Assembly (NCBI RefSeq): GCF_024714495.1
Contig: NZ_JAMZMJ010000001.1
Coordinates: 1,364,001 to 1,428,000, forward strand
DNA length: 64,000 nt
Reading direction: 5' to 3'
Source: Marinoscillum pacificum
Lineage (GTDB): Bacteria > Bacteroidota > Bacteroidia > Cytophagales > Cyclobacteriaceae
Both the position numbers and the translations under genes were made by a program. Below, one piece after another: positions 1-64,000 of this stretch. Positions within the stretch are counted from its first letter, which is position 1. The number at the start of each line of letters is the position of its first letter. A model generated the notes under the pieces. That model was given only the letters and a program-made list of their open reading frames with translations. It was not told the origin of the DNA and ran no database searches.

Positions 1-198
1 CAAAACACCATCTAAACCCCTACTTATCAGCTGGTTGAATAAGATTGAATACTCAAAAAAAAATCCGTCAAAAATCCAACACTAAACAATCCCCGCAAGG
101 GAATTACGTGTCGCAATGCGGGTTGTACTGAATCTTCATATTGAGTAATCTCCCCTTACATACGCGGTTCGGTATTTTGAACTTTATACTCACAAACC
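1..198. other. Left-end intergenic stretch
   Basis: No convincing gene is visible. A short open stretch in frame 2 closes near position 85 and has no recognisable similarity. An imperfect stem can be drawn between 86-97 and 117-126 (arms CCCGCA / TGCGGG plus ACAA / TTGT, with a two-base bulge and a 19-base loop). It is not followed by a T run, so it is not a typical terminator. Its role is unknown. Confidence 0.4.
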
Positions 199-300
199 AT
201 GAAAACTATGAATACCACCGAGATCGTAAAAAAGTGGCCATTGCTACTGCTTTTTATTATTTACCTATCAGTCACCGTTTATATAACTAGTGTAATCTGA
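199..300 (+). CDS. Possible 33-residue single-span membrane peptide
   Basis: An ATG-initiated frame encodes 33 residues: a short polar start (MKTMNTTEIVKKWP), then one hydrophobic segment at about residues 15-32, then a TGA stop. It lies 77 bases upstream of the subtilase gene on the same strand. No family is recognised. The lysine-then-hydrophobic layout suits a small inner-membrane peptide, but a reading frame this short could be fortuitous and no strong ribosome-binding site is seen. Confidence 0.35.
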   Translation: MKTMNTTEIVKKWPLLLLFIIYLSVTVYITSVI

Positions 301-321
301 GATTCAAATCATTCTCTTGCA

Positions 322-358
322 GTTATCTCTTATTAATTGTAAATTCAGAGGAGATAAC
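322..358 (+). promoter_or_regulatory. Inverted repeat in subtilase upstream region
   Basis: The arms GTTATCTC (322-329) and GAGATAAC (351-358) are exact reverse complements separated by 21 bases, 19 bases before the protease ATG. This could be an operator or a leader hairpin. It is seen directly; no function can be assigned. Confidence 0.35.
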
Positions 359-377
359 AACTTAACACTAACCCAAT

Positions 378-1916
378 ATGAAAAACTCACTCCTCCCAGC
401 GATGATCCTCGCGATCATGGCCTATGGATGTCATACGGATCATGAAGAACAACTTCAAATTGATCCATTGGTACAAACTCCTCATTACACCCTGACTCGA
501 GTCAATCAATCTGCTTATGAAGTATTAACTCGCGATGGCGAATTTCACTGGGACAAACTAACCAGTGAAGAAGTATCCTCAGCAATGACTCATAATGATT
601 CAACCATGGTTATCGGCTTCAAGCCAGCATCATTTGCAAACGTCAATGAGCGATTACATGAGATTGACATCACTTCTCAAGAGTGGATAGATGCCAAGGC
701 CAAAGTCATCAACAACATTGATGAAGTTCTTATCGCATTGGATGTAAACGAAAGCGCTCAGGATCTCATAGTTATGGAGCACGAAACGCTTCCATTTATC
801 AAAATCAAAACCTATCAGGTGGCTGTAATCGAAAGATTACGTGAAATGAAGGAGGTTCGGTATGCTGAACCTAATTCATTCACCTATGATGATTCTGAAA
901 TCAAATCCAATAACAACAGAATCACAAGTGATTCTGGATGCGATGTAAGTCCTGCAGGGTCTATACCAAGTGCTGACTATGTGACAGTGGCTCCAGGAAG
1001 CAAAATCCCATGGAATTATTATGCTCACAATATTCCAGCAGCATGGAACTACAGCACTGGCGACAATATCACCGTTGGTTTGATCGATACTGGTATTTCT
1101 CCAGACCAATCTAACTTAAATGGAAACTTTGCTTCAGGATACAGCACCGGTAGAAGTAGAACAAAATATGGCACTTATGTCAGCAGCTGGTGGTGGTGGG
1201 CATCTCCCGATGGGCCTAATGATCAGTGCGGACATGGCACTCAAATGGCAGGCACCATTAGTGGCCCACGGACATCCACAGGAAGTTCCATTGGCGTAGC
1301 GTATAAATGTGATCTGGCCGCCGTGAGAGGAACTGGCGATGTAATCATTAATGGTGGAAGTGAAAAAGATGGTGTAACCGATGCATTAGTATTGTTAGGC
1401 AATCGAACAGATGTAAAAATCATCAGCATGTCCATAGGCGACGTATTCTCTAGTGGGCAAGTAGAAGACGGTGTCAGATATGCATATGGCAAAGGTAAAA
1501 TGATCATCGCTGCGGCGGGCACTTCCTTAAGCTGGACTTCCTGGTATGGAGTCATCTTCCCTGCTACCATGAATGAAACGATAGCGGTAACAGGTATCAG
1601 AGATAATGGCTACAACAAATGCAATACTTGCCATGATGGCAGCAAGGTAGATTTTGTGGTCACTATGCAAAGAAACTCTAATACCGATAGAACGTCTCTG
1701 ACACAAGCTATGAGCGGCAATCAACCAGCTTATGTAGGCGGCTCATCTGTTGCCACTGCAACTACAGCAGGAATCGCTGCATTGATTTGGGCGACTAACC
1801 CTTCTCAATCCAGAGAGCAAGTACTCAATCGCATGAAGCTAGCTTCTGACTTCTATCCTTCCAGAGATGGCAACTTTGGCTGGGGAAAAATAGACGCACT
1901 CGCAGCAGTACAGTAA
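378..1916 (+). CDS. Subtilisin-like (S8) serine protease lipoprotein
   Basis: A 512-residue secreted subtilase. The N-terminus (MKNSLLPAMILAIMAYGC) is a lipoprotein signal with the lipid-acceptor Cys at residue 18, so the enzyme is probably anchored in an envelope membrane. Residues ~60-180 resemble an inhibitor-type propeptide. The catalytic triad is visible as Asp237 (VGLIDTG), His286 (GHGTQMAG) and Ser457 (GGSSVATA). The segment around 256-285, with a tryptophan cluster (SSWWWWASPDGPN), is an unusual insertion between the Asp and His blocks. The protein ends soon after the Ser block, with no T9SS sorting domain. The gene stands alone and is followed by a strong hairpin shared with the convergent lipoprotein gene. 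The protease family is certain; the substrate is unknown. Confidence 0.93.
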   Translation: MKNSLLPAMILAIMAYGCHTDHEEQLQIDPLVQTPHYTLTRVNQSAYEVLTRDGEFHWDKLTSEEVSSAMTHNDSTMVIGFKPASFANVNERLHEIDITSQEWIDAKAKVINNIDEVLIALDVNESAQDLIVMEHETLPFIKIKTYQVAVIERLREMKEVRYAEPNSFTYDDSEIKSNNNRITSDSGCDVSPAGSIPSADYVTVAPGSKIPWNYYAHNIPAAWNYSTGDNITVGLIDTGISPDQSNLNGNFASGYSTGRSRTKYGTYVSSWWWWASPDGPNDQCGHGTQMAGTISGPRTSTGSSIGVAYKCDLAAVRGTGDVIINGGSEKDGVTDALVLLGNRTDVKIISMSIGDVFSSGQVEDGVRYAYGKGKMIIAAAGTSLSWTSWYGVIFPATMNETIAVTGIRDNGYNKCNTCHDGSKVDFVVTMQRNSNTDRTSLTQAMSGNQPAYVGGSSVATATTAGIAALIWATNPSQSREQVLNRMKLASDFYPSRDGNFGWGKIDALAAVQ

Positions 1917-1930
1917 AACTCAACCTCATA

Positions 1931-1969
1931 AAAGGGGTCGTACGAATCTGTTATTAATACGACCCCTTT
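1931..1969. terminator. Bidirectional rho-independent terminator
   Basis: A perfect 12-bp stem (AAAGGGGTCGTA at 1931-1942 pairing with 1958-1969) lies between the subtilase stop and the stop of the convergent lipoprotein gene. The A and T residues at its ends let it serve both strands. Confidence 0.85.
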
Positions 1970-1990
1970 CATTATGCTCGACCATAGAGA

Positions 1991-3589
1991 CTATAATTTC
2001 AACTCGTCTTCTTTACTCCACCCATGATAGAGTTCCCCGTTTAAAGTCCTTTGCTTACCTCTTCTCAGACCTATACATGTGTTACCAACTGGACTAGGCA
2101 AATCCATACACAACTCCATATCACCAGTTTCCCAATTCATTATAATGCCTACTTCAACTGTAAATCCAATTCCCGCAATTTCACCTGAGGCCTGCGCCGT
2201 AATTTCAAATCCATTATGCGTAATCAATACATCAAAACTTACACTAACTTTCGCAACTTCTACATCCAATTCAAGGGATGTTCCACCAGAAATATAAAAT
2301 TGACCATCGTAATAAACATCTCCATTTACGTATACTTCTGCTAGTCCAGGAATACGCATATCTGCACCGATATAAACGTGCTCAGAGTCCACACCAAATA
2401 AGGCATTGATCAAATCTTGTTCTCCTATTCCGGGAATAGTCATAGACAAGGACGATCGAATGAAAAACTGGGAGTTATTTGTATTATCTCCAACATAAAA
2501 ATAGGACTCTATGGTTTGTTCAGGCATACTGAATTGAGACATTAAAGTGCCTCCCCCAACATTTGTCAATAACTCACCGAGAAACCCATTCTGAATTTGA
2601 ACCTCTCCTGCTACCTGAATGTAATTATTACCTTCCTCTTCTAATTCAACTATCACTGTTGCTCTACCCACTTCCATCCTGGGCAGAAAGGAAATAAAGT
2701 CTTGAGTAAGCGTTACAGCACCATTAACACCCATACGGTAACTCGACCCTTCAAAACCATTCTCAAAAAAAGCATTAAACCCATTTTCATTTGCTGTAAA
2801 ACCGATTAGTGCTTCCCCAAAAACCTCAATATGATACTTCGGAATAGGTACTAAACCTCCAACATAAATATTTCCATTGATGGACTGTAATGGTGTCTTC
2901 ATTACTGATGACAATTCATTGCTGTATGAAAAAGGGGTGAACAGTAACTCTCCTCTGGCACTTAAACCAAGAGATGCATCCATAATTTGAAATGGAGATG
3001 TCCCGATATCTCCTTTGAAATAAATCATCGGATCATTAGGTTCCATATAAAGTGATTTGGGTTGAAATGATGTATTACCTATGGTAAATCGCAGCTGCTC
3101 ACCTATGCTCTCGTCCAGCTGAATCCCTAAATAATTTTGATTTGAATTTAGTGGTGCCAACGGGTCTTGTTCTCGTATCGCTGCACCACTCTTCATCATA
3201 AAATTAGCCCCTGATGAATACTCTGTGAGTATATCAGAAAACACACCAATCTCTGGAAGTGTTGCTAACCCATAACCATATAATTCATCATAAACATCGG
3301 TACTTGATCGAGTCAATGAAAAATCTCCACTTGTAATGGGAACAAACTCATCATTAACCAAAGAAAAAATAGTACCCTTAATCTGAGCGTGATCATCCAG
3401 AACATTAACACGATCGTTATTCACATAAACCTTTCCAAGGTTGTCTATCTCCAGAATATGCATATTATCTGGATTTGCTTCTTCTATTTCGAAGATGTCA
3501 TGCGTGATCACTTCCTCCTTACAACTATTGTACAGGATCAAAGTCAATAAACTAAAAATAAGTCGGACAAGTACTTGTTTGGTTTTCAT
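1991..3589 (-). CDS. Large hypothetical lipoprotein
   Basis: 532 residues beginning with a lipoprotein signal (basic start, hydrophobic stretch, lipobox LYNSC near residue 23). The remainder is rich in short beta-strand-like repeats (for example GDVYYDGQFYISGG, GEVQIQNGFLGELL), suggesting an elongated all-beta surface structure. No enzymatic motif was seen and no family is recognised. Its start lies 38 bases inside the upstream outer-membrane gene in another frame, so the two are probably translated from one mRNA. The product may be an exported partner of that barrel-like protein, which is an inference from position only. Confidence 0.75.
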   Translation of the reverse strand: MKTKQVLVRLIFSLLTLILYNSCKEEVITHDIFEIEEANPDNMHILEIDNLGKVYVNNDRVNVLDDHAQIKGTIFSLVNDEFVPITSGDFSLTRSSTDVYDELYGYGLATLPEIGVFSDILTEYSSGANFMMKSGAAIREQDPLAPLNSNQNYLGIQLDESIGEQLRFTIGNTSFQPKSLYMEPNDPMIYFKGDIGTSPFQIMDASLGLSARGELLFTPFSYSNELSSVMKTPLQSINGNIYVGGLVPIPKYHIEVFGEALIGFTANENGFNAFFENGFEGSSYRMGVNGAVTLTQDFISFLPRMEVGRATVIVELEEEGNNYIQVAGEVQIQNGFLGELLTNVGGGTLMSQFSMPEQTIESYFYVGDNTNNSQFFIRSSLSMTIPGIGEQDLINALFGVDSEHVYIGADMRIPGLAEVYVNGDVYYDGQFYISGGTSLELDVEVAKVSVSFDVLITHNGFEITAQASGEIAGIGFTVEVGIIMNWETGDMELCMDLPSPVGNTCIGLRRGKQRTLNGELYHGWSKEDELKL

Positions 3590-4181
3590 TGAATATAAAT
3601 TGATAGGCTAGGCTTATTACTAATCTATTGGAACCAGTCTGGAAGGTTTGTGAATCAAACTGACCCGCAATAAACTTCTGATTTGATCTCAACCACTGAA
3701 ATTGTGTTGATAAAACAAGGTTTTTAAAATACAACTTAGGTATCACACCAACAGCATATCCAAAACCTTCCTGATACTCCTCATGGAATTCATATCCTGG
3801 AACATTAATATTTCCATTATCTATAAAATGATGAATCTCATAGATGACACCTGCAGAAGCTAGTAGCCTGAACTTTATCGGATTACTCTCCCAACCGAAC
3901 AACTGGCGATTGATGGAAACCCCATAAAAATCAGGATTCAATTGATAATTTTCAAAAGTGTATGAGGACTTAAAATCATAAAAAAAAGTCATAGAGAACA
4001 GGCTTCTCTCCGAACCCAATTCTGCATAAACTTGAAGAGGATTTTGTTTCGAATCAGCATTGACAATGTGCGATTCATGCCATAGTCCCACACCAAACCC
4101 TACCTCAACAGATATCTGAGAATAAGCATTTAGAGTAAAAAAGAACAAACAAGGAAACAGAATTCTTCCCACTTCTTTCAT
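3552..4181 (-). CDS. Outer-membrane beta-barrel-like protein
   Basis: 209 residues with a cleavable signal peptide (MKEVGRILFPCLFFFTLNAYSQ), then alternating polar/hydrophobic strands with terminal aromatic residues (SMTFFYDF, RLVISLAYQFIF). This fits a small 8-stranded outer-membrane barrel. The C-terminus extends past the last strand by about 13 residues. It is first in a two-gene operon and overlaps the following lipoprotein gene by 38 bases. The upstream region faces the TetR promoter. A ligand or role cannot be assigned. Confidence 0.7.
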   Translation of the reverse strand: MKEVGRILFPCLFFFTLNAYSQISVEVGFGVGLWHESHIVNADSKQNPLQVYAELGSERSLFSMTFFYDFKSSYTFENYQLNPDFYGVSINRQLFGWESNPIKFRLLASAGVIYEIHHFIDNGNINVPGYEFHEEYQEGFGYAVGVIPKLYFKNLVLSTQFQWLRSNQKFIAGQFDSQTFQTGSNRLVISLAYQFIFNENQTSTCPTYF

Positions 4182-4367
4182 AACATGACTGTTTTGAAAA
4201 GATTAAAAAATGAAGTGGTGCGGCAAATAACTCTATACGGCAACAGAGTCTTTAATTACCTGCTTATCAAAAAATTACAAAACTAAACAGGTAATTATCA
4301 AAGTAATATTACAAATACTTCATTTATGATCCAAAGAGATTTCGAATAGTTTTATTCTATAAAATAT

Positions 4368-4399
4368 TTTGATTACCTACCTACTAGTAGGTATATTTG
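4368..4399 (+). promoter_or_regulatory. Promoter with embedded palindromic TetR operator
   Basis: A Bacteroidota-type promoter is visible: TTTG at 4368-4371 (-33 box), a 20-bp spacer, and TATATTTG at 4392-4399 (matching TAnnTTTG, -7 box). A perfect 16-bp palindrome TACCTACTAGTAGGTA (4378-4393) fills most of the spacer and overlaps the -7 box. The TetR ATG is only 13 bases further on. The geometry predicts autorepression by the regulator encoded immediately downstream. Confidence 0.75.
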
Positions 4400-4412
4400 T
4401 TTTAAGAATTAT

Positions 4413-4970
4413 ATGTCAACCAGAGATAACATATTATCAATCACTGATCAATTGATCCTTTCTAAAGGATACAATGCTTTCAGCTTTGCTGATATCTCCA
4501 ATGAATTGGGAATTAAAAAAGCATCCATACATTATCATTTTTCATCTAAAGAAGAGTTAGGAAAATCCCTTATAAAAAGTCATATAGACAAAACCAAAGC
4601 ACTATTTGATGAGGCTAAAACACTGACACCTACCGAAAGGCTGTTACGCTTTATTGACATCTATAACCAAAGAAAGTCAGCTCATCAGGTGTGTATTGTA
4701 GGTAGTTTATCTACGGACCTCTTGACACTTGGTGACTCCATGAAAAATGAGATGAAAGAACTTAGTTCTGTCATCCTAAACGGACTTACTGACATTCTTA
4801 TAGAGGGAAAGCGGGAAAATACGTTTAGGTTTGCCGATCAACCTAGGACCAAAGCACTGCTGATCATCACAAATTTGCTTGGTGGCTTACAGCTATCACG
4901 GCTAACTAGTGATGATGACTTTGAAGAAATTAAACGATCTATATTAGATAACTTACTTAATAACGAATGA
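4413..4970 (+). CDS. TetR/AcrR-family transcriptional regulator
   Basis: 185 residues. The N-terminal helix-turn-helix is typical of TetR (SFADISNELGIKKASIHYHFSSKEEL, residues ~24-50, here quoted in part: ADISNELGIKKASIHYHF). The C-terminal ligand-binding half contains a Cys-containing segment (HQVCIVGSLSTD) seen in TetR proteins of the YxaF/QacR-like branch. It overlaps the following FabF-like gene by ATGA, so the two are translationally coupled. A perfect palindrome within its own promoter is the probable operator. The ligand may be a fatty-acid-related molecule, inferred only from the coupled fabF-like gene. Confidence 0.9.
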   Translation: MSTRDNILSITDQLILSKGYNAFSFADISNELGIKKASIHYHFSSKEELGKSLIKSHIDKTKALFDEAKTLTPTERLLRFIDIYNQRKSAHQVCIVGSLSTDLLTLGDSMKNEMKELSSVILNGLTDILIEGKRENTFRFADQPRTKALLIITNLLGGLQLSRLTSDDDFEEIKRSILDNLLNNE

Positions 4971-6208
4971 AACGTGTAGTTATAACTGGTCTTGGAGCCT
5001 TATCACCTCTTGGTGATAACCTCGAAGAAACTTGGAAGAATGCCGTAAATGGCGTTTCAGGTGCAAAACCAATTACCTATTTCGATACAGAAAAGTTTAA
5101 AACCACCTTTGCATGTGAGCTGAAAGGCTTCGATCCTAAGGACGTTTTGGATAGAAATGAAATTAAACGTTCCGATCGATTCACTCAATATGCTTTGTAC
5201 TCTAGTACCGAAGCACTTAATGACAGTGGACTAGATCTTTCTAAGATAGATCCTTTTGACATTGGAGTAATCTGGGGATCTGGTCAGGGAGGAATGGACA
5301 CTTTCGAGCAGGAAGTTGGAGCATTTACGTCTGGTGATGGAACACCAAGGTTTAGCCCATTCTTTATTCCAAAGCTGATTTCCAATATGGCATCAGGGTT
5401 GATTTCCATGAAATTTGGTTTAATGGGCATCAACTACACCACAGTGGCTGCTTGTGCTACCGCCAACAGCTCTATCATGGACGCCTTCAATTACATCAAA
5501 TTGGGTAAAGCGAAAGTATTCATTACTGGTGGTTCAGAATGTCCTGTGACCTCTGCATCTATCGGAGGATTTAACGCTCTAAAAGCAATGTCTACCAGAA
5601 ACGATGAGCCAGAAAAAGCATCTAGACCATTTGATGTAAACAGAGATGGTTTCGTGATGGGTGAAGGTGCTGGAGCGTTGGTTTTAGAAGAACTGGAGCA
5701 CGCCAAAGCGCGTGGTGCAAAAATATACGCTGAAATTGTAGGTGCATCTATGACTGCAGATGCATATCACATGACAGCCACACATCCTGAAGGAAAAGGA
5801 GCTTCCAGAGCAATGGAAAACGCTCTCGCTGAAGCAGGATTGAATGCATCAGAAGTGGATTATGTGAACGCTCACGCAACTTCTACTCCTGTTGGTGACA
5901 TCAGTGAGATTAAAGCAATCAATAACACTTTTGGCACTTCTGAAAGACTACATGTAAGCTCTACCAAGTCTATGACTGGTCACTTACTTGGAGCTGCAGG
6001 AGCCATTGAAAGTATTTTCTGTATCAAAGCCATACAGGACAATGTGGTACCTCCTACCATCAATCTGGAGGAATTGGATCCTGAGGTACCTGGACATTTA
6101 AAAATCGTGGCACAACAAGCCTTAGAAAAGAAGGTAGAAGTTGCTATGAACAATAGCTTCGGTTTTGGCGGTCATAATGCGATCACCTTGTTTAAGAAGT
6201 TCAGCTAA
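4967..6208 (+). CDS. Beta-ketoacyl-ACP synthase II-like enzyme
   Basis: 413 residues, the normal length for FabF. The condensing-enzyme residues are present: nucleophile Cys near residue 163 (VAACATANSS), His near 303 (NAHATSTPVGD), and the Lys/His block near 334-339 (STKSMTGHLLGAAGA). The C-terminal glycine-rich motif (NNSFGFGGHNA) is also present. The enzyme should elongate acyl-ACP with malonyl-ACP. It is not flanked by acpP or other fab genes. Coupling to a TetR gene suggests an inducible accessory condensing enzyme rather than the housekeeping copy, which is an inference. A strong terminator follows. Confidence 0.92.
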   Translation: MKRVVITGLGALSPLGDNLEETWKNAVNGVSGAKPITYFDTEKFKTTFACELKGFDPKDVLDRNEIKRSDRFTQYALYSSTEALNDSGLDLSKIDPFDIGVIWGSGQGGMDTFEQEVGAFTSGDGTPRFSPFFIPKLISNMASGLISMKFGLMGINYTTVAACATANSSIMDAFNYIKLGKAKVFITGGSECPVTSASIGGFNALKAMSTRNDEPEKASRPFDVNRDGFVMGEGAGALVLEELEHAKARGAKIYAEIVGASMTADAYHMTATHPEGKGASRAMENALAEAGLNASEVDYVNAHATSTPVGDISEIKAINNTFGTSERLHVSSTKSMTGHLLGAAGAIESIFCIKAIQDNVVPPTINLEELDPEVPGHLKIVAQQALEKKVEVAMNNSFGFGGHNAITLFKKFS

Positions 6209-6229
6209 TTAATAGAAATAGCTTAGTAA

Positions 6230-6264
6230 AAGGCCCCGTTTCCAGATGGAAACGGGGCCTTTTC
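6230..6264 (+). terminator. Rho-independent terminator after fabF-like gene
   Basis: The arms AAGGCCCCGTTTCC (6230-6243) and GGAAACGGGGCCTT (6248-6261) pair over 14 bp around a small loop and run into a T stretch. It closes the TetR-FabF operon. Confidence 0.9.
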
Positions 6265-6322
6265 TATTTAAGTAATCAACAGCTCATCACGTCTTTCGTC
6301 AATCAAAAAATCCTGAAAAATG

Positions 6323-6349
6323 ATAACAATCTCATTTTGAGATCGTTAT
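6323..6349 (+). promoter_or_regulatory. Inverted repeat upstream of csbD-like gene
   Basis: The arms ATAACAATCTC (6323-6333) and GAGATCGTTAT (6339-6349) are reverse complements with one mismatch and a 5-base spacer, 46 bases before the CsbD ATG. It may be an operator or mRNA hairpin. No regulator can be named. Confidence 0.35.
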
Positions 6350-6394
6350 ATTTATAGAAACAACAATTAAACTTAAGACATAACCCTTATTAGT

Positions 6395-6592
6395 ATGGAT
6401 TTACAGATCAAAGGAAACTGGTATCAGTTAAAAGGCCAGTTGAAGGAGAAATATGGAGAACTTACAGATGATGATCTTAAAATGGCTGAAGGAAAGGCCG
6501 AAGAGCTAATCGGTATTCTTCAAGAAAAAACAGGAAAGACCAAAGAAGAACTGGAAGAAGAACTCGTAGAGTTGGACTCCAAGCTTCTTTAA
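6395..6592 (+). CDS. CsbD-family stress protein
   Basis: 65 residues, matching the CsbD family in length and composition: an N-terminal [20 protein letters not shown] block followed by a highly charged amphipathic helix. CsbD proteins are small general-stress proteins of unclear molecular function. It is monocistronic between two terminators, with an inverted repeat in its upstream region. Confidence 0.88.
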
Positions 6593-6612
6593 GAACTAAT
6601 AACTCAAAAATT

Positions 6613-6642
6613 GAAAGCAGGTCGAGAGGCCTGCTTTTTTAT
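6613..6642 (+). terminator. Terminator after csbD-like gene
   Basis: The stem AGCAGGTC / GGCCTGCT (6616-6635, one G-U pair, GAGA loop) is followed directly by a T run, 24 bases after the CsbD stop. Confidence 0.8.
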
Positions 6643-6779
6643 TTCTATTCATCATTACTACATCAACCAGCCCAAACGATTACATCAATAACTCAACAAC
6701 CGGGAAGTAATCAATGATGCAACAGCATTGAGGTAAGGGAATTCACTATCCTTGTCGAATCCCAAAACCGAAACCTGTG

Positions 6780-8186
6780 ATGATGAAATCTACCTACCTG
6801 CTGATTTTAGTAATTTCTGTTACCTTAATTTCTTGTAAAGAAGACCTTCCTTCTTCTAAGATTTCAGGAGTACTTATAGACAAATACAGCAAAGATCCAG
6901 TAGCCAATGCCACGATTCTGGTTTTAGAAAATGGACCTAGCATTACTTCAGAATCTGATGGTTCTTTTAGTTTTGACAATTCGTCATTGATAGACATAGA
7001 AGAAATGGATATCAACGGATCATTATTCGCTGCTGTACGGATACAGCATGAAGATTATCGCCCTATTGAAGTCAACATCCAGCTTAATTCGAAATCCGAA
7101 ATAGGATTAACAGACAAAGAGCTTCCTACCTATTACTACAATCAACCTGTCCAGCTAAATGATGACATTCCAACAGGACCATTGTCAGAATCATCGTTGG
7201 ATCGTCAGACCATACAGCTACTTATGGAAAACATCGTGCAGGATGAATACAAAGAACTTCATAGCATCCTTGTTTATAAAGATGATGCATTGGTTTTGGA
7301 AGATTACTTTTTTGGAAACAACGACACGATTGACTTTGAGAACAATGTCATTGTAGATAAGCAGCCCACACCTATCCAGTGGGATCGAACAACACCTCAT
7401 TACATCGCATCTGTCAACAAAGCTCTCACATCCACCCTTACAGGAATCGCATTAGACCAACAAAACCTATCCACTTCATCCACTATCAAGGATTATTTGC
7501 CAGAATATGCTTCCTACTTCGCAGATGAAAACAAGGCAAGCGTGACCTTTGAAAGCTGTCTAACCATGACTACAGGATTTCAATGGGATGAATGGTCTTC
7601 TAATGACCTGGCTTTACTATGGAAATCTGAAGATTTTGGAGATTTTGTACTATCCAGAGATAACATGGGCATTGGAACCGAATGGAGATACAATAGTGCT
7701 ATTCCTAACCTATTACTCAAGTCCATAGAAAACGTGACTGGAGAAAATGTTCGTGATTGGGCACAGGAAAATTTCTATGACAAGCTTGGCATTACGAACT
7801 TCAAATGGCAATCACAGCCGGATGGAACACCAGAAGGGTCTGCAAGAATCTATCTTACTCCGAGAGATATGCTTAAGGTTGGCATTACCTATCTCAGCGA
7901 AGGCAAATGGAAAGGCGAACAAGTAATTCCTGCAGACTATGTAGCTGAGTGCTTTGAAATAAAAGAAAACACAACGTCAGGAGATTACAGTTACTATTTC
8001 TGGATAAGAGAGCTCAATGGCGTTAAATATCTCTCCGCTGAAGGAGATGGAGGCAACTATATCAACATTTTCCCTGAACAAAACATGGTCATCGTGATCA
8101 CCCAGGGATTATACCTAAAATGGCCAAGCTATGTCACTCAAGCTAACGACATCATGGGTAACTACATCCTTCCTGCTATTGAATAG
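6780..8186 (+). CDS. Beta-lactamase-family serine hydrolase lipoprotein
   Basis: 468 residues. A lipoprotein signal ends at LISCKED. Residues ~25-110 form a carboxypeptidase-regulatory-like beta domain (SGVLIDKYSKDPVANATI, EDGSFSFD-like turn). The rest is a class C beta-lactamase/PBP fold: SVNK with Ser211 and Lys214 (SxxK), a YNS block at WRYNSAIPN, and a GDGG block near the C-terminus in place of KTG/HxG. Such lipoproteins are usually peptidases or esterases rather than antibiotic-inactivating enzymes. The frame opens with GTG then two ATGs; an ATG start (6780 or 6783) is preferred because it begins the signal peptide. The gene is monocistronic. Confidence 0.88.
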   Translation: MMKSTYLLILVISVTLISCKEDLPSSKISGVLIDKYSKDPVANATILVLENGPSITSESDGSFSFDNSSLIDIEEMDINGSLFAAVRIQHEDYRPIEVNIQLNSKSEIGLTDKELPTYYYNQPVQLNDDIPTGPLSESSLDRQTIQLLMENIVQDEYKELHSILVYKDDALVLEDYFFGNNDTIDFENNVIVDKQPTPIQWDRTTPHYIASVNKALTSTLTGIALDQQNLSTSSTIKDYLPEYASYFADENKASVTFESCLTMTTGFQWDEWSSNDLALLWKSEDFGDFVLSRDNMGIGTEWRYNSAIPNLLLKSIENVTGENVRDWAQENFYDKLGITNFKWQSQPDGTPEGSARIYLTPRDMLKVGITYLSEGKWKGEQVIPADYVAECFEIKENTTSGDYSYYFWIRELNGVKYLSAEGDGGNYINIFPEQNMVIVITQGLYLKWPSYVTQANDIMGNYILPAIE

Positions 8187-8244
8187 ACTTGTTTTAAGCT
8201 CTCAAGAATAACTTGCCATATCCATTCGAGCAATCCTTGTATTT

Positions 8245-9297
8245 TTGTTGCAATCAACAATAGCTGAATTGCTCGCACTCAATAGGAAGAACTTTTACAC
8301 ATTCAACACATTAGCACTTGCGCTAATTACCTGCTTATTGTGGTTCAAAAGCTCAGCACCTAATTTCATTTTTTGGCCCGGCGCATACATGCTATCCATT
8401 TGGCTAATGAGTGGTTTGATATTTCAATTACGATCCTCAACTAGCCAAATAAGTAAGACACTTGCACATGGATTCATTTTCACTATTGGACATTGGATTC
8501 TTAGCAGCTTACTCTTGATTTTGCTAGAGCGCTTCTTCAGAATAGAAGAGCATTATCCGCTGACTGGGTTACCAATGCTCATCCGCGAGAATTGGACAAC
8601 CCTTCTGGATGGAATTTTGTGGTTTGCACTGTATCAAATGGCATTTCACCTGCTGGAACTAAAGGCAAAGGCGCATTCCCTTGATGAGCGTATTCATGAT
8701 CTTGAGAAAGAACTTCATCAATCAGATCTTGTCAATTTGCGAAAAGAAATCAACCCACATTTTCTTTTCAATGCCATGAACGGCATTGCTATGAAGGTGC
8801 GTTTAAAAGAAAACAAGACGGCCGTTGCGATGATTGCAGCTCTGAACAATTTATTGAGGTTAAGTCTGAGCAAATCACAAGAGCAATTGATTACTATTCA
8901 GCAAGAGTTGGAATTGCTCGACAACTATCTACTCATTGAAAGACATAGATTTGGAGATCAGGTTCAGGTAACTATTGATTTTCCTGAGGATATTCACACT
9001 CATAAAATACCTGAACTCATCCTTCAACCATTGGTTGAAAATGCATTTAAACATGGCTTAACCCAAAATCAGGAACTTCAGTATATTCGGGTATCCGGAA
9101 GAGTTGTTGATCAAGAAATCATTTTATCGGTATTCAATACAAAGTCTAAGAGTGTCAATTTCAATTTTGCCCGAAGTGGAGTAGGACTTCCAAACATTGT
9201 CCATAGACTGAGAAGAATTTATCAGACCAACTTCAAGTTTCACAGTTTTAATGAAGAGCATGGCATAGCCTTTACCATTACAATTCCCAAACAATGA
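8245..9297 (+). CDS. LytS/YehU-type sensor histidine kinase
   Basis: Up to 350 residues. The N-terminal ~130 residues hold four hydrophobic segments (starting LALALITCLLWF). A short coiled coil (residues ~145-165) leads into the His_kinase domain with the phospho-acceptor in EINPHFLFNAMN (His about 172), and the N-box PLVENAFKHG is in the ATPase domain. The frame has no ATG near its beginning, so initiation must be at a TTG (8245, 8248 or 8269). A TATTTTTG sequence at 8240-8247 resembles a -7 promoter box and would favour the later TTG. The ATGA overlap with the downstream LytTR regulator makes them a two-component pair. Confidence 0.88.
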   Translation: MLQSTIAELLALNRKNFYTFNTLALALITCLLWFKSSAPNFIFWPGAYMLSIWLMSGLIFQLRSSTSQISKTLAHGFIFTIGHWILSSLLLILLERFFRIEEHYPLTGLPMLIRENWTTLLDGILWFALYQMAFHLLELKAKAHSLDERIHDLEKELHQSDLVNLRKEINPHFLFNAMNGIAMKVRLKENKTAVAMIAALNNLLRLSLSKSQEQLITIQQELELLDNYLLIERHRFGDQVQVTIDFPEDIHTHKIPELILQPLVENAFKHGLTQNQELQYIRVSGRVVDQEIILSVFNTKSKSVNFNFARSGVGLPNIVHRLRRIYQTNFKFHSFNEEHGIAFTITIPKQ

Positions 9298-10061
9298 AGA
9301 TCAAGTGCCTTATAGTAGACGATGAAAAATCTGCAAGAGATGGACTGCACCTTTTGTGCTCTGAAAATGCTCAATTAGATGTCGTTGGAATGTGTAAAAA
9401 TGGAGTTGAAGCCATTGATGAAATCAATGCACTCAAGCCTCAACTAGTCCTTCTGGATGTGCAGATGCCAGGTGTTAACGGGTTTGAGGTAATTGCCAGT
9501 ATTCCCGAACCCAAACCCAAAATCATCTTTATTACAGCACATGATCAATTTGCCATCAAAGCATTTGAAGTCAATGCCATTGATTACCTGCTCAAACCAT
9601 TTAGTGATGAGCGTTTTGAACAGGCCATTCACAAGGCCATTCAGCAGATCAATCTAAATCAACAGCAAACTTTAGATGGACTGATCAACCGAAACTTAAC
9701 AGCCTCCGATAACGGATTAAAAATCAACGAAGAAGATCGGTTAGTACTTAAAGTAGACGGATCAATTAAAATCATCAGCAAATCTGAAATTCGCTTCATT
9801 GAAGCATATGATTATTACATCAAAATCTATGTAAAGGATCGGTATTTCATGATTCGAGAAAGTCTAAAGAATATGGAGACCTCACTTGGTCACTTGAAAG
9901 ATTTCATGCGAATTCACAAGTCATACATCGTCAATAAACACTATGTATCCCAGCTTGTGAGAACTTCTCCCACAGAACATGACCTTATTCTCACCACCAA
10001 CGATCAAATCAAAGTAAGCCGCAGTAAAATCAACGAAGTAAAAGACTGGTTATCAGCGTAA
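9294..10061 (+). CDS. LytTR-family response regulator
   Basis: 255 residues: receiver domain (~1-120, acidic DD at 9-10, phospho-acceptor Asp55 in LVLLDVQMPG, Lys in LLKPF) and a C-terminal LytTR DNA-binding domain (~150-250; IRFIEAYDYYIKIYV and FMRIHKSYIVNKHYV). It is translated with the preceding kinase through an ATGA overlap. Within 40 bases of its stop there is a direct repeat with a 21-bp period, upstream of the permease gene, so the permease is the likely target. Confidence 0.93.
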   Translation: MKIKCLIVDDEKSARDGLHLLCSENAQLDVVGMCKNGVEAIDEINALKPQLVLLDVQMPGVNGFEVIASIPEPKPKIIFITAHDQFAIKAFEVNAIDYLLKPFSDERFEQAIHKAIQQINLNQQQTLDGLINRNLTASDNGLKINEEDRLVLKVDGSIKIISKSEIRFIEAYDYYIKIYVKDRYFMIRESLKNMETSLGHLKDFMRIHKSYIVNKHYVSQLVRTSPTEHDLILTTNDQIKVSRSKINEVKDWLSA

Positions 10062-10067
10062 TTATCC

Positions 10068-10100
10068 ATTGACTGCAAAATCCATACAATTCACTGCACA
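10068..10100 (+). promoter_or_regulatory. Candidate LytTR direct-repeat site
   Basis: ATTGACTGCAAA (10068-10079) and ATTCACTGCACA (10089-10100) match at 10 of 12 positions with a start-to-start distance of 21 bp. LytTR regulators such as YpdB and BtsR are known to bind paired direct repeats of about this period. The site lies between the LytTR gene and the MacB-type permease, 61 bases before the permease ATG. Confidence 0.6.
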
Positions 10101-10160
10101 ACTAGTATATTAGTAATTGAAGCTACGTTATTTTGATCATTAGATCTAAACTCAAACTAC

Positions 10161-12578
10161 ATGTTCAAAAATCACATCCGATTTGCTGTAAGGCTTTTTC
10201 TGAAGGAACGTATCTACTCAATTCTAAATATCATGGGATTGGCATTAGGAATCACCATAGGCATGATCCTGTTGCTATTTCTTCAAAGCGAATTGACCTA
10301 TGATCAGCACTATTCCAAATACGATCAAATTTATCGATTCACCAACCACCTTACAGCTCCTGGTGCAGATTTCAATACAGCTCGATCTTCGCGAAAAATT
10401 GGATCCATCCTAAAAGATGAGCTTCCTGAAGTCATAGAATATGTTCGATTTGCTGGTGTAGGCACACCACTCATTACGGTAGATGAAGATCCAGATACCA
10501 AATTCTATGAAAAGAGAGTTTGGCAAACGGATGCTAATTTCTTTAAAGTATTTGATCATGCGTTTATCTCTGGCAACCCTGAAACGTGTCTTGACGGACC
10601 GGGCAAAATTGTCCTCACCGAATCTATTGCTAAAAAGTATTTTGGAAATGAACCTGCCATCGGCAAAAGACTGACATTGGGTGATGGTGACGTAGAACAC
10701 CGTCAGGTCACTGCGGTTATTTCTGATTTACCTGACAATACACATTTCAAATATGAGATTTTACTCTCTCACATTCCACCTATCGACTGGGGCAGTGATG
10801 ACCCGGAAAGAATTTCTGAAATCTACTGGAATCCAGGATCCTACACTTATTTACTGTTACCAAAAGACTATAACACTGATGATTTTTACGCCAAGTTTCC
10901 AAATGTCTATGATAAAACCTATGCACTATTTGGTAAACGAATCAATGGCAATGTAGACCCTGGCCTTCAACGCATTGATGATATTCACTTCAATTCAGAT
11001 CGTGGTGGAGATGAACCAACTGGCAACATTAATTACGTCTACACTTTTGCCGCTGTGGGCTTGTTCATCATACTGTTAGCTTGCATCAATTACATGAATA
11101 TGGCCACCGCCCGATCTGTGACCAGAACCGGCGAAATGGGAATTAGAAAAGTGCTTGGTTATAGTAGAGCTGCTTTGTTTAGAAGCGTAATGATAGAAGC
11201 ACTCATGATGGCTTTTGTCGCTTTCTTGTTAGCAACAGCCATCACCTTTATCATTCTGGAGGTCACACCATTTAATGACCTGATGAACAAAAACTTAGAG
11301 CTAAATTTCCTATCCAATCCATCATTACTATTAGGTTCTATTTTGATCACGTTGTTCATTGGAATCATTTCAGGAATTTACCCAGCCTTATACATTCCGT
11401 CCGTTCCTGTAGTTACTGCGTTGAAAGGCACGTTTACTGGAGACAAAGCAGGCAGTTTACTTCGGCAGGGATTAATCACTTTGCAGTTTGTTATCAGTTT
11501 GTTTGTTATCATCTGTACCGTGTTGATGGACAAGCAAATATCCTTTGTGCAAAACAAAGACCTTGGCTTTGAGAAGGATCAACTCTTGCTCATAGAAGAA
11601 AGTAGAAAAAGCACAGATAGCCGTGAGGCACTAAAAACAGAGCTTTTAAAAAATTCAAACATTCTCAAAGTAACAAACAGCTATGGTACTCCGGGAATGG
11701 GTAATGAAGGCTCTGTGATGATGGTTGAAACCGACTCTGGGTTCGTACAGCAGCACATGAACATGTACTATGTGGGCAAGGAATACATGGAAACCATGGG
11801 AATTGAGATCATTGCTGGTCGTGGGTTCAATGATGATTCTCAGTATGACATTGATAACGTATTCTTGATTAATGAAGCAGGAGCTAAACAACTTGGTTGG
11901 GGCGAGAATGCTGTTGGTAAGAAAACGAAATACTTCCACAGTGAAAATGAACGAACCATTGTAGGCATCTTCAAAGATTTCCACTACCAATCGCTACACA
12001 ACAAGGTAGAACCCTTGCTCATTGCCAGGCATAGCTCGGCTCATGGACATCTATATGTGAAACTTGGCGCAAAGGATCTAAACGAAACCATCAACTTTAT
12101 TCAAGACAAATGGAGGGAATTTGATGCTAAGAGCCCAATGGAATATAAATTTCTCGATGAAGAGTTTGCGAGACAATATGAGGCTGATTTGACGCAAAAA
12201 AGACTCATATCAATGCTCTCTTACATCTGTATTTTCATTTCTCTGCTAGGATTAATTGGACTATCAGCATTCACAGCAAGCAGAAAAGCCAAAGAAATCA
12301 GTATCAGAAAAGTGTTGGGTGCATCTGTTCCAAGAATCATTCTTCTTTTCTCTAGAAGTTATGTCAAGCTGATCATCATCGCATTCATTATTGCAGTTCC
12401 ACTAGCTGATTACATTATCGTGGAGTGGTTAGCCAACTTTGCCTATCAAATGGATATCAACTGGCTGTATTTCATCATACCAGGGCTTATTGTCCTAGCT
12501 CTCGGGTTACTGACCGTATCTGCTCAAAGCTTACGATCAGCCAAAGCCAATCCAGTAGATGGGCTCCGAAGAGAATAA
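10161..12578 (+). CDS. MacB/FtsX-type ABC transporter permease
   Basis: 805 residues with the double layout usual in Bacteroidota: an N-terminal transmembrane helix (~20-42), a MacB-type periplasmic domain, three transmembrane helices (~290-430, with the motif RTGEMGIRKVLG), a second periplasmic domain, and three C-terminal helices (~690-800, AKEISIRKVLGAS). The closing SAKANPVDGLRRE motif is typical. No ATPase gene is adjacent, so it must use an ATPase encoded elsewhere. Position behind a LytS/LytTR pair and the direct repeat at 10068 suggests induction by that system. The family exports peptides or lipophilic compounds or works mechanically on the envelope; the substrate is unknown. Confidence 0.9.
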   Translation: MFKNHIRFAVRLFLKERIYSILNIMGLALGITIGMILLLFLQSELTYDQHYSKYDQIYRFTNHLTAPGADFNTARSSRKIGSILKDELPEVIEYVRFAGVGTPLITVDEDPDTKFYEKRVWQTDANFFKVFDHAFISGNPETCLDGPGKIVLTESIAKKYFGNEPAIGKRLTLGDGDVEHRQVTAVISDLPDNTHFKYEILLSHIPPIDWGSDDPERISEIYWNPGSYTYLLLPKDYNTDDFYAKFPNVYDKTYALFGKRINGNVDPGLQRIDDIHFNSDRGGDEPTGNINYVYTFAAVGLFIILLACINYMNMATARSVTRTGEMGIRKVLGYSRAALFRSVMIEALMMAFVAFLLATAITFIILEVTPFNDLMNKNLELNFLSNPSLLLGSILITLFIGIISGIYPALYIPSVPVVTALKGTFTGDKAGSLLRQGLITLQFVISLFVIICTVLMDKQISFVQNKDLGFEKDQLLLIEESRKSTDSREALKTELLKNSNILKVTNSYGTPGMGNEGSVMMVETDSGFVQQHMNMYYVGKEYMETMGIEIIAGRGFNDDSQYDIDNVFLINEAGAKQLGWGENAVGKKTKYFHSENERTIVGIFKDFHYQSLHNKVEPLLIARHSSAHGHLYVKLGAKDLNETINFIQDKWREFDAKSPMEYKFLDEEFARQYEADLTQKRLISMLSYICIFISLLGLIGLSAFTASRKAKEISIRKVLGASVPRIILLFSRSYVKLIIIAFIIAVPLADYIIVEWLANFAYQMDINWLYFIIPGLIVLALGLLTVSAQSLRSAKANPVDGLRRE

Positions 12579-12579
12579 A

Positions 12580-13146
12580 TTAAGGAACTAATTTTTGCCC
12601 TTTCCAGTCTTCAGATCTGGAGAAACGAATTCTTAAATGCTCCAGCTTATTGAGTTGGAGCATTTCTATTTCCTGTGGAATTATTCGAATCACTGAGAAG
12701 TTTTCAAACCCTATGGACTCATCCCATTCATAAGCATCTCCCCAGTCTTGAATTGAAGTTCCTGGGGATTTAACAGATGAATAGGCTTTGATTGCTTCAC
12801 CATGAATAATGTTCCAATAAGGTTCTTTATCTACAGAATTTAGAAATTCAGCTTTGCCATTCATTCTAACTTGTACACGCTCCTCCTGATGATAAAACAG
12901 AGCAGAACAATTCGAATTTTTAATCAGATCATTCACTTTTTGTGTTCGATTGTCCGAAAAAACGTACAGATTCAGATCATCATCCATATCCCTCAACACT
13001 ACATAACGCTGATTGATCAAATCGCCGTTGGAACTGCCTAAAACCAAGAACCTAAATGGATGATGACTATCGGTAATCGCTTCACCAAGTTGCTTCCAAA
13101 GTGTTAGCCATATTTGCTTTTCGGTACTATCAGTTCTTATCGGCAT
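12580..13146 (-). CDS. Pyridoxamine 5'-phosphate oxidase-like flavoprotein
   Basis: 188 residues with a PNPOx-like split-barrel: LINQRYVVLRDMDDDLNLYV, FSDNRTQKVNDLI, then CSALFYHQEERVQVRMNG, a typical FMN-phosphate-binding region. The C-terminal W-x10-RIRFSRSEDW region is atypical for PdxH, so the flavoprotein may act on another substrate. ATG at 13146 is preferred over the TTG two codons upstream. It is convergent with the permease gene, leaving one base between the stops. Confidence 0.82.
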   Translation of the reverse strand: MPIRTDSTEKQIWLTLWKQLGEAITDSHHPFRFLVLGSSNGDLINQRYVVLRDMDDDLNLYVFSDNRTQKVNDLIKNSNCSALFYHQEERVQVRMNGKAEFLNSVDKEPYWNIIHGEAIKAYSSVKSPGTSIQDWGDAYEWDESIGFENFSVIRIIPQEIEMLQLNKLEHLRIRFSRSEDWKGQKLVP

Positions 13147-13196
13147 ACACAATTAATGAAGTAAAGAAGAAATTGTTTAAACACATCCTAGTGCAC

Positions 13197-13229
13197 AAAA
13201 AAAGCGCTACCCCAAAAGAGTAGCGCTTT
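13197..13229 (-). terminator. Terminator of the first three-repeat gene
   Basis: A perfect 10-bp stem (AAAGCGCTAC at 13201-13210 with GTAGCGCTTT at 13220-13229). On the minus strand it is followed by a T run, as expected for the gene ending at 13260. Confidence 0.88.
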
Positions 13230-13259
13230 GTTGCTTACATAACAAAACAGTTTCATTAA

Positions 13260-14501
13260 CTAGTTAAAGGTGATCTGCTCAACATCCTCGAATGGGAAAT
13301 ACATTATTTCACCACCTTTTTTCACTAGTACTCCTTGATTTTTATCTGATACATCCTGTGAATCTCCAAGTAAAAACTTGTCTCCATTATTCAAAGTCAC
13401 AGTACAGTTATCATAGTTTCTTGGAGTTATATTTCTTATATTTTTGAAAGGAATGATCATCTCCACATCATCCAGCATTCCTTGTAACACTTCAAATTGA
13501 TAGGCCTCATCCAGGTCATATATCAGTTCGCCACTAAATTCATCTCCATTTCTAAGTTCTACCGTTCCAGTAATTCTTGGTTGTTTTGAAAAAGAAGAAT
13601 AAGCTGGTCCTGAGTCAGGAGCATCCAAAAAAGTCACCTTTTCAAACTCATCCCATGGAACATCCACTCTACCAATGCCGTCTACTGCAATTATTATGCC
13701 ACGATTCTCATCGTTCACATCATTACTTCCACGTAGCTCCAATTCCCTTCCTGAATTAAGAATTACTACACTTCTGCTACTTCCGTATCGTTCAATTGAT
13801 TTGATTTTTCCAAATGAGATGGACACATCTCCATCTTCTGTATCACCATCGAGTTTGTCCGTGGACACACGCTCATCATGATCCCACTGCACAAATCCTG
13901 TAAATACTCCCTCTGAAGTCTCAACCTTACCATACAGTGGTTCACCAAATTTCTCAGTCAATCTGGATGGAGTTTCTTTAAATTCTATTAGTTCTATTCG
14001 ATCCCAATCAATTTCTATGGTTCCCAATTCAGAATCAACTACTTTAATATCTGTATTGATGTCGTTGTATCCATTACCATCAAGATCATATGTAAGACCA
14101 CTCTGCATGGTTACTTCAGCTCCTTGTCTACGGGTTGGTCTTATGGTTTTAATTTCACCAAATTGGCAAGCAAACTGATGCACAAACTCATTATCGTCAT
14201 CGTCCCAGGTCCAGCTTACGTTTACCCATCCGTTATTTCTTCCAATAAATGTTCTTCTGCGATCCTCTAGTTCTTCTATTTCATCTCTTGAAAGGAAATC
14301 CAGATTTTCATTTTCATCTTTAGAAGCGTTGAACATATCTGTCCAGTAAGCCTCCTCTTTACCCCATCTTAGCGCACCTTCAAAAGTTTTTCCATCAATA
14401 GTAGTCACTCTTCCATACATAAATCCTTGATCCTGGCTGAAAGCCTGGTGGCTAGTCCAAAAAGCCACCAGGAGAGTTGAGTAGGTAAGTAGTTTTTGCA
14501 T
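13260..14501 (-). CDS. Exported three-repeat protein, paralogue 1
   Basis: 413 residues, no recognised family. A cleavable signal peptide (ends AFSQ) precedes three tandem ~110-residue repeats. Each starts G-[RKT]-V-x-T/L-x-x-G-x-x-x-x-G-x-[LV]-x-[WY], as in YGRVTTIDGKTFEGALRW, LYGKVETSEGVFTGFVQW and ITGTVELRNGDEFSGELIY. An acidic DEA/DER segment follows, then an Ile-rich strand, an NDVN-like motif (YNDIN, SNDVNDENRGI, SQDVSDKNQGV), and a closing acidic/aromatic strand (DWDRIELIEF, PWDEFEKVTF, PFEDVEQITF). It is a full-length paralogue of the gene at 16911-18185. Its promoter carries three copies of a direct repeat also found in front of the paralogue, so it is probably controlled by the neighbouring LytTR regulator. 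Confidence 0.8.
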   Translation of the reverse strand: MQKLLTYSTLLVAFWTSHQAFSQDQGFMYGRVTTIDGKTFEGALRWGKEEAYWTDMFNASKDENENLDFLSRDEIEELEDRRRTFIGRNNGWVNVSWTWDDDDNEFVHQFACQFGEIKTIRPTRRQGAEVTMQSGLTYDLDGNGYNDINTDIKVVDSELGTIEIDWDRIELIEFKETPSRLTEKFGEPLYGKVETSEGVFTGFVQWDHDERVSTDKLDGDTEDGDVSISFGKIKSIERYGSSRSVVILNSGRELELRGSNDVNDENRGIIIAVDGIGRVDVPWDEFEKVTFLDAPDSGPAYSSFSKQPRITGTVELRNGDEFSGELIYDLDEAYQFEVLQGMLDDVEMIIPFKNIRNITPRNYDNCTVTLNNGDKFLLGDSQDVSDKNQGVLVKKGGEIMYFPFEDVEQITFN

Positions 14502-14581
14502 TTCCTTTTATTTTGGTTTGTCTTTAGGTTTTTGATGATACTAAAGTGCACCTTTGTTTAAAGGAATAAAACCATATTCTG

Positions 14582-14633
14582 ACGAGTCGGGAACTCTCCT
14601 AACCGAATCGGGATATGCCAGACCGAATCGGAA
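14582..14633 (-). promoter_or_regulatory. Triple direct repeat, candidate LytTR operator
   Basis: Three copies read on the plus strand: ACGAGTCGGGA (14582), ACCGAATCGGGA (14602) and ACCGAATCGGAA (14622). The shared core recurs at 21 and then 20 bp. The repeat lies 81 bases upstream of paralogue 1 and 33 bases upstream of the divergent DinB-like gene. Two similar copies 21 bp apart stand in front of paralogue 2. The spacing fits LytTR-domain binding. Confidence 0.72.
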
Positions 14634-14665
14634 ACAGTCTATTTCAAAAACTCAAAACTCTAACT

Positions 14666-15124
14666 ATGATAAAGACTTTTCAGCTTATCAAAGACACTCG
14701 ACAAAACGTATTGAAACTATTAAGTGAAGGAAATACGGAGAGACTATTCAATATACCAGAACCATTCAATAATCACATTTTCTGGAATGCAGCTCACTTG
14801 ATGGCGACACATCAACTGTTGTTATACACATTCTCCAATTCAAAAGAGCGCCTGAATCAGGAGTTCATTAAAAAATATACAAAAGGCACTACCCCTGATC
14901 AAAAGTTCTATGAGGAAGATTTAGAATTTGTCATCACTCATTTGATCCCTTCGTTTGAAGAATCCATTACTGATTTCCAAGATGGATATTTTGGTGAATA
15001 CAAGCCTCTTCAAACAAGCTTCGGGTCAACAATAAATTCCGTTGAAGAGGCTTTTCAGTACATCGTCCTGCATGAAGCCATGCACTTTGGCCAAATGAAA
15101 ATGATTGAGAAGCTATTGATCTAA
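14666..15124 (+). CDS. DinB-family protein
   Basis: 152 residues of four-helix-bundle type. Candidate metal-binding histidines stand in NHIFWNAAHL and in HEAMHFGQM near the C-terminus, as in DinB/YfiT proteins, which are putative metal-dependent transferases. The reading frame is open from an ATG at 14615, but the ATG at 14666 starts the conserved domain and clears the repeat array, so it is preferred. It diverges from paralogue 1 and its 3' end overlaps the LytTR gene's end by 12 bases on the opposite strand. Confidence 0.78.
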   Translation: MIKTFQLIKDTRQNVLKLLSEGNTERLFNIPEPFNNHIFWNAAHLMATHQLLLYTFSNSKERLNQEFIKKYTKGTTPDQKFYEEDLEFVITHLIPSFEESITDFQDGYFGEYKPLQTSFGSTINSVEEAFQYIVLHEAMHFGQMKMIEKLLI

Positions 15125-15871
15125 CCAACCTTTAAAGTCAGGCGTTTTCTCAGCGCTAATCACAATTTCCAAATCAGAAGCTGGCTCTAATTCCAGCTTT
15201 AATCGACCCTTGAAATAAGGATGAATCTCACTGATGGATCCGAAACTTACGATAAACTGTCTATTAGCACGCATAAACACATCTGGATCTAACTGTTCCT
15301 CCAAAACTTCCAATGTCTGATCCAGTGGAAATTTCTTTCCTTCCTTAGTCACCAGATAAGTAAGTTTATTCTGGCTATAGAAATAGGCAACTTTCTCAAT
15401 AGAAACCGCTACTATTTTTACTCCAGATTTAATAAGGAAACGAGACTTGAAAGACTTTTTCTGATTCTGTATCAGGTCGTATAGACTACCAAAATCCGCA
15501 GGAAACTTGTTATTCGCTTTTCGCTCTTTGAACTTGTCAATGGAAGCAATTAGCTTATCCTTCAGTATTGGTTTTAGCAAATAATCAATACTATTCACTT
15601 CAAAAGCCTTAATAGCATACTGATCATAAGCAGTGGTAAAAATAACTGGTGTATCAATTTCAAGTGAACGGAATAAGTCAAAACTCAATCCATCCAACAA
15701 GCGAATATCACTGATGATCAGATCAGGACTTTCATTATCTTCAAACCATTTTTTGCCTTCATCAATTGATTTCAGCACGCCTACAATAGTAACTTCCTGC
15801 TCAATATCTTTGAGCATAGAAACTAGTCTGTCAGATGCAAGCTGCTCATCTTCCAAGATTAGTAAATCCAT
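15113..15871 (-). CDS. LytTR-family response regulator
   Basis: 252 residues: receiver domain (~1-120, acidic EDE at 7-9, phospho-acceptor Asp55 in LIISDIRLLDG, Lys in YLLKPI) and a LytTR domain (~145-250; VAYFYSQNKLTYLVT, FMRANRQFIVSF). The fourth residue after Asp55 is Leu-Leu rather than Met-Pro, a mild variation. It is the last gene of the operon paralogue 2 - kinase - regulator, 11 bases after the kinase. Matching direct repeats before its own operon and before paralogue 1 point to a small autoregulated regulon. Confidence 0.92.
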   Translation of the reverse strand: MDLLILEDEQLASDRLVSMLKDIEQEVTIVGVLKSIDEGKKWFEDNESPDLIISDIRLLDGLSFDLFRSLEIDTPVIFTTAYDQYAIKAFEVNSIDYLLKPILKDKLIASIDKFKERKANNKFPADFGSLYDLIQNQKKSFKSRFLIKSGVKIVAVSIEKVAYFYSQNKLTYLVTKEGKKFPLDQTLEVLEEQLDPDVFMRANRQFIVSFGSISEIHPYFKGRLKLELEPASDLEIVISAEKTPDFKGWLDQ

Positions 15872-15882
15872 AACAATCCTCT

Positions 15883-16902
15883 TTAAATCTCTTCTATTTC
15901 AATCAAGGGCAATGAGGCTCTAAACACCTCTCCCACTCGATTGATCAATACCTCTTCGTCTGTATAATACTTATACCGAGCCTGAATATTCTTTATCCCT
16001 GTTCCAGACTTGGTTTTCAAGTCTTCAGGTTTTTCATTCACATTATTTTCTATAAAAAGTCTCGCATTCTTGCGATAAATCCGAATTACCAAAGGCTTCT
16101 CTGCCGTAATATTATTGTGCTTTACGGCATTCTCTATCAACATCTGGAGTGTCAATGGAGGCATCATGTACATCATGGATTCATCCTCATCCACCTCTAT
16201 TCTAAACTGTATAAAATCTTGAAACCTCGTTCTGATCAAATAGATATAGGTCTCGATGAAACTCATCTCTTCTTCAAGTGTAATTAAGTCCTCTGCTTTA
16301 GTCAGCAGCATTGTTCTGTACACTTGAGCAAATCTTCCAAGAAACTCTTGCGATTGATCCTTATCCTTATCTATTAATGCTGCCAGGATATTGAGATTAT
16401 TGAATAGAAAATGTGGATCCAGATGACTCTTCAGTGTTTCCAACTGTGAGCTCATGCTTTCCTTCTGGAAGCGTTCCATTTCTATTTCTGAGCGCTGCCA
16501 GTGATTGAGGAAGTGTAAACTGAAATAAATGGAGAAAACAGGAATGATCACAATGGCCCCATAGACATTAGCAACAACTAATTGCTCAACTGTCGGTAAA
16601 AAATCAGTAGCCAAAGTCTTGACGACAAAGTATGCAGCATTGATTACTCCAATAGAAAAAAAGATCCCCAAAACCAGGTGAAGAAAAAATCTACGTCTTC
16701 CAAACCGAGTCCATGGGAAGTAATGATCGAGTGTTTTTGTGATGAACCAATTCCCCAGGTAGAGCAGTATTCCTACTAAAGAAACCGTAGCTAGCGTGTA
16801 ATAGACAATGATTTCAGGTTGAAAACACCATAACAAAACAGCAATCGTTCCGATCAGAACGATTGCTGCAATTAATTTTTTTGACTTAAATATTGAATTC
16901 AC
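15883..16902 (-). CDS. LytS/YehU-type sensor histidine kinase
   Basis: 339 residues starting from GTG. Four transmembrane segments fill the first ~140 residues (starting LIAAIVLIGTIAVLLWCF), with very little outside the membrane, so the signal is probably sensed within the membrane or through a partner. The His_kinase domain has its phospho-acceptor in LDPHFLFNNLN (His about 164), and the ATPase N-box is LIENAVKHN. It lies 8 bases after the three-repeat paralogue 2 and 11 before the LytTR regulator. This suggests that the exported repeat protein and the kinase act in the same pathway. Confidence 0.9.
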   Translation of the reverse strand: MNSIFKSKKLIAAIVLIGTIAVLLWCFQPEIIVYYTLATVSLVGILLYLGNWFITKTLDHYFPWTRFGRRRFFLHLVLGIFFSIGVINAAYFVVKTLATDFLPTVEQLVVANVYGAIVIIPVFSIYFSLHFLNHWQRSEIEMERFQKESMSSQLETLKSHLDPHFLFNNLNILAALIDKDKDQSQEFLGRFAQVYRTMLLTKAEDLITLEEEMSFIETYIYLIRTRFQDFIQFRIEVDEDESMMYMMPPLTLQMLIENAVKHNNITAEKPLVIRIYRKNARLFIENNVNEKPEDLKTKSGTGIKNIQARYKYYTDEEVLINRVGEVFRASLPLIEIEEI

Positions 16903-16910
16903 CAGTTTGT

Positions 16911-18185
16911 TTAATCAAATATGATTTCGGCAATGTCCTCCCACTTCACATATCGCCCCCTATCATCCCTAGACTCAAAAATAAGAAGTCCATCGTTATG
17001 ATTATCTACATCTCGTGCATCTCCTAAAAGTAACATTTCACCACTTCTTAACTCTACTTGACTATACGCGTAATTTCTAGGAATGATTCTTTTTACGTGA
17101 CGAAGGGTAACTTCATATTCTACATCATCATCTTTAGCATCTAACGTCTCTATTTCCCACTCTTCATCCAAGTCATAGATGATTTTCCCTTTGATTTCTT
17201 CATTTCTCAAGGTCACCACCTTACCAAATAGACCTTTTGGTGTAGCATATGATGTGTAAGAATTTCCACTAGTAGTAGGTGTTTCAAAGGTTACTTGCTC
17301 AAAGTATTTCCATGGAATATCCACTCTACCCATTCCAGGGACATCAACAATGATTCCTCTATTTTCGGAGTTAACATCATTAGATCCTACCAGATATAGT
17401 TTGCGACCACTTTTCAGTTCCACATCAGACCCATTTCGATACCTGGAGATGCTCTTAATTTGATTAAATGCAAAGGACACATCTGCTCCATCTTCAGTAT
17501 CACCATCCAATTTATCATCTCCCACACGCTCATCGTGATCCCACTGCACATAGCCTACAAAAGTTCCTTTTCTCAATGTTTCTACTTTTCCATAAATGGG
17601 AGCTGCTTCTTTTACATTCAGAGATTTAGGAGTGGCCATGAAGTCTACTCGCTCTATCCGATCCCAATCAATCCCGAGCTTACCAAGTTCATCATCATAT
17701 ACTTGAATCTCAGCACCTACATCATTATAGCCTTGTCCACTTAAATGATAGGTCAACCCATTCTTTAGTGTCAAATCCACATAGCCACGTTTTACATTCT
17801 CTATAGATTTGATATCACCAAATTGACAAGTGAATTGATGACGAGAAGAGATATTATCTGACCAAATGCTGCTAAAGTCCCAATTGAAATTTTCCCAATC
17901 GAAGCCTTTACTACTAGATCGCTGACGATACTCTGCATGCTTGCTCTCTCCAGTCTTAGCTGCATTGAAGTAATTATGCCAAAAGGCTTCTTCGTTGCCC
18001 CATCGCAATCTACCTTGATAGACTTTACGATCCACTGTAGTTACTTTGCCATACATATACCCCTGTGCATTCTGGGCCTTTAGCTCTTGAAGCACAATCA
18101 GAAAAGCAATCACATTGCCTACCACTAGTAATATAATCCTCTTATTCTTCATCATCCAACGATATACATGGTTACCTGACTTCAT
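16911..18185 (-). CDS. Exported three-repeat protein, paralogue 2
   Basis: 424 residues from the first ATG; ATGs at codons 11 and 12 would give a more normal signal peptide (hydrophobic run ending LKAQ). It has the same architecture as paralogue 1: three ~110-residue repeats opening MYGKVTTVDRKVYQGRLRW, IYGKVETLRKGTFVGYVQW and LFGKVVTLRNEEIKGKIIY. Each has the NDV/RDV motif (YNDVGAEI, SNDVNSENRGI, ARDVDNHNDGL). The second repeat shares WDHDERV and KLDGDTEDG almost word for word with paralogue 1. It is first in an operon with a LytS-type kinase and LytTR regulator. The family is not recognised; it could be a sensed envelope component or the system's main output. Confidence 0.8.
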   Translation of the reverse strand: MKSGNHVYRWMMKNKRIILLVVGNVIAFLIVLQELKAQNAQGYMYGKVTTVDRKVYQGRLRWGNEEAFWHNYFNAAKTGESKHAEYRQRSSSKGFDWENFNWDFSSIWSDNISSRHQFTCQFGDIKSIENVKRGYVDLTLKNGLTYHLSGQGYNDVGAEIQVYDDELGKLGIDWDRIERVDFMATPKSLNVKEAAPIYGKVETLRKGTFVGYVQWDHDERVGDDKLDGDTEDGADVSFAFNQIKSISRYRNGSDVELKSGRKLYLVGSNDVNSENRGIIVDVPGMGRVDIPWKYFEQVTFETPTTSGNSYTSYATPKGLFGKVVTLRNEEIKGKIIYDLDEEWEIETLDAKDDDVEYEVTLRHVKRIIPRNYAYSQVELRSGEMLLLGDARDVDNHNDGLLIFESRDDRGRYVKWEDIAEIIFD

Positions 18186-18252
18186 AAACCCAAATCTGGG
18201 AAAATGGATGCTTAAATATAAGAGAAGCTACCCTCACCCGGTAATATACCTC

Positions 18253-18285
18253 ACCGAAACAGGAAGGAGTCTTACCGAAACGGAC
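18253..18285 (-). promoter_or_regulatory. Double direct repeat, candidate LytTR operator
   Basis: ACCGAAACAGGA (18253-18264) and ACCGAAACGGAC (18274-18285) recur with a 21-bp period, 68 bases upstream of paralogue 2. The motif matches the array at 14582-14633 (ACCGAATCGGGA), so both promoters probably bind the same regulator. The divergent gene at 18340 shares this region. Confidence 0.7.
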
Positions 18286-18339
18286 AGACAAAACCATACC
18301 TTTGTAGCGTATTAGATCTAGAATATTACTAATTGCCCT

Positions 18340-18753
18340 ATGAATTCGCACACAATCCTATCAGATGACCAGTTTGAGTTATACTTTTCAAAATGCGAAT
18401 TAGCACCTGAATTGTTTAGTCATGAAGCACATATTCGTCTGGCATGGATCCACATCACCAGATATGGAATTGATCAGGCAGTCACCAATATTCAGTCTCA
18501 ACTAAAAGCCTATACGAAGTACGTTGGAGCAGCGGATAAATACAATGTAACAGTAACTGTTGCTGCATGTCGCGCAGTTTATCATTTCATGTTGAAAACT
18601 GATTCTAACTCTTTTACGGAGTTCATAAACAAAAATGAACGGCTGCTCACTCATTTCAAACAATTGATGGAAGCGCATTATACGACCAACATATTTGAAT
18701 CAATCCGAGCCAAAGAAGCTTATTTGGAGCCTGAGCTCCTCCCGTTTGACTGA
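18340..18753 (+). CDS. Conserved hypothetical protein
   Basis: 137 residues, mainly helical, soluble, no signal. A striking FSHEAHIRLAWIHI segment (residues ~28-41) supplies two His residues, with a second conserved-looking block AACRAVYHFML and AHYTTN nearer the end; similar small proteins exist in many bacteria without known function. It is transcribed away from the LytTR operon, so it may share control from the direct repeats between them. Confidence 0.65.
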   Translation: MNSHTILSDDQFELYFSKCELAPELFSHEAHIRLAWIHITRYGIDQAVTNIQSQLKAYTKYVGAADKYNVTVTVAACRAVYHFMLKTDSNSFTEFINKNERLLTHFKQLMEAHYTTNIFESIRAKEAYLEPELLPFD

Positions 18754-18840
18754 TTTTCCAAAAATCTAATCCTTCACACCAAAAATCTAAGGTCATTTCC
18801 CAATCATCTAATTAAAAGGAAAGAGACTAAGTCGTCAATA

Positions 18841-18848
18841 TACTTTTG
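18841..18848 (+). promoter_or_regulatory. Candidate -7 promoter box
   Basis: TACTTTTG matches the Bacteroidota TAnnTTTG box, 23 bases before the response-regulator ATG. No TTTG is found at the expected -33 position. The same ATATACTTTTGA string recurs before the sulfotransferase gene. Confidence 0.4.
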
Positions 18849-18871
18849 AATCATACAAAAGCAACAAGGCG

Positions 18872-19267
18872 ATGAAACAGCAACTTTTATTAATCGATGA
18901 CAACCCTATGATGGGTGGTTTTCTTACACACCTTTTTGGAAAAGACCATGATGTAATGTGGTGCACTACAGCTGAAGAAGCTTTGGGTTGGCTACAGAAA
19001 AGAAATCTACCAGACTTAATCATTTGTGATTATGAACTGACAGGAATTAGCGGTTTAGAATTCTTAAAGCACATCAAGAAAACAGGGTTTTTCAAAGATA
19101 TTCCAGTAATGATGCTATCAGGAAAAACCAACAGCGAAAACAGAATTAAATGTTTGGAAGCTGGTGCTGAAGACTTCATTATGAAACCTTTCAATCCCAC
19201 CGAACTAGGAATAAAAGTGGGCAACCTCCTCACTAAATCAAATGAGATAGCAAAAAAAGCTTACTAA
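18872..19267 (+). CDS. Single-domain response regulator
   Basis: 131 residues, a CheY-like receiver only. The acidic pair is DD at 9-10, the phospho-acceptor is Asp53 (LIICDYELTG), the Thr/Ser switch is in MMLSGKT, and Lys lies in MKPF. With no output domain it must act by protein contact or as a phosphate carrier. It starts a tight cluster: 19 bases before a gene whose N-terminus is a degenerate receiver fused to a sugar transferase. Its likely partner is that fusion, by receiver-receiver pairing. Confidence 0.9.
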   Translation: MKQQLLLIDDNPMMGGFLTHLFGKDHDVMWCTTAEEALGWLQKRNLPDLIICDYELTGISGLEFLKHIKKTGFFKDIPVMMLSGKTNSENRIKCLEAGAEDFIMKPFNPTELGIKVGNLLTKSNEIAKKAY

Positions 19268-19286
19268 TCCATAGAACGCAATTAGA

Positions 19287-20408
19287 ATGAAAGAGATCAT
19301 CCTTATCAACCAAAGACACCTCAAAAAACCATTTGCAGAACATGGTTTCAAAGTAACAATGATTGATTCTTTTGAAGAAGTGGTATTGGATATCCATAAA
19401 AGAAAGCACTTCAACAAATCACAGGCTACTTCCATTCTATGCGAAATGGACACAAGTAACGGATACAAAAATTTGATCAGCTATATCAATTCACAGAAAG
19501 TAAATCTTCCAGTCATTGTTATTACGAATCAACATAACCTGTCATTGAAGAAAGAAGCCTTTGAAGCAGGCGCTGCAGATTACTTCTATTATGGTCTTAA
19601 CCTGGATGACTTGATCTATAGAATTGAAAATCTACATCATCTGAATGATGAAAAACAGAAACCAGCTTACCAAATCAATTATCGTATGCCAATTGGCAAA
19701 AGGTTGTTTGACATCTTTGTATCTGGTCTTTTACTCATTCTTTTGAGTCCATTGTTTCTAGTTATTGGATTAATGATCAAATTAACCTCTAGAGGCCCTG
19801 TATTTTACAGTTCACCTCGGGTAGGGACAGGATACAAGACATTCCCATTTTACAAGTTTAGATCCATGCGAGTGAATGCAGATCACATGTTAAAAGACAT
19901 GCAACATCTGAATCACTATGCTAACACAGATCAAACTAAACCATCCAAACCAAAGGTAACTAACGAGCAACCGATGCTCTTTAGTGATGAAGGGTTTATC
20001 GACGAGACAGAGTTCCAACACTTGAAACAACAAGAAGAAGAACAAGCTTTTGTAAAACTTCAAAACGACCCTAGAATCACCAAAATCGGACATTTTATAA
20101 GAAAAACAAGTATTGACGAATTGCCTCAGTTAGTCAATGTTTTACTCGGACACATGTCCATAGTGGGCAACAGACCACTTCCGCTTTATGAGGCAGAGAA
20201 ACTTACTTCAGATATGTGGGCTCTACGTTTTATGGCACCAGCAGGCATCACCGGCCTGTGGCAAGTCACAGAACGTGGTAAAGCCAGCACTTCTACAGAT
20301 AGCCGCAAACTTCTTGACATCACCTATGCGCAGAACTATTCTATGTGGATGGATTTAAAAATCCTTCTAAAAACTCCCCTAGCCGCAATTCAACAAGAAA
20401 AAGTTTAA
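19287..20408 (+). CDS. Pseudo-receiver / polyprenyl-P sugar transferase fusion
   Basis: 373 residues. Residues ~1-125 keep the receiver fold pattern, but the acidic pair is replaced (LINQRH), the phospho-acceptor position falls in LCEMDTSNG (Glu53 or Asp55), and the conserved Lys is lost (ADYFYYGLN for the usual D-x-x-x-KP). Residues ~134-373 are a bacterial sugar transferase: KRLFDIFVSG, one membrane helix, RGPVFYSSPRVG, FRSMRVNAD, DELPQLVNVL, SIVGNRPLP and ITGLWQV. This would add the first phosphosugar to undecaprenyl phosphate. An acidic insert of about 55 residues stands after FRSMRVNAD. It starts exopolysaccharide assembly, perhaps gated by the upstream response regulator. Confidence 0.9.
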   Translation: MKEIILINQRHLKKPFAEHGFKVTMIDSFEEVVLDIHKRKHFNKSQATSILCEMDTSNGYKNLISYINSQKVNLPVIVITNQHNLSLKKEAFEAGAADYFYYGLNLDDLIYRIENLHHLNDEKQKPAYQINYRMPIGKRLFDIFVSGLLLILLSPLFLVIGLMIKLTSRGPVFYSSPRVGTGYKTFPFYKFRSMRVNADHMLKDMQHLNHYANTDQTKPSKPKVTNEQPMLFSDEGFIDETEFQHLKQQEEEQAFVKLQNDPRITKIGHFIRKTSIDELPQLVNVLLGHMSIVGNRPLPLYEAEKLTSDMWALRFMAPAGITGLWQVTERGKASTSTDSRKLLDITYAQNYSMWMDLKILLKTPLAAIQQEKV

Positions 20409-20413
20409 AAAAG

Positions 20414-22450
20414 ATGAAGAAGAATTTACTAGCTTTTGCAATTTTGGTAACCGTATTAAGTAGTTGTGTTACCAGTACAGAAAACGTTGATCAAGTAGTT
20501 GATGACAACTTGATAAGTAATGATCTAAACACCACAAATTTCGCTCAAACCAGCATAAACCTTGAGTTGAAAGCTCAAAGTAATGAGCCTTTATCTGGAG
20601 TGATGGTCAAGTTATGGGCTGGATCTCCGGTAGCTGGAGGTACAATTATATTTAAGTCCTTAACAGATACGGATGGAAAGATCACTTCAGACTATAATTT
20701 ACCTGCACATTTAGAAAATGTTGTTCTAGAAATCAGTCAAATTGGAATGCCAAATTATCTGGTCATCCCAGTAGATCAATTGGATCACGTGCTAGTCAAA
20801 GGGACTGATCATGAATTTAAAGAACTTGAGACTATTTCTACTCCCGGGCAGAGCTTTCCACAAGATGGAGTAGAAACAGGTAGTTATAATGCCAGGATAG
20901 CTGCCGCTCCAATTACTTACCTATCAACCTACAATACAGATGGCGTACCTGATCTCATGGAGCCACAAGATGTAGTATCAAGCGAGCTGTTATCATTTAT
21001 TAACGCTTCATTACCTGAAGGTGCTCCAGTACCTGTGGCACACCCATCATATTTAGCAGAGAGTGCAGAAAGCAACCTGATCATAGAGGCACAAGCCGAT
21101 GTTTGGATGACTTTTATACATGAAGGTGCAGGTTATAGAAACGTATTAGCATATTACACTTACCCAACTGGAAATCCTCCTGCCACCGCAGATGATATTG
21201 ATTCGTTGATTGTGGCTTTTCCAAATGCATCATTCTTATATTCTGGTGGTGGATTACAAACAGGCGACAAGGTTCATTTAGGTACGTTTGAAGCAGGAAC
21301 TACCATGGGTTTTGCATTGCTTGCTAACGGATGGAATGGATCAGAATCAACAACTGGACTACATGTGGTTTACTCCAACAATCACTTAAACCCAGAATCA
21401 ACAGTTGAAAAGAGATACCACTCAGTTCTTCTCTATGATGATGTTAATGAACTATTTGTTGTAGGATTAGAAGATCTAAACAGAGATGGCAGTAGTGACG
21501 ATGACTTCAATGATGCAGTATTCTATTTGACAGCTAATCCAATTGAAGCTATCAACAGAACGAATGTTAATCCAATTGATAAACCTGTGGATGCTGATAA
21601 TGATGGAGTAAATGACACGTATGACGAATACCCAGATGATCCAAGATACGCCTACATGTATAGCTATCCGGGTGAAGGATCTTATGGCACATTTGCATTT
21701 GAGGATCAATGGCCAAATAAGGGAGACTATGACTTCAATGACCTGGTAGCAGATTACCAATACCGTCAAATAGCCAATGCAAGCAATCAAATGGTCAAGT
21801 TGGAAGCAGAATACGTGATCAAAGCCGTGGGTGCCGGATTTAAAAATGGATTTGGTGTGCAGTTGGATATTGCTCCATCTTCCATCAGCCAGGTATCAGG
21901 AAACTATATAAGCTCAGATCTATTTACCCTAAACGGGAACGGTACAGAGTCAGGGCAATCCAAAGCAGTAATACCTGTAACTGATGATGCTCATGCAGGA
22001 TTTGAAGGCCGTGGATTCATCAACACCGACGAATCCCTAGCATACCAGGATCCTGACACTATTGTAGTATCAGTTGACTTCACTAGCGGAATCACCTTAA
22101 GTGGTGCAGGAGTAGCTCCTTTCAATCCGTTCCTGGTGATCAACAATACCAGAGGTCGAGAGCTGCACATGCCGGGTTATGCACCTACAGACTTAGTAAA
22201 TACGGACTATTTCGGTACAGTAAATGATGCAACTGACTTAGGGGCCGGCGTTTACTACAAGACTCAAGTAGGCCTACCTTGGGGAATGAATTTACCTGTG
22301 AGTTTTGACTACCCGAAAGAAAAAACGGATGTAAGAGCTGGCTACAACAACTTCAACCAATGGGCACAAAGTGGTGGGTTTAGTTTTATGGACTGGTATA
22401 TTGAAAAAACTGGATACCGTAACCCAGATAGAATTTATAAGAAACAATAA
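20414..22450 (+). CDS. LruC-domain surface lipoprotein
   Basis: 678 residues from the ATG that begins a lipoprotein signal (LVTVLSSCV); the frame stays open 69 bases further upstream, inside the sugar-transferase gene, which is not used. After a carboxypeptidase-like beta domain (~40-140), a DUF4114-type region follows (~240-370, GTFEAGTTMGFALLANGW; ending NRDGSSDDDFNDAVF). The DUF4842/LruC region is at ~400-670 (ADNDGVNDTYDEYPDDP, NKGDYDFNDLVADYQY). The Asp-rich loops probably bind calcium. It follows the sugar transferase by 5 bases, so it is likely an exported adhesin or matrix protein made together with the polysaccharide. Confidence 0.85.
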   Translation: MKKNLLAFAILVTVLSSCVTSTENVDQVVDDNLISNDLNTTNFAQTSINLELKAQSNEPLSGVMVKLWAGSPVAGGTIIFKSLTDTDGKITSDYNLPAHLENVVLEISQIGMPNYLVIPVDQLDHVLVKGTDHEFKELETISTPGQSFPQDGVETGSYNARIAAAPITYLSTYNTDGVPDLMEPQDVVSSELLSFINASLPEGAPVPVAHPSYLAESAESNLIIEAQADVWMTFIHEGAGYRNVLAYYTYPTGNPPATADDIDSLIVAFPNASFLYSGGGLQTGDKVHLGTFEAGTTMGFALLANGWNGSESTTGLHVVYSNNHLNPESTVEKRYHSVLLYDDVNELFVVGLEDLNRDGSSDDDFNDAVFYLTANPIEAINRTNVNPIDKPVDADNDGVNDTYDEYPDDPRYAYMYSYPGEGSYGTFAFEDQWPNKGDYDFNDLVADYQYRQIANASNQMVKLEAEYVIKAVGAGFKNGFGVQLDIAPSSISQVSGNYISSDLFTLNGNGTESGQSKAVIPVTDDAHAGFEGRGFINTDESLAYQDPDTIVVSVDFTSGITLSGAGVAPFNPFLVINNTRGRELHMPGYAPTDLVNTDYFGTVNDATDLGAGVYYKTQVGLPWGMNLPVSFDYPKEKTDVRAGYNNFNQWAQSGGFSFMDWYIEKTGYRNPDRIYKKQ

Positions 22451-22479
22451 CCAAAAGATATACAAGAGTGGTTTGATTC

Positions 22480-22516
22480 AAAGGGTCTCTGGCAACGGAG
22501 GCCCTTTTACTTTTTT
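22480..22516 (+). terminator. Terminator after LruC gene
   Basis: AAAGGGTCTC (22480-22489) pairs with GAGGCCCTTT (22498-22507, one G-U pair), followed by a T-rich stretch. It separates the response regulator - transferase - LruC operon from the next pair. Confidence 0.8.
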
Positions 22517-22552
22517 ATTGTAGTTTTATAATGAACTCCTATTGCCTAACCA

Positions 22553-22999
22553 ATGCAAACAACTACTCGCCTATTTCATTTAGTCAGCTATTTACAATAT
22601 CCATTTAACCTTGTTGGCTTCTGGTATCTTATCAAAATTTATAAAATTCTCTTTACGGGTTTTGATGGAAATTTAAAACCGATGTTACCAGACATTCAGA
22701 ACACCCTTGTATTCATGGGAATAGGCCTAAGTTTCTCCACTCTTCAGGATACTACGACCACTCAAAACAAGTTTTCAAAAAAAATATGGCAAAGCCCTAG
22801 AAAGGGTAAGTTGTTTTTGTTGTCAATAGGAATCTGTATGTCCATCATGCTTACCATAGGACTCGTTGGTCTTTTATCCAAAGACACCATACTTTCTGAA
22901 ATCTCTCTGGGGTTGATTGTCTTAGCTATAGGAATACTAGGAGTGCTTAAAGCAGCTATAGAGATGTTCGAAAATCATCGGTTGGATAAGAATGGATAA
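22553..22999 (+). CDS. Small multi-pass membrane protein
   Basis: 148 residues with about four hydrophobic segments (near 15-33, 55-70, 85-110, 115-135). A conserved-looking SFSTLQDTTTTQNKFSKKIW block lies in the loop after the second. No family function is known to me. It overlaps the next gene by 8 bases, and the two are probably co-transcribed. Confidence 0.65.
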   Translation: MQTTTRLFHLVSYLQYPFNLVGFWYLIKIYKILFTGFDGNLKPMLPDIQNTLVFMGIGLSFSTLQDTTTTQNKFSKKIWQSPRKGKLFLLSIGICMSIMLTIGLVGLLSKDTILSEISLGLIVLAIGILGVLKAAIEMFENHRLDKNG

Positions 23000-23369
23000 T
23001 TCGCTTATTGAAAAAACTAAGAAGTACCGATCAGAAGGATTTGATCATGGTAAAATCAGAAGATACCTTAGCAACGAAGGCTTTGATGAATTACAGATCA
23101 CCTCTGCATTGAAAAAAATGGACAATGAAGAGATTCTAGCTGAATTTAGTAGACAAAAACGAAGAGAGGCATTTCACAAAATGCTTGCTAGTATCCTGCT
23201 AACGGTAATCACCTTTGGCTACACCTTTTACAGTTTTGTAAGAACTGATTCCATTGATCTATTGTCAGTTGCCATTTTTATAAGTGCTATTACCAGTTCT
23301 GTTTATCACTACAGACTGAGCAATAAAGAAACGAATTCAAGGGAGATTTTTAGAAAACCAAAATATTAA
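22992..23369 (+). CDS. Small hypothetical membrane protein
   Basis: 125 residues. The N-terminal ~50 form a charged helical region (YRSEGFDHGKIRRYLSNEG, resembling a short helix-loop-helix). Two transmembrane segments follow at about 59-76 and 82-99. It is translated from within the end of the previous gene (8-base overlap) and overlaps the convergent ligase gene by 4 bases. Not recognised. Confidence 0.6.
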   Translation: MDNSLIEKTKKYRSEGFDHGKIRRYLSNEGFDELQITSALKKMDNEEILAEFSRQKRREAFHKMLASILLTVITFGYTFYSFVRTDSIDLLSVAIFISAITSSVYHYRLSNKETNSREIFRKPKY

Positions 23370-24790
23370 GCCTCCTCCAGCTCTTTTTCGGTACCCAAAT
23401 AGACCATTGCAAGTCCTATAAATGTCAATATACCTGTAGGGATCTGAGTAAGTAATCCATTGGTATAACTTGCCAAACAGAGTCCCAATAAAGCACTATA
23501 GATGGCCACCAACTTTTGCCGAAGTGGGGAATCCTCCATCCTCCACAACCTTGCACCAAGATAAAAAATTATGGTTGCTAACATCAAAAGATAGATCCAT
23601 AGACCAACAACTCCAGTTTCCATCCAGATTCTTGTATAATGACCATCGGTACCAATTTCAGCTAAAAAGGTACCAGGAGAAAATCTTTTACCCCAGAATC
23701 CTGCACTTCCTACTCCTCCACCAAGTGGCTTATCCGATAGATAATGCTCTAGTATTTTCTCCCGCTCTTTTCGAACTACCAACGATGGATCATCGGCACT
23801 CAGAGCTGTCCGCATTCTATTCACCTGGTAGTTGGATTGCATGATGGTGGTGTATTTCAAAAACACAAAAGCTCCTCCTGCTACTAAAATTCCAGCAATG
23901 ACAATTTTGAAATTTTTGGTCATAATGAAATAGGTAAAGCCTCCTAATGCGATTACTCCCAATGCTCCTCTGGTCCCAGAGATTAGCATTCCATAAAAGG
24001 AAAAAAGACCGATAAACAGGTACAGCCATCGATACTTCAGCTTGCCAGGATACAATCCAATAATCCCAAAAACAACGGCCGTATGTGCCTGACTAGCTCC
24101 AAACTGAGCTGCATCACTGAAATAAGAAAAAACCCTAAGTTTACCAAAAAGTATATGTGTACTTGCAGCACCAGCATTCAGCCACATCTGCTCTGTGTGA
24201 CTTACACCTAAAATAAGCTGTTTCATACCCCAAAGCGTACCAAACACTGCAAAACCTGCCCAGATAAACAAAAACGCATGTAAATGCTTCTGTCCTCTGT
24301 AGATATACATGGTAGTGATTGTCAGCAAGACTGGGTAAAAAGAAAGTCCTCGGTTGGCATAAAACCAGGCTTCCTTACTCTTGGCTAGAGGATTGAAGAG
24401 CATCAGGCAAGTAAATATTAACCACACCAAAAGGGATAAAGTCAGTCCATTTACAATATACTTACCTTCAAACTTCGTATTAGGGTCAAATATTAGGACT
24501 AAGATCATTAACCCTAACAGTCCATCCACACTTAACCCGAAAGGTATTCCCGGCACATATCTACTAAGCAAAGAAATCAAGAAGCCCATCGCTATCACAA
24601 TGTGCAAAAGCCACTGAGGCTGTTTGAAGGCGAATATTACAAACAACAATACTGGAGGGACTACCACCAGTACAATACCAAGTTTGAATCCGCCAGTAGC
24701 TATAAACTTACCGACAAGCACCAAAATGGCCAGCAGCAAAACATAGCGAAATATCTTAAGTAATAATTCGGTATTTAGTGTGAAGCCCAT
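23366..24790 (-). CDS. O-antigen ligase / Wzy-like polymerase
   Basis: 474 residues with at least ten transmembrane segments. The large external loop near residues 310-390 (MRTALSADDPSLVVRKEREKILEHY, here shortened; then KPLGGGVGSAGFWGKR) is the hallmark of WaaL/Wzy_C proteins, with Arg and Lys residues near RTALS and VVRKERE. It should polymerise or ligate polysaccharide repeat units at the periplasmic face of the inner membrane. It is the second gene of a minus-strand pair behind the acyltransferase (16-base overlap), opposite to the rest of the locus. Confidence 0.85.
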   Translation of the reverse strand: MGFTLNTELLLKIFRYVLLLAILVLVGKFIATGGFKLGIVLVVVPPVLLFVIFAFKQPQWLLHIVIAMGFLISLLSRYVPGIPFGLSVDGLLGLMILVLIFDPNTKFEGKYIVNGLTLSLLVWLIFTCLMLFNPLAKSKEAWFYANRGLSFYPVLLTITTMYIYRGQKHLHAFLFIWAGFAVFGTLWGMKQLILGVSHTEQMWLNAGAASTHILFGKLRVFSYFSDAAQFGASQAHTAVVFGIIGLYPGKLKYRWLYLFIGLFSFYGMLISGTRGALGVIALGGFTYFIMTKNFKIVIAGILVAGGAFVFLKYTTIMQSNYQVNRMRTALSADDPSLVVRKEREKILEHYLSDKPLGGGVGSAGFWGKRFSPGTFLAEIGTDGHYTRIWMETGVVGLWIYLLMLATIIFYLGARLWRMEDSPLRQKLVAIYSALLGLCLASYTNGLLTQIPTGILTFIGLAMVYLGTEKELEEA

Positions 24791-25917
24791 TTTCGCTTTA
24801 TTGATGAGGTGTCAAATGCGAAACGATCCTTCATTTTTAGGAATGGCGTTTCATACCACTTATAGGAGAAATGAGCTACACCAACTGACACTGCAAAGCA
24901 GGTCATATGTATGATCAGGTTACTCACAAGATTAATCGGTAAAGCCAGATAATTAACTAATCCAATAACCAAAGTAATTACAAGTGTATGCCACATGTAG
25001 ATACCGTATGAGATATTACCCAAATGCAATAGAGATTTACGCTCAAGACTATTATGTAATTCAGGTCGTTTAACTACGTGTATCAAGATGATCGTGAACA
25101 ACACCGCATCCAAATAGGACTTTAAAACAAAGTGACTGCCGCTCACTGATGATCCAATCAGTAAAGCTATGGTGATAAAAAACAACCACTTATTTAAGAC
25201 GAAGGATACAATTCGATCATATTGATAAAATAATAGCGCTGCTCCCAAACCTCCCACTGCCATCTGCTCTACCGGGAACAGCGCATAAATTCTTTCTATC
25301 TTGAGTAATGCCGGATGAATGTTAGCTGACACTCCAATTAACAACATCCAGTGAACTATTAACTTAATAAATATAAACGCTCCTAAAAATGGGATTATAC
25401 TTCTAATAAATTTTCTAATTAACACAGGCCAAACTGCATAAAACTGCTCCTCGATACCTACAGACCATAACTGATTAGCCCCTAGCAACGTAGGATGCAT
25501 AACTCTCAGTAAATTTGGAAGTAGGAAAATCAAGCTAAGCAAAGCTGCTAACGAAAGTTCTGAAGGGATATCATAGCCCAATTTCTTCGACATTGGAGCC
25601 AGAAAGAATGCAATGGCAACTATTAAAAAATACAAAGGCCAAATCCTCAAAATCCTTCTCCAGTAGAATTTACCCAAATGGATTGTTCCAGATTTTTGGT
25701 GCTCAACCATCAGTAGATACGTGATCAAAAAACCACTCAGCACAAAGAAAAAGGAAACAGCCTGATGTCCCAGGCTATCAACAGCGGCATTCCCCCATGC
25801 ACTTGGCATCCCTGACCAAAACTTATATTGCTCAACATGATGAAAAATCACCATGGATGCTGCAAAGAATCGGAGTCCGTTTAATCCTGGAAAATACACT
25901 TTTGCTGTTGACTTCAT
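24775..25917 (-). CDS. Acyltransferase 3 family membrane protein
   Basis: 380 residues from ATG at 25917 (an ATG six codons upstream is possible). Ten or so membrane helices. The motifs of acyltransferase-3 proteins are clear: GLNGLRFFAASMVIFHHV at the start with the catalytic-type His, SFFFVLSGFLITYLL, YWRRILRIWPLYF, and WSVGIEEQFYAVWP. It would add acetyl or a similar acyl group to sugars of the exopolysaccharide. It precedes the ligase/polymerase gene with which it overlaps. Confidence 0.88.
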   Translation of the reverse strand: MKSTAKVYFPGLNGLRFFAASMVIFHHVEQYKFWSGMPSAWGNAAVDSLGHQAVSFFFVLSGFLITYLLMVEHQKSGTIHLGKFYWRRILRIWPLYFLIVAIAFFLAPMSKKLGYDIPSELSLAALLSLIFLLPNLLRVMHPTLLGANQLWSVGIEEQFYAVWPVLIRKFIRSIIPFLGAFIFIKLIVHWMLLIGVSANIHPALLKIERIYALFPVEQMAVGGLGAALLFYQYDRIVSFVLNKWLFFITIALLIGSSVSGSHFVLKSYLDAVLFTIILIHVVKRPELHNSLERKSLLHLGNISYGIYMWHTLVITLVIGLVNYLALPINLVSNLIIHMTCFAVSVGVAHFSYKWYETPFLKMKDRFAFDTSSIKRKWASH

Positions 25918-26143
25918 GTTACGAAAGTGAAACAATTAGAAGTATGTATTCAAACCATTTCGATTAATGGTATGAATCAAACGTTTTTTGGAAAATCTTC
26001 CAAATTTTAACGTATAAGCACATTTCAACACTCAACCTCACTCTTTTACCAAAAATCGAATAATCCCTTCCACTTATCTATTAACCAAAAGATCCACACA
26101 ACGCCCCATCTACATTTACATTGAAATCAAACCATTATTACCA

Positions 26144-26866
26144 GTGAAAAATATTGTTTTACTCCTTTTGACGATAGTCACCTGTAGACTTTCAGCTCAG
26201 GACGTCACCTCAGGCTTGGTACAGGAAGAATCCATATACCAGCAAGAAATCCTGAAGGTGAGTCATGTCATTAACAATCCTGAGCTCCTGGATTCTCTTG
26301 TTCAAAAAGCATATCGAAACTCTGCGACCATCAAAACCTTTGATGAATCGATGGAGCTCTATGACGAGGAGTACCTTCAGAAAAAGCGCAACTGGGTGTC
26401 TTCCTTTCGGTTAGGTGTCAACCTCTTTTCAGCAAACACTTCCCTGGATCAGGACGATCAATCATATACTACTTATGGTTTGCTTCCTAATGTAGGTCTC
26501 AATCTGACTATTGACCCGGCACAATTGGTCAATAGAAAGAGTATGATGAGACAGGCCGAGAATAAGAAAAGCAGAACTTTTTATCAGCAAGAAGATCAGA
26601 AGCAAATGCTCAAGGTAAGAATCCTAAACCTTTACTATGAGTACTTAGCGATGTTAGAATCTGTTTTGATTCGTCAGCATTCTTTAGATGCTCGCAAGCA
26701 ATACCTTCGAGTATTTGAGATAGACTTTAAAAATGGCAACCGAACCCTGGATGAACTACTGGTGATTCAACATCAGGTTTACCTCGCTGAAGAGAGCTTA
26801 ATGAAAGGCCACGTTCAGTCGATGAAAATGAAAAGTGAGATCGAGATACTTTTAGGTGAACGGTAA
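26144..26866 (+). CDS. Short TolC-like outer membrane efflux family protein
   Basis: 240 residues with a GTG start and a signal peptide ending RLSAQ. The helical pattern and the N-x-x-L-x-x-L-x-x-x-A-x-x-N layout (NPELLDSLVQKAYRNSATIK), a beta-like central block (LPNVGLNLTIDPAQL), and the C-terminal coil match one half of TolC-family proteins, which normally have over 400 residues and a duplicated repeat. So it is either a half-size outer-membrane channel component or a periplasmic adaptor-like coil. It is 2 bases before the Wzz/Wzc-type gene, so it probably belongs to the polysaccharide export machine. Confidence 0.7.
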   Translation: MKNIVLLLLTIVTCRLSAQDVTSGLVQEESIYQQEILKVSHVINNPELLDSLVQKAYRNSATIKTFDESMELYDEEYLQKKRNWVSSFRLGVNLFSANTSLDQDDQSYTTYGLLPNVGLNLTIDPAQLVNRKSMMRQAENKKSRTFYQQEDQKQMLKVRILNLYYEYLAMLESVLIRQHSLDARKQYLRVFEIDFKNGNRTLDELLVIQHQVYLAEESLMKGHVQSMKMKSEIEILLGER

Positions 26867-26868
26867 TC

Positions 26869-29046
26869 ATGTCATTGTTCGACTTTATAAGACTCCTTTA
26901 CAGAAATGCCTTAATGGTCATTCTTGTTCCATTGGTACTTGCTATTACGGTTTTCCATTTCACCAGAAATCAGGATAAGGAATATGCTGCCAGTGCGATG
27001 ATTTATACAGGTATTGCCTCAGGATTTAATATTGAATCTGGAGCGGATCAGAAGTTGGATTACAAAGCAGTAAACAATGCTTTTGACAACCTTCTTTTGG
27101 TAATCGAATCAAGAATCACCCTTGAGGAAGTTTCACTTAGGTTAATAGCTTCTCACCTGATTTTAGAGAAACCAACTTATGGAATCATAGAAGCCAAAGC
27201 ATTCACGGATATTCATACTTATTTCAGTGATGACTTAAAAAGCAAAGTAGTAGGTAAAGATGAGGAAGAGACCTACCAGCGTTTAAAAGCTCTTTATGAG
27301 TTAGGAAATCCTGAGCTCCAGCAATTGGTCAACAAGGGTAAAAGCCACTGGTCACTTAAACGCCTTTCGGAAATATCCGCAAAGAGAAACAAATCAAGTG
27401 ATATGGTAGAATTAGCCTATAAATCTACTGATCCGGGTATCTGCCAACAGACGCTAGTCATCCTTTTAGACGTATTTACCAGACGTTACAAAGATCTTAA
27501 GCAATCCGAGACCGGAGATGTGGTAGCCTACTTCGAAGCAGAACTACAAAAAGGTAAAAACAATCTGAATGATGCGGAAGATCGACTCACTCAATTTAGA
27601 GTGAAAAGCCGAGTTATCAATTACGTGGAACAAACGAAAGCAATAGCATTCAAAAAACAGAATGCATTAGAGGAGTTTGCCATGAAAAAAATGAACCTAA
27701 AATCAACTGAAGCAGCACTCAGACAGATCGAGGAAAAGTTGAAAATTAGGGAAAATATATTGGGTAAAAATGTTGAAGTGCTGGAGAAAAAAAACAGGTT
27801 AACTGCAATCACTGGTCAATTAGCCTTGCTCCAAGCTAAGAATGGAGAAGATTCTGTTTTTCAAGATTTGATCACTGAACAGAATCAATTGAAAAATGAA
27901 TTAGAAAGAGATCTGGAAATACTATTCAGCTATTCAAATACTAAAGAAGGACTACCTAGTAGACAGCTACTCAATGATTGGTTGAATAATGTAGTCCAAC
28001 TTGAAAAGGACAAAGTCATTGTTAGCCTTTATCAGACACGGTTAAATGACCTTGATAAAGAATATGATCGATTTGCACCGATGGGATCTACTATTGCGCG
28101 TTTGGAGCGTGAAATCGATGTGTATGAACGTGAATATCTGGAGATCTTACATGGTTTGAATATGGCAAAACTGCGTCAGCAACACATTGAGATGTCTAGC
28201 AATGTAGAAATTCTCGATGAGCCTAAGTTTCCACAGGAGGCATTAGCATCCAAAAGAGGCTTATTGATTATTGCATCCTTTATGTTCGGGTTGTTTTCTG
28301 TTGTAGCAAGCCTTCTAGGTGGTGTCTTATTGGATAGTTCTCTTAAAAATCCAGTTAAAGCCAACAAGATAACCGGATTGGAAGTAGCCGGGGTTTTGCC
28401 TAAGATTGACGCTCGATTCGAAAAGAAATATGATGGAATGGTTCCACGCCTGAGTAGCATTTTGGCCAATAAAATCAAGTTGGAAAAGCATGCTCAAAAT
28501 CTTAAAGAACCGATTCTTATTGTCGGGTTAAGCACCCAACAGCAAGAAGGAAAAACCACGGCATTGTTACCGTTATTTCAGGCTGTGAAAGCTTCAGGGG
28601 AAACAGCTTGTTTGATTACTCCAAAATCTGATAAACCAATAGATGATTCTGATTATTTCGAGTATATCGTAACTCCAAATTTATCCAGTTTCAAAACACT
28701 CAGTGACTTTACGGATCAAGAAGTAAAAGGTTATGACTACATCTTTCTAGAATTACCAGCCTGGGTGGAAGGTCATGTACCGGTTCAGATAGTTAGTGAC
28801 AGCAATCTAATCCTCTGGACAGTACGAGCTGACAGGTCTTGGTCTGTGGCCTACAAGTCCATGTTGTCTGACCTAGAAAAACTATCCGCCAATAAACCTC
28901 AGCTCATTCTTAATGGAATAAAGCATTATTATCTGGATCAGGTGATTGCAGAACTTCCCGTAAAAAGGAGCTTGCTTGTGAATTGGATCAGGAAGGTCGT
29001 ACGATTTGAGTTGGGCAATTCAGGTATTAAATCAAAGACATTATGA
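26869..29046 (+). CDS. Wzz/Wzc-like chain-length protein, degenerate kinase domain
   Basis: 725 residues. A transmembrane helix at ~14-32 and a second at ~463-488 enclose a long periplasmic coiled-coil region (~190-440), as in GumC/Wzc proteins. The cytoplasmic part has a Walker-A-like STQQQEGKTTA near residue 553 but lacks the usual glycine spacing. The Walker A'/B Asp motifs appear changed (YDYIFLELPAW), and no tyrosine cluster ends the protein. It therefore probably sets chain length or forms the export conduit but is unlikely to be an active BY-kinase. The ATGA overlap with the following glycosyltransferase shows tight coupling. Confidence 0.85.
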   Translation: MSLFDFIRLLYRNALMVILVPLVLAITVFHFTRNQDKEYAASAMIYTGIASGFNIESGADQKLDYKAVNNAFDNLLLVIESRITLEEVSLRLIASHLILEKPTYGIIEAKAFTDIHTYFSDDLKSKVVGKDEEETYQRLKALYELGNPELQQLVNKGKSHWSLKRLSEISAKRNKSSDMVELAYKSTDPGICQQTLVILLDVFTRRYKDLKQSETGDVVAYFEAELQKGKNNLNDAEDRLTQFRVKSRVINYVEQTKAIAFKKQNALEEFAMKKMNLKSTEAALRQIEEKLKIRENILGKNVEVLEKKNRLTAITGQLALLQAKNGEDSVFQDLITEQNQLKNELERDLEILFSYSNTKEGLPSRQLLNDWLNNVVQLEKDKVIVSLYQTRLNDLDKEYDRFAPMGSTIARLEREIDVYEREYLEILHGLNMAKLRQQHIEMSSNVEILDEPKFPQEALASKRGLLIIASFMFGLFSVVASLLGGVLLDSSLKNPVKANKITGLEVAGVLPKIDARFEKKYDGMVPRLSSILANKIKLEKHAQNLKEPILIVGLSTQQQEGKTTALLPLFQAVKASGETACLITPKSDKPIDDSDYFEYIVTPNLSSFKTLSDFTDQEVKGYDYIFLELPAWVEGHVPVQIVSDSNLILWTVRADRSWSVAYKSMLSDLEKLSANKPQLILNGIKHYYLDQVIAELPVKRSLLVNWIRKVVRFELGNSGIKSKTL

Positions 29047-30233
29047 AGACAGGAAAAGACATAGTCTGTATTACCATGACCACCTGGGAAGGGGACTACA
29101 TGAAAACTATAGTTCATATGATGACTCATTTAGCCAAGAATCATCGCGTGTTATTTGTGGATTACCCTTTTACTGTCAAAGATGTGGCGAGCACCATACT
29201 TGGTAAATCAAAAGCTCCTGTCAAGCGAATGCTGGGCATTAACAATCGATTAAGAACTTTGGAAGCCAACGAAAATGACGTCTATCACCTGACTCTGCCT
29301 CCTATTTTACCTATCAACTGGATGAATGATGAAGCGAGCTATCAACGAATTAACGAGCTTCAATCAACCATCATTCGAAATAGTATTGTAAAAGCAATGA
29401 ATACTTTGGAGTTTCATGATCCAATAGTCATCAATGCTTTTAACCCCATAATTGGATTGCCATTGGCTGGAAAGCTGAACGAATCTAAACTAATCTATTA
29501 TTGCTATGATGAAATAAGAGCTGCTCAGTGGTGTGGAAAACATGGTGGTCAAATGGAAGATCAGTTTTTGCAATTAGTTGATGAAGTAATCGTCACATCA
29601 GAAGGACTTTTAGAAAGCAAAACAAAAAACCATTCTTCTGTAAGTCTTGTAAAAAATGGAGTTGACTTTAGCCTGTTTCATGAGGCGTATCATCCACAGA
29701 TGAAACCCAGAAAAACAATAGGGTATGTTGGCTCTGTAGATTTCAGATTGGACTATCAACTCTTAGAGCACTTAGCAGTGAGCTTTCCTGAATATGACTT
29801 TCACTTCGTAGGTAGAATCACCGAAGCTAAACAAGCAAAGATGTTGGACAAATACCCCAACATACAGTTCTTTGGATCACAACAACCTCATAACATTACA
29901 GGATTCATGCGAGAGTTTGACTTGGGAATCATACCTTTTGCAAAGAATGACTTTACCCGAAATATCTACCCGTTAAAAATCAATGAATACCTCTCAGCAG
30001 GACTTCCAGTCATCAGCACTGATTTCGCTGACTTAAAAGACTTTGAATCATTGGTCAGTATTGCATCGAGCACAGAAGAATTTCAGGCATTGATGCAGAT
30101 GGAACTGGAATCGAATAGCAAACAAAAGGAACAATTAAGAATAGCAGCAGCCAAACAAAATGATTGGTCTTCAAGGGCTGAATTAGTAGAATTAATACTG
30201 AATAAAGATGAACCGCTTGCTAAACAAGCTTAA
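29043..30233 (+). CDS. GT4-type glycosyltransferase
   Basis: 396 residues with a GT-B fold. The N-terminal half has DIVCITMTTWEGDYMKT and a central linker; the C-terminal Rossmann half starts with KTIGYVGSVDFRLDY and holds the donor-binding block FAKNDFTRNIYPLKINEYL-SAGLPVIST with Glu in KINEYL. The acceptor and donor cannot be told from sequence. The C-terminal half has a shorter relative at 34987-35535. It overlaps the chain-length gene (ATGA) and the flippase gene (26 bases). Confidence 0.87.
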   Translation: MKTGKDIVCITMTTWEGDYMKTIVHMMTHLAKNHRVLFVDYPFTVKDVASTILGKSKAPVKRMLGINNRLRTLEANENDVYHLTLPPILPINWMNDEASYQRINELQSTIIRNSIVKAMNTLEFHDPIVINAFNPIIGLPLAGKLNESKLIYYCYDEIRAAQWCGKHGGQMEDQFLQLVDEVIVTSEGLLESKTKNHSSVSLVKNGVDFSLFHEAYHPQMKPRKTIGYVGSVDFRLDYQLLEHLAVSFPEYDFHFVGRITEAKQAKMLDKYPNIQFFGSQQPHNITGFMREFDLGIIPFAKNDFTRNIYPLKINEYLSAGLPVISTDFADLKDFESLVSIASSTEEFQALMQMELESNSKQKEQLRIAAAKQNDWSSRAELVELILNKDEPLAKQA

Positions 30234-31524
30234 ATCACTACTGAATAGTGACAATGGAGTTGTCCTTATAGGCAACCTGGTAGCCTCAGCATTGGGTCTT
30301 GGTATCTTCATGCTTTTGGCTAGAAATCTCTCTAAGAGTGATTTCGGAGCCTGGGCATTGTTCATTTCCAGCGCAGGTCTTTTAGACTTAATGCGTACAG
30401 GGCTCGTGAGACAAGGAATGGTACGAACAATTGCTACTTCACAAAACGACAATCAAAGTACATTGGCTTCTGCTGGATTCCTCGCTGCATCCATTTCCAT
30501 CATGTCCTCTATTGGAGTATGGATATTAAATCTCTCAATGGACTGGTCTAATTCTGGTCTGGAGATTTTTATGAAGTTCTATCCATTGTTAAACCTTGTG
30601 ACACTTCCATGGAATTTTGACACCTGGTACATGCATGCATTAGGCAAATATCGTCGTATGAATGCCTTGAGACTTTTCGTCAATGTACTATTCATAGCAC
30701 TGGTAGGTGCTGGTTCAATTCTTGAATTTACCCTGGAAGAATTTGTCTGGGCCTATTTGGCTGCCAATGGCCTCATTTCTATTTATTCAGTTAATTCGCT
30801 CAGGACCATTCACTGGATAGCAGTAAGCAAAACGCAAATCAAAGGTTTGGTAGATTATGGTAAACATAGTCTAGCCACACTAACCGGAGCCAATCTTCTA
30901 AAAAGTGCAGACAACCTCATTATTGGTGCGCTAATGGGTACTGAAGCAGTTGCCATTTTTGCGATTCCGATGAAAGCTCTGGACCTCATGGAAATTCCTC
31001 TTCGTGGATTTGTGATGACAGCATTCCGACGATTATCTCAGCTGCATAACTCCGGACAAACTGAAGCATTCAAAAAATTGCTTTTCAGCAACATTTCGAA
31101 ACTAACCATTCTATGTATTCCTGTTGCATTAGGAATGCTCATAGTACCAGACTGGATCATTCGAATACTCGGCGGAGACACCTATGAGGAGAGTTACACA
31201 CTGTTAAGGGTACTCTCCATTCCTTTACTCCTTCTGCCAGTTGACAAATTTTTTGGTGCTTCTTTGGACAGTATTGGACAACCAAGAATTAACGCGATTA
31301 AAGTATGGATTATGGTTATTGCCAATATTGCCGGAGACCTACTCGCTATATGGCTATTCGACTCTTTACTATTAGTGGCAGTAGTAACCATCATCAATAT
31401 TGTAGCAGGTGTATGGTTCACATTAGTTTGTCATCCATACCTAAAGTCTAACTTGGCTACTTTGGATTCAAACCAAAAATCGATCATTCATAGCCAGTCA
31501 GCGAATACTCCTACACACTCCTAA
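30208..31524 (+). CDS. Wzx-type polysaccharide flippase
   Basis: 438 residues with about 12-14 membrane helices. The N-terminal block (GNLVASALGLGIFMLLARNLSKSDFGAWAL, quoted in part: ARNLSKSDFGAWAL) is typical of PST/MVF flippases. It should move undecaprenyl-linked oligosaccharides across the inner membrane. It begins within the end of the upstream glycosyltransferase gene and ends 36 bases before the sulfotransferase gene. Confidence 0.87.
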   Translation: MNRLLNKLKSLLNSDNGVVLIGNLVASALGLGIFMLLARNLSKSDFGAWALFISSAGLLDLMRTGLVRQGMVRTIATSQNDNQSTLASAGFLAASISIMSSIGVWILNLSMDWSNSGLEIFMKFYPLLNLVTLPWNFDTWYMHALGKYRRMNALRLFVNVLFIALVGAGSILEFTLEEFVWAYLAANGLISIYSVNSLRTIHWIAVSKTQIKGLVDYGKHSLATLTGANLLKSADNLIIGALMGTEAVAIFAIPMKALDLMEIPLRGFVMTAFRRLSQLHNSGQTEAFKKLLFSNISKLTILCIPVALGMLIVPDWIIRILGGDTYEESYTLLRVLSIPLLLLPVDKFFGASLDSIGQPRINAIKVWIMVIANIAGDLLAIWLFDSLLLVAVVTIINIVAGVWFTLVCHPYLKSNLATLDSNQKSIIHSQSANTPTHS

Positions 31525-31534
31525 GTAGGTCATA

Positions 31535-31542
31535 TACTTTTG
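31535..31542 (+). promoter_or_regulatory. Candidate internal -7 promoter box
   Basis: TACTTTTG matches TAnnTTTG, 18 bases before the sulfotransferase ATG, inside the 36-base gap after the flippase. No -33 TTTG at the right distance. The surrounding ATATACTTTTGA matches the one before the gene at 18872. Confidence 0.35.
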
Positions 31543-31560
31543 ATTTAAACAATTAAGAGT

Positions 31561-32487
31561 ATGAACAAGCTTCCTAATTTCATGATCATTGGAGCGGGTA
31601 AATCTGGAACAACCGCTCTTTATGAATATCTGGCAGAACATCCTGATGTATACATGAGTCCAGTAAAGGAAACCAACTTTTTTGCCCTTGAAGGTGAAAA
31701 GTTGGTTGACCCAAAAGATGACCCGGAGCAAATGTTTCACTACCCCTGGTCAGTAACTAATTGGGAAGAATATCAGAAACTATTTGATGGTGTAAAAGAA
31801 CAAAAAGCCATTGGTGAGGTATCACCAATGTATCTCTACTCTCAGGAAGCAGCCTTCAGAATCAAGGTGAAATTCCCTGATATGAAAATTATTGTCATAC
31901 TTAGAAACCCTGTTGACAGGTTATACTCCAGATTCATGCACCTGGCAAGAGAAAACAGAAAACCTACCAGTCGTTTTGAAGACGCACTAAATAAAAACAC
32001 TATTTGGTGGAGACGCAATGATCTGGTCACGGAAGGTTTTTATCACAAGCATTTGCAGAAGTATTACAAACTGTTTGATCGAGATCAGATCAAGGTCATT
32101 TTATATGATGACTTCAAATCAGATCCTCTAAAAGAAGTTCAGAACATCTATGAGTTCATAGGAGTGAATGGATGGCACGAACCAGATTTCAATACAGAAT
32201 ACAATGTATCTGGACTGATTAAAAATCCAGTAATAGACAAGCTAATCGGACAAAAAAGTGTCATTAAGGAATTAGCTGCTATGGTCAACCCAAAACTGAA
32301 AGATGCGATTACGAATAATCAACAATTGAAAAAGTGGATCAATCAATTGCGTAAGAAGAACCTGGTTAAAGTACCAATACCAGCCAACATTCGAAATTCA
32401 ATGGTCGAAAGTATATATGGATCTGACATCCAACAATTGCAAAGTTTAATCAACAGAGATCTTAGCAACTGGCTAAAATTAAGATAA
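31561..32487 (+). CDS. PAPS-dependent sulfotransferase
   Basis: 308 residues. The 5'-phosphosulfate loop is at residues ~9-18 (IIGAGKSGTTALYEYL), and the 3'-phosphate-binding motif is VILRNPVDRLYSRFMH near residue 115-130. HLARENRKP and the DDF-x8 helix also fit the Sulfotransfer_1 family. It would transfer sulfate from PAPS to a sugar hydroxyl or amine, implying a sulfated, strongly anionic exopolysaccharide (inference from context). It is followed 2 bases later by a GT2 gene. Confidence 0.88.
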   Translation: MNKLPNFMIIGAGKSGTTALYEYLAEHPDVYMSPVKETNFFALEGEKLVDPKDDPEQMFHYPWSVTNWEEYQKLFDGVKEQKAIGEVSPMYLYSQEAAFRIKVKFPDMKIIVILRNPVDRLYSRFMHLARENRKPTSRFEDALNKNTIWWRRNDLVTEGFYHKHLQKYYKLFDRDQIKVILYDDFKSDPLKEVQNIYEFIGVNGWHEPDFNTEYNVSGLIKNPVIDKLIGQKSVIKELAAMVNPKLKDAITNNQQLKKWINQLRKKNLVKVPIPANIRNSMVESIYGSDIQQLQSLINRDLSNWLKLR

Positions 32488-32489
32488 TC

Positions 32490-33653
32490 ATGAATATTGC
32501 ACTCTCCATTATCCTAGGATACCTGGCTATTGCCACCATTTATTATTTATTCTTTTCAGTTGGGTCTTTATTCCCTAAAAAAGGAACCAAAGCGAGCACG
32601 CTAATCAATTTCAATAAAATAGCAGTACTGATACCTGCTTACAAGGAAGACGGAGTAATCGTAGATAGTGCGATAAAAGCACTCAATCAGGTGTACCCTC
32701 CTACCATGTACAGTATTTATGTGATTGCCGATTCGTTGCAAAAAGAAACCATCAAAGCACTCAAAGAATTGCCAATTAAGGTAATCGAAGTAAGTTTTGA
32801 TAAAAGCACCAAAGCAAAAGCACTGAATACCGCTTTTGATCAAATTGATTCCAGCTATCAAATCGCAGTGATTTTAGATGCTGATAACGTTATGGAAGTT
32901 AATTTCCTTCAAAAAATCAACAACGCTTACAACAGTGGTTATTCTGCAATGCAGGGACATAGAGTCGCCAAAAACCATGATACCAAGCTAGCCACTCTGG
33001 ATGCAGTAAGTGAGGAAATCAACAACAGCATATTCAGGTCAGGTCATAGAGCTTTAGGACTTTCCTCCGCTTTGATAGGCTCTGGAATGGCATTTGACTA
33101 TCCATTAATCAAATCAGAAATGGCTCAAATTGATGCTATTGGTGGATTTGACAAAGAACTTGAACTAAGACTTTTAAAACAACGATTGACGATTGGTTAT
33201 TTGGAAGATGCCTATGTATATGACGAAAAGGTAAGTGCGGAAGAGGCCTTCACTAACCAGCGAACACGATGGATTGCAGCGCAAATTCGATATGGAATTA
33301 ATTCATTTGGAGATGCGCTCATCCAACTTTTCACGAAACTGAATGTAGACTATTTTGACAAGTCACTTCAATTTTTACTACCCCCCAGGTTAATTCTTTT
33401 AGGCGTAAATACCATTCTTGCTCTGGTTCTAACCGTATTGCAGCAAGAATTATGGCTACCCATGCTTGGAATCTGGGCTTCGTTAATCATTGCTCTGGCA
33501 TTAGCAATACCAAAAAAATACTGGAACGCAGAAATGCTAAAGGCATGTTTCAGACTACCTAAAACATTTTGGCTAATGATCAAGGCATTTGCCGGATTCA
33601 AAAAAGCAAAAACCAACTTCTTACACACACCCCATCAATCGGTACAATCATGA
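32490..33653 (+). CDS. GT2-type membrane glycosyltransferase
   Basis: 387 residues: an N-terminal membrane helix, a GT-A domain (VLIPAYKEDGVIVDSAI; AVILDADNVME with the DAD metal motif; YLEDAYVYDE; QRTRWIAAQIRYG with the QxxRW motif of processive enzymes), then two or more C-terminal helices. The layout resembles cellulose- or hyaluronan-synthase-like enzymes. Its stop overlaps the next gene's ATG (ATGA). Confidence 0.87.
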   Translation: MNIALSIILGYLAIATIYYLFFSVGSLFPKKGTKASTLINFNKIAVLIPAYKEDGVIVDSAIKALNQVYPPTMYSIYVIADSLQKETIKALKELPIKVIEVSFDKSTKAKALNTAFDQIDSSYQIAVILDADNVMEVNFLQKINNAYNSGYSAMQGHRVAKNHDTKLATLDAVSEEINNSIFRSGHRALGLSSALIGSGMAFDYPLIKSEMAQIDAIGGFDKELELRLLKQRLTIGYLEDAYVYDEKVSAEEAFTNQRTRWIAAQIRYGINSFGDALIQLFTKLNVDYFDKSLQFLLPPRLILLGVNTILALVLTVLQQELWLPMLGIWASLIIALALAIPKKYWNAEMLKACFRLPKTFWLMIKAFAGFKKAKTNFLHTPHQSVQS

Positions 33654-34807
33654 AAATTGGAATAGAAGCGCAGCGAATATTTAGACATAAAAAGCATGGA
33701 ATGGATATCTATGCTTTAGAACTGATCAGAAATCTCCAAGCTATTGATCAGCTAAATCAATATTACATTTTTGTACGACCAGGTGAGGACAAATGTCTGG
33801 AGGAAACAGCCAATTTCAAGATTATAGAAATTAAGGCACTGACCTATGCAGATTGGGAACAGATTCAATTACCACTTGTAGCCTCAAAGCTAGATCTGGA
33901 TGTTCTTCATTGCACCAGCAATACCGCTCCGATATTTGCTCCTGCTCCTTTATATGTTACCATTCATGACATCATCTATCTTAATCAAGCATATGGAGGT
34001 GGTTCATGGTATCAAAAACTAGGTCATTATTACAGAAAATGGATTGTACCTATTGTATTTGAGAAAGCAAAGAAAGTATTCACCGTTTCGAATTTTGAAA
34101 AACGCGAGATCAATGAACATTTTGGAGAAACAGAAAAGGTAGAAGTCATATATAATGGTGTATCTGATAAGTTTTACCCTCAATCGCCGGACCGCATTGG
34201 ATCCATAAGAGTAAAGTATCATCTTCCATATAAATTCATATTTTTCCTGGGCAACACAGCACCCAAAAAGAACCTTCCAGGTATGCTCAAAGCATATGCC
34301 CAGTACATCAAGAATGATCTGACGCCTCTTCCCCTGGTCATTGCAGAAATTGGAGAAACTGAACTTAAAAATCATCTCAGAGAAATTGAAGAACCAGATC
34401 TTTTTGAACATATAACACTTACTGGTTATATACCTCAGGAAGATCTTCCTGCTCTGTATTCTGCAGCAAGTTTGTTTATGTATCCTTCACTGAGAGAGAG
34501 TTTTGGCATTCCAATTATAGAAGCTATGATTTGTAGCACCCCGGTAATTACTTCTAACACCTCCTCAATGCCTGAAATTGGTCATGAATATGCTGACTAC
34601 ATAGATCCTAATAACCCATCAGCCATTGCAGATAAAATGAGTGAGGTGCTGACTAGAAATACCAATACCAAAGTCGAAGCTGAAAAACTCGATTATGCTT
34701 CGTCATTTAAATGGCAAGCAACAGCTCGGAAAATGACAAATTTCTACTTCAATAAAAATGTAGATTACGTACTGCTTACAGAAAGATTAAGTGCTGAATC
34801 TGCCTAA
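33650..34807 (+). CDS. GT4-type glycosyltransferase
   Basis: 385 residues, typical for mannosyltransferase-like GT4. It starts MKIGIEAQRIFRHKKHGMDI; C-terminal motifs are FLGNTAPKKNLPGML and YPSLRESFGIPIIEAM with the E-x7-E pair. The ATG at 33650, overlapping the GT2 stop, is preferred to an ATG 81 bases upstream within that gene because the domain starts there. The donor sugar is not predictable. Confidence 0.9.
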   Translation: MKIGIEAQRIFRHKKHGMDIYALELIRNLQAIDQLNQYYIFVRPGEDKCLEETANFKIIEIKALTYADWEQIQLPLVASKLDLDVLHCTSNTAPIFAPAPLYVTIHDIIYLNQAYGGGSWYQKLGHYYRKWIVPIVFEKAKKVFTVSNFEKREINEHFGETEKVEVIYNGVSDKFYPQSPDRIGSIRVKYHLPYKFIFFLGNTAPKKNLPGMLKAYAQYIKNDLTPLPLVIAEIGETELKNHLREIEEPDLFEHITLTGYIPQEDLPALYSAASLFMYPSLRESFGIPIIEAMICSTPVITSNTSSMPEIGHEYADYIDPNNPSAIADKMSEVLTRNTNTKVEAEKLDYASSFKWQATARKMTNFYFNKNVDYVLLTERLSAESA

Positions 34808-34986
34808 CGATGAACTCAATATCAAGCGTCGTGAGCCAAATTCCTAATCATGTGTAATTCATTCATCTTGAATTCTATGCATTCAGACGAGTGAAGACTG
34901 TAAGTCATCTAATAGAAATCTGAGACAGCAAAAGTCTACGTATATTAGAATATAGGTTATCAATTAAGACCTCAAAACACCTCAGC

Positions 34987-35535
34987 ATGAACCCAATACA
35001 GCATATTTTGAATTTAGGCAAGAGAAAAAGAACCTCTCTCAACAATCAACCGAAAGTAGTAAAAGCTAGAAAAGTAATTGGATTTTCAGGATCCATAGAC
35101 CATCTTCTTGATTATGATCTTTTACAACAATTGGTTGCAGGTCTGCCAATGTTTGATTTTCATTTTATTGGCCCGATCAAAGCGTATAAAAGTGCATTAC
35201 AATTAGATGCTTTCCCAAACGTGCAGTTTTATGGAAGTCAAACCTCAGAGGATTCACAACTTTTAGTAAATGATTTCGACATTGCTATTCTTCCATATGC
35301 TAAATCCGCCATTTCTAATGGCTCAAGAATTATTTCCAGGTTAACGAACCTTTTACCAAATACTCCAGTTGTTACTAATCATTTCTTTGGGAATAACATT
35401 AGTCCAAATTGGAACTATGTTGAAACAGCGAGTGATTTTGTAGAAAAGATATTGAGCTTGCAACTATCCGAAAATCTAGATTACGCTTCTATTCATTATG
35501 AAATAGAACAGCAGTCAGTTCAGAAAACAGCATAA
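34987..35535 (+). CDS. Half-size GT-B glycosyltransferase domain
   Basis: 182 residues containing only a C-terminal Rossmann half: residues ~30-160 (KVIGFSGSIDHLLDYDLL, FDFHFIGPIKAYKS, FPNVQFYGSQ, FDIAILPYAKSA) align along their length with the second half of the GT4 at 29043-30233 (KTIGYVGSVDFRLDYQLL, YDFHFVGRITEAKQ, YPNIQFFGSQ, FDLGIIPFAKND). The N-terminal acceptor half is missing and the donor-site segment has changed (SNGSRIISRLTNLLP). It has its own ATG, and no upstream remnant frame was noticed. It may be a decaying duplicate or a subunit working with another protein. Confidence 0.7.
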   Translation: MNPIQHILNLGKRKRTSLNNQPKVVKARKVIGFSGSIDHLLDYDLLQQLVAGLPMFDFHFIGPIKAYKSALQLDAFPNVQFYGSQTSEDSQLLVNDFDIAILPYAKSAISNGSRIISRLTNLLPNTPVVTNHFFGNNISPNWNYVETASDFVEKILSLQLSENLDYASIHYEIEQQSVQKTA

Positions 35536-35573
35536 ACCTATTACTGAATACTCATTCTGATTCCAAAAATAAA

Positions 35574-35599
35574 AGGCCATCTCTTTTCAGAAATGGCCT
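35574..35599. terminator. Hairpin between convergent genes
   Basis: A 7-bp stem AGGCCAT / ATGGCCT (35574-35580, 35593-35599) lies between the stops of the half-glycosyltransferase and the lipoprotein gene. A-rich and T-rich flanks suggest a bidirectional terminator. Confidence 0.65.
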
Positions 35600-35624
35600 A
35601 AATTATTTGATTCAAGAAAATATT

Positions 35625-37415
35625 TTAAGGTGCGTCGGTTGTTTCTGGTGACTCAAAAACTGAAACAAAGTTGATATCAAATCCATCTGGTGTGGTTGAG
35701 TAAGCATCTACCAACATTACCCATTGAAAAGTAGCACCGTCTAAAGCACTAACATCTCCAAGTGAAAACAGGTTATTCGCAATGCCTGCCTGACCTACAA
35801 GTACCCAGTTATGGTCCACGGTACTTTCCAGACCACTGGTATAATATCTTGGAAGTTCACTTTTTAGTACGTATACATCCACTTTCTCAGGGTAAGCGCT
35901 GTAAGCACTTGCTAGTGATGAGTAATTTGCATTTCGATTCCACGACGTTTCCACAACTTGTAAAACCGTATTATCCTCCACAGCAACAGCTTCCTCAAAT
36001 CTCATCATAGCATAGCCATTTCCTTTACCAAGAGAGACAAACTTAGATCCGTTTTTATTATAATCTGCAATATCTGCATTAGCCGCATTGGCTCTAGATT
36101 CATTGGTAGAATTGTATTCGTCTTCAGATATATTATTAGGGTCTGCAGACATTCCACTTCCTGGTCTGTATAACTTGATCTCTGCATATTGATGAGCATC
36201 CGCCGAACTAAAGTCCCAATACTGAGAGTAAGCTCCTGGAATCTCATTCGAACTAGACCCGGATGGATTCAAAGAATTTTTATCAAAAGACTGAGTAGAG
36301 GTCATATCTCCCCAGAAATGCACTGTTTTGTTGTCTTTAAATTTATCTCCTGCTATAGGATCATTGATTGTAAAATCAACTTTGGTGATCAAATCACCGT
36401 GAAGATTCCAAAGATTTAGAAACCCTTTTTTATGGTGAGAAGTAAATACATAATTATCTCCAGTAAGAGCAGCTCCCGTTACTTTACCTGATTTCTGTTT
36501 AGCAAAACTGTGAGAACTACTTGCACCGAACACTTTGCTGGCGGTAAAAGAAATCTCTTTATTTGCCCAGTCCCAGGTTAGATCTAGTGCTATAGCGGTA
36601 TTGTTCTTCCATTGACTAAAAGATATCAATCTTTGAGCTTCAAACCCATCGGTTTCTGTCCCGTTTTGAGTGAATAAAATATCCCCACCCTGGAATTTTA
36701 CTTTCTTAGAATTGAATTCGGTCAAATCATCAAAGTAATCCTCTCCGTCTTCAGTGGTTTCAACGTAAGCGTCTCCAGAAAATTTGAACGGTACAGCATG
36801 TACCCATACCTGACCACAAGCACCCAGACTTGCATTTCCTGCGCTACAAAGAGTAGGATCTTCATCAGACCAGATATCTGCTCCTACGTTAACATAAGAA
36901 GGGTCAGCAAGACCATTTCCGTTATCGGCTACCACTTTGAAGAAACCAGCTTGTCCTGCAATAAACAAGAAACCGTCTTCATCTACATCTACCTGAGTAA
37001 TCTTACCTGTAAACATCCTGTTATTATAATGCTCATCATAATACATTCCATCAGGATTATAGTCGAAGAGTATCAATTCTCTTACTTCTCCTGAGTTTAC
37101 ATTTACCAGATAAATTTTGCTCTGTTTAGAGACCACAATCGTGATCCATTCATTGTCTGGAGACATAGTCATGTGTCCACCATTAGGAATTGGTGATTCT
37201 GTTTCTAAACGATTCAAAACAGCTTCTGATCCCAGACCCTGGAAATCATAATCCAATTCATAAATTCTTGATTCGCCTGCTACAGAGTTTAGCAAGAACA
37301 CTCGCTCATTAAATGGCATTCTTTTTAGAAGAGCTTCCTCTTCTACTTTATTATCGTTTACATGACAACTTGCAGCCAGTACGATAATGATCATTAGGGG
37401 TAAAAACTTTCGCAT
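35625..37415 (-). CDS. Large surface lipoprotein, propeller-like
   Basis: 596 residues with a lipoprotein signal (VLAASC). Residues ~30-350 carry repeats with strand-turn-strand patterns (RIYELDYDFQGLG, WITIVVSKQSKIYLVNVNSGEV, GFLFIAGQAGFFKVV, NYVFTSHHKKGFLNLWNLHGDL), suggesting a beta-propeller. Residues ~440-590 resemble discoidin-like surface modules with a SLG start, a DVYV-x-W-x-LVGQ middle, and a D-x5-GFDINFVSV end. No enzymatic residue is evident. It stands next to the exopolysaccharide locus and could bind glycans, which is inference. It is monocistronic. Confidence 0.7.
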   Translation of the reverse strand: MRKFLPLMIIIVLAASCHVNDNKVEEEALLKRMPFNERVFLLNSVAGESRIYELDYDFQGLGSEAVLNRLETESPIPNGGHMTMSPDNEWITIVVSKQSKIYLVNVNSGEVRELILFDYNPDGMYYDEHYNNRMFTGKITQVDVDEDGFLFIAGQAGFFKVVADNGNGLADPSYVNVGADIWSDEDPTLCSAGNASLGACGQVWVHAVPFKFSGDAYVETTEDGEDYFDDLTEFNSKKVKFQGGDILFTQNGTETDGFEAQRLISFSQWKNNTAIALDLTWDWANKEISFTASKVFGASSSHSFAKQKSGKVTGAALTGDNYVFTSHHKKGFLNLWNLHGDLITKVDFTINDPIAGDKFKDNKTVHFWGDMTSTQSFDKNSLNPSGSSSNEIPGAYSQYWDFSSADAHQYAEIKLYRPGSGMSADPNNISEDEYNSTNESRANAANADIADYNKNGSKFVSLGKGNGYAMMRFEEAVAVEDNTVLQVVETSWNRNANYSSLASAYSAYPEKVDVYVLKSELPRYYTSGLESTVDHNWVLVGQAGIANNLFSLGDVSALDGATFQWVMLVDAYSTTPDGFDINFVSVFESPETTDAP

Positions 37416-37478
37416 TGCTTTTAGGCAGTTTTGGTGATAATAAAAGTTAAATGCTGATTAGGTTGATGTTAGAAAAAA

Positions 37479-38927
37479 TCATTTTCTAACGAGTACACGA
37501 AGATAAGATTTTTTTTCACCTTTCCGCTCTATGTTAAGAAAGTATAACCCGTTAGGAACTGTTTTCCAATCAATTATCAACTCTCCATTGAAATAACTAT
37601 GACTTGTTTCGACCTCTTTCCCCATAGAATTCGTTATATACATTTTTGAATAATTGGAAATTTGTAGATAGGTAAATGAGTTTGAAGGATTTGGAAAAAC
37701 AGTTAATTCATTAGTAGTTTGTGCCGTCCAAGGTTGATACAAAGTTGAACGCTCTACTAACAGGCTCATTAATGTCACAACTTGACCATCATGAGAGACC
37801 ATAGGTACATCAATCAGGTTATCATCTGTTGAGGTTATTCGGATTTCAAAAGTTTCACCGAGCTGTATATTCTCGTCCAGCTCTATGAAATTCTCCCGAT
37901 TATCTGTTAGTGTTTCGGAATTCAAATAAGTCGAATGAACTAGTTCATCTTCTTCCATAACTTCCAGTACTAATGGACTGGAAAAATCAGTGAGAGATTT
38001 ACCTGCCACTGTCAGATAAACACCAACTAATGCCACTTTTTCTTGTAGTTGAATTGATTGAGTAAAACTTTGAGATGAAATGGTTTTATTCCCATTTAGA
38101 CTGTCCGTATCATCGTATAAAGGAATTTTTATAAATGGATAACAAAGTTCCCCCTCAACTTTCCCGATTCCATCACGGTCAATCCAGCTCTCTAAACTCT
38201 TATCAGGTTCGGAGTGATAACCATAGGCATAGTCAAATCTATAAAAGTAATCGATGGTATCAGTTCCCCTAAGTGTGCTACCGCTTAAGCCTCCTAAAAA
38301 ATGCTTTCTTTGATCGATTAATCCGGCACCTGATGAGCCTTGCCCAGTTCTTCCTTGCGTCCAGTTTCCAACTCTCCAAAAACCATTCTCTATCTCAGAG
38401 TAGGCACTAAAACTGCCAATTGAAATAGTATTTCTACTTAAGGCAGTTTGTTGTAAATCAAAATCCGCAAAATGAAACACCAAACCATAAGATGGATTCA
38501 AAGCTGACACATCCCAACCCAATTGATATGTTGCTAATTCTCTTGGAGGTTTTTCTGAGATTCGAAACAATGCAAAATCAAGACTTTTATCGACTGCCAA
38601 TAATTCAAAGGCTCCATTAGAAACCCACCGAACGGATTTGTACGATTTACTTTGTTTCAGAAGGGGTAATTCTCCAAAAATGAAATATGCTGAAGCTAAT
38701 GAATTATCCTCTGGAAGACAATGAGCTGCAGTAAGTATATACAACTCATCATCTGCGATACCATTCCCAAAAATGACTGTACCCGTACAGGTATAAGTTC
38801 CATTGAGTACCACTTGGCAAGTTGAGTTCTCTAGAGATTTGTAGTGAGCAACTAAGGATTCATTAGGGGATTGTGAGAAAACACTTTTAAATACTAAGCA
38901 TGTTAAAATGAAGACGGCTATTCTCAT
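37479..38927 (-). CDS. Secreted trypsin-like protease with T9SS domain
   Basis: 482 residues from ATG at 38927 (an ATG three codons earlier is possible). Signal peptide ending VFSQ. Chymotrypsin-fold triad: His69 (LTAAHC), Asp117 (KSLDFAL), Ser199 (GQGSSGAG). An additional beta domain follows (~290-400). The last ~75 residues form a type A type IX secretion sorting domain (FPNPSNSFTYLQI, NGLYFLNIERKGEKKSYLRVLVRK in two parts), so it is secreted or attached to the cell surface. The substrate is unknown. Upstream is a 300-base divergent region shared with the PadR gene. Confidence 0.9.
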   Translation of the reverse strand: MRIAVFILTCLVFKSVFSQSPNESLVAHYKSLENSTCQVVLNGTYTCTGTVIFGNGIADDELYILTAAHCLPEDNSLASAYFIFGELPLLKQSKSYKSVRWVSNGAFELLAVDKSLDFALFRISEKPPRELATYQLGWDVSALNPSYGLVFHFADFDLQQTALSRNTISIGSFSAYSEIENGFWRVGNWTQGRTGQGSSGAGLIDQRKHFLGGLSGSTLRGTDTIDYFYRFDYAYGYHSEPDKSLESWIDRDGIGKVEGELCYPFIKIPLYDDTDSLNGNKTISSQSFTQSIQLQEKVALVGVYLTVAGKSLTDFSSPLVLEVMEEDELVHSTYLNSETLTDNRENFIELDENIQLGETFEIRITSTDDNLIDVPMVSHDGQVVTLMSLLVERSTLYQPWTAQTTNELTVFPNPSNSFTYLQISNYSKMYITNSMGKEVETSHSYFNGELIIDWKTVPNGLYFLNIERKGEKKSYLRVLVRK

Positions 38928-39200
38928 ATTATACATCCTCCAAGATTCATTATCCTGTATCTAAGCGATGGTGATAGAATATTTACAATTCAAGATTAAC
39001 CTAAAATCAATTGAGTCCAAAATATTTAACTACTAAGTGGCCTAACAGAGTTGTCTCAAAATGAAATTTGGCTTAAAATGTGAAAATTAAAGTTCAGGCA
39101 ATCGTATCCCTCAAAATCTCGCTGTATGGTTAAAGCTTGAGTACCAACTTTATTTTTTTCACAACAAATGCAACCTTCTCAATTTAATTGCATCTATTTG

Positions 39201-39231
39201 TTATACATATGTTAATTAAACTTTTGTATAA
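39201..39231 (+). promoter_or_regulatory. Dyad in PadR promoter region
   Basis: TTATAC (39201-39206) and GTATAA (39226-39231) are reverse complements separated by 19 bases, with an ACATATGT palindrome partly inside. The second arm touches the PadR start codon. It is a candidate autoregulatory site, weak on sequence alone. The rest of the 300-base gap from 38928 shows AT-rich sequence with no further gene. Confidence 0.3.
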
Positions 39232-39554
39232 TGAATGAATCAATAGGGTCTCTGGAGGAAACGATTTTATTAATCGTGCTAGTAATGCAAGAAGAGGCTT
39301 ATGGGGTATCAGTAGGTGAAGAATATCAGAAACGAACTGGAAAGAGCATCTCCATTCCAGCTATTCACACGGTACTTAAGCGGCTAGAAAAGAAAGGCTT
39401 CTTAACGTCCTTCATGGGAGGAGCTACTGCAGAAAGAGGTGGCCGGAAAAAGCGGCTTTTTGAAATTACAAGGAGTGGCTACAAGATCATTGCAGAACTA
39501 CGAGATACCAGAAACGATCTCTGGAAACTTGCACCACAGTTTAATATGGCATGA
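39231..39554 (+). CDS. PadR-family transcriptional regulator
   Basis: 107 residues, the size of small PadR proteins: a winged helix with LEETILLIVLVMQEEAYGVSV and HTVLKRLEKKGFL, a glycine/arginine-rich wing (ERGGRKKRLFEITRSG) and a short dimerisation helix. The stop overlaps the next gene's start (ATGA), so it probably represses the co-transcribed permease. PadR-permease pairs of this kind are common in Cytophagales. Confidence 0.92.
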   Translation: MNESIGSLEETILLIVLVMQEEAYGVSVGEEYQKRTGKSISIPAIHTVLKRLEKKGFLTSFMGGATAERGGRKKRLFEITRSGYKIIAELRDTRNDLWKLAPQFNMA

Positions 39555-42148
39555 AACCTTCTGACCACATATCACCTCCCAACTGGGCCAACCGCTTTTT
39601 AGAATGGTATTGCCATGAAGATCTATTGGATGAAATTCAGGGCGATCTTTTCGAGCAATTCCATAAAAACCAGTTAACAAAAGGCAAACATGTGGCCCGA
39701 AGACGATTCATTCTGGATGTCTTCCGATTCTTCCGTCCGTCAAGCTTAAAAAAAACTCAAATACATATGAACACTCAAATTATTTCCAACTATCTGAAAG
39801 TAGCGTTTCGAGTCTTTAAAAAAGAAAAAGGATACACCTTTACCAACATTCTCGGATTGGCACTTGGCATCACATGTAGTCTTTTTATCTACCTATGGAT
39901 ACAGGATGAACTCAGCTACAATCAATGGCCTGATGACAAGGATAAAATTCACAATGTTCTGGTTAACATGGAGGAATCATCTGGCATCATACACACCTGG
40001 TCTACCACCCCACAACCACTTCACCCCATACTTCAAGAGAAATACCCAGCTATTGAAAAAGCTACTATGATGAACTGGGGCACCAACTTTATCCTGAAAA
40101 AAGGTGAGGAATTCCTGACAATAAACGGCCGATATGCAACTCCCGAGGTTTTTGATGTATTTTCTATACCATTCATGCAAGGCGGACATCAAATGATGTT
40201 TGAAAACCCAGAATCTATAGCCATAAGCGCTAGCTCGGCTGAAAAATACTATGGTCCAGAATGGCAATCTGAAAACCTAACGGGAAAACACATTACTGAT
40301 AAGGACGGTAAATCGTTCATCATCGCTGGTGTCTTTAAGGACATTCCAAAACACTCAACAGTAAGGTTCGAATTCATTATCCCATTTGATTATATGCTCT
40401 CCAAGCAACCCTGGAATAAGCATTGGGGTAATTTCAATCACTCGATGTATGTGAAAATAGCTGATGGTTATACTACGCTGACAGCTCAGGAAAATATCCA
40501 AAATGCAATTTCAGAAAATCGTCCTGATGTAGAAATGACAGCCCCACTAGTATTGCAGCCATTTAGCGATTTGTATCTATTCACCAAGTATGAAAATGGC
40601 CAACAATCAGGAGGTCGTATTGATTATGTTAAGATTCTGGGCATATCTGCTATTCTCATTTTGGTACTTGCCTCGGTTAATTTCATCAACCTTACTACTG
40701 CAAGATCATCAAAACGCTCTAAAGAAACTGGAATCAGAAAGGTACTTGGTGCTCAGAGACAATCACTTCGATCGCAATACTTGATTGAAGCTATGCTAAT
40801 TACACTGGCGGCATTTATAGTCTCTGGAATAGCTGTTGCATTGCTCTTACCAACCTTCAATCAATTGGCTAACAAATCCATAGGTATTGAGTTTTTTGAT
40901 TTCCAATTCATTCTCACGTGCCTAATTTTCATTTTTGTTCTTGGCGTGATCTCTGGTTTGTATCCAGCATTTTATATGGCTGCACTCAATCCAATCATTT
41001 CTATGAAGGGCATTATCAAATCCGATCATTCCAATAGGTTATTCCGTAAGGGTCTCGTGATATTCCAATTTGTGATCACCATCACCATGATCATTGGCTC
41101 AGTAACTATCTATGAGCAAATCGATTATGTACTCTATAAAAATCTGGGACTTGATAGGGATAACGTCCTCAAATCAAGTATCTGGCACCTAAGTGATACT
41201 CAACGTAAAACTTACGTTAGTAGATTATCCAACATGCCAGGTATTGCCTCTTATAGTGTAGTCAATCAAGACCCAACAGATATTGCAAACAGCACTTCTG
41301 ACCCTTCATGGCCAGACAAGGATCCTATGATGGATGTCTATTTTCATATCTTAGGTGTAGATCCGCATTTCAATGAAATGATGAATATTGAAATAGTTGC
41401 AGGAAGAGACTTTGACATGAATTTAAGCACGGATTCCACAGGCTACATCATCAATGAAGTAACCGCAAGCCTCATGGGTGGGGATGAAGCTCTCGGAAAA
41501 GAGTTAACCTTTTGGGATAATCCGGGAAAAGTAATTGGCATCGCTAAAAACTTCCATATCGCCTCTCTACATACTCCAATAGAACCTATGATCATGAGAA
41601 TAGATCCGGGTCCAGGGCTATTATTGGTAAAAACAAAGCCAGGAGAAGCACAAGCTGCCATCAAATCACTGGAGCAACTTCACAATGAATATAGTCCCGA
41701 AAGAGTCTTCGGGTACAGTTTTATGGACGATGACTATCAAGACCGCTATCAGAGCGAAATGCTGGTAAGTGAGCTTATGCTATACTTTACAGTTGTAGCG
41801 ATCATCATTTCATGCCTTGGATTGTTAAGTCTTATTTCTTTCAGTACTCAATTAAAAACCAAAGAAATAGGAATACGCAAGGTACTTGGTGCCAGTATCA
41901 CTTCTATTCTTAGTCTAGTAGGCAAAGAATATCTGGTACTGATCATATTATCATTCATAATCGCCAGTCCGATAGCCATTTATATCATGAATGATTGGCT
42001 CAGCCAGTACGCTTATAGTATCGATTTAAATATCTGGTTGTTTGTCATTGCAGCAGGTGCAGCACTTTCTATCACCTTGCTTACCATTGCTAATCACGCT
42101 ATTCGATCAGCTACGCAAAATCCTGTAGATTCTTTACGAACGGAATAA
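39551..42148 (+). CDS. MacB/FtsX-type permease with prefix domain
   Basis: 865 residues. The first ~70 residues are a permease prefix domain (SPPNWANRFLEWYCHEDLLDE, in part; GDLFEQFHKNQ). The double permease follows: TM near 95-115, periplasmic domain, three helices (~360-500, KRSKETGIRKVLGAQR), second periplasmic domain, three helices (~740-850, LKTKEIGIRKVLGAS) and closing NPVDSLRTE. No ATPase gene is nearby. It is translated with PadR by an ATGA overlap. The sequence is clearly of the same family as the 10161-12578 permease, but that one has no prefix. Confidence 0.9.
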   Translation: MKPSDHISPPNWANRFLEWYCHEDLLDEIQGDLFEQFHKNQLTKGKHVARRRFILDVFRFFRPSSLKKTQIHMNTQIISNYLKVAFRVFKKEKGYTFTNILGLALGITCSLFIYLWIQDELSYNQWPDDKDKIHNVLVNMEESSGIIHTWSTTPQPLHPILQEKYPAIEKATMMNWGTNFILKKGEEFLTINGRYATPEVFDVFSIPFMQGGHQMMFENPESIAISASSAEKYYGPEWQSENLTGKHITDKDGKSFIIAGVFKDIPKHSTVRFEFIIPFDYMLSKQPWNKHWGNFNHSMYVKIADGYTTLTAQENIQNAISENRPDVEMTAPLVLQPFSDLYLFTKYENGQQSGGRIDYVKILGISAILILVLASVNFINLTTARSSKRSKETGIRKVLGAQRQSLRSQYLIEAMLITLAAFIVSGIAVALLLPTFNQLANKSIGIEFFDFQFILTCLIFIFVLGVISGLYPAFYMAALNPIISMKGIIKSDHSNRLFRKGLVIFQFVITITMIIGSVTIYEQIDYVLYKNLGLDRDNVLKSSIWHLSDTQRKTYVSRLSNMPGIASYSVVNQDPTDIANSTSDPSWPDKDPMMDVYFHILGVDPHFNEMMNIEIVAGRDFDMNLSTDSTGYIINEVTASLMGGDEALGKELTFWDNPGKVIGIAKNFHIASLHTPIEPMIMRIDPGPGLLLVKTKPGEAQAAIKSLEQLHNEYSPERVFGYSFMDDDYQDRYQSEMLVSELMLYFTVVAIIISCLGLLSLISFSTQLKTKEIGIRKVLGASITSILSLVGKEYLVLIILSFIIASPIAIYIMNDWLSQYAYSIDLNIWLFVIAAGAALSITLLTIANHAIRSATQNPVDSLRTE

Positions 42149-42152
42149 AATG

Positions 42153-42190
42153 AAAAAAGGATTGACTTAGGCTTCGAGTCAATCCTTTTA
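42153..42190 (+). terminator. Terminator after PadR-permease operon
   Basis: GGATTGACT (42159-42167) pairs with AGTCAATCC (42177-42185) and is followed by TTTTA, preceded by an A run. Confidence 0.85.
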
Positions 42191-42237
42191 ATTCTTCAGT
42201 TAAATCTTATAAGTTCGAGCCAATAACAACAGCTCAA

Positions 42238-42399
42238 ATGAAAGGAAAGCAAATCATCTTCATCATCGTTGGTCTTTTTCTAATTGCAGGAAACCAAATA
42301 GCTTCCTACTATTTTGAAATCCCTGATTTCATAGATGGTTTGATTTTCGGCTGTGGAATTGGCCTGATGATTTTTGGATTTACTAAGAAGAAAAAATAA
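42238..42399 (+). CDS. Small two-span membrane protein
   Basis: 53 residues from ATG to TAA: two hydrophobic segments (QIIFIIVGLFLIAG and FIDGLIFGCGIGLMIFGF) joined by a short loop, ending in a lysine tail (TKKKK). It is independent of the upstream operon (terminator between) and convergent with the glycosylasparaginase gene 19 bases on. No known function; coding likelihood is fair given the clean membrane pattern. Confidence 0.55.
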   Translation: MKGKQIIFIIVGLFLIAGNQIASYYFEIPDFIDGLIFGCGIGLMIFGFTKKKK

Positions 42400-42418
42400 T
42401 AAGTCAACCAATAGCACT

Positions 42419-43411
42419 TTAGCCTTTCATCTGAAACTTTGCATCCTCCATTTGTTGAACATCTGGATTGTGAATAGCATAATTGAACCCTGACTTTAAG
42501 CTATAACCAGCGTGCTCGCCGTTCTTATTGAGAGCGATAAAGCCTACTTGCAAGTATTCCATATCATCACGTCGCTTGTACAGTTCGTAAATTCTGTTGG
42601 TCACTTCAATACAAGCCTCCTCTGGTGACTTACCCTGTCGCATAAGCTCTACTACCATTGCACTACCTGCAGTACGAATAACAGCTTCACCCAAACCAGT
42701 CGCTGCAGCAGCTCCTACTTCGTTATCTAAGAACAAACCAGCTCCGATAATTGGTGAGTCCCCTACTCGACCGTCCATTTTCCAGGCTGCTCCGCTTGTG
42801 GTACAAGCTCCCGCCAAATCACCATTTTGATCCAATGCCAGCATGCTGATGGTATCATGATTCTCAATATTAATAACTGGCTGATATTTAGACTTTTCCA
42901 ACCATTTTTTATATGCTTTTTCAGCTTCTGGGGTTAATAAATTCTGCGCTTCAAATCCTTGCTCAAGGGCAAACTTCTTTGCTCCTGCCCCAACCAACAT
43001 TATATGCGGTGTTTTTTCCATTACCTTTCTAGCAACAGATATTGGGTTCTTAATATCTTGAAGGTATGCCACCGAACCACAGTTACTATATTTATCCATG
43101 ATACACGCATCAAGAGTCACTTTACCTTCTCTATCAGGAAAGCCACCTAAACCTACGGTCATCACTTTAGGATCGTCTTCAACCACTCTCACACCTTTTT
43201 CAACAGCATCTAAAGCTGAACCACCACTTTTCAGAAATTCCCAGGACTCGTCATTAGCCATCATGCCATGGTTCCAGGTAGAAATAGCCACTGGTTTTAC
43301 TAATGCCTTTTTACGTGTTTCCTCTTTGGACTCAGTAGCACATGCTGACAGTGAACTTAATGAAGCTACTCCTACTGCTGCTTGTCCAATAAACTTTCTT
43401 CGTTTAATCAT
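42419..43411 (-). CDS. Glycosylasparaginase (N4-GlcNAc-Asn amidase)
   Basis: 330 residues. A twin-arginine-like start (KRRKFIGQAAVG) runs into a lipobox (LSAC, Cys24), so a folded lipoprotein may be exported. The Ntn-hydrolase features are present: the NHDT block with Thr187 as nucleophile after autocleavage, GRVGDSPIIGAG, and TGLGE. It should cleave the GlcNAc-Asn bond of N-glycans or related aspartyl-amides. It is the last gene of a three-gene minus-strand operon with a GHL10-like and a CBM9-like protein (8-base overlap with the former), consistent with glycoprotein breakdown. Confidence 0.92.
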   Translation of the reverse strand: MIKRRKFIGQAAVGVASLSSLSACATESKEETRKKALVKPVAISTWNHGMMANDESWEFLKSGGSALDAVEKGVRVVEDDPKVMTVGLGGFPDREGKVTLDACIMDKYSNCGSVAYLQDIKNPISVARKVMEKTPHIMLVGAGAKKFALEQGFEAQNLLTPEAEKAYKKWLEKSKYQPVINIENHDTISMLALDQNGDLAGACTTSGAAWKMDGRVGDSPIIGAGLFLDNEVGAAAATGLGEAVIRTAGSAMVVELMRQGKSPEEACIEVTNRIYELYKRRDDMEYLQVGFIALNKNGEHAGYSLKSGFNYAIHNPDVQQMEDAKFQMKG

Positions 43412-44510
43412 TCTTTTGGGTTGTGAATTCTTTGATAACTGCTAAATGTTCTTCCATTAGAGCTCCTGCGTCAAATAAGGCCACTCCTTTGGCTCCATTA
43501 GTTTTCGCTTGCTCAAATGCTTCCTTCAACTGATCCGCTGGTATGGAAGGAATAAATAATCCGGTATGTAATTCTGTTTCTCTGGCAGAAAGATCACTCA
43601 CTCCCTGACCTGTAGCAAATCCTATCCAATCCAGTTCTTCATTGTAAAAGTTATGATAGATCATCGGAAGCACCATATCAATGTTCCATTTATCCCATCG
43701 CTGACGGACCATTCGAGCAGCCATTTCTGGATAAGGAAATACTGCCGCTGTTAAGATCTTACCATTATCATGAACGATTTTATAGGCATCATCTACTACA
43801 GCTTTCACTTGATTCAAACGAAATTGTTTCCATTCCAAATCGAGTTCCGGATGTTCCATTTCTCTCGGATTCTTATGATGAATACTCTCAAATTTTTCGA
43901 TACACTTATCACAGTAGCAAAAGTCAAATTCAGGCAGCTCTTCATTCTGAACCAGGTCATATTTTGGAAGCAACCCTATAGGTAGGAAAATATCAGAATA
44001 CCTGATATAATCCAGATGCACACTAGCCACTCCTGGCACTTCTGCCAACCCTCTGACCAAGTTTAAGACGTGACCCCTACTTTCTGGTCTAGTAGGACAC
44101 ATCCATTGATAATACCCCACATATGGTCGGGTATCGAAACATGATTTACCTTCACGACTTACAGCGTACCAGTCTGGATGCTGCAAAGCAACAGTATCTC
44201 CTGGGCGATTCATGGCCATGATCCAGGCATGAACTTCCAGACCCTCCTCTGAGGCTATAGGCGTCAATCTCGCCAACTCGGCCGGATTAGTACCCGTGTT
44301 TATTAGTACAGCATCGATTCCGCTTTCCGCGAGACGTTGGAACTTTGACTGATACGTGCTGTCTGTCCAGTCTGACTTGGCTGTTAACCAGGTCCATACT
44401 TTAAACGGATTGGCGACTGCTGTGCTTTCAGTTTTTGTTGGTGGAGATTTTGTTTGTTCACAAGCGGATATCAATAATACCGTGAGAAGTGCTAGTAACG
44501 TTCTTTTCAT
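43404..44510 (-). CDS. GHL10-like putative glycoside hydrolase lipoprotein
   Basis: 368 residues with lipobox (LISAC). A (beta/alpha)8-type domain related to family-10-like bacterial hydrolases is suggested by GIDAVLINTGTN, LEVHAWIMAMN, VHLDYIRYSD, DFCYCDKC (a Cys cluster), DMVLPMIYHNFY and GVALFDAG. Candidate acid residues are in the LDYIRY strand and the PMIYH strand. The substrate is not known. It lies between the CBM9-like gene and glycosylasparaginase with 3-base gap and 8-base overlap. Confidence 0.8.
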   Translation of the reverse strand: MKRTLLALLTVLLISACEQTKSPPTKTESTAVANPFKVWTWLTAKSDWTDSTYQSKFQRLAESGIDAVLINTGTNPAELARLTPIASEEGLEVHAWIMAMNRPGDTVALQHPDWYAVSREGKSCFDTRPYVGYYQWMCPTRPESRGHVLNLVRGLAEVPGVASVHLDYIRYSDIFLPIGLLPKYDLVQNEELPEFDFCYCDKCIEKFESIHHKNPREMEHPELDLEWKQFRLNQVKAVVDDAYKIVHDNGKILTAAVFPYPEMAARMVRQRWDKWNIDMVLPMIYHNFYNEELDWIGFATGQGVSDLSARETELHTGLFIPSIPADQLKEAFEQAKTNGAKGVALFDAGALMEEHLAVIKEFTTQKND

Positions 44511-44513
44511 ATT

Positions 44514-45533
44514 TTAATTAATAGAAATAATAGATTCACCATCTTCTTTGATGATGATGCGCTTTTCGGTATTGGGGATTTCGATCCAGATATTCCACCC
44601 GGTCAAGTGTCGCTTAAAATGAACGGGTATTTCTTGAGTCTGAAACGAAATTGCAAAATAGTCGGAATCATCCAAAATCAACTTCCGCTCATGTACGCTT
44701 CTGTACACTTCGTAAAGTTTTTCTCTGAGTAGCTCTTCATAAGGCGCATTGAAGTCAGTCTTCTTTTGAGCGAAGTAAACAAATCCCCAATGTTCTGGCT
44801 CGTGCATATTAATAACTCCCTGGGGACTCCAAACCCAATTGTATTCTGGCAAAAACTTTCCCTCATCATCCTTTTTGCGTCGATATTGGTTATCGATCAA
44901 CTCATAATCCCAATTAACACGGCTAAAATTGATCCGCCAATAGTCATTCACAGGCAGTCTATTTGTAGTTGCTTCAAGTAAGGCGCTCCAGGGCATGGCT
45001 ATTTCCACACTCCAACCCTCATCTATATCTGAAGGATCATTCAACGTACCATTGATTTTAACTGCGGTTTTTATGCCTTTGATATCCCAATTATCAATTA
45101 CTCTGGGGCCATTTCTATACGGTTTAGTTAGGAATAAATCCCACACGGTATTCAGTGCATTCATTTCAAACTCCATGTAATTATGTGTATCTCCGTCTGG
45201 ATCAATGAAAATTTCAAAATCATTATTATAAAAAATCACCTGATCTCTCTCCGTAATATCACCCCAAACATGAGGTTCTTGAAGTGAAGCATAAAAGTAC
45301 AAGTAGGTACTGTCCCACATCATTTTCATTTGAGTGCGATGTGCAGTTTTTTTAACGCCCTCTATATCAACAAAATCCTCTGACCATGCCGCATTTAACC
45401 ATTCGTCTTCATGCTCTCCATCTACTACTACAGGAGAAGCAGCATAAGAAGCAATGTAAGTTCTGGGTTGATTCTCCTGACCAAATACAACAGATGAAAC
45501 ACAAAATATCAATGGGATAAAACCTATTCTCAT
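44514..45533 (-). CDS. CBM9-like carbohydrate-binding protein
   Basis: 339 residues from the ATG starting a signal peptide (CVSSVVFGQ; another ATG eight codons upstream is less likely). Residues ~20-230 match carbohydrate-binding family 9-like proteins: SPVVVDGEHEDEWLNAAW, MMWDSTYLYFYASLQEPHVW, FYNNDFEIFIDPDGD, WSVEIAMPWSAL. The C-terminal ~70 residues are an additional beta segment. It is first in the operon with GHL10-like and glycosylasparaginase genes and probably binds the glycan substrate. Confidence 0.85.
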   Translation of the reverse strand: MRIGFIPLIFCVSSVVFGQENQPRTYIASYAASPVVVDGEHEDEWLNAAWSEDFVDIEGVKKTAHRTQMKMMWDSTYLYFYASLQEPHVWGDITERDQVIFYNNDFEIFIDPDGDTHNYMEFEMNALNTVWDLFLTKPYRNGPRVIDNWDIKGIKTAVKINGTLNDPSDIDEGWSVEIAMPWSALLEATTNRLPVNDYWRINFSRVNWDYELIDNQYRRKKDDEGKFLPEYNWVWSPQGVINMHEPEHWGFVYFAQKKTDFNAPYEELLREKLYEVYRSVHERKLILDDSDYFAISFQTQEIPVHFKRHLTGWNIWIEIPNTEKRIIIKEDGESIISIN

Positions 45534-45619
45534 GTGGTAAAGATATACCACCAACATTGGTAACCACTTTTGTCAAAGTAGCTTCCTTTAACTTTACATC
45601 TTTTTACAACTGACCAAGC

Positions 45620-46315
45620 ATGCACAAAACATATTTCAACTGGAGTAGTGGCAAGGATTCCATGTTAGCTCTTCACTATTTGAAAGAACAAAACATCACC
45701 ATCGATTTGCTACTGACAACTGTCAATGGCCACTACAACAGAGTGAGCATGCATGGCCTCCCTATCAATGTGCTAGAAGCTCAGGCTAGTGCAATAGAGC
45801 TGCCATTAGATCTTCTAGTGGTTCCAGAAAACCCCTCGATGGAAGACTATAATGAATTGATGAATAATAAACTGCACCAACTTAAATCTGCTGGATATGA
45901 TCAGACGGTGTTTGGAGATATCTTCCTGGAAGATCTCAAACAATATCGTGAGCAAATGCTAAAACCTCTTGAAATCGCGCCTTTGTTCCCATTATGGTTG
46001 AAAGACACCAAGGCGCTAATCAAAGAATTCCTTGAATTAGGATACAAGGCTGTAATCGTTTGTGCTAATCTAAACAACTTGGATGAGTCATTTTTAGGAC
46101 AAACGATCACGCATGAGTTAATCAATCAGCTCCCGTCAGATGTTGATCCGTGTGGTGAAAATGGAGAGTTTCATACCTTTTGCTATGATGGCCCTTTATT
46201 CAATGAACCAATACCTTTCTCCATTGGAGAAAAAGTGATTCGTGAATACCCAAATCCGTCTTCTAAAGAAGCTACGATTTCCTTTGGTTTCTGTGATATC
46301 GTATTGAATAACTAG
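45620..46315 (+). CDS. Dph6-related ATP pyrophosphatase
   Basis: 231 residues. The PP-loop FNWSSGKDSMLALHYL is near the N-terminus and the DPCGENGEFHTFCYDGP signature lies close to the C-terminus. Bacterial members are adenylating amidases of uncertain role; bacteria lack diphthamide, so the substrate differs. It is divergent from the CBM9-like operon, monocistronic, and convergent with the GlxA-type gene. Confidence 0.88.
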   Translation: MHKTYFNWSSGKDSMLALHYLKEQNITIDLLLTTVNGHYNRVSMHGLPINVLEAQASAIELPLDLLVVPENPSMEDYNELMNNKLHQLKSAGYDQTVFGDIFLEDLKQYREQMLKPLEIAPLFPLWLKDTKALIKEFLELGYKAVIVCANLNNLDESFLGQTITHELINQLPSDVDPCGENGEFHTFCYDGPLFNEPIPFSIGEKVIREYPNPSSKEATISFGFCDIVLNN

Positions 46316-46337
46316 TTCAACTTAATGCCCGCAAAAT

Positions 46338-47336
46338 TTAGTAAGTAGTTACATCAACCTTCTTATCCTCTTTGACAAACTTACGCTTGTACTCCAATGG
46401 ACTTACACCTACATATTTTCTAAACACCTCACGGAAAGATTTGGCATCAGAATAGCCTGAATCAAACATGGCGTCAGTGACAGATTTAGATCCTTGCTCC
46501 AATATTTTCTTCGCGCGTTCTACTCGCACCCTTTGAAGATATTGAATTACAGAATTTCCAGTCGCTGATTTAAAACGACGCTCTAATGTTCTTCTATTTG
46601 TTGCCCGGTCATCTGCAAGTTCTGCTACTGAAACAGGTGACTTGAAATGTTTCTCGATATGTTCCTGCACCTTTAAGACCATTTCATCACCATGATTCTT
46701 CTGACCATTAAATATCATATAGAGCGATTGATTGTTCTTATCTACATCAATCATAAATGCTTTGGCTGTCATCAATGCCAACTCCCTTCCTCCATATCGC
46801 TCAATCAGATAAATCACCAAATTGGTGAAAGCATATGCACCACCACTCGTATAGATGCCATCACTTATGGAAACGATATTCTCCGCTTCTACTTTCACTT
46901 TTGGAAACATGTCCTGCAGGTCCTGAGCATGTCCCCAATGGGTAGAACATGTTTTACCATCAAGTATTCCTGTTTCTGCAAGTAAAAATGCCCCGATACA
47001 AAAAGCCGCTATTTCAGCTCCTTGATTATACTGTTTCGCCACCCATTCGATGACTTCTGCATTCTTATCTATCCCTTCCCTAAGATCACCATGCACTGCA
47101 GGAACAATAATGAGATCCGTTTTAGTAACCTCTTCTATTGTTTTTGGGGGAGTGACAGTGTAAAAACCCTCCGCATCCTGTGCAGGCCTGGAATGTCCTA
47201 CAAATTCCACTTTAAATAAATGTTGTCTGGTCTGCTGAGCATACACATCGTTTGCCCAATTTAGAATCTGGAATGCTCCTGCGATATTGACAATACTGTA
47301 TTGCCCCTTCGGAACGAGGATAGAAACATGTTTCAT
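46338..47336 (-). CDS. GlxA-family AraC-type transcriptional regulator
   Basis: 332 residues: an N-terminal DJ-1/PfpI-like domain (~1-190; nucleophile-elbow AAFCIGAFLLAETG, then TCSTHWGHAQDL) and a C-terminal AraC helix-turn-helix (~220-320; VSVAELADDRATNRRTLERRF, in part, and FDSGYSDAKSFREVF). Members sense small nitrogen metabolites or are non-enzymatic sensors. Divergent from a DoxX-VOC-NTF2 operon that begins 130 bases away and is its likely target. Confidence 0.9.
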   Translation of the reverse strand: MKHVSILVPKGQYSIVNIAGAFQILNWANDVYAQQTRQHLFKVEFVGHSRPAQDAEGFYTVTPPKTIEEVTKTDLIIVPAVHGDLREGIDKNAEVIEWVAKQYNQGAEIAAFCIGAFLLAETGILDGKTCSTHWGHAQDLQDMFPKVKVEAENIVSISDGIYTSGGAYAFTNLVIYLIERYGGRELALMTAKAFMIDVDKNNQSLYMIFNGQKNHGDEMVLKVQEHIEKHFKSPVSVAELADDRATNRRTLERRFKSATGNSVIQYLQRVRVERAKKILEQGSKSVTDAMFDSGYSDAKSFREVFRKYVGVSPLEYKRKFVKEDKKVDVTTY

Positions 47337-47463
47337 AGCTAAAAGTAGTTAATGCAAGATATCAGAATTGTTTGTCGCAATCAACCCTTTAATCGTTCGC
47401 ATAGACACATTTAGTGAATCGAAGAAAAACCACAATTTTGAATTATCTAAATCTAAATTCTAT

Positions 47464-47862
47464 ATGACAACTAAGCACAAATCTATTCCCGGCATGATCA
47501 TGAGTGGACTCTTGATACTTTTCATGCTTTTTGATTCTATCATGAAATTTATTCAACCTGATGAAGTTATTGAAGCCACTGTGAAATTAGGTTTTCATGA
47601 ATCTCAAATTCTTCCAATCGGTATTATCGGATTCATAGCCACGCTTTGTTATATCATCCCTAAAACGTCTGTAATCGGAGCAGTATTACTCACAGGTTAC
47701 TTTGGTGGGGCAATAGTCACTAACTTCAGACTTGATCAACCACTTTTCTCACACATTTTATTTCCAATTTATCTCAGCATTTTAATGTGGGGTGGATTAA
47801 TATTAAGATACCCTGCATTAAAGACATTCTTACTCAATCCAACTTCTTCAGGTAATGAGTAA
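47464..47862 (+). CDS. DoxX-like membrane protein
   Basis: 132 residues from ATG at 47464 (an earlier ATG at 47368 adds a 32-residue polar stretch that lacks family features). Four transmembrane helices (starting MIMSGLLILFMLFDSIMKF, then IGIIGFIATLCYIIP, VIGAVLLTGYFGGAI, LFPIYLSILMWGGL) fit the DoxX-like family. It overlaps the VOC gene by 8 bases. Probably controlled by the divergent GlxA-type regulator. Confidence 0.85.
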   Translation: MTTKHKSIPGMIMSGLLILFMLFDSIMKFIQPDEVIEATVKLGFHESQILPIGIIGFIATLCYIIPKTSVIGAVLLTGYFGGAIVTNFRLDQPLFSHILFPIYLSILMWGGLILRYPALKTFLLNPTSSGNE

Positions 47863-48304
47863 ACTACAAACCCCTATCATACCTTGCCTTTGGTTTGACA
47901 ATCAAGCCAAAGAAGCGGCAGAATTTTACTGTTCTATTTTTCCTAATTCAAAAATAACGTCCTCATCACCTCTCATAGCTTCTTTTGAGCTGGACGGTAA
48001 TTCATTCGTCGCACTAAATGGTGGCCCAAAGTTCAAATTTTCTGAAGCAATTTCCTTTCAGATACTCTGCGATGATCAACAAGAAGTAGATTTCTATTGG
48101 AATGCATTTACCCAGAATGGTGGCGAGGAAAGTATGTGTAGCTGGTGCAAGGACAAATACGGCTTGTCCTGGCAAGTTATTCCCAAACGATTTTTAGAGC
48201 TAATGTCCTCGGGTAATTCTTTTCAGGTACAACGAGTGACAGAAACCATGCTAAAGATGAAAAAGCTCATAATCGCCGACCTGGAAGCAGCATACAACTC
48301 CTAA
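47855..48304 (+). CDS. VOC superfamily (PhnB-like) protein
   Basis: 149 residues, PhnB-like: an N-terminal CLWFDNQAKEAAEFYCSIFPNSKI, in part, ending at FPNSKI; a central ALNGGPKFKFSEAISFQILCD; and a DKYGLSWQVIP strand. The fold binds metals or small ligands; members are often described as glyoxalase-like. The enzyme activity is not known. It is the middle gene of the DoxX-VOC-NTF2 operon. Confidence 0.87.
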   Translation: MSKLQTPIIPCLWFDNQAKEAAEFYCSIFPNSKITSSSPLIASFELDGNSFVALNGGPKFKFSEAISFQILCDDQQEVDFYWNAFTQNGGEESMCSWCKDKYGLSWQVIPKRFLELMSSGNSFQVQRVTETMLKMKKLIIADLEAAYNS

Positions 48305-48338
48305 TGATTATCAATTATATACTAACCGATGAAATTCT

Positions 48339-48719
48339 ATGAAAGTCGAGATAAAATGTGATTACAACTCAACCAAAAAACAATTCCTTCTGGACTACAA
48401 CATGGCTTTCTTTGATGAAAATCTTGATTTTCTAAAAGCTCATAGTGCATCAGACATCCAGTGGAATATTATCGGTAACGAGATGATCACAGGAAGCAAT
48501 GCACTATGTGCTGCCGTAAAAGGAATGTCAGAATTTCCGCCTCAATCACTAGTCATTCATCAAATCATCACTCATGGAAAAGAAGCTGTACTTCTTGGTG
48601 AAATGATCATGGATGCTGACAATAAATATGAATTCTGCGATGCTTATGAATTTGTGAGTGCCGGTAAGCAAGTCATTAAAAAGATCAAATCATTCATCAT
48701 CAAGGTACAAGCATCTTAG
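48339..48719 (+). CDS. SnoaL/NTF2-like protein
   Basis: 126 residues with the cone-shaped NTF2-like pattern: an N-terminal helix, SDIQWNIIGNEMITGSNAL, and later strands (HGKEAVLLGEMIM, EFCDAYEFVS, IKKIKSFII). Function unassigned; companions DoxX and VOC suggest small-molecule or stress metabolism. Its end overlaps the convergent GT2 gene by 4 bases. Confidence 0.82.
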   Translation: MKVEIKCDYNSTKKQFLLDYNMAFFDENLDFLKAHSASDIQWNIIGNEMITGSNALCAAVKGMSEFPPQSLVIHQIITHGKEAVLLGEMIMDADNKYEFCDAYEFVSAGKQVIKKIKSFIIKVQAS

Positions 48720-49633
48720 TTCCTTAACGACTCATAGATATAGCCAATTTGCTGACTATGGACATCATTCTTGAAATTCCACATGGTACCATTCCAGTAA
48801 GACTTCAAATGATCCAGTTCTCTTCTTAACGCATAGACAATAAGATTTTTAGGGAGAGCCACCGTCAAGAAGAATAGGTAGAAAATGGCTTTTTGAATGA
48901 GTCCCATATTCCTCCTCATGAACAACATTCTGTTCCTTGTTTGAAAATAGGTCTTTAAAGGTGAGGATTTACCAGTAGACACAGACTCTTTATGCAAAAT
49001 ATACACCGACTCTACTACCTTAATTTTGTAGCCAGCACGTTTGATTTGTGCTCCCCAGTCCAACTCTTCATAGTAAAGAAAGTAATTTTCAGGCATCATA
49101 CCCACAGTTTCAATCACCTCTCGGCGAACCATCATGGCTGCACCATGTGCATAATGTGTATCAGAGACCTTCATTTTAGGTTGCACTTGTTGTTTATGAC
49201 CTATCGCATGATTGCGACCTGTCAATGAATTAATTTCTGTATAACCCGCATATTGGGTCAACCCTGGCTGATCAAAATAGTTGATAATTGGGCTGACCAC
49301 TCCAGCATCAGGAAACCTCTCCAATGCAGCCACCAATGCCCGAATGGATTGTAGTGGCACTTCAGTATCATTATTTAAAAAGAATAGATAATCCCCAGAA
49401 GCTTCACGTATACCTAAGTTATTTCCTCCGGCAAAACCGAGATTTTTTTCACTTCGGATGACTTTTACCTCAGGGTAACCCAATTGAATCATTTTGGACG
49501 GATCCACTTTAGAACCATTATCCACTACTATGACCTCCAGATCCTGATAGTCTTGGTTCCTTAATGATTCCAACAGTTCGAGTGTAACCTCAGGCTGGTT
49601 GTAATTGACTGTGATGATGGAAACTTTACTCAT
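48716..49633 (-). CDS. GT2-type glycosyltransferase
   Basis: 305 residues. The GT-A domain is shown by VSIITVNYNQPEVTLELLES, LEVIVVDNGS, YLFFLNNDTEV (DXD-like) and YYEELDWGAQIKRAG. It is related to rhamnosyltransferases. The ATG at 49633 overlaps the upstream GT2's stop (ATGA), favoured over the ATG eight codons earlier. Together the two GT2 genes lie apart from the main exopolysaccharide locus, near the H-NOX signalling operon. Confidence 0.87.
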   Translation of the reverse strand: MSKVSIITVNYNQPEVTLELLESLRNQDYQDLEVIVVDNGSKVDPSKMIQLGYPEVKVIRSEKNLGFAGGNNLGIREASGDYLFFLNNDTEVPLQSIRALVAALERFPDAGVVSPIINYFDQPGLTQYAGYTEINSLTGRNHAIGHKQQVQPKMKVSDTHYAHGAAMMVRREVIETVGMMPENYFLYYEELDWGAQIKRAGYKIKVVESVYILHKESVSTGKSSPLKTYFQTRNRMLFMRRNMGLIQKAIFYLFFLTVALPKNLIVYALRRELDHLKSYWNGTMWNFKNDVHSQQIGYIYESLRN

Positions 49634-50796
49634 GACTTTCTCTTTGCCTTTGACCACACCACTGACTGATTACCTGACATCAGTTTAATTAGCCCCAGGT
49701 ATACATTGAGGTTCATGAATGTAAAGTAAAGCGGTACAAAAAGAGCCTTCACTCGGATATTAGATGCTTCCAAATACCACCCGGCAATTGCAGCAATGTA
49801 AAATGCAGCTTGTCCAGTCATGGTCAACATCCAAAACCAATGCCCCGTTTCTAACAAGAAAATATTGGTCACAAAAAGCAGCATCAAGGATAATGGAGCT
49901 AATGTCCATCTCAACACACGATGAGACACATATTGAAATGTTAATACTCCATATTTAAATGGATTCAGGACGTAAGCCAAACGAATGATCGCCTGTATAC
50001 CTCCGGCAGAGATTCGTACTTTACGCTTCATCTCCTCCTCTAGAGATTCCGAAGACGATTCCACGGCTTGTGCTTTTGGCTCATATGCCACACGATATCC
50101 CTGTGCAGAAATACGCATGGTCATCACAAAGTCTTCAATTAATGTATCAGGCTCTGGCTTTTCATATAATTCCGTTCTAATAGCAAACAGCTCACCAGCA
50201 GCACCCACTACAGAGTGTAGGCTGTAGTCCCACTTTTTCAGCAAGGACTCGTATTTCCAATAGATTCCTTCTCCAGCACTAGCTGCATCATCTTCCATAG
50301 CCACACACTTTTCTCCTGCAACAGCCCCTACTTGCTGATTCTGAAAATGACGAACCATGTTGAGAACGCCATCCTTATTAATCATAGCATTTGCATCGGT
50401 GAAAATGGTAATAGGCTCCTTCACCAACTTCATTACTCGATCTACTGCAGAAAGTTTGCCCTTTCTGGCATCTTGATGTAAAACATGTACTTGTGGAAAT
50501 AAGCCAACGATTTTAGCCGTCAAATCATCAGACCCATCAGTCACAAAGTATAGATGTAGTTTGTCCTGTGGGTAATTAAGATCAAGAGTGTTCTCGATCT
50601 TGTTTATGATAATATCCTGTTCATTAAATGCTGCTACTACAAACGCCACATCAGGTAATAACTCGTCTGATACTTCTTCAAATTTTGGCTTTTTACCAAA
50701 AAATCTGACTAGCACACCGAGTAGAATACCGTATCCTAAATAGCTGTAAAAAACAATAAATAAACAGATCACAAAAATGATGGCTGAAGTCTCCAT
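49630..50796 (-). CDS. Membrane GT2-type glycosyltransferase
   Basis: 388 residues: an N-terminal membrane helix, a GT-A domain (DVAFVVAAFNEQDIIINKIE, FVTDGSDDLTAKIV, TIFTDANAMINKDG, LIEDFVMTMRI, KRKVRISAGGIQAI), and three C-terminal membrane helices. Probably a processive or lipid-linked transferase. Translated with the next GT2 by an ATGA overlap. The 100 bases upstream separate it from the LytTR gene; whether it is read through from the H-NOX operon is not clear. Confidence 0.87.
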   Translation of the reverse strand: METSAIIFVICLFIVFYSYLGYGILLGVLVRFFGKKPKFEEVSDELLPDVAFVVAAFNEQDIIINKIENTLDLNYPQDKLHLYFVTDGSDDLTAKIVGLFPQVHVLHQDARKGKLSAVDRVMKLVKEPITIFTDANAMINKDGVLNMVRHFQNQQVGAVAGEKCVAMEDDAASAGEGIYWKYESLLKKWDYSLHSVVGAAGELFAIRTELYEKPEPDTLIEDFVMTMRISAQGYRVAYEPKAQAVESSSESLEEEMKRKVRISAGGIQAIIRLAYVLNPFKYGVLTFQYVSHRVLRWTLAPLSLMLLFVTNIFLLETGHWFWMLTMTGQAAFYIAAIAGWYLEASNIRVKALFVPLYFTFMNLNVYLGLIKLMSGNQSVVWSKAKRKS

Positions 50797-50896
50797 AGGT
50801 CTATCTTTTTTTTACTAAAGTAGACCTACTGACAGGAGCAATTGGCTAGTTTTCGTTAATCAACAATTATTAAAAGATTTTTGACTGAAATGAACG

Positions 50897-51580
50897 TTAA
50901 ATTGTTTTGATCTTATTCATCAAGATAGGCTTATGCGCTCTACTCACAGGAATCACCTTATCGGCTATTACCATGTTTGTTTCTTCGATATCCACTACTT
51001 TGGACAGATTTACAATGTATGATCGGTGAACCTTTAAGAACTTGCTATTCTTGATTTTGTCATCAATATTCTTCAGTGTACTATGCACGATATACTTCTC
51101 TTTGGACGTTCTGAAAGTCACGTAATCACCAAGTGATTCTACATACAGTACATCTTCCAAATCAAGCCTAACGTATCTACCATCCACTTTAATGAATAGT
51201 TCGCTCATTTCTTCAGAACCAGAAGATGAAGACAAGTTTTGTCTCGCATGGTCGAGTGCTTTCAACAACCGTGGAAGCTCAACTGGCTTGGTTAAAAAAT
51301 CGGTGACGTGATGTTCAAAAGCCTCTACAGCATATTCTGCATGACCAGTTGTTAGTATGATTTGTGGTTTTTTCTCAAGACTTTTTATTAAATCCAGACC
51401 ACTGAAATCCGGCATTTGAATATCCAGCAACAGGACATCAATTTCCACTGATTTGATAAGCTTTAAGGCATCCAATCCATTATCAAACGAACCAACAACC
51501 TCTAGATCATCAATTTTTTGACACATTAGCTCAATGGACGCTCGAGCCATTTGGTCATCTTCTACTATGAGACATTTCAT
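50897..51580 (-). CDS. LytTR-family response regulator
   Basis: 227 residues: receiver with acidic EDD at 7-9, phospho-acceptor Asp53 (VLLLDIQMPD) and Lys in FLTKPVEL, then a LytTR domain (VLYVESLGDYVTFRTS, FLKVHRSYIVNLSKV, VSRAHKPIL). It lies 28 bases after a hybrid kinase that ends in an Hpt domain, the likely phosphate donor. Last gene of the H-NOX - hybrid kinase - regulator operon. Confidence 0.93.
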   Translation of the reverse strand: MKCLIVEDDQMARASIELMCQKIDDLEVVGSFDNGLDALKLIKSVEIDVLLLDIQMPDFSGLDLIKSLEKKPQIILTTGHAEYAVEAFEHHVTDFLTKPVELPRLLKALDHARQNLSSSSGSEEMSELFIKVDGRYVRLDLEDVLYVESLGDYVTFRTSKEKYIVHSTLKNIDDKIKNSKFLKVHRSYIVNLSKVVDIEETNMVIADKVIPVSRAHKPILMNKIKTI

Positions 51581-51608
51581 GTTTTGATAGCTTACTTTTT
51601 ATAAAGCA

Positions 51609-54119
51609 CTAATTACTTAACCATTCGGATAATCTAGCCCGTTCGTTTGCTACCAGTTGATGTGTTGCTTCAAATTCTTTTATAAATGCCGGAACAAGCT
51701 GTCTAATGGAATTGATGTCTGATCTTTTTCCTGCTTGTTCAATTTCCAGCATTTGATCGGTAAGTTTTCCTAGACCTACCATTACAAAGTTTGGCTTTAT
51801 CCTATGTGCCAATGTAACTAACTCTGACCAGTTTTCCGAATCAAAATGCTGTTTAAGTTTATCTAATTCACTATTAATGTTATCCAAAAATATCTGAAAC
51901 ATCAGATGGGCTCTTTCAAAATCACCCATATAGAACGAATCCAAATATTGTATATCTAGTTCATTTGAAAATTGGAAAGTACTGTGACCACCTAGTGAAC
52001 TATTAGCATCCGATTCAGTCAATTGTTCAAAAATATTAAGCAATTGCTCAGGAGAGAATGGTTTACTGAGGTGATGATTCATCCCAGCTGATATCGCCTT
52101 TTCTTTCTCATCGACCAATGCTGAGGCAGTCAGCGCAATAATGGGTATGTTCTGATTGGTATTGTGCTCCATGCTTCGGATACGAATGGTTGTTTCATAG
52201 CCGTCCATCACTGGCATTCGGATATCCATCAGAATTAAATCATAGGTATTGGATTTTATTAACTCCACTGCTTCTCCACCATGATTCGCTAAATCATAAG
52301 TGATTTCCCATTTATTCAGCAGCCCTATTAAATATTGTTGATTGATCTTATTATCCTCAACAATCAATACATGGTTTATACTATCAGGAAGCATCTCACT
52401 ATATATTCTTTGATCTGTTATTTTCTGTTGCTCAGTTCTTTTCACAAAAATCATATTAAAGGAAAATTCAGAGCCTTTACCAACTTCACTCGTAACATGA
52501 ATATCTCCTTTGTACATATTGACCAATCGCTTAACGATAGAAAGTCCCAATCCGGTACCTCCATATCTCAGCTTGGTCTGCTTACTTCCTTGTTTGAAAC
52601 TTTCAAAGATGGTCTGAAGCTGATCTTCATCTATTCCAATTCCTGTGTCTCTTACTGAAAATCGAATATTAACATGGTTTCCTATTTCTTCGATTAACTC
52701 GAGAGTAGTACATATTTCACCAGCCTCCGTAAACTTCGCAGCGTTACCTATAAGGTTAAGCAGTATTTGATTCAAGATAGTTTGATCAGCAACAACATCA
52801 AAATCAATCTTAGGATCAATAGTAACGTTGAACTTCACCTGGTTGTTATTTCGGAATTTATAAGTTTGAACCAAAGCTTTAACACTCGCGGCTAATGGAA
52901 GCTGCTTCTCATTCAATTCCATTTTACCGGATTCAATCTTCGAAATATCAAGTATGTCAGATAATAGACCCAACAAAATGTCAGCGGAATACTTGATATT
53001 ATCTAAAAGCTCTAGTTGATCAGGTTTCAGGTTGGTATCATAAAATAAGTTGGTCAACCCGGCAATCGCGTTGATTGGATTTCTGATCTCATGACTCATG
53101 TTAGCCAAAAACTCCTTCTCAGCCATTCTCGCCTTTTCGGCTATTTCTCTGGCTTGTCTTAACTCAGCTTCCAGGCGTTTGCGATCTGTTATATCATAAT
53201 GTATACCAATGGATCCGTCGATGTTACCTTCTGAGTTATAAAATGGAGCACCACTAATTAGCACCCACATTCGTTCTCCACTTTTTCGTTTAAGTTCTAT
53301 TTCATAAATGCCCTGTTTGCCACTAGCACGTTTCTTATCTTGCTCAGTCATGGCTCCCTGGTACTCCTCTGGCAGCAACAATTCAAGGGCATTTTGTCCT
53401 TTTAATTCCTCTGAACTGTAGCCAGTCATTTCACAGAATCGATCATACGCTCTGATAATCCTATGATCTGTATCTACCTCTAGTAAACCCAGCTCCATGT
53501 TCTCGATGATCCCTCGATATTTCTCTTCAGAATATTTTATTCGTTGTTCAGTAGTATAATTTTCCGTGATATCCCTGTATTTCCACAGATGACCTACATA
53601 TTTATCGTCAACAAAAGTTGGCACGTAATCTCTACTAAAGACCCTGCCATTCTTCATTTTGACAATTTCATTCACCACTTTCTCCTGATTTCTCTGAAGT
53701 TCATCTACACGTACTTTAAATGATTCAGAGTCTTCAAACAGACTAGCAACATCAGTTAAAAAGGATGAACAATTCATACCAACTAAATTGGCTGGATCCT
53801 CATCAATATTAAATTGCGTCAAGAATAGCTCATTGGTCAGGATAATATTTCGATGCTCGTCTTCCAGCAAAATCCCTGCATGGAAACTCTGTATTAAAGA
53901 TGATAGTGTATTTGTCCGCTCAGACACTCTCCATTCAAGTGTTTCATTGAGGCGCATCAGGTCCCTGTTGGACTTATATAGTTCCAATGACTTTTGTTCT
54001 AGAAGAAGCTCTGCGGACGACCTGGCAGCACGTTCTCTTGCTACCCGTCTCTTCAGTATCTCTATTTGAAGATTAAGCTCTTCTACGGATGGTGAATCTA
54101 ACTGTGGTTGCATCATCAT
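51609..54119 (-). CDS. Soluble hybrid histidine kinase (PAS-PAS-HK-REC-Hpt)
   Basis: 836 residues without transmembrane helices. A coiled coil (~15-70) leads to two PAS domains (~75-190, ~200-315, with RSGERMWVLISGAPFYN-type PAC end), then HisKA with phospho-acceptor His343 (NMSHEIRNPINA), ATPase domain (NLIGNAAKF, RDTGIGI, GGTGLGLSIVKRL), receiver with Asp632 (LILMDIRMPVMDG), and C-terminal Hpt with His772 (LAHRIKPNF). The phosphorelay would run HK to REC to Hpt to the LytTR regulator. The start codon lies 47 bases inside the H-NOX gene, a typical arrangement for H-NOX-regulated kinases. Confidence 0.92.
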   Translation of the reverse strand: MMMQPQLDSPSVEELNLQIEILKRRVARERAARSSAELLLEQKSLELYKSNRDLMRLNETLEWRVSERTNTLSSLIQSFHAGILLEDEHRNIILTNELFLTQFNIDEDPANLVGMNCSSFLTDVASLFEDSESFKVRVDELQRNQEKVVNEIVKMKNGRVFSRDYVPTFVDDKYVGHLWKYRDITENYTTEQRIKYSEEKYRGIIENMELGLLEVDTDHRIIRAYDRFCEMTGYSSEELKGQNALELLLPEEYQGAMTEQDKKRASGKQGIYEIELKRKSGERMWVLISGAPFYNSEGNIDGSIGIHYDITDRKRLEAELRQAREIAEKARMAEKEFLANMSHEIRNPINAIAGLTNLFYDTNLKPDQLELLDNIKYSADILLGLLSDILDISKIESGKMELNEKQLPLAASVKALVQTYKFRNNNQVKFNVTIDPKIDFDVVADQTILNQILLNLIGNAAKFTEAGEICTTLELIEEIGNHVNIRFSVRDTGIGIDEDQLQTIFESFKQGSKQTKLRYGGTGLGLSIVKRLVNMYKGDIHVTSEVGKGSEFSFNMIFVKRTEQQKITDQRIYSEMLPDSINHVLIVEDNKINQQYLIGLLNKWEITYDLANHGGEAVELIKSNTYDLILMDIRMPVMDGYETTIRIRSMEHNTNQNIPIIALTASALVDEKEKAISAGMNHHLSKPFSPEQLLNIFEQLTESDANSSLGGHSTFQFSNELDIQYLDSFYMGDFERAHLMFQIFLDNINSELDKLKQHFDSENWSELVTLAHRIKPNFVMVGLGKLTDQMLEIEQAGKRSDINSIRQLVPAFIKEFEATHQLVANERARLSEWLSN

Positions 54120-54615
54120 TGAGTTTTTCCATTAGTATATCTGCCTGCTCATCAAAATACTCCAGACATCCTTTGATCAATCCAAGAGCAAAATCACCCA
54201 TTTTTCTTTTGGAGTGATATACCATAATCAATTCGGAATGATCCTTTGATTCAATGTCAAATTTTGGCAATTCTGCATCCGGATAAAGTTTCAATACTTC
54301 CGGATGTATATGGTCTTCAACGCTCGCCAGAAATGTAAAGGCATCGATACCCGGAATGAAAAGGGATGAATACCTCTGACCAAACACTCCAAACAAATGA
54401 TGACCATAAAGCTCCATCAAATCTCCTATGCTCATATCAAGCTCTTGAGATAACTCCACTAGTATCGATACAAGTTCTCTATGTGGATAAGAACCTACCG
54501 ATGTATAGGCATCGGATGTGATTGGCTTTGCTTTTTGTAATACTTTATCTACAGTTTCATAGCCAAATTTATTTTCGACTAATTCTAGTAGTTCGGTAAA
54601 GACTATTCCTCTCAT
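54073..54615 (-). CDS. H-NOX heme nitric oxide-binding protein
   Basis: 180 residues, the usual size of a stand-alone H-NOX. Starts MRGIVFTELLELVENKFG; the proximal heme ligand is His104 (DHIHPEVLKLYPDAELP), and the heme-propionate Y-x-S-x-R motif is Tyr133-Ser135-Arg137 (MVYHSKRKM). It binds NO and probably not O2, because no distal Tyr-rich pocket is obvious (inference). Bacterial H-NOX proteins commonly control a neighbouring kinase; here the kinase gene overlaps by 47 bases. Confidence 0.93.
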   Translation of the reverse strand: MRGIVFTELLELVENKFGYETVDKVLQKAKPITSDAYTSVGSYPHRELVSILVELSQELDMSIGDLMELYGHHLFGVFGQRYSSLFIPGIDAFTFLASVEDHIHPEVLKLYPDAELPKFDIESKDHSELIMVYHSKRKMGDFALGLIKGCLEYFDEQADILMEKLNDDATTVRFTIRRRA

Positions 54616-54660
54616 ATCTTACAAATTAATATTGAAGCTCTATAGCTCCATGGGTTTTAT

Positions 54661-54691
54661 CGATAGTTGGACAATTGTCTTCGCTAATTGG
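54661..54691. promoter_or_regulatory. Weak direct repeat upstream of H-NOX operon
   Basis: CGATAGTTGG (54661-54670) and CGCTAATTGG (54682-54691) match at 8 of 10 positions with a 21-bp period; a poorer copy CTATAGCTCC lies 21 bp further left. It is in the region shared by the H-NOX operon and the divergent gene at 54759. The period fits LytTR, but such similarity could occur by chance. Confidence 0.3.
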
Positions 54692-54732
54692 TAGAATGTT
54701 TAAGATAAGCATTTTTGAAGAGAGAATAGTGC

Positions 54733-54740
54733 TAAATTTG
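54733..54740 (+). promoter_or_regulatory. Candidate -7 promoter box
   Basis: TAAATTTG matches TAnnTTTG, 18 bases before the ATG at 54759. A TTTG at 54713-54716 is 16 bp upstream, shorter than the usual spacer. Confidence 0.4.
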
Positions 54741-54758
54741 TATTGCTACGAGCTAAAA

Positions 54759-55232
54759 ATGAAGAAACTCCTATTACCAACGTTCTTACTAATCCTAGTT
54801 ACCGTATGTTCGGCACAAGAAGTGCCTTTTCAAATCGAACGTAAAGGTTTATTTAAAAAGACTGTCATTAAAAAATGTGGATTCACTTTATCGAATCAAC
54901 AGTTCATCGAATTTCTGGCAGACGATCCTTTGATGGATCAATACACCAAGCCTCTTGCAGCAATCTACATTTCCAACTCCTTATTAAATGCTACGGGAAC
55001 AGTATTATCTACCTGGCCACTTTGGCAACTTCAGTTTGATAAAGAACCCAATCTCAACCTGACTTATGCAGGCATAGGCGTAGTGGTCGGGTCGTTTGTC
55101 CTCAATCGTGTATTCCTGCATAAAGCAAGACAAGCCGCAGAGTACTATAACAACGGATATCAAGAACCTAAAAAAGTTGGATTGCAACTTAAACCTGCTT
55201 CTTCCGGAGTAGGCATCGCATTGGTTTTCTAG
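54759..55232 (+). CDS. Hypothetical exported protein
   Basis: 157 residues with a signal peptide (LLILVTVCSAQ). The frame is open further upstream, but the ATG at 54759 begins the signal and follows a candidate promoter box. After an N-terminal domain, hydrophobic segments near 70-85 and 105-125 suggest membrane association. The final residues (GVGIALVF) end with Phe, as in outer-membrane proteins. Not recognised. Divergent from the H-NOX operon; ends 13 bases before the phosphoesterase. Confidence 0.65.
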   Translation: MKKLLLPTFLLILVTVCSAQEVPFQIERKGLFKKTVIKKCGFTLSNQQFIEFLADDPLMDQYTKPLAAIYISNSLLNATGTVLSTWPLWQLQFDKEPNLNLTYAGIGVVVGSFVLNRVFLHKARQAAEYYNNGYQEPKKVGLQLKPASSGVGIALVF

Positions 55233-55245
55233 TAGGTTTGCAACT

Positions 55246-55749
55246 ATGAAAATTGGCCTTATTTCAGATACCCATAGCTATTTGGATGAAAAAGTGTTTC
55301 AGTATTTCCATGAAGTAGACGAGATATGGCATGCCGGAGATATCGGCACTTTGTCATTATTGGAGCAATTGGATGCTTTCAAACCGACTGTTGCTGTTTA
55401 CGGAAATATAGATGATACATCTATACAGGCCGCTGCTCCAGAAAACCAGATCATCGTAAGAGAAGGAGTTAAAGTCTTGATGACTCACATAGCTGGTAAG
55501 CCACCAAAGTACAATGCGAGAGTTAAGAAACTCATCAAAGAGCACCAACCGAACCTATTGATTTGTGGGCACTCACACATCCTTAAAGTACAGCCTGACC
55601 ATGAAAACAACTTGCTTTTCATGAATCCAGGAGCTGCAGGAATTCACGGCTTTCATCAGATGAAAACGCTATTGAGGTTTGATCTGGAAAATGGAAAACC
55701 TAAAAACCTGGAAGTGATAGAATTGGGAAAAAGAGGAGCTTTGAAGTAA
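55246..55749 (+). CDS. YfcE/MJ0936-type metallophosphoesterase
   Basis: 167 residues with the full calcineurin-like set: GLISDTHSYLD, WHAGDIG, VYGNIDD, LMTHIAGKP and LICGHSHILK. Bacterial relatives hydrolyse phosphodiesters in vitro with Mn2+; the natural substrate is unknown. Likely cytoplasmic; possibly co-transcribed with the previous gene. Confidence 0.9.
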   Translation: MKIGLISDTHSYLDEKVFQYFHEVDEIWHAGDIGTLSLLEQLDAFKPTVAVYGNIDDTSIQAAAPENQIIVREGVKVLMTHIAGKPPKYNARVKKLIKEHQPNLLICGHSHILKVQPDHENNLLFMNPGAAGIHGFHQMKTLLRFDLENGKPKNLEVIELGKRGALK

Positions 55750-55751
55750 GA

Positions 55752-55934
55752 TTAATAGACTACTTCCATCAGGTCCATGAGTTCTTTTACCTCCTCTCGA
55801 CTGATACCATTTTCAGTAGCCAACTCCGTTATTTTCTGTAGTTCCGAAGTGGTTATCACTCTGTTGGTTTGCTTCTTTTCAATGATGTAAATCAAGGCTT
55901 GATAATTTGGATAATCTAAGTTTTGAATAACCAT
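55752..55934 (-). CDS. Small hypothetical protein
   Basis: 60 residues, acidic-helical, with a leucine/isoleucine pattern (RVITTSELQKITELATENG, in part; SREEVKELMDLMEVVY) resembling a short helical bundle. It ends 2 bases from the convergent phosphoesterase stop. An AGGAG-like stretch lies upstream of its ATG. Coding is plausible from composition and from its clean fit in the gap. Confidence 0.55.
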   Translation of the reverse strand: MVIQNLDYPNYQALIYIIEKKQTNRVITTSELQKITELATENGISREEVKELMDLMEVVY

Positions 55935-56054
55935 GTGTGTAAAAAAGGATGTTTCAACTCCTTTATCAAAAACGTTGCCAAATAGTCAAAATCATTAACA
56001 ATGCCATTAACTGTCACACACTTCATTCAAAGTGAAAAAATATCAGCCATTTTG

Positions 56055-56100
56055 AATAAAAAACAGGTCTCAAACCCTTACTAATCATCATTTGAGACCT
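56055..56100 (-). terminator. Terminator of M28 peptidase gene
   Basis: AGGTCTCAAA (56065-56074) pairs with TTTGAGACCT (56091-56100); on the minus strand the stem is followed by GTTTTTTATTC. It lies 23 bases after the peptidase stop. Confidence 0.87.
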
Positions 56101-56122
56101 ATTCGTTATAAATCTTCAAAAA

Positions 56123-57745
56123 TTATTTCTCTCGAATAGACTTAAACTCTGATCCTTCTTTCCATTTTGGCCATTTGTCTGAATTAGCCAATTGCAATCC
56201 CATTTCATAGAAAAGAGAGACATCTTGGTAAATCCCACCATACTCCCAAGCTGGAGTAACCTCATCAGCTGGACGGTGGTAGGCATTCGTTTCGAATTCT
56301 ACGATCTTGTTTTCAATGAACTCAACACCTTTGGTTAGGTGCTCATAAGAACCATAAGCGAAAATCGCTGGCACACCCACTTTTGCAAACTGAAAATGAT
56401 CTGAACGGAAGAAATAACCTTTTCCAGGAGCTGGATCTGGGATCACATATCTTCCTTGCTTTTCAGCCAGGCCGGTTGCCAAATCATCCAGTTCTGACTG
56501 TCCATAACCAACTATCGTCAAATCCTTCATGAAACCATAAAATGGTAAACCGTCCATGTTGATGTTCGCTACCGTTTTAGCAACCGGATAAATCGGATTC
56601 TCTGCATAATATTTTGATCCAAGCAATCCTTGTTCTTCAGCGGTTACGGCCAAGAAAATCACACTTCGCTCAGTATCTCCCGATTTTGAAAAAGCCTCTG
56701 CAATGCCCAACAAGGCCGCCGAACCTGATGCATTATCATGTGCACCATTGTAGATACTATCACCATCCACCACAGGACCTACACCTAGATGATCCCAGTG
56801 AGCTGAATACAGGACAAATTCGTCCGCTTTAGTAGTCCCTTCTTTTACTGCAATGACATTATTAGAAGTTGATTTCTTAATTCCATTCTCCACAGTAACA
56901 GTTGCAGTTAGGTTCAATGGAATAGGCTCAAAATCGGCACTTCTAGATCGCTCAACGAAGCCTTTCATATCCACATCTGTCGCTTCGAACATTTTAATGG
57001 CTGCATCACGGGTAATCCAACCCTGTACAACCGGCTTATACGCATCTCCCGTCTGATCCAGATACAGACTGGCTCCTGACCAGGAATTCTTCACGACCGA
57101 CCAACCATAACCAGCAGGAATCGTTTCATGAACAATCAAACAAGCTGCCGCACCCTGACGAGCAGCCTCCTCATATTTATATGTCCAACGACCATAATAC
57201 GTCATTGTCTTACCTTTGAATAGCGTAGAATCTTCCGATCCAAAACCCGGATCATTGACCAACACTACGACTGTTTTACCTTTTACATCCAGCCCTTCAT
57301 AGTCATTCCAGCCGTATTCTGGAGCGACTACACCATAACCTGCAAAAACGACCTCTGAATCTTTCAACTCATTGATTGGCTCTACTCGTTCGCTGTAAGC
57401 AACAAAATCTTCTCCTACTTTTAATTCTACCGCCTCCTTACCACCAGAGATCAGCATGGTTTCTGATGGTTTAGCATCCAACTCCACCAAAGGCACTTGC
57501 TGAAAATAACTATCCCCATTACCCGGCTTTAAACCAAAACTTTTGAATTGATCGGCGATATATGCGATCGTTTTTTCTTCACCAACAGTAAATGGTTTTC
57601 TACCCATAAACTCATCGGAAGCCAAAGTTTCGATATGACTGGCTATTGCCACTGTGTCTATCAGCTCTGTTTCTTCACTGACACTTTCCTTTGGTTGGCA
57701 GGCTGCCAAAGCCATGACCATGGATAAATAGGTTAACTTCTTCAT
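56123..57745 (-). CDS. M28-family zinc peptidase lipoprotein with PA domain
   Basis: 540 residues from the ATG that begins a lipoprotein signal (MALAAC); an upstream in-frame ATG adds 27 non-signal residues and is rejected. A protease-associated domain lies in ~140-290 (EAARQGAAACLIVHE). The metal ligands and catalytic acids follow: SAHWDHLG near 316, NGAHDNASG, TAEEQGLLGS, NINMDGLP and a distal His in RSDHFQFAKVG or GSYEHLTKG. Likely an envelope-anchored aminopeptidase releasing amino acids from peptides. Divergent from the SMP-30-like gene. Confidence 0.93.
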   Translation of the reverse strand: MKKLTYLSMVMALAACQPKESVSEETELIDTVAIASHIETLASDEFMGRKPFTVGEEKTIAYIADQFKSFGLKPGNGDSYFQQVPLVELDAKPSETMLISGGKEAVELKVGEDFVAYSERVEPINELKDSEVVFAGYGVVAPEYGWNDYEGLDVKGKTVVVLVNDPGFGSEDSTLFKGKTMTYYGRWTYKYEEAARQGAAACLIVHETIPAGYGWSVVKNSWSGASLYLDQTGDAYKPVVQGWITRDAAIKMFEATDVDMKGFVERSRSADFEPIPLNLTATVTVENGIKKSTSNNVIAVKEGTTKADEFVLYSAHWDHLGVGPVVDGDSIYNGAHDNASGSAALLGIAEAFSKSGDTERSVIFLAVTAEEQGLLGSKYYAENPIYPVAKTVANINMDGLPFYGFMKDLTIVGYGQSELDDLATGLAEKQGRYVIPDPAPGKGYFFRSDHFQFAKVGVPAIFAYGSYEHLTKGVEFIENKIVEFETNAYHRPADEVTPAWEYGGIYQDVSLFYEMGLQLANSDKWPKWKEGSEFKSIREK

Positions 57746-57916
57746 AGGTTTAATTTTATTCGAAACCTGAATTTGGTGATTTTTTATGGACACTAAAAAT
57801 TCTTCTCTACTAAATGATAAATTCATATACGAACGGTAATTTTCAGTAACAATTCATAACAAAATCGTCTACTCATTGATTTCCAAGCTATAAACCAATA
57901 CAAATACCTAAATACT

Positions 57917-58819
57917 ATGAAATACCTATTAAATCTAAGTTTGGCACTGCTAGTTATCGCTTGCAGCCAACCAAAATCCAATGAAGAATCTTCTTCTGAA
58001 ACGGAAGTAGCAGTATCAGAAACAGTAACACCAACTCTTGAAAAGCTGTGGGAGTCAGACACTATTCTATCCACTTCCGAGTCCGTATTGTATGATTATG
58101 ATTCTGGAATCTTATATGTTTCCTGCATCAATGGAGTACCTCCTGCTGCTCAGGATGAAGATGGATTCATCGCTAAAGTTTCACCAGAAGATGGCTCGGT
58201 TATAGAACTGAAATGGGTAACTGGCCTTGATGCTCCAAAAGGTATGGCTTTGTTTGGCAATAACCTATATGTAACCAACATTGATGAAATTGTCATTATC
58301 GACAGAACAAGTGGTGAAATTACTAAACGAGTGCCAGTAGAAGGCGCTCAGTTCTTAAATGATGCAACGGTAGATGGCAATGGTAATGTCTATTTCTCCG
58401 ATTCCAATACCAACAAAATACACATGCTTTCGCAACAAGGAGTTCTTTCCACATGGTTGGAAAGCGAATCTCTTGGCGGCCCAAATGGATTGTATTACAT
58501 GGATGATGTCTTAATGCTGGCGACATTTGGTGAAGGCAACTTTAAAAAGATCAATATGGCTACTTCAGAAATTGAAATGGTCGTTGATTCCATTCCAGGT
58601 GGTGATGGAGTTGAAATGGTAGACGAAAAAGACTTCCTGGTTTCGAACTGGAATGGTGAAGTGTACTACGTTACGGCAGACTGGACCAAAACCAAATTAT
58701 TGGATACAAAAGACGCAGGAGCAAACGCCGCTGATATCGAATATCATTCAACTAGCAAAACTGTTTTCGTACCTACTTTCTTTGGTAATCAGGTAGTTGC
58801 GTACAAATTGAGCAATTGA
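57917..58819 (+). CDS. SMP-30/gluconolactonase-like lipoprotein
   Basis: 300 residues with lipobox (LVIACSQ). A six-bladed propeller is suggested by repeats such as GILYVSCING, MALFGNNLYVTN, FLNDATVDGNGNVYFSDS, GGPNGLYYMDDVLML, DGVEMVDEKDFLVS, and IEYHSTSKTVFVPTF. Related to SMP-30/LRE family proteins that bind Ca2+ and may hydrolyse lactones; specific activity unknown. The signal peptide resembles that of the following peptidase gene (FACSQP/IACSQP). Followed by a terminator. Confidence 0.82.
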   Translation: MKYLLNLSLALLVIACSQPKSNEESSSETEVAVSETVTPTLEKLWESDTILSTSESVLYDYDSGILYVSCINGVPPAAQDEDGFIAKVSPEDGSVIELKWVTGLDAPKGMALFGNNLYVTNIDEIVIIDRTSGEITKRVPVEGAQFLNDATVDGNGNVYFSDSNTNKIHMLSQQGVLSTWLESESLGGPNGLYYMDDVLMLATFGEGNFKKINMATSEIEMVVDSIPGGDGVEMVDEKDFLVSNWNGEVYYVTADWTKTKLLDTKDAGANAADIEYHSTSKTVFVPTFFGNQVVAYKLSN

Positions 58820-58843
58820 TATAAATCAGCATAAAACGACACT

Positions 58844-58871
58844 AGCGCCTGCTCTAACAGGCGCTTTTTTT
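58844..58871 (+). terminator. Terminator after SMP-30-like gene
   Basis: AGCGCCTG (58844-58851) pairs with CAGGCGCT (58858-58865), followed by a run of T. Confidence 0.92.
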
Positions 58872-58921
58872 GTGTCCAAATGGGTAACTTAGATGGATCA
58901 AATCTTAACCCTAAATAAACT

Positions 58922-60554
58922 ATGAATCAACTATCCAAATTGTTGGCTGGATCCTTACTACTAGCATTTGCCTGTAGTCAGCCAACCCAAAAACAAGAAG
59001 AATCAATCGAAGAAACACCTTCACCAATGGAACAAAAACTTGCGGATTATAAAAGCGTCAAACTAACCACTGACCTTTCTGCTTTGAGTGAATCTGAGAA
59101 AGCTATGATTCCTAAGCTGATTGAAGCAGCTCAGATCATGGATCAATTATTTTGGAATGAAGCTTATGGCAAGAAAGATTCGCTGCTTTCTGCAACAGCA
59201 GATGAGGCTACCAAACAGTACATCAAAATCAACTATGGTCCTTGGGATCGTCTGGATGATAACATCGCATTTCTAGAAGGAGTCGGCACTAAACCTGCCG
59301 GAGCTAACTTCTACCCTACCGACATGACTAAGGAAGAGTTTGAAGCTGCTGAACTGGATGGTAAAACCAGCCTTTACACCTTCATCAGAAGAAATGAGGC
59401 TGGTGAGTTAATTACCGTTCCTTATCATGAGATGTTTGCAGAGGAAGTTCAGAAAGTCTCTCAGCTATTGAAAGAATGCGCAGAGCTAGCAGAAGATGAA
59501 GGGTTGAAGAAATATCTATCCTTACGCGCAGACGCTTTGTTGGATGACAACTATCAACCTTCTGACATGGCCTGGATGGACATGAAAACCAATGGCATCG
59601 ATGTAGTGATTGGCCCGATAGAAAACTATGAAGATGCCTTGTACAATTACAAGGCAGCGCATGAGGCTTATGTCCTAATTAAGGATAAGCAATGGAGTGA
59701 TCGCCTTTCTAAATATGCAGCCTACTTACCTGAACTACAAACTGGCCTTCCAGTACCTGATGCATACAAAGCGGAGAAACCCGGAAGCGATGCAGACCTA
59801 AACGCATACGATGTAGTTTACTATGCTGGAGACTGTAATGCTGGCCCTAAAACCATAGCGATCAACTTACCAAACGACGAAGAAGTTCAACTTGCCAAAG
59901 GCTCTAGAAGACTACAGTTAAAAAATGCCATGCGAGCTAAGTTTGATGAGATTCTAGTACCTATCTCTAAAGTATTAATCACTCCAGCATATCACATTTG
60001 ATGCGTTTTTTAGCAACACCATGTTCCATGAAGTAGCGCATGGTTTGGGGATTAAAAACACCATCAACGGCAAGGGAACTGTACGTTCTGCTATCAAAGA
60101 GCACTCTTCCGCATTGGAAGAAGGCAAAGCCGATATACTAGGCTTGTACATGATCACGCAACTTCACCAAAAAGGTGAATTGGAAAGTCAATTAGAGGAT
60201 TACTACACCACCTTTATGGCTGGGATCTTCAGATCTGTAAGATTTGGTGCAGCAAGTGCGCACGGTAAAGCCAACATGATCCGCTTCAATTTCTTTAAAG
60301 AAATGGGTGCATTCACTAAGCAGGAAGATGGCACCTACAAAGTAGATTACGACAAAATGCAGACCGCTATGAACGCACTTTCTGAAATCATCCTTACCCT
60401 TCAAGGAAATGGTGATTACGATGGTGTAACCGATCTGGTATCAGACAAAGGAATCATCGGTTCAGAACTTCAAGCTGATCTTGACAAACTAGAGTTTCAG
60501 GACATTCCTGTAGACATCGTATTTGAGCAAGGAACAGAAGTTTTAGGACTTTAA
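58922..60554 (+). pseudogene. M49-like zinc peptidase lipoprotein, frameshifted
   Basis: Two adjacent frames make one protein of about 540 residues. The first (58922-60001) has a lipoprotein signal (LLLAFACSQ) and most of the domain, ending abnormally with KVLITPAYHI. The second supplies the catalytic core: HEVAHGLGIKNT just after 60021 and EEGKADILGLY, equivalents of the HExxGH and EExxA(D/E) motifs of dipeptidyl-peptidase III relatives. The second frame is open upstream of 60021 back to a stop at 59976-59978 and there reads HITFDAFFSNTMFHEVAHG, the expected junction. The break lies between about 59976 and 59990 and equals one extra base (or two missing). Either a true inactivating mutation or a sequence error. 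Confidence 0.85.
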
Positions 60555-60559
60555 AATAG

Positions 60560-60599
60560 TATACAAACAAGCCTCTTTTTCCTGAGGCTTGTTTGTATA
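60560..60599 (+). terminator. Long perfect hairpin after M49-like gene
   Basis: A 16-bp perfect stem (TATACAAACAAGCCTC at 60560-60575 pairing with 60584-60599) with an 8-base T-rich loop, 6 bases after the stop. No T run follows, so termination is likely but not of classical form. Confidence 0.65.
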
Positions 60600-60753
60600 A
60601 TTATATCTATCACACGTATTTCTCGCACTTTTTTAAGTAATTCGCCTAGAACTAAAACCCAATTTTTGGAACCTCCCATTATTCACTAATTATTCCCTTG
60701 CGGTCGCTGTTTTTAGCTGGTACTTTTAACCTGGTTACTCAGTTAAATACGTT

Positions 60754-61143
60754 ATGAAATACACATCGTCAAACATCGACATTGACTCTGGCTACTATCA
60801 GGGAGAGCCAAGTCTTCACTTTAAATTCAAAGGGAAATTTACCGAAACAGCGTCACGAGATTCTACCCGTGCATGGCACCAGGAGTTGGATGCCAATCCG
60901 CTTACCCATTATGTGTTTATTTGGGATTGTGAGAACATGGGAGGATTCGAGATTTCAGCTAGAAAACTATGGTATGAATACATGAATCTGCACAAGCATC
61001 AGATTGATCGTGTAGTAGTCATATCAGGAAGTATACTCATTCGCAATGCCGCAAGAGTTATGCTTGAATTCTTTGGCACTACTTGCACCGTTGTAAAAAC
61101 ACGTGAGAAGTTCGAAGAATTGAAAGAAATGGCTGAACTTTAA
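60754..61143 (+). CDS. STAS/SpoIIAA-like protein
   Basis: 129 residues, no signal. Beta-alpha alternation (LHFKFKGKF, THYVFIWDCENMGGFEISARKLWYEY in parts, IDRVVVISGS, IRNAARVMLEFFG) is like STAS/SEC14-type domains, which carry phosphorylation or lipid signals. No close family is certain. It is monocistronic; the ~150 bases upstream have no recognisable promoter, apart from a near match TACTTTTA 28 bases before the ATG. Confidence 0.55.
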   Translation: MKYTSSNIDIDSGYYQGEPSLHFKFKGKFTETASRDSTRAWHQELDANPLTHYVFIWDCENMGGFEISARKLWYEYMNLHKHQIDRVVVISGSILIRNAARVMLEFFGTTCTVVKTREKFEELKEMAEL

Positions 61144-61198
61144 TCCAATACGATCGAAAATTTCATCAAGTCATCGACTATTGATTAACTTACTGCCC

Positions 61199-61219
61199 AT
61201 ATTGTAACGGATACAATAT
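61199..61219 (+). promoter_or_regulatory. Perfect inverted repeat upstream of helicase
   Basis: ATATTGTA-N5-TACAATAT (61199-61219), exact 8-bp arms, 25 bases before the TTG start of the helicase. It could be an operator or an mRNA hairpin affecting translation. Confidence 0.45.
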
Positions 61220-61244
61220 TGATACGAACCAAGGACGAAATACT

Positions 61245-62450
61245 TTGAAATTTTCAGAACTGAATTTAAACCCATCGCTGCTAGAAGGTATAGATGCAAT
61301 TGGGTTTGAAAACGCTACTCCTGTTCAGGAGGCTACAATCCCCATTATATTAGAGAATAAAGACATTATTGCTGCGGCGCAAACCGGAACCGGAAAAACG
61401 GCAGCATTCTTACTCCCAATCATTCATAAAATACTCGAACAGCCACAAGACGGACACATCAAAGCGTTGGTGATCGTTCCTACTCGTGAGTTGGCGGTTC
61501 AAATTGATCAGCAGCTAGAGGGATTATCATACTACACCTCTGTTAGTTCACTAGCGGTTTATGGCGGTGGAGATGGTCAGAGTTTTGATCGAGAGAAAAA
61601 AGCGCTTACTGAAGGCGCAGACATCATTGTAGGTACTCCGGGTAGATTGATTGCTCACCTCAACATGAAATATGTGAAGGTGGAACAGCTCGATGTATTG
61701 GTGCTGGATGAAGCGGATCGCATGCTAGACATGGGCTTCAATGAAGACATCATGAAGATCATAGGTTACCTGCCAAAAGAGCGTCAGACGTTGCTTTTCT
61801 CAGCAACCATGCCTCCTAAAATCCGTGATCTGGCGAAGAAGATTCTCAAAGAGCCAGAAGAAATCAGTATAGCTATTTCCAAGCCGAATGAGAAGATCGT
61901 ACAGGCAGCCTTCGTTTGTTATGATGGACAAAAAATAGACCTTGTAAAACATATCCTAAAAGCAGGATTCTTACGTAGTGTTATCGTTTTCTGCTCGACT
62001 AAGGACAGTGCGAAACGCTTAACCCGAGAGCTTAAAAAAGCCGATATGTCGGTAGAAGAAATACACTCTGACCTGGAGCAAAAAGCTCGAGAAGACGTCT
62101 TGAGTCAGTTCAAAAGTCGCAAACTGAAAGTGTTGGTGGCTACAGATATCCTTGCTCGCGGAATTGATGTGGAAGATATAGATATCGTCATCAACTACGA
62201 TGTGCCAAATGATGGTGAAGACTACATTCACCGAATTGGACGAACTGCAAGAGCTGCAAGTACTGGTGGAGCCTTTACATTCGTGAATGAAAAAGAACAA
62301 TCTAAGTTCCTGGCAATCGAGGAGTTATTAGGAAAACCAGTTCCAAAAGCTAAGATTCCTGCGTATATTGGAGAAGGTCCTGCATATGATCCTAAACCAA
62401 AAAGAGGTGGAGGCAAAGGCAGAAGACGACCTTTCAAAAAGAAAAAGTAA
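61245..62450 (+). CDS. DEAD-box RNA helicase
   Basis: 401 residues beginning with TTG: no ATG is nearby, and the N-terminus MKFSELNLNPSLLEGIDAIG fits exactly the family start, so TTG is the credible start. Motifs in order: Q motif (TPVQEA), I (AQTGTGKTAAF, Lys51), Ia (PTRELAVQ), II (LDEADRML), III (FSATMPP), IV (VIVFCSTK), V (ATDILARGIDV), VI (HRIGRTARA). The tail is short and basic (KRGGGKGRRRPFKKKK), similar to RhlE-type proteins acting on rRNA or cold-structured mRNA. The rare start and the inverted repeat before it suggest controlled translation. Confidence 0.93.
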   Translation: MKFSELNLNPSLLEGIDAIGFENATPVQEATIPIILENKDIIAAAQTGTGKTAAFLLPIIHKILEQPQDGHIKALVIVPTRELAVQIDQQLEGLSYYTSVSSLAVYGGGDGQSFDREKKALTEGADIIVGTPGRLIAHLNMKYVKVEQLDVLVLDEADRMLDMGFNEDIMKIIGYLPKERQTLLFSATMPPKIRDLAKKILKEPEEISIAISKPNEKIVQAAFVCYDGQKIDLVKHILKAGFLRSVIVFCSTKDSAKRLTRELKKADMSVEEIHSDLEQKAREDVLSQFKSRKLKVLVATDILARGIDVEDIDIVINYDVPNDGEDYIHRIGRTARAASTGGAFTFVNEKEQSKFLAIEELLGKPVPKAKIPAYIGEGPAYDPKPKRGGGKGRRRPFKKKK

Positions 62451-62455
62451 CGAAT

Positions 62456-62677
62456 ATACCTACCATACTGACATACGTTTTAGCTGTATTAAACATTGCA
62501 TTATGGTTCTGGGCAATTAAAGACATAGCCAGTTCACGGTTCATAACTCCAGGTTATAGAACCATATGGCTTCTAGTTGTTTTGTTCTTTCCTCTGGTAG
62601 GCTCCATTGTATATTTTCAGTTGAAAAAAAGATTTGTAGCACCTCCACGTAAGTTTAGCCCGGTTTTTAATCGTTGA
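62456..62677 (+). CDS. PLDc_N-like small membrane protein, start unclear
   Basis: A frame overlapping nothing else reads NIPTILTYVLAVLNIALWF, then AIKDIASSRFITPGYRTIWL, LVVLFFPLVGSIVYFQL and KKRF to a TGA at 62675-62677. The two membrane helices and the W-x-x-x-D-I...R-x-x-W-x-x-V-x-x-F-P-x-G-x-x-x-Y pattern match phospholipase-D N-terminal (PLDc_N) small proteins. No ATG, GTG or TTG occurs between the previous in-frame stop (62393) and the domain; only ATA, ATT, ACG or CTG are available. The listed 5' end is the ATA where a family start would lie. Six bases after the helicase stop, so coupling to it is possible. Confidence 0.5.
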   Translation: MPTILTYVLAVLNIALWFWAIKDIASSRFITPGYRTIWLLVVLFFPLVGSIVYFQLKKRFVAPPRKFSPVFNR

Positions 62678-62736
62678 AGCTAACTGGTTCTTAGGTATTT
62701 ATTGATTATCTTCAGGTACTAACACCGCCGATAATC

Positions 62737-63273
62737 ATGATCCGAACCTTATTTCTGGTAAGCTTAATGGGCATTACTTCATTAGGCTTCAGCCAATCTT
62801 TGGTCCTTACCAAGTCTACTAATCCTAACGCCTTACGCATAGTCAAACCAGAGGAAATTAGACTAGTCACTTTAGGTGGCAAACGCTATCGATTTAATCA
62901 ATTCCAACTGAGCAACGATGCAATCATTACGAGTTTAGATACCATACCCTTTAAAGACCTTCGTAAAATATCTTGCAAAACAAAAGTAAATCTCGCCCAG
63001 GATGCTGCTGGCTATGCGGTAACTACCGCTGGAGCCTTGCTAGCTGCTGGAGGCATGGTTGGACTACTGGTAGCTATTAGTGCGGAAAGAAACCCGATCC
63101 TTGCTGAACGAGAGCACCCGTATGGGCCACCAATTGCAGCAATGGCCGCAGGAGCAGCCATAGGTATTGTAGGACATCACATTACCGGTATGTCTCGTGG
63201 ATATAATCTTACCGAAACCTGGAAACTCTCCATTCAGACTGACTCATTAGTCGTCGCTAATCCTGCTGATTAA
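62737..63273 (+). CDS. Hypothetical exported protein
   Basis: 178 residues. A cleavable signal ends LGFSQS. Residues ~30-85 are a polar beta region (IRIVKPEEIRLVTLGGKRYRF-like; PFKDLRKISC). Two alanine/glycine-rich hydrophobic segments follow (GYAVTTAGALLAAGGMVGLL and PPIAAMAAGAAIGIVG). A strand WKLSIQTDSLVV ends it. It may be an envelope protein. Not recognised. Confidence 0.65.
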   Translation: MIRTLFLVSLMGITSLGFSQSLVLTKSTNPNALRIVKPEEIRLVTLGGKRYRFNQFQLSNDAIITSLDTIPFKDLRKISCKTKVNLAQDAAGYAVTTAGALLAAGGMVGLLVAISAERNPILAEREHPYGPPIAAMAAGAAIGIVGHHITGMSRGYNLTETWKLSIQTDSLVVANPAD

Positions 63274-63356
63274 TTTCAGATTCTTAAAAACACTTTTTTC
63301 AATTTCCCGTACTATTGCCGAACTTCACACCTCCTTTTGAAGTTTGACACATTGAT

Positions 63357-64000
63357 ATGGCAAAAGAAAGAATTGTAAATATTGGTTTAGTTCAGAACTC
63401 GTGTAGCTCTGACTTAAAAGACAACCTAAGAAAAGCCGTAGAAGGCGTAGAAGAAGCAGCAAAACAGGGTGCGCAGATTATCTGTCTCCAGGAGCTGTTT
63501 GGATCTACATATTTCTGCGACGTAGAGGATTATGAAAATTTCAAATTAGCGGAGGCCATTCCTGGCCCATCTACTGAAATATTTTCTGAACTAGCCAAAA
63601 AACACAATGTAGTGATCATTGCCTCGCTTTTTGAGAAAAGAGCTCAAGGTTTGTATCACAACACTGCCGCTGTAATCGATGCGGATGGTACTTACCTTGG
63701 TAAATACCGTAAAATGCACATTCCGGACGATCCAGGGTATTTTGAGAAATTTTATTTCACTCCTGGGGATCTTGGATTTAAGACATTCGACACCAAATAT
63801 GCTAAAATCGGTGTGCTGGTATGCTGGGATCAATGGTATCCGGAAGCAGCACGAATCACTGCTCTGAAAGGAGCTGAGATGCTCTTCTACCCTACTGCTA
63901 TCGGCTGGCACAAAGATCAGGATGATCAAACCAATCAGGAGCAGCACAACGCGTGGCAAACGATTCAGCAATCACACGCTGTTGCGAATGGTGTACCTGT
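63357..64000 (+). CDS. aguB: N-carbamoylputrescine amidase, 3' end outside window
   Basis: The first 214 codons are present and the frame runs off the right edge. A nitrilase-fold enzyme with catalytic residues Glu46 (CLQELFG), Lys119 (GKYRKMHIPDDPGY) and Cys156 (VLVCWDQWYPEAAR). The PDDPGYFEKFYFTPGD loop is characteristic of N-carbamoylputrescine amidase in polyamine synthesis from arginine. In Bacteroidota it is often adjacent to agmatine deiminase, which would lie beyond the window. Confidence 0.92.
   Translation, partial: MAKERIVNIGLVQNSCSSDLKDNLRKAVEGVEEAAKQGAQIICLQELFGSTYFCDVEDYENFKLAEAIPGPSTEIFSELAKKHNVVIIASLFEKRAQGLYHNTAAVIDADGTYLGKYRKMHIPDDPGYFEKFYFTPGDLGFKTFDTKYAKIGVLVCWDQWYPEAARITALKGAEMLFYPTAIGWHKDQDDQTNQEQHNAWQTIQQSHAVANGVP

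Follow-up and report, generated by a model that had tools for sequence, protein, structure and literature searches.

Does the two-component system in this stretch of DNA control the two exported repeat proteins that flank it, and do these proteins in turn belong to the signalling unit? The window analyzed here is a 64,000-nucleotide segment of Marinoscillum pacificum (contig NZ_JAMZMJ010000001.1), and a sequence-only reading of it had proposed a LytTR regulon. This proposal is well supported computationally by conserved operators with a 21-bp period, a fixed promoter spacing, two strong sites and the co-occurrence of the kinase. We consider it probable that the operon P2-HK-RR and the gene P1 form one regulatory unit in which RR switches on P1 as well as its own operon. 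The features of the sequence, their conservation, the promoter phase, the rarity of the sites in the genome and the co-occurrence were computed directly.

Gene organization of the locus

All four genes are encoded on the reverse strand. P2 (16911..18185, 424 aa) is the first gene of the operon and is followed after 8 bp by the sensor kinase gene HK (15883..16902) and, after another 11 bp, by the response regulator gene RR (15113..15871). Downstream of the regulator lies P1 (13260..14501, 413 aa), the product of which is a paralogue of P2 with 47% identity. ORF coordinates and domain matches confirmed the reading frames, their strands and the operon headed by P2 with a kinase and a LytTR regulator. 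Both P1 and P2 are predicted to be exported, going by an N-terminal hydrophobic segment.

HK was assigned by domain search and profile as a His_kinase protein (PF06580, E 2.5e-20), and a crude hydropathy analysis indicated about four membrane helices with short loops at its N-terminus. The earlier label of a LytS-type kinase holds for the His_kinase domain and not in the strict sense, as the 5TM-LYT sensor region, which is the defining feature of strict-sense LytS kinases, is absent from the domain matches of HK at E ≤ 1. RR, assigned by domain search and tree, contains a receiver domain (Response_reg, PF00072, 1.9e-12) and a LytTR DNA-binding domain (PF04397, 3.9e-19). The best NCBIfam models for RR are BtsR (93 of 246 bits) and LytR (82 of 375 bits), both far under the cut-off.

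The exported repeat proteins

P1 and P2 had been described as three tandem repeats of about 110 residues. Profile comparison with boundaries set by hand recovered the three beta repeats (R1-R2 98.5%, R1-R3 97.6%, R2-R3 99.4%). The size is right for R2 (~107 residues) and R3 (~105) and wrong for R1 (~149), the length of which comes partly from a low-confidence insert at residues 88-105 of the predicted structure. Neither protein matched a Pfam or NCBIfam family. When the PDB was searched by sequence, the whole-protein profile gave one match (E 0.41) and the repeat 2 profile gave none at E ≤ 10; none of this amounts to a convincing sequence relative. PHROGs yielded one weak match to P1 (0.0036), to an entry of unknown function. 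Within the Pfam, NCBIfam and PDB sequence searches, the description of these proteins as undescribed stands, and the exported repeat protein apparently represents an undescribed family, associated with a single kinase lineage, for which a fold is predicted. Our set comprises 75 repeat genes, a 27-residue family fragment in G478 being left out. Scattered Pfam matches in family members (FERM_C, YcxB, LytTR and others; best 2.6e-5) point to different folds, which is why they were read as shared beta patterns.

The predicted fold of a single repeat resembles the ImpE fold of TagJ/HsiE1. Compared with the ImpE-family entry 4uqy, the model gave a VIA Z of 7.9 over 95 residues (rmsd 2.4), and compared with 1zbp a Z of 6.9; four ImpE entries ranked first and the best non-ImpE entry reached 4.6. 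A Z under 8, as obtained for the ImpE entries, can reflect a common arrangement. Foldseek gave E 0.02 for the likeness to the C-terminal ImpE fold. A Pfam scan of 26 members listed 20 families at E ≤ 1, ImpE not among them, and a search of the own genome with PF07024 returned zero matches, with the controls equally zero. A section of PMC4239648 assigns HsiE1 and VPA1032 to the ImpE family and describes a peptide held by HsiE1 in a groove beside the barrel. The likeness to VPA1032 and to TagJ/HsiE1, a type VI secretion accessory protein, lies in the predicted fold of one repeat. Unlike ImpE/TagJ, the present protein shows no sequence match to them, carries three tandem copies in an exported chain and has no N-terminal TPR domain in the predicted model, where the beta repeats follow the signal segment and helices of at least 4 residues are confined to that segment, the R1 insert and a short turn at 301-304. 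No secretion context was seen. The repeat model also aligned with the LytTR domain over about 60 residues (Z 4.6).

Co-occurrence with the kinase and regulator

A profile trained on 12 kinases of the triad of repeat protein, kinase and regulator, three of them from the genomes searched, scored 381-547 bits in 9 of 59 genomes (the own genome included), with the repeat protein present, and the next best score elsewhere was 273. Among the 75 repeat genes, 41 stand directly before the kinase. In a tree of the regulators, 41 triad regulators lie on one side of a branch and 15 paralogues on the other, with weak support (51). Regular-expression counts of the kinase H-box and receiver motifs gave 33/41 and 29/41; they depend on the pattern chosen and carry no weight in the argument. 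The flanking glycosyltransferase, taken as a guide to the empty site, gave no match at threshold in G001 and G005 and sits on another contig in G002.

Since among the 59 genomes the triad-type kinase was found only with the repeat protein, and directly follows it, the P2-type protein may in addition belong to the signalling unit. The repeat proteins are present in genomes without this kinase as well, and so can work without it. As a tentative proposal, P2 would be both the main product and the periplasmic sensing or feedback arm, its ImpE-like barrels binding an envelope peptide or protein and reporting on the envelope, so that the circuit is self-closed.

It is quite possible, at not far short of an even chance, that the regulation is as proposed and that the repeat proteins are plain envelope or surface outputs with no sensing role. 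P1 has the same boxes as P2 yet follows the regulator, and orphan copies occur in six genomes (loci L091, L108 and L103-L106) with no kinase above 222 bits; the genome of L107, a locus at a contig end, was left out of this test. Orphan genes in three other genomes coexist with a kinase encoded elsewhere, two of them having a box (G798 and G799; 425 and 422 bits) and the third being L074 of G015. Plain outputs account less well for the repeat gene found directly 5' of the triad kinase in 40 of 40 fetched loci, which were chosen for having the repeat gene, or for the 59 genomes, where the triad-type kinase was never found without the repeat protein, a pattern that speaks of co-inheritance and is not proof of contact.

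Candidate operators and promoters of P1 and P2

A tandem box, YCCGWTTCRGT, recurs with a period of 20-21 bp upstream of both P1 and P2. The repeats noticed at first inspection, three before P1 and two before P2, were recovered on the reverse strand. The candidate operator of P1 comprises box a (TCCGATTCGGT, 14622..14632, 16.0 bits), box b (CCCGATTCGGT, 14602..14612, 17.7 bits) and the more divergent box c (CCCGACTCGTC, 14581..14591, 13.3 bits), with spacings of 20 bp (a-b) and 21 bp (b-c). That of P2 consists of box a (TCCGTTTCGGT, 18274..18284, 15.3 bits) and box b (CCTGTTTCGGT, 18253..18263, 13.3 bits), 21 bp apart. When the same 250 bp were shuffled 300 times, direct repeats of equal quality at a lag of 20-22 arose with P 0.003 for P1 and P 0.007 for P2. 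By arithmetic on the coordinates, boxes b and c of P1 lie 67 and 46 bp, respectively, from the TTTA of its putative -7 region (CACTTTAG, 14541..14548, reverse strand), and boxes a and b of P2 lie 68 and 47 bp, respectively, from the TTTA of its putative -7 element (TATATTTA, 18213..18220, reverse strand).

The longest DinB ORF (14615) begins within the candidate P1 operator; a start at the internal ATG, 14666, is more probable. The repeats belong to P1 and not to DinB, because the genus-mate locus L072 keeps the same repeats ahead of P1 where DinB is absent.

A motif scan of the own genome, the check suggested with the sequence-only reading, matched only the P1 and P2 promoters. The entire genome has two matches to ACCGAAWCNGG-n9-10-ACCGAAWC, both in these promoters, and the control read backwards gave none. 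With a tandem model, the training set of which included both sites, no site of the 6.4 Mb genome other than the two promoters reached E ≤ 1. This model recovered the repeat-gene promoters in six of eight repeat-protein genomes searched, all six having supplied training sites, and missed them in G013 and G045. Weak tandem sites may be missed, since 150 first-look candidates were scored per genome. The genus-mate G003 has a third, weaker tandem site before a permease gene (E 0.025). Matches in G015 (C21) and G007 (C2) fall within coding sequence and were discounted as chance hits.

Conservation of the boxes in relatives

In gene orientation, CCCGWTTCRG stands before 33 of the 75 repeat genes and 1 of 481 control ORFs; in the opposite orientation the counts are 1/75 and 5/481. 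For a held-out test, a matrix built from the window genus only was applied to 67 upstream regions of other relatives' genes. Tandems at 21 bp were present in 16 of these and in 0 of 481 control regions, and no other distance from 12 to 44 exceeded 3. A box of at least 8 bits was present in 38 held-out regions, and in 29 of these the best box is followed at exactly 68 bp by TTTG, the core motif of the -7 element in Bacteroidota (16/22 after near relatives were collapsed).

The expected recurrence of the repeats in relatives, seen in these tandems, fails in 11 distant single-copy triads (L092-L102), in which kinase and regulator are present and the window-genus matrix stays below 8 bits throughout the forward strand. 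An unsupervised search for 20-22 bp repeats found nothing unusual in 10 of the 11, and no replacement repeat stood out in the distant triads and orphans except an A/T-rich direct-repeat stretch in L102 (P 0.000) and one stretch in the orphan L104 (P 0.007). L094 and L097 each show one box-like sequence, in the usual position. Among individual loci, no box precedes P1 in L010 and L013, the one before P1 in L011 is seen by matrix only (9.4 bits), P2 of all three has only a poor match (1.6 bits), and the strict box is missing before P2 in L130 and L131.

We regard it as unlikely that the boxes are bound by another factor, be it a different LytTR regulator or some other DNA-binding protein, with the neighbouring two-component system merely a target. 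Seven further regulators in the genome resemble RR at E ≤ 1e-30, and the box core CCGATTCGG is close to a palindrome, a symmetry not required by a protein that binds direct repeats. The matrix also scores 8 bits in 14 of the 67 held-out regions when the reverse strand is read. However, the boxes mostly track the kinase across genomes and the subclade of the RR tree, the exception being L104, which has a 9.0-bit match, not at the 68-bp spacing, in a genome without a triad-type kinase. Moreover, the genus-mates G001 and G005 have related regulators without the triad kinase or repeat protein, and no tandem there is better than E 0.11.

Proposed circuit

Taking RR as the factor that acts on both promoters, we infer the following for box binding, activation, the signal and the roles of the proteins. 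As the domains suggest, the membrane kinase HK would phosphorylate RR. RR would then bind the tandem boxes of 11 nt, which repeat every 20-21 bp and precede the TTTG/TTTA of the Bacteroidota-type -7 element by about 47 and 68 bp and, at some promoters, 89 bp. Judging from the box position, it would activate transcription. The two strong targets in the own genome would be RR's own operon, giving a positive loop, and P1, the second copy of the repeat protein. The P2 type may act in the periplasm as a sensor partner or feedback element.

Autorepression is common among response regulators, and RR might repress both promoters instead of activating them. This seems quite unlikely, as the boxes lie upstream of the promoter at a fixed phase and not over it, and characterized LytTR sites with a like layout activate, according to sections of PMC4847170 (YpdB) and PMC6193735 (LRS). 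It is scarcely credible that the repeats are functionless products of chance or of a duplicated promoter's shared ancestry: since P1 and P2 are paralogous, a copied upstream region is conceivable, but the DNA between the boxes differs by eye while the boxes and their distance to TTTG are kept, and the same exact spacing recurs in different genera and for both copies of the gene.

Comparison with known systems

YpdA/YpdB and BtsS/BtsR of E. coli also combine a LytS-like kinase and a LytTR regulator with very few targets. The targets of YpdB and BtsR are transporters, whereas those proposed here are exported repeat proteins, one heading the regulator's own operon; the box sequence differs, and a strict LytS sensor domain is not reported in HK. 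The likeness includes direct repeats at a 21-bp period: a section of PMC4847170 gives the YpdB site as GGCATTTCAT twice, direct repeats of ~10 nt one 21-bp period apart, and LytTR operators in general as two repeats of 9-11 nt with a spacer of 11-13 nt. The candidate operators of P1 and P2 fit this, with a 9-nt core and a 21-bp period that leaves a 12-nt spacer, the first P1 pair being at 20 bp.

In the LRS of Streptococcus mutans and others, a LytTR regulator is paired with a membrane inhibitor, as part of PMC6193735 describes. The LRS resembles the present system in having direct repeats just upstream of its own operon promoter (the P2 boxes are 68 and 47 bp from the TTTA of a predicted promoter). 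By contrast, the present system includes a kinase and a regulator with a receiver domain, together with an exported partner.

Among the listings of open-access literature searches, no Cytophagales LytTR regulator with an assigned operator appeared. The boxes provide a candidate Cytophagales LytTR operator with exact promoter geometry, conserved enough for direct testing. Because the repeat family goes with a single kinase lineage, a reporter with a very small regulon could be used to test its function. If P2 did serve as the sensing arm, a kinase without a large sensor domain would belong to a three-component LytTR system with an exported three-barrel P2, and the circuit would make more of its own sensor and of the duplicate P1. 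LytTR regulators are numerous in these genomes.

Two putatively exported repeat proteins flank a kinase-regulator pair

The P2 gene (16911-18185) is the first gene of an operon with HK (15883-16902), which encodes a PF06580 sensor kinase, and RR (15113-15871), which encodes a receiver-LytTR regulator, all on the minus strand. The P1 gene (13260-14501, minus strand) lies after RR, with a DinB-type gene on the opposite strand in between. The longest form of this DinB-type ORF (14615-15124) starts within the P1 operator, and the internal ATG at 14666 is the likelier start. P1 and P2 had been read from the sequence alone as undescribed paralogues with a signal segment and three tandem repeats. Both points were borne out: the proteins are 47% identical, each contains three tandem repeats, a simple hydropathy test found an N-terminal hydrophobic segment ahead of repeat 1 in 74 of the 75 family proteins, and searches of Pfam and NCBIfam returned no family for either protein. 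Among the open-access papers that searches listed and in the Pfam, NCBIfam and PHROGs libraries, the protein family and its closed wiring look new.

A second kinase-LytTR pair, followed directly by a MacB/FtsX-like permease, adjoins the unit (8245-10061 and 10161-12578). The same arrangement occurs in the related locus L003, and L004 shows the regulator and permease up to its stored end.

Tandem boxes at the P1 and P2 promoters

Read on the strand of the two genes, the putative operator half-site is an 11-nt box with the consensus YCCGWTTCRGT. Matrix scoring placed the boxes of P1 at 14622-14632 and 14602-14612 and those of P2 at 18274-18284 and 18253-18263 (minus strand). An equally good direct repeat with a lag of 20-22 in 250 bp had P values of 0.003 (P1) and 0.007 (P2) in 300 shuffles. 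The direct repeats reported in the sequence-only reading stand, with the reservation that the third box of P1 (14581-14591, minus strand) is more divergent.

The proposed motif scan of the 6.40-Mb genome, in which the window lies within contig C11, gave exactly two sites, as the P1 and P2 promoters are the sole occurrences of the pair pattern. A sequence model of 32 positions, derived from 33 sites, likewise matched just two places at E ≤ 1, both of them these promoters (5.0e-4 and 5.3e-4). Because only 150 of the 1650 candidates were scored and both sites were in the training set, this result bears on the lack of strong extra sites, not of weak ones. Among 29 genomes searched with the model, eight have the repeat protein. 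The repeat-gene promoters were recovered in six of these, all contributors of training sites, and were not recovered in G013 and G045. The best E-values in genomes lacking the protein were 0.03 upward. The genus-mate G003 has a third, weaker tandem (E 0.025; L121, G003:C17:90500-95500, site 2543-2572) 5' of an FtsX/MacB-like permease ORF, with TTTA at +69 and no TTTG at +68; this ORF is a possible extra target.

Conservation of the boxes in relatives

The repeat-protein family is patchy: with the own genome counted each time, it occurs in nine genomes among 59 close relatives, in 30 out of 390 from the order and in 5 out of 395 from the phylum. Our promoter sample comprised 75 repeat genes, 73 from 50 fetched loci (13 + 37) and the two of the window. 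The controls were 481 ORFs of at least 200 residues from the same loci, called mechanically and including genes inside operons. CCCGWTTCRG in gene orientation lies upstream of 33/75 repeat genes versus 1/481 controls, and in the opposite orientation upstream of 1/75 versus 5/481.

A matrix of 15 half-sites from the window genus only was tested on 67 regions outside the genus. Exact 21-bp tandems appeared in 16 of these and in none of the 481 controls, and no other spacing between 12 and 44 occurred more than three times. Single boxes of at least 8 bits (matrix score) were found in 37/67 regions versus 34/481 controls in the forward direction, and in 14/67 versus 34/481 in reverse. With this matrix, the 11 single-copy triads (repeat gene, kinase and regulator) of more distant families, L092-L102, gave no forward box of at least 8 bits. 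A separate search for direct repeats found no alternative 20-22 bp repeat in them except an A/T-rich stretch in L102; in L094 and L097 a single box-like sequence is kept at the usual position, around -76. Either the operator has drifted in these loci or the wiring is different. Saprospiraceae promoters are partly weak: P1 of L011 is boxed by the matrix only (9.4 bits), no box precedes P1 in L010 or L013, P2 of all three has only a poor match, and P2 in L130 and L131 lacks the strict box. The repeats are thus conserved in the two-copy lineage and some single-copy lineages, and the expectation that operon-bearing relatives keep them fails for L092-L102 and part of the Saprospiraceae.

Spacing to the core promoter

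The Bacteroidota -7 element is described as TAnnTTTG (PMC7366714). When promoters were anchored on their best box, a step blind to TTTG, TTTG started exactly 68 bp 3' of the box in 32 of 60 anchored promoters (out of 75 regions); the second commonest offset was 47, one repeat nearer (6/60). Among held-out regions, the window-genus matrix found a box of 8 bits in 38, with TTTG at 68 bp in 29 of them, or in 16 of 22 regions after near relatives were collapsed. In the window, the P2 boxes lie 68 and 47 bp from TTTA, an exact fit, and the second and third P1 boxes lie at 67 and 46 bp, one base short. Known LytTR activators are described as binding two repeats of 9-11 nt with an 11-13 nt spacer (PMC4847170), often about 10 bp 5' of the -35 region in autoregulated systems (PMC6193735), and, as in our unit, their tandem lies 5' of the core promoter in a fixed helical phase.

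Link to the kinase and regulator

In fetched loci, which were picked for the repeat gene and so bias the counts, all 40 triad kinases have a repeat gene within 194 bp 5' and a regulator within 653 bp 3', mostly far nearer. A less biased test searched 59 genomes with a kinase profile whose training set was 12 triad kinases, those of the window and two genus-mates among them: the nine genomes with the repeat protein scored 381-547 bits and all others at most 273. Orphans, repeat genes without the kinase beside them, offered a prediction open to failure, namely that a boxed orphan implies a kinase elsewhere in the genome. The genomes of L012 and L015 (boxed orphan P1) have one at 425 and 422 bits, in each case between a repeat gene on its 5' side and a regulator on its 3' side, and G015 (boxed orphan L074) has one at 452 bits. 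Six genomes with orphans (L091, L108, L103, L104, L105 and L106) gave no kinase above 222 bits in the profile scan. Five of these orphans lack a forward box of 8 bits; the exception, L104, has a box of 9.0 bits that is not at the 68-bp spacing. In a regulator tree, a weakly supported branch (51) separates the 41 triad regulators from 15 paralogues taken from the window and the fetched loci.

The two strong genome sites, the 21-bp tandems, the TTTG phase and the kinase co-occurrence support the proposed LytTR regulon; the lack of a forward box of 8 bits in L092-L102 speaks against it. RR probably activates both the P1 and P2 promoters, and for a computation this regulatory claim is strong. The P2-HK-RR/P1 system would then work in the manner of YpdAB or an autoregulated LytTR unit. 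That P2 aids HK in sensing is a tentative suggestion.

Predicted fold and evolution of the repeats

The predicted P1 model has a mean pLDDT of 86.9 and a pTM of 0.83; repeat 2 modelled alone (91.4 and 0.85) has ten strands. The best solved structures for one predicted repeat all belong to the ImpE family, led by HsiE1 (Z 7.9, rmsd 2.4, 95 residues) and including VPA1032 (Z 6.9), followed by LytTR domains (Z 4.6) and Sm-like proteins (Z about 3.5). Foldseek gave a probability of 1.00 and an E-value of only 0.02. HsiE1 is described as binding HsiB1 by its N terminus, in a groove alongside the ImpE barrel of HsiE1 (PMC4239648). The analogy suggests that the repeats may be peptide- or protein-binding.

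The protein tree unites 26 genes that precede a kinase (support 83), and it groups the 24 genes that follow a regulator with six orphans (30 rows, support 92). The 15 other pre-kinase genes, with no second copy in the fetched stretch, fall outside both. The simplest story for this tree, whose deep-fork support is moderate and root arbitrary, would be an ancestral repeat-kinase-regulator triad and a later duplication placing P1 after the regulator. At G013:C109:79925-80229 the regulator is followed by pieces of another repeat gene that contain a stop; they look like the remains of a P1 copy.

In 6 of the 11 single-copy triads L092-L102, the ORF next to the regulator on its 3' side encodes an outer-membrane barrel (OMP_b-brl_3), a hint pointing to the envelope; in L093, L094, L096, L097, L099 and L100 it is a ~920-residue OMP_b-brl_3/CarboxypepD_reg outer membrane protein. 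The orphan repeat genes L103 and L105, each from a distant genome of the phylum, both adjoin mutS.
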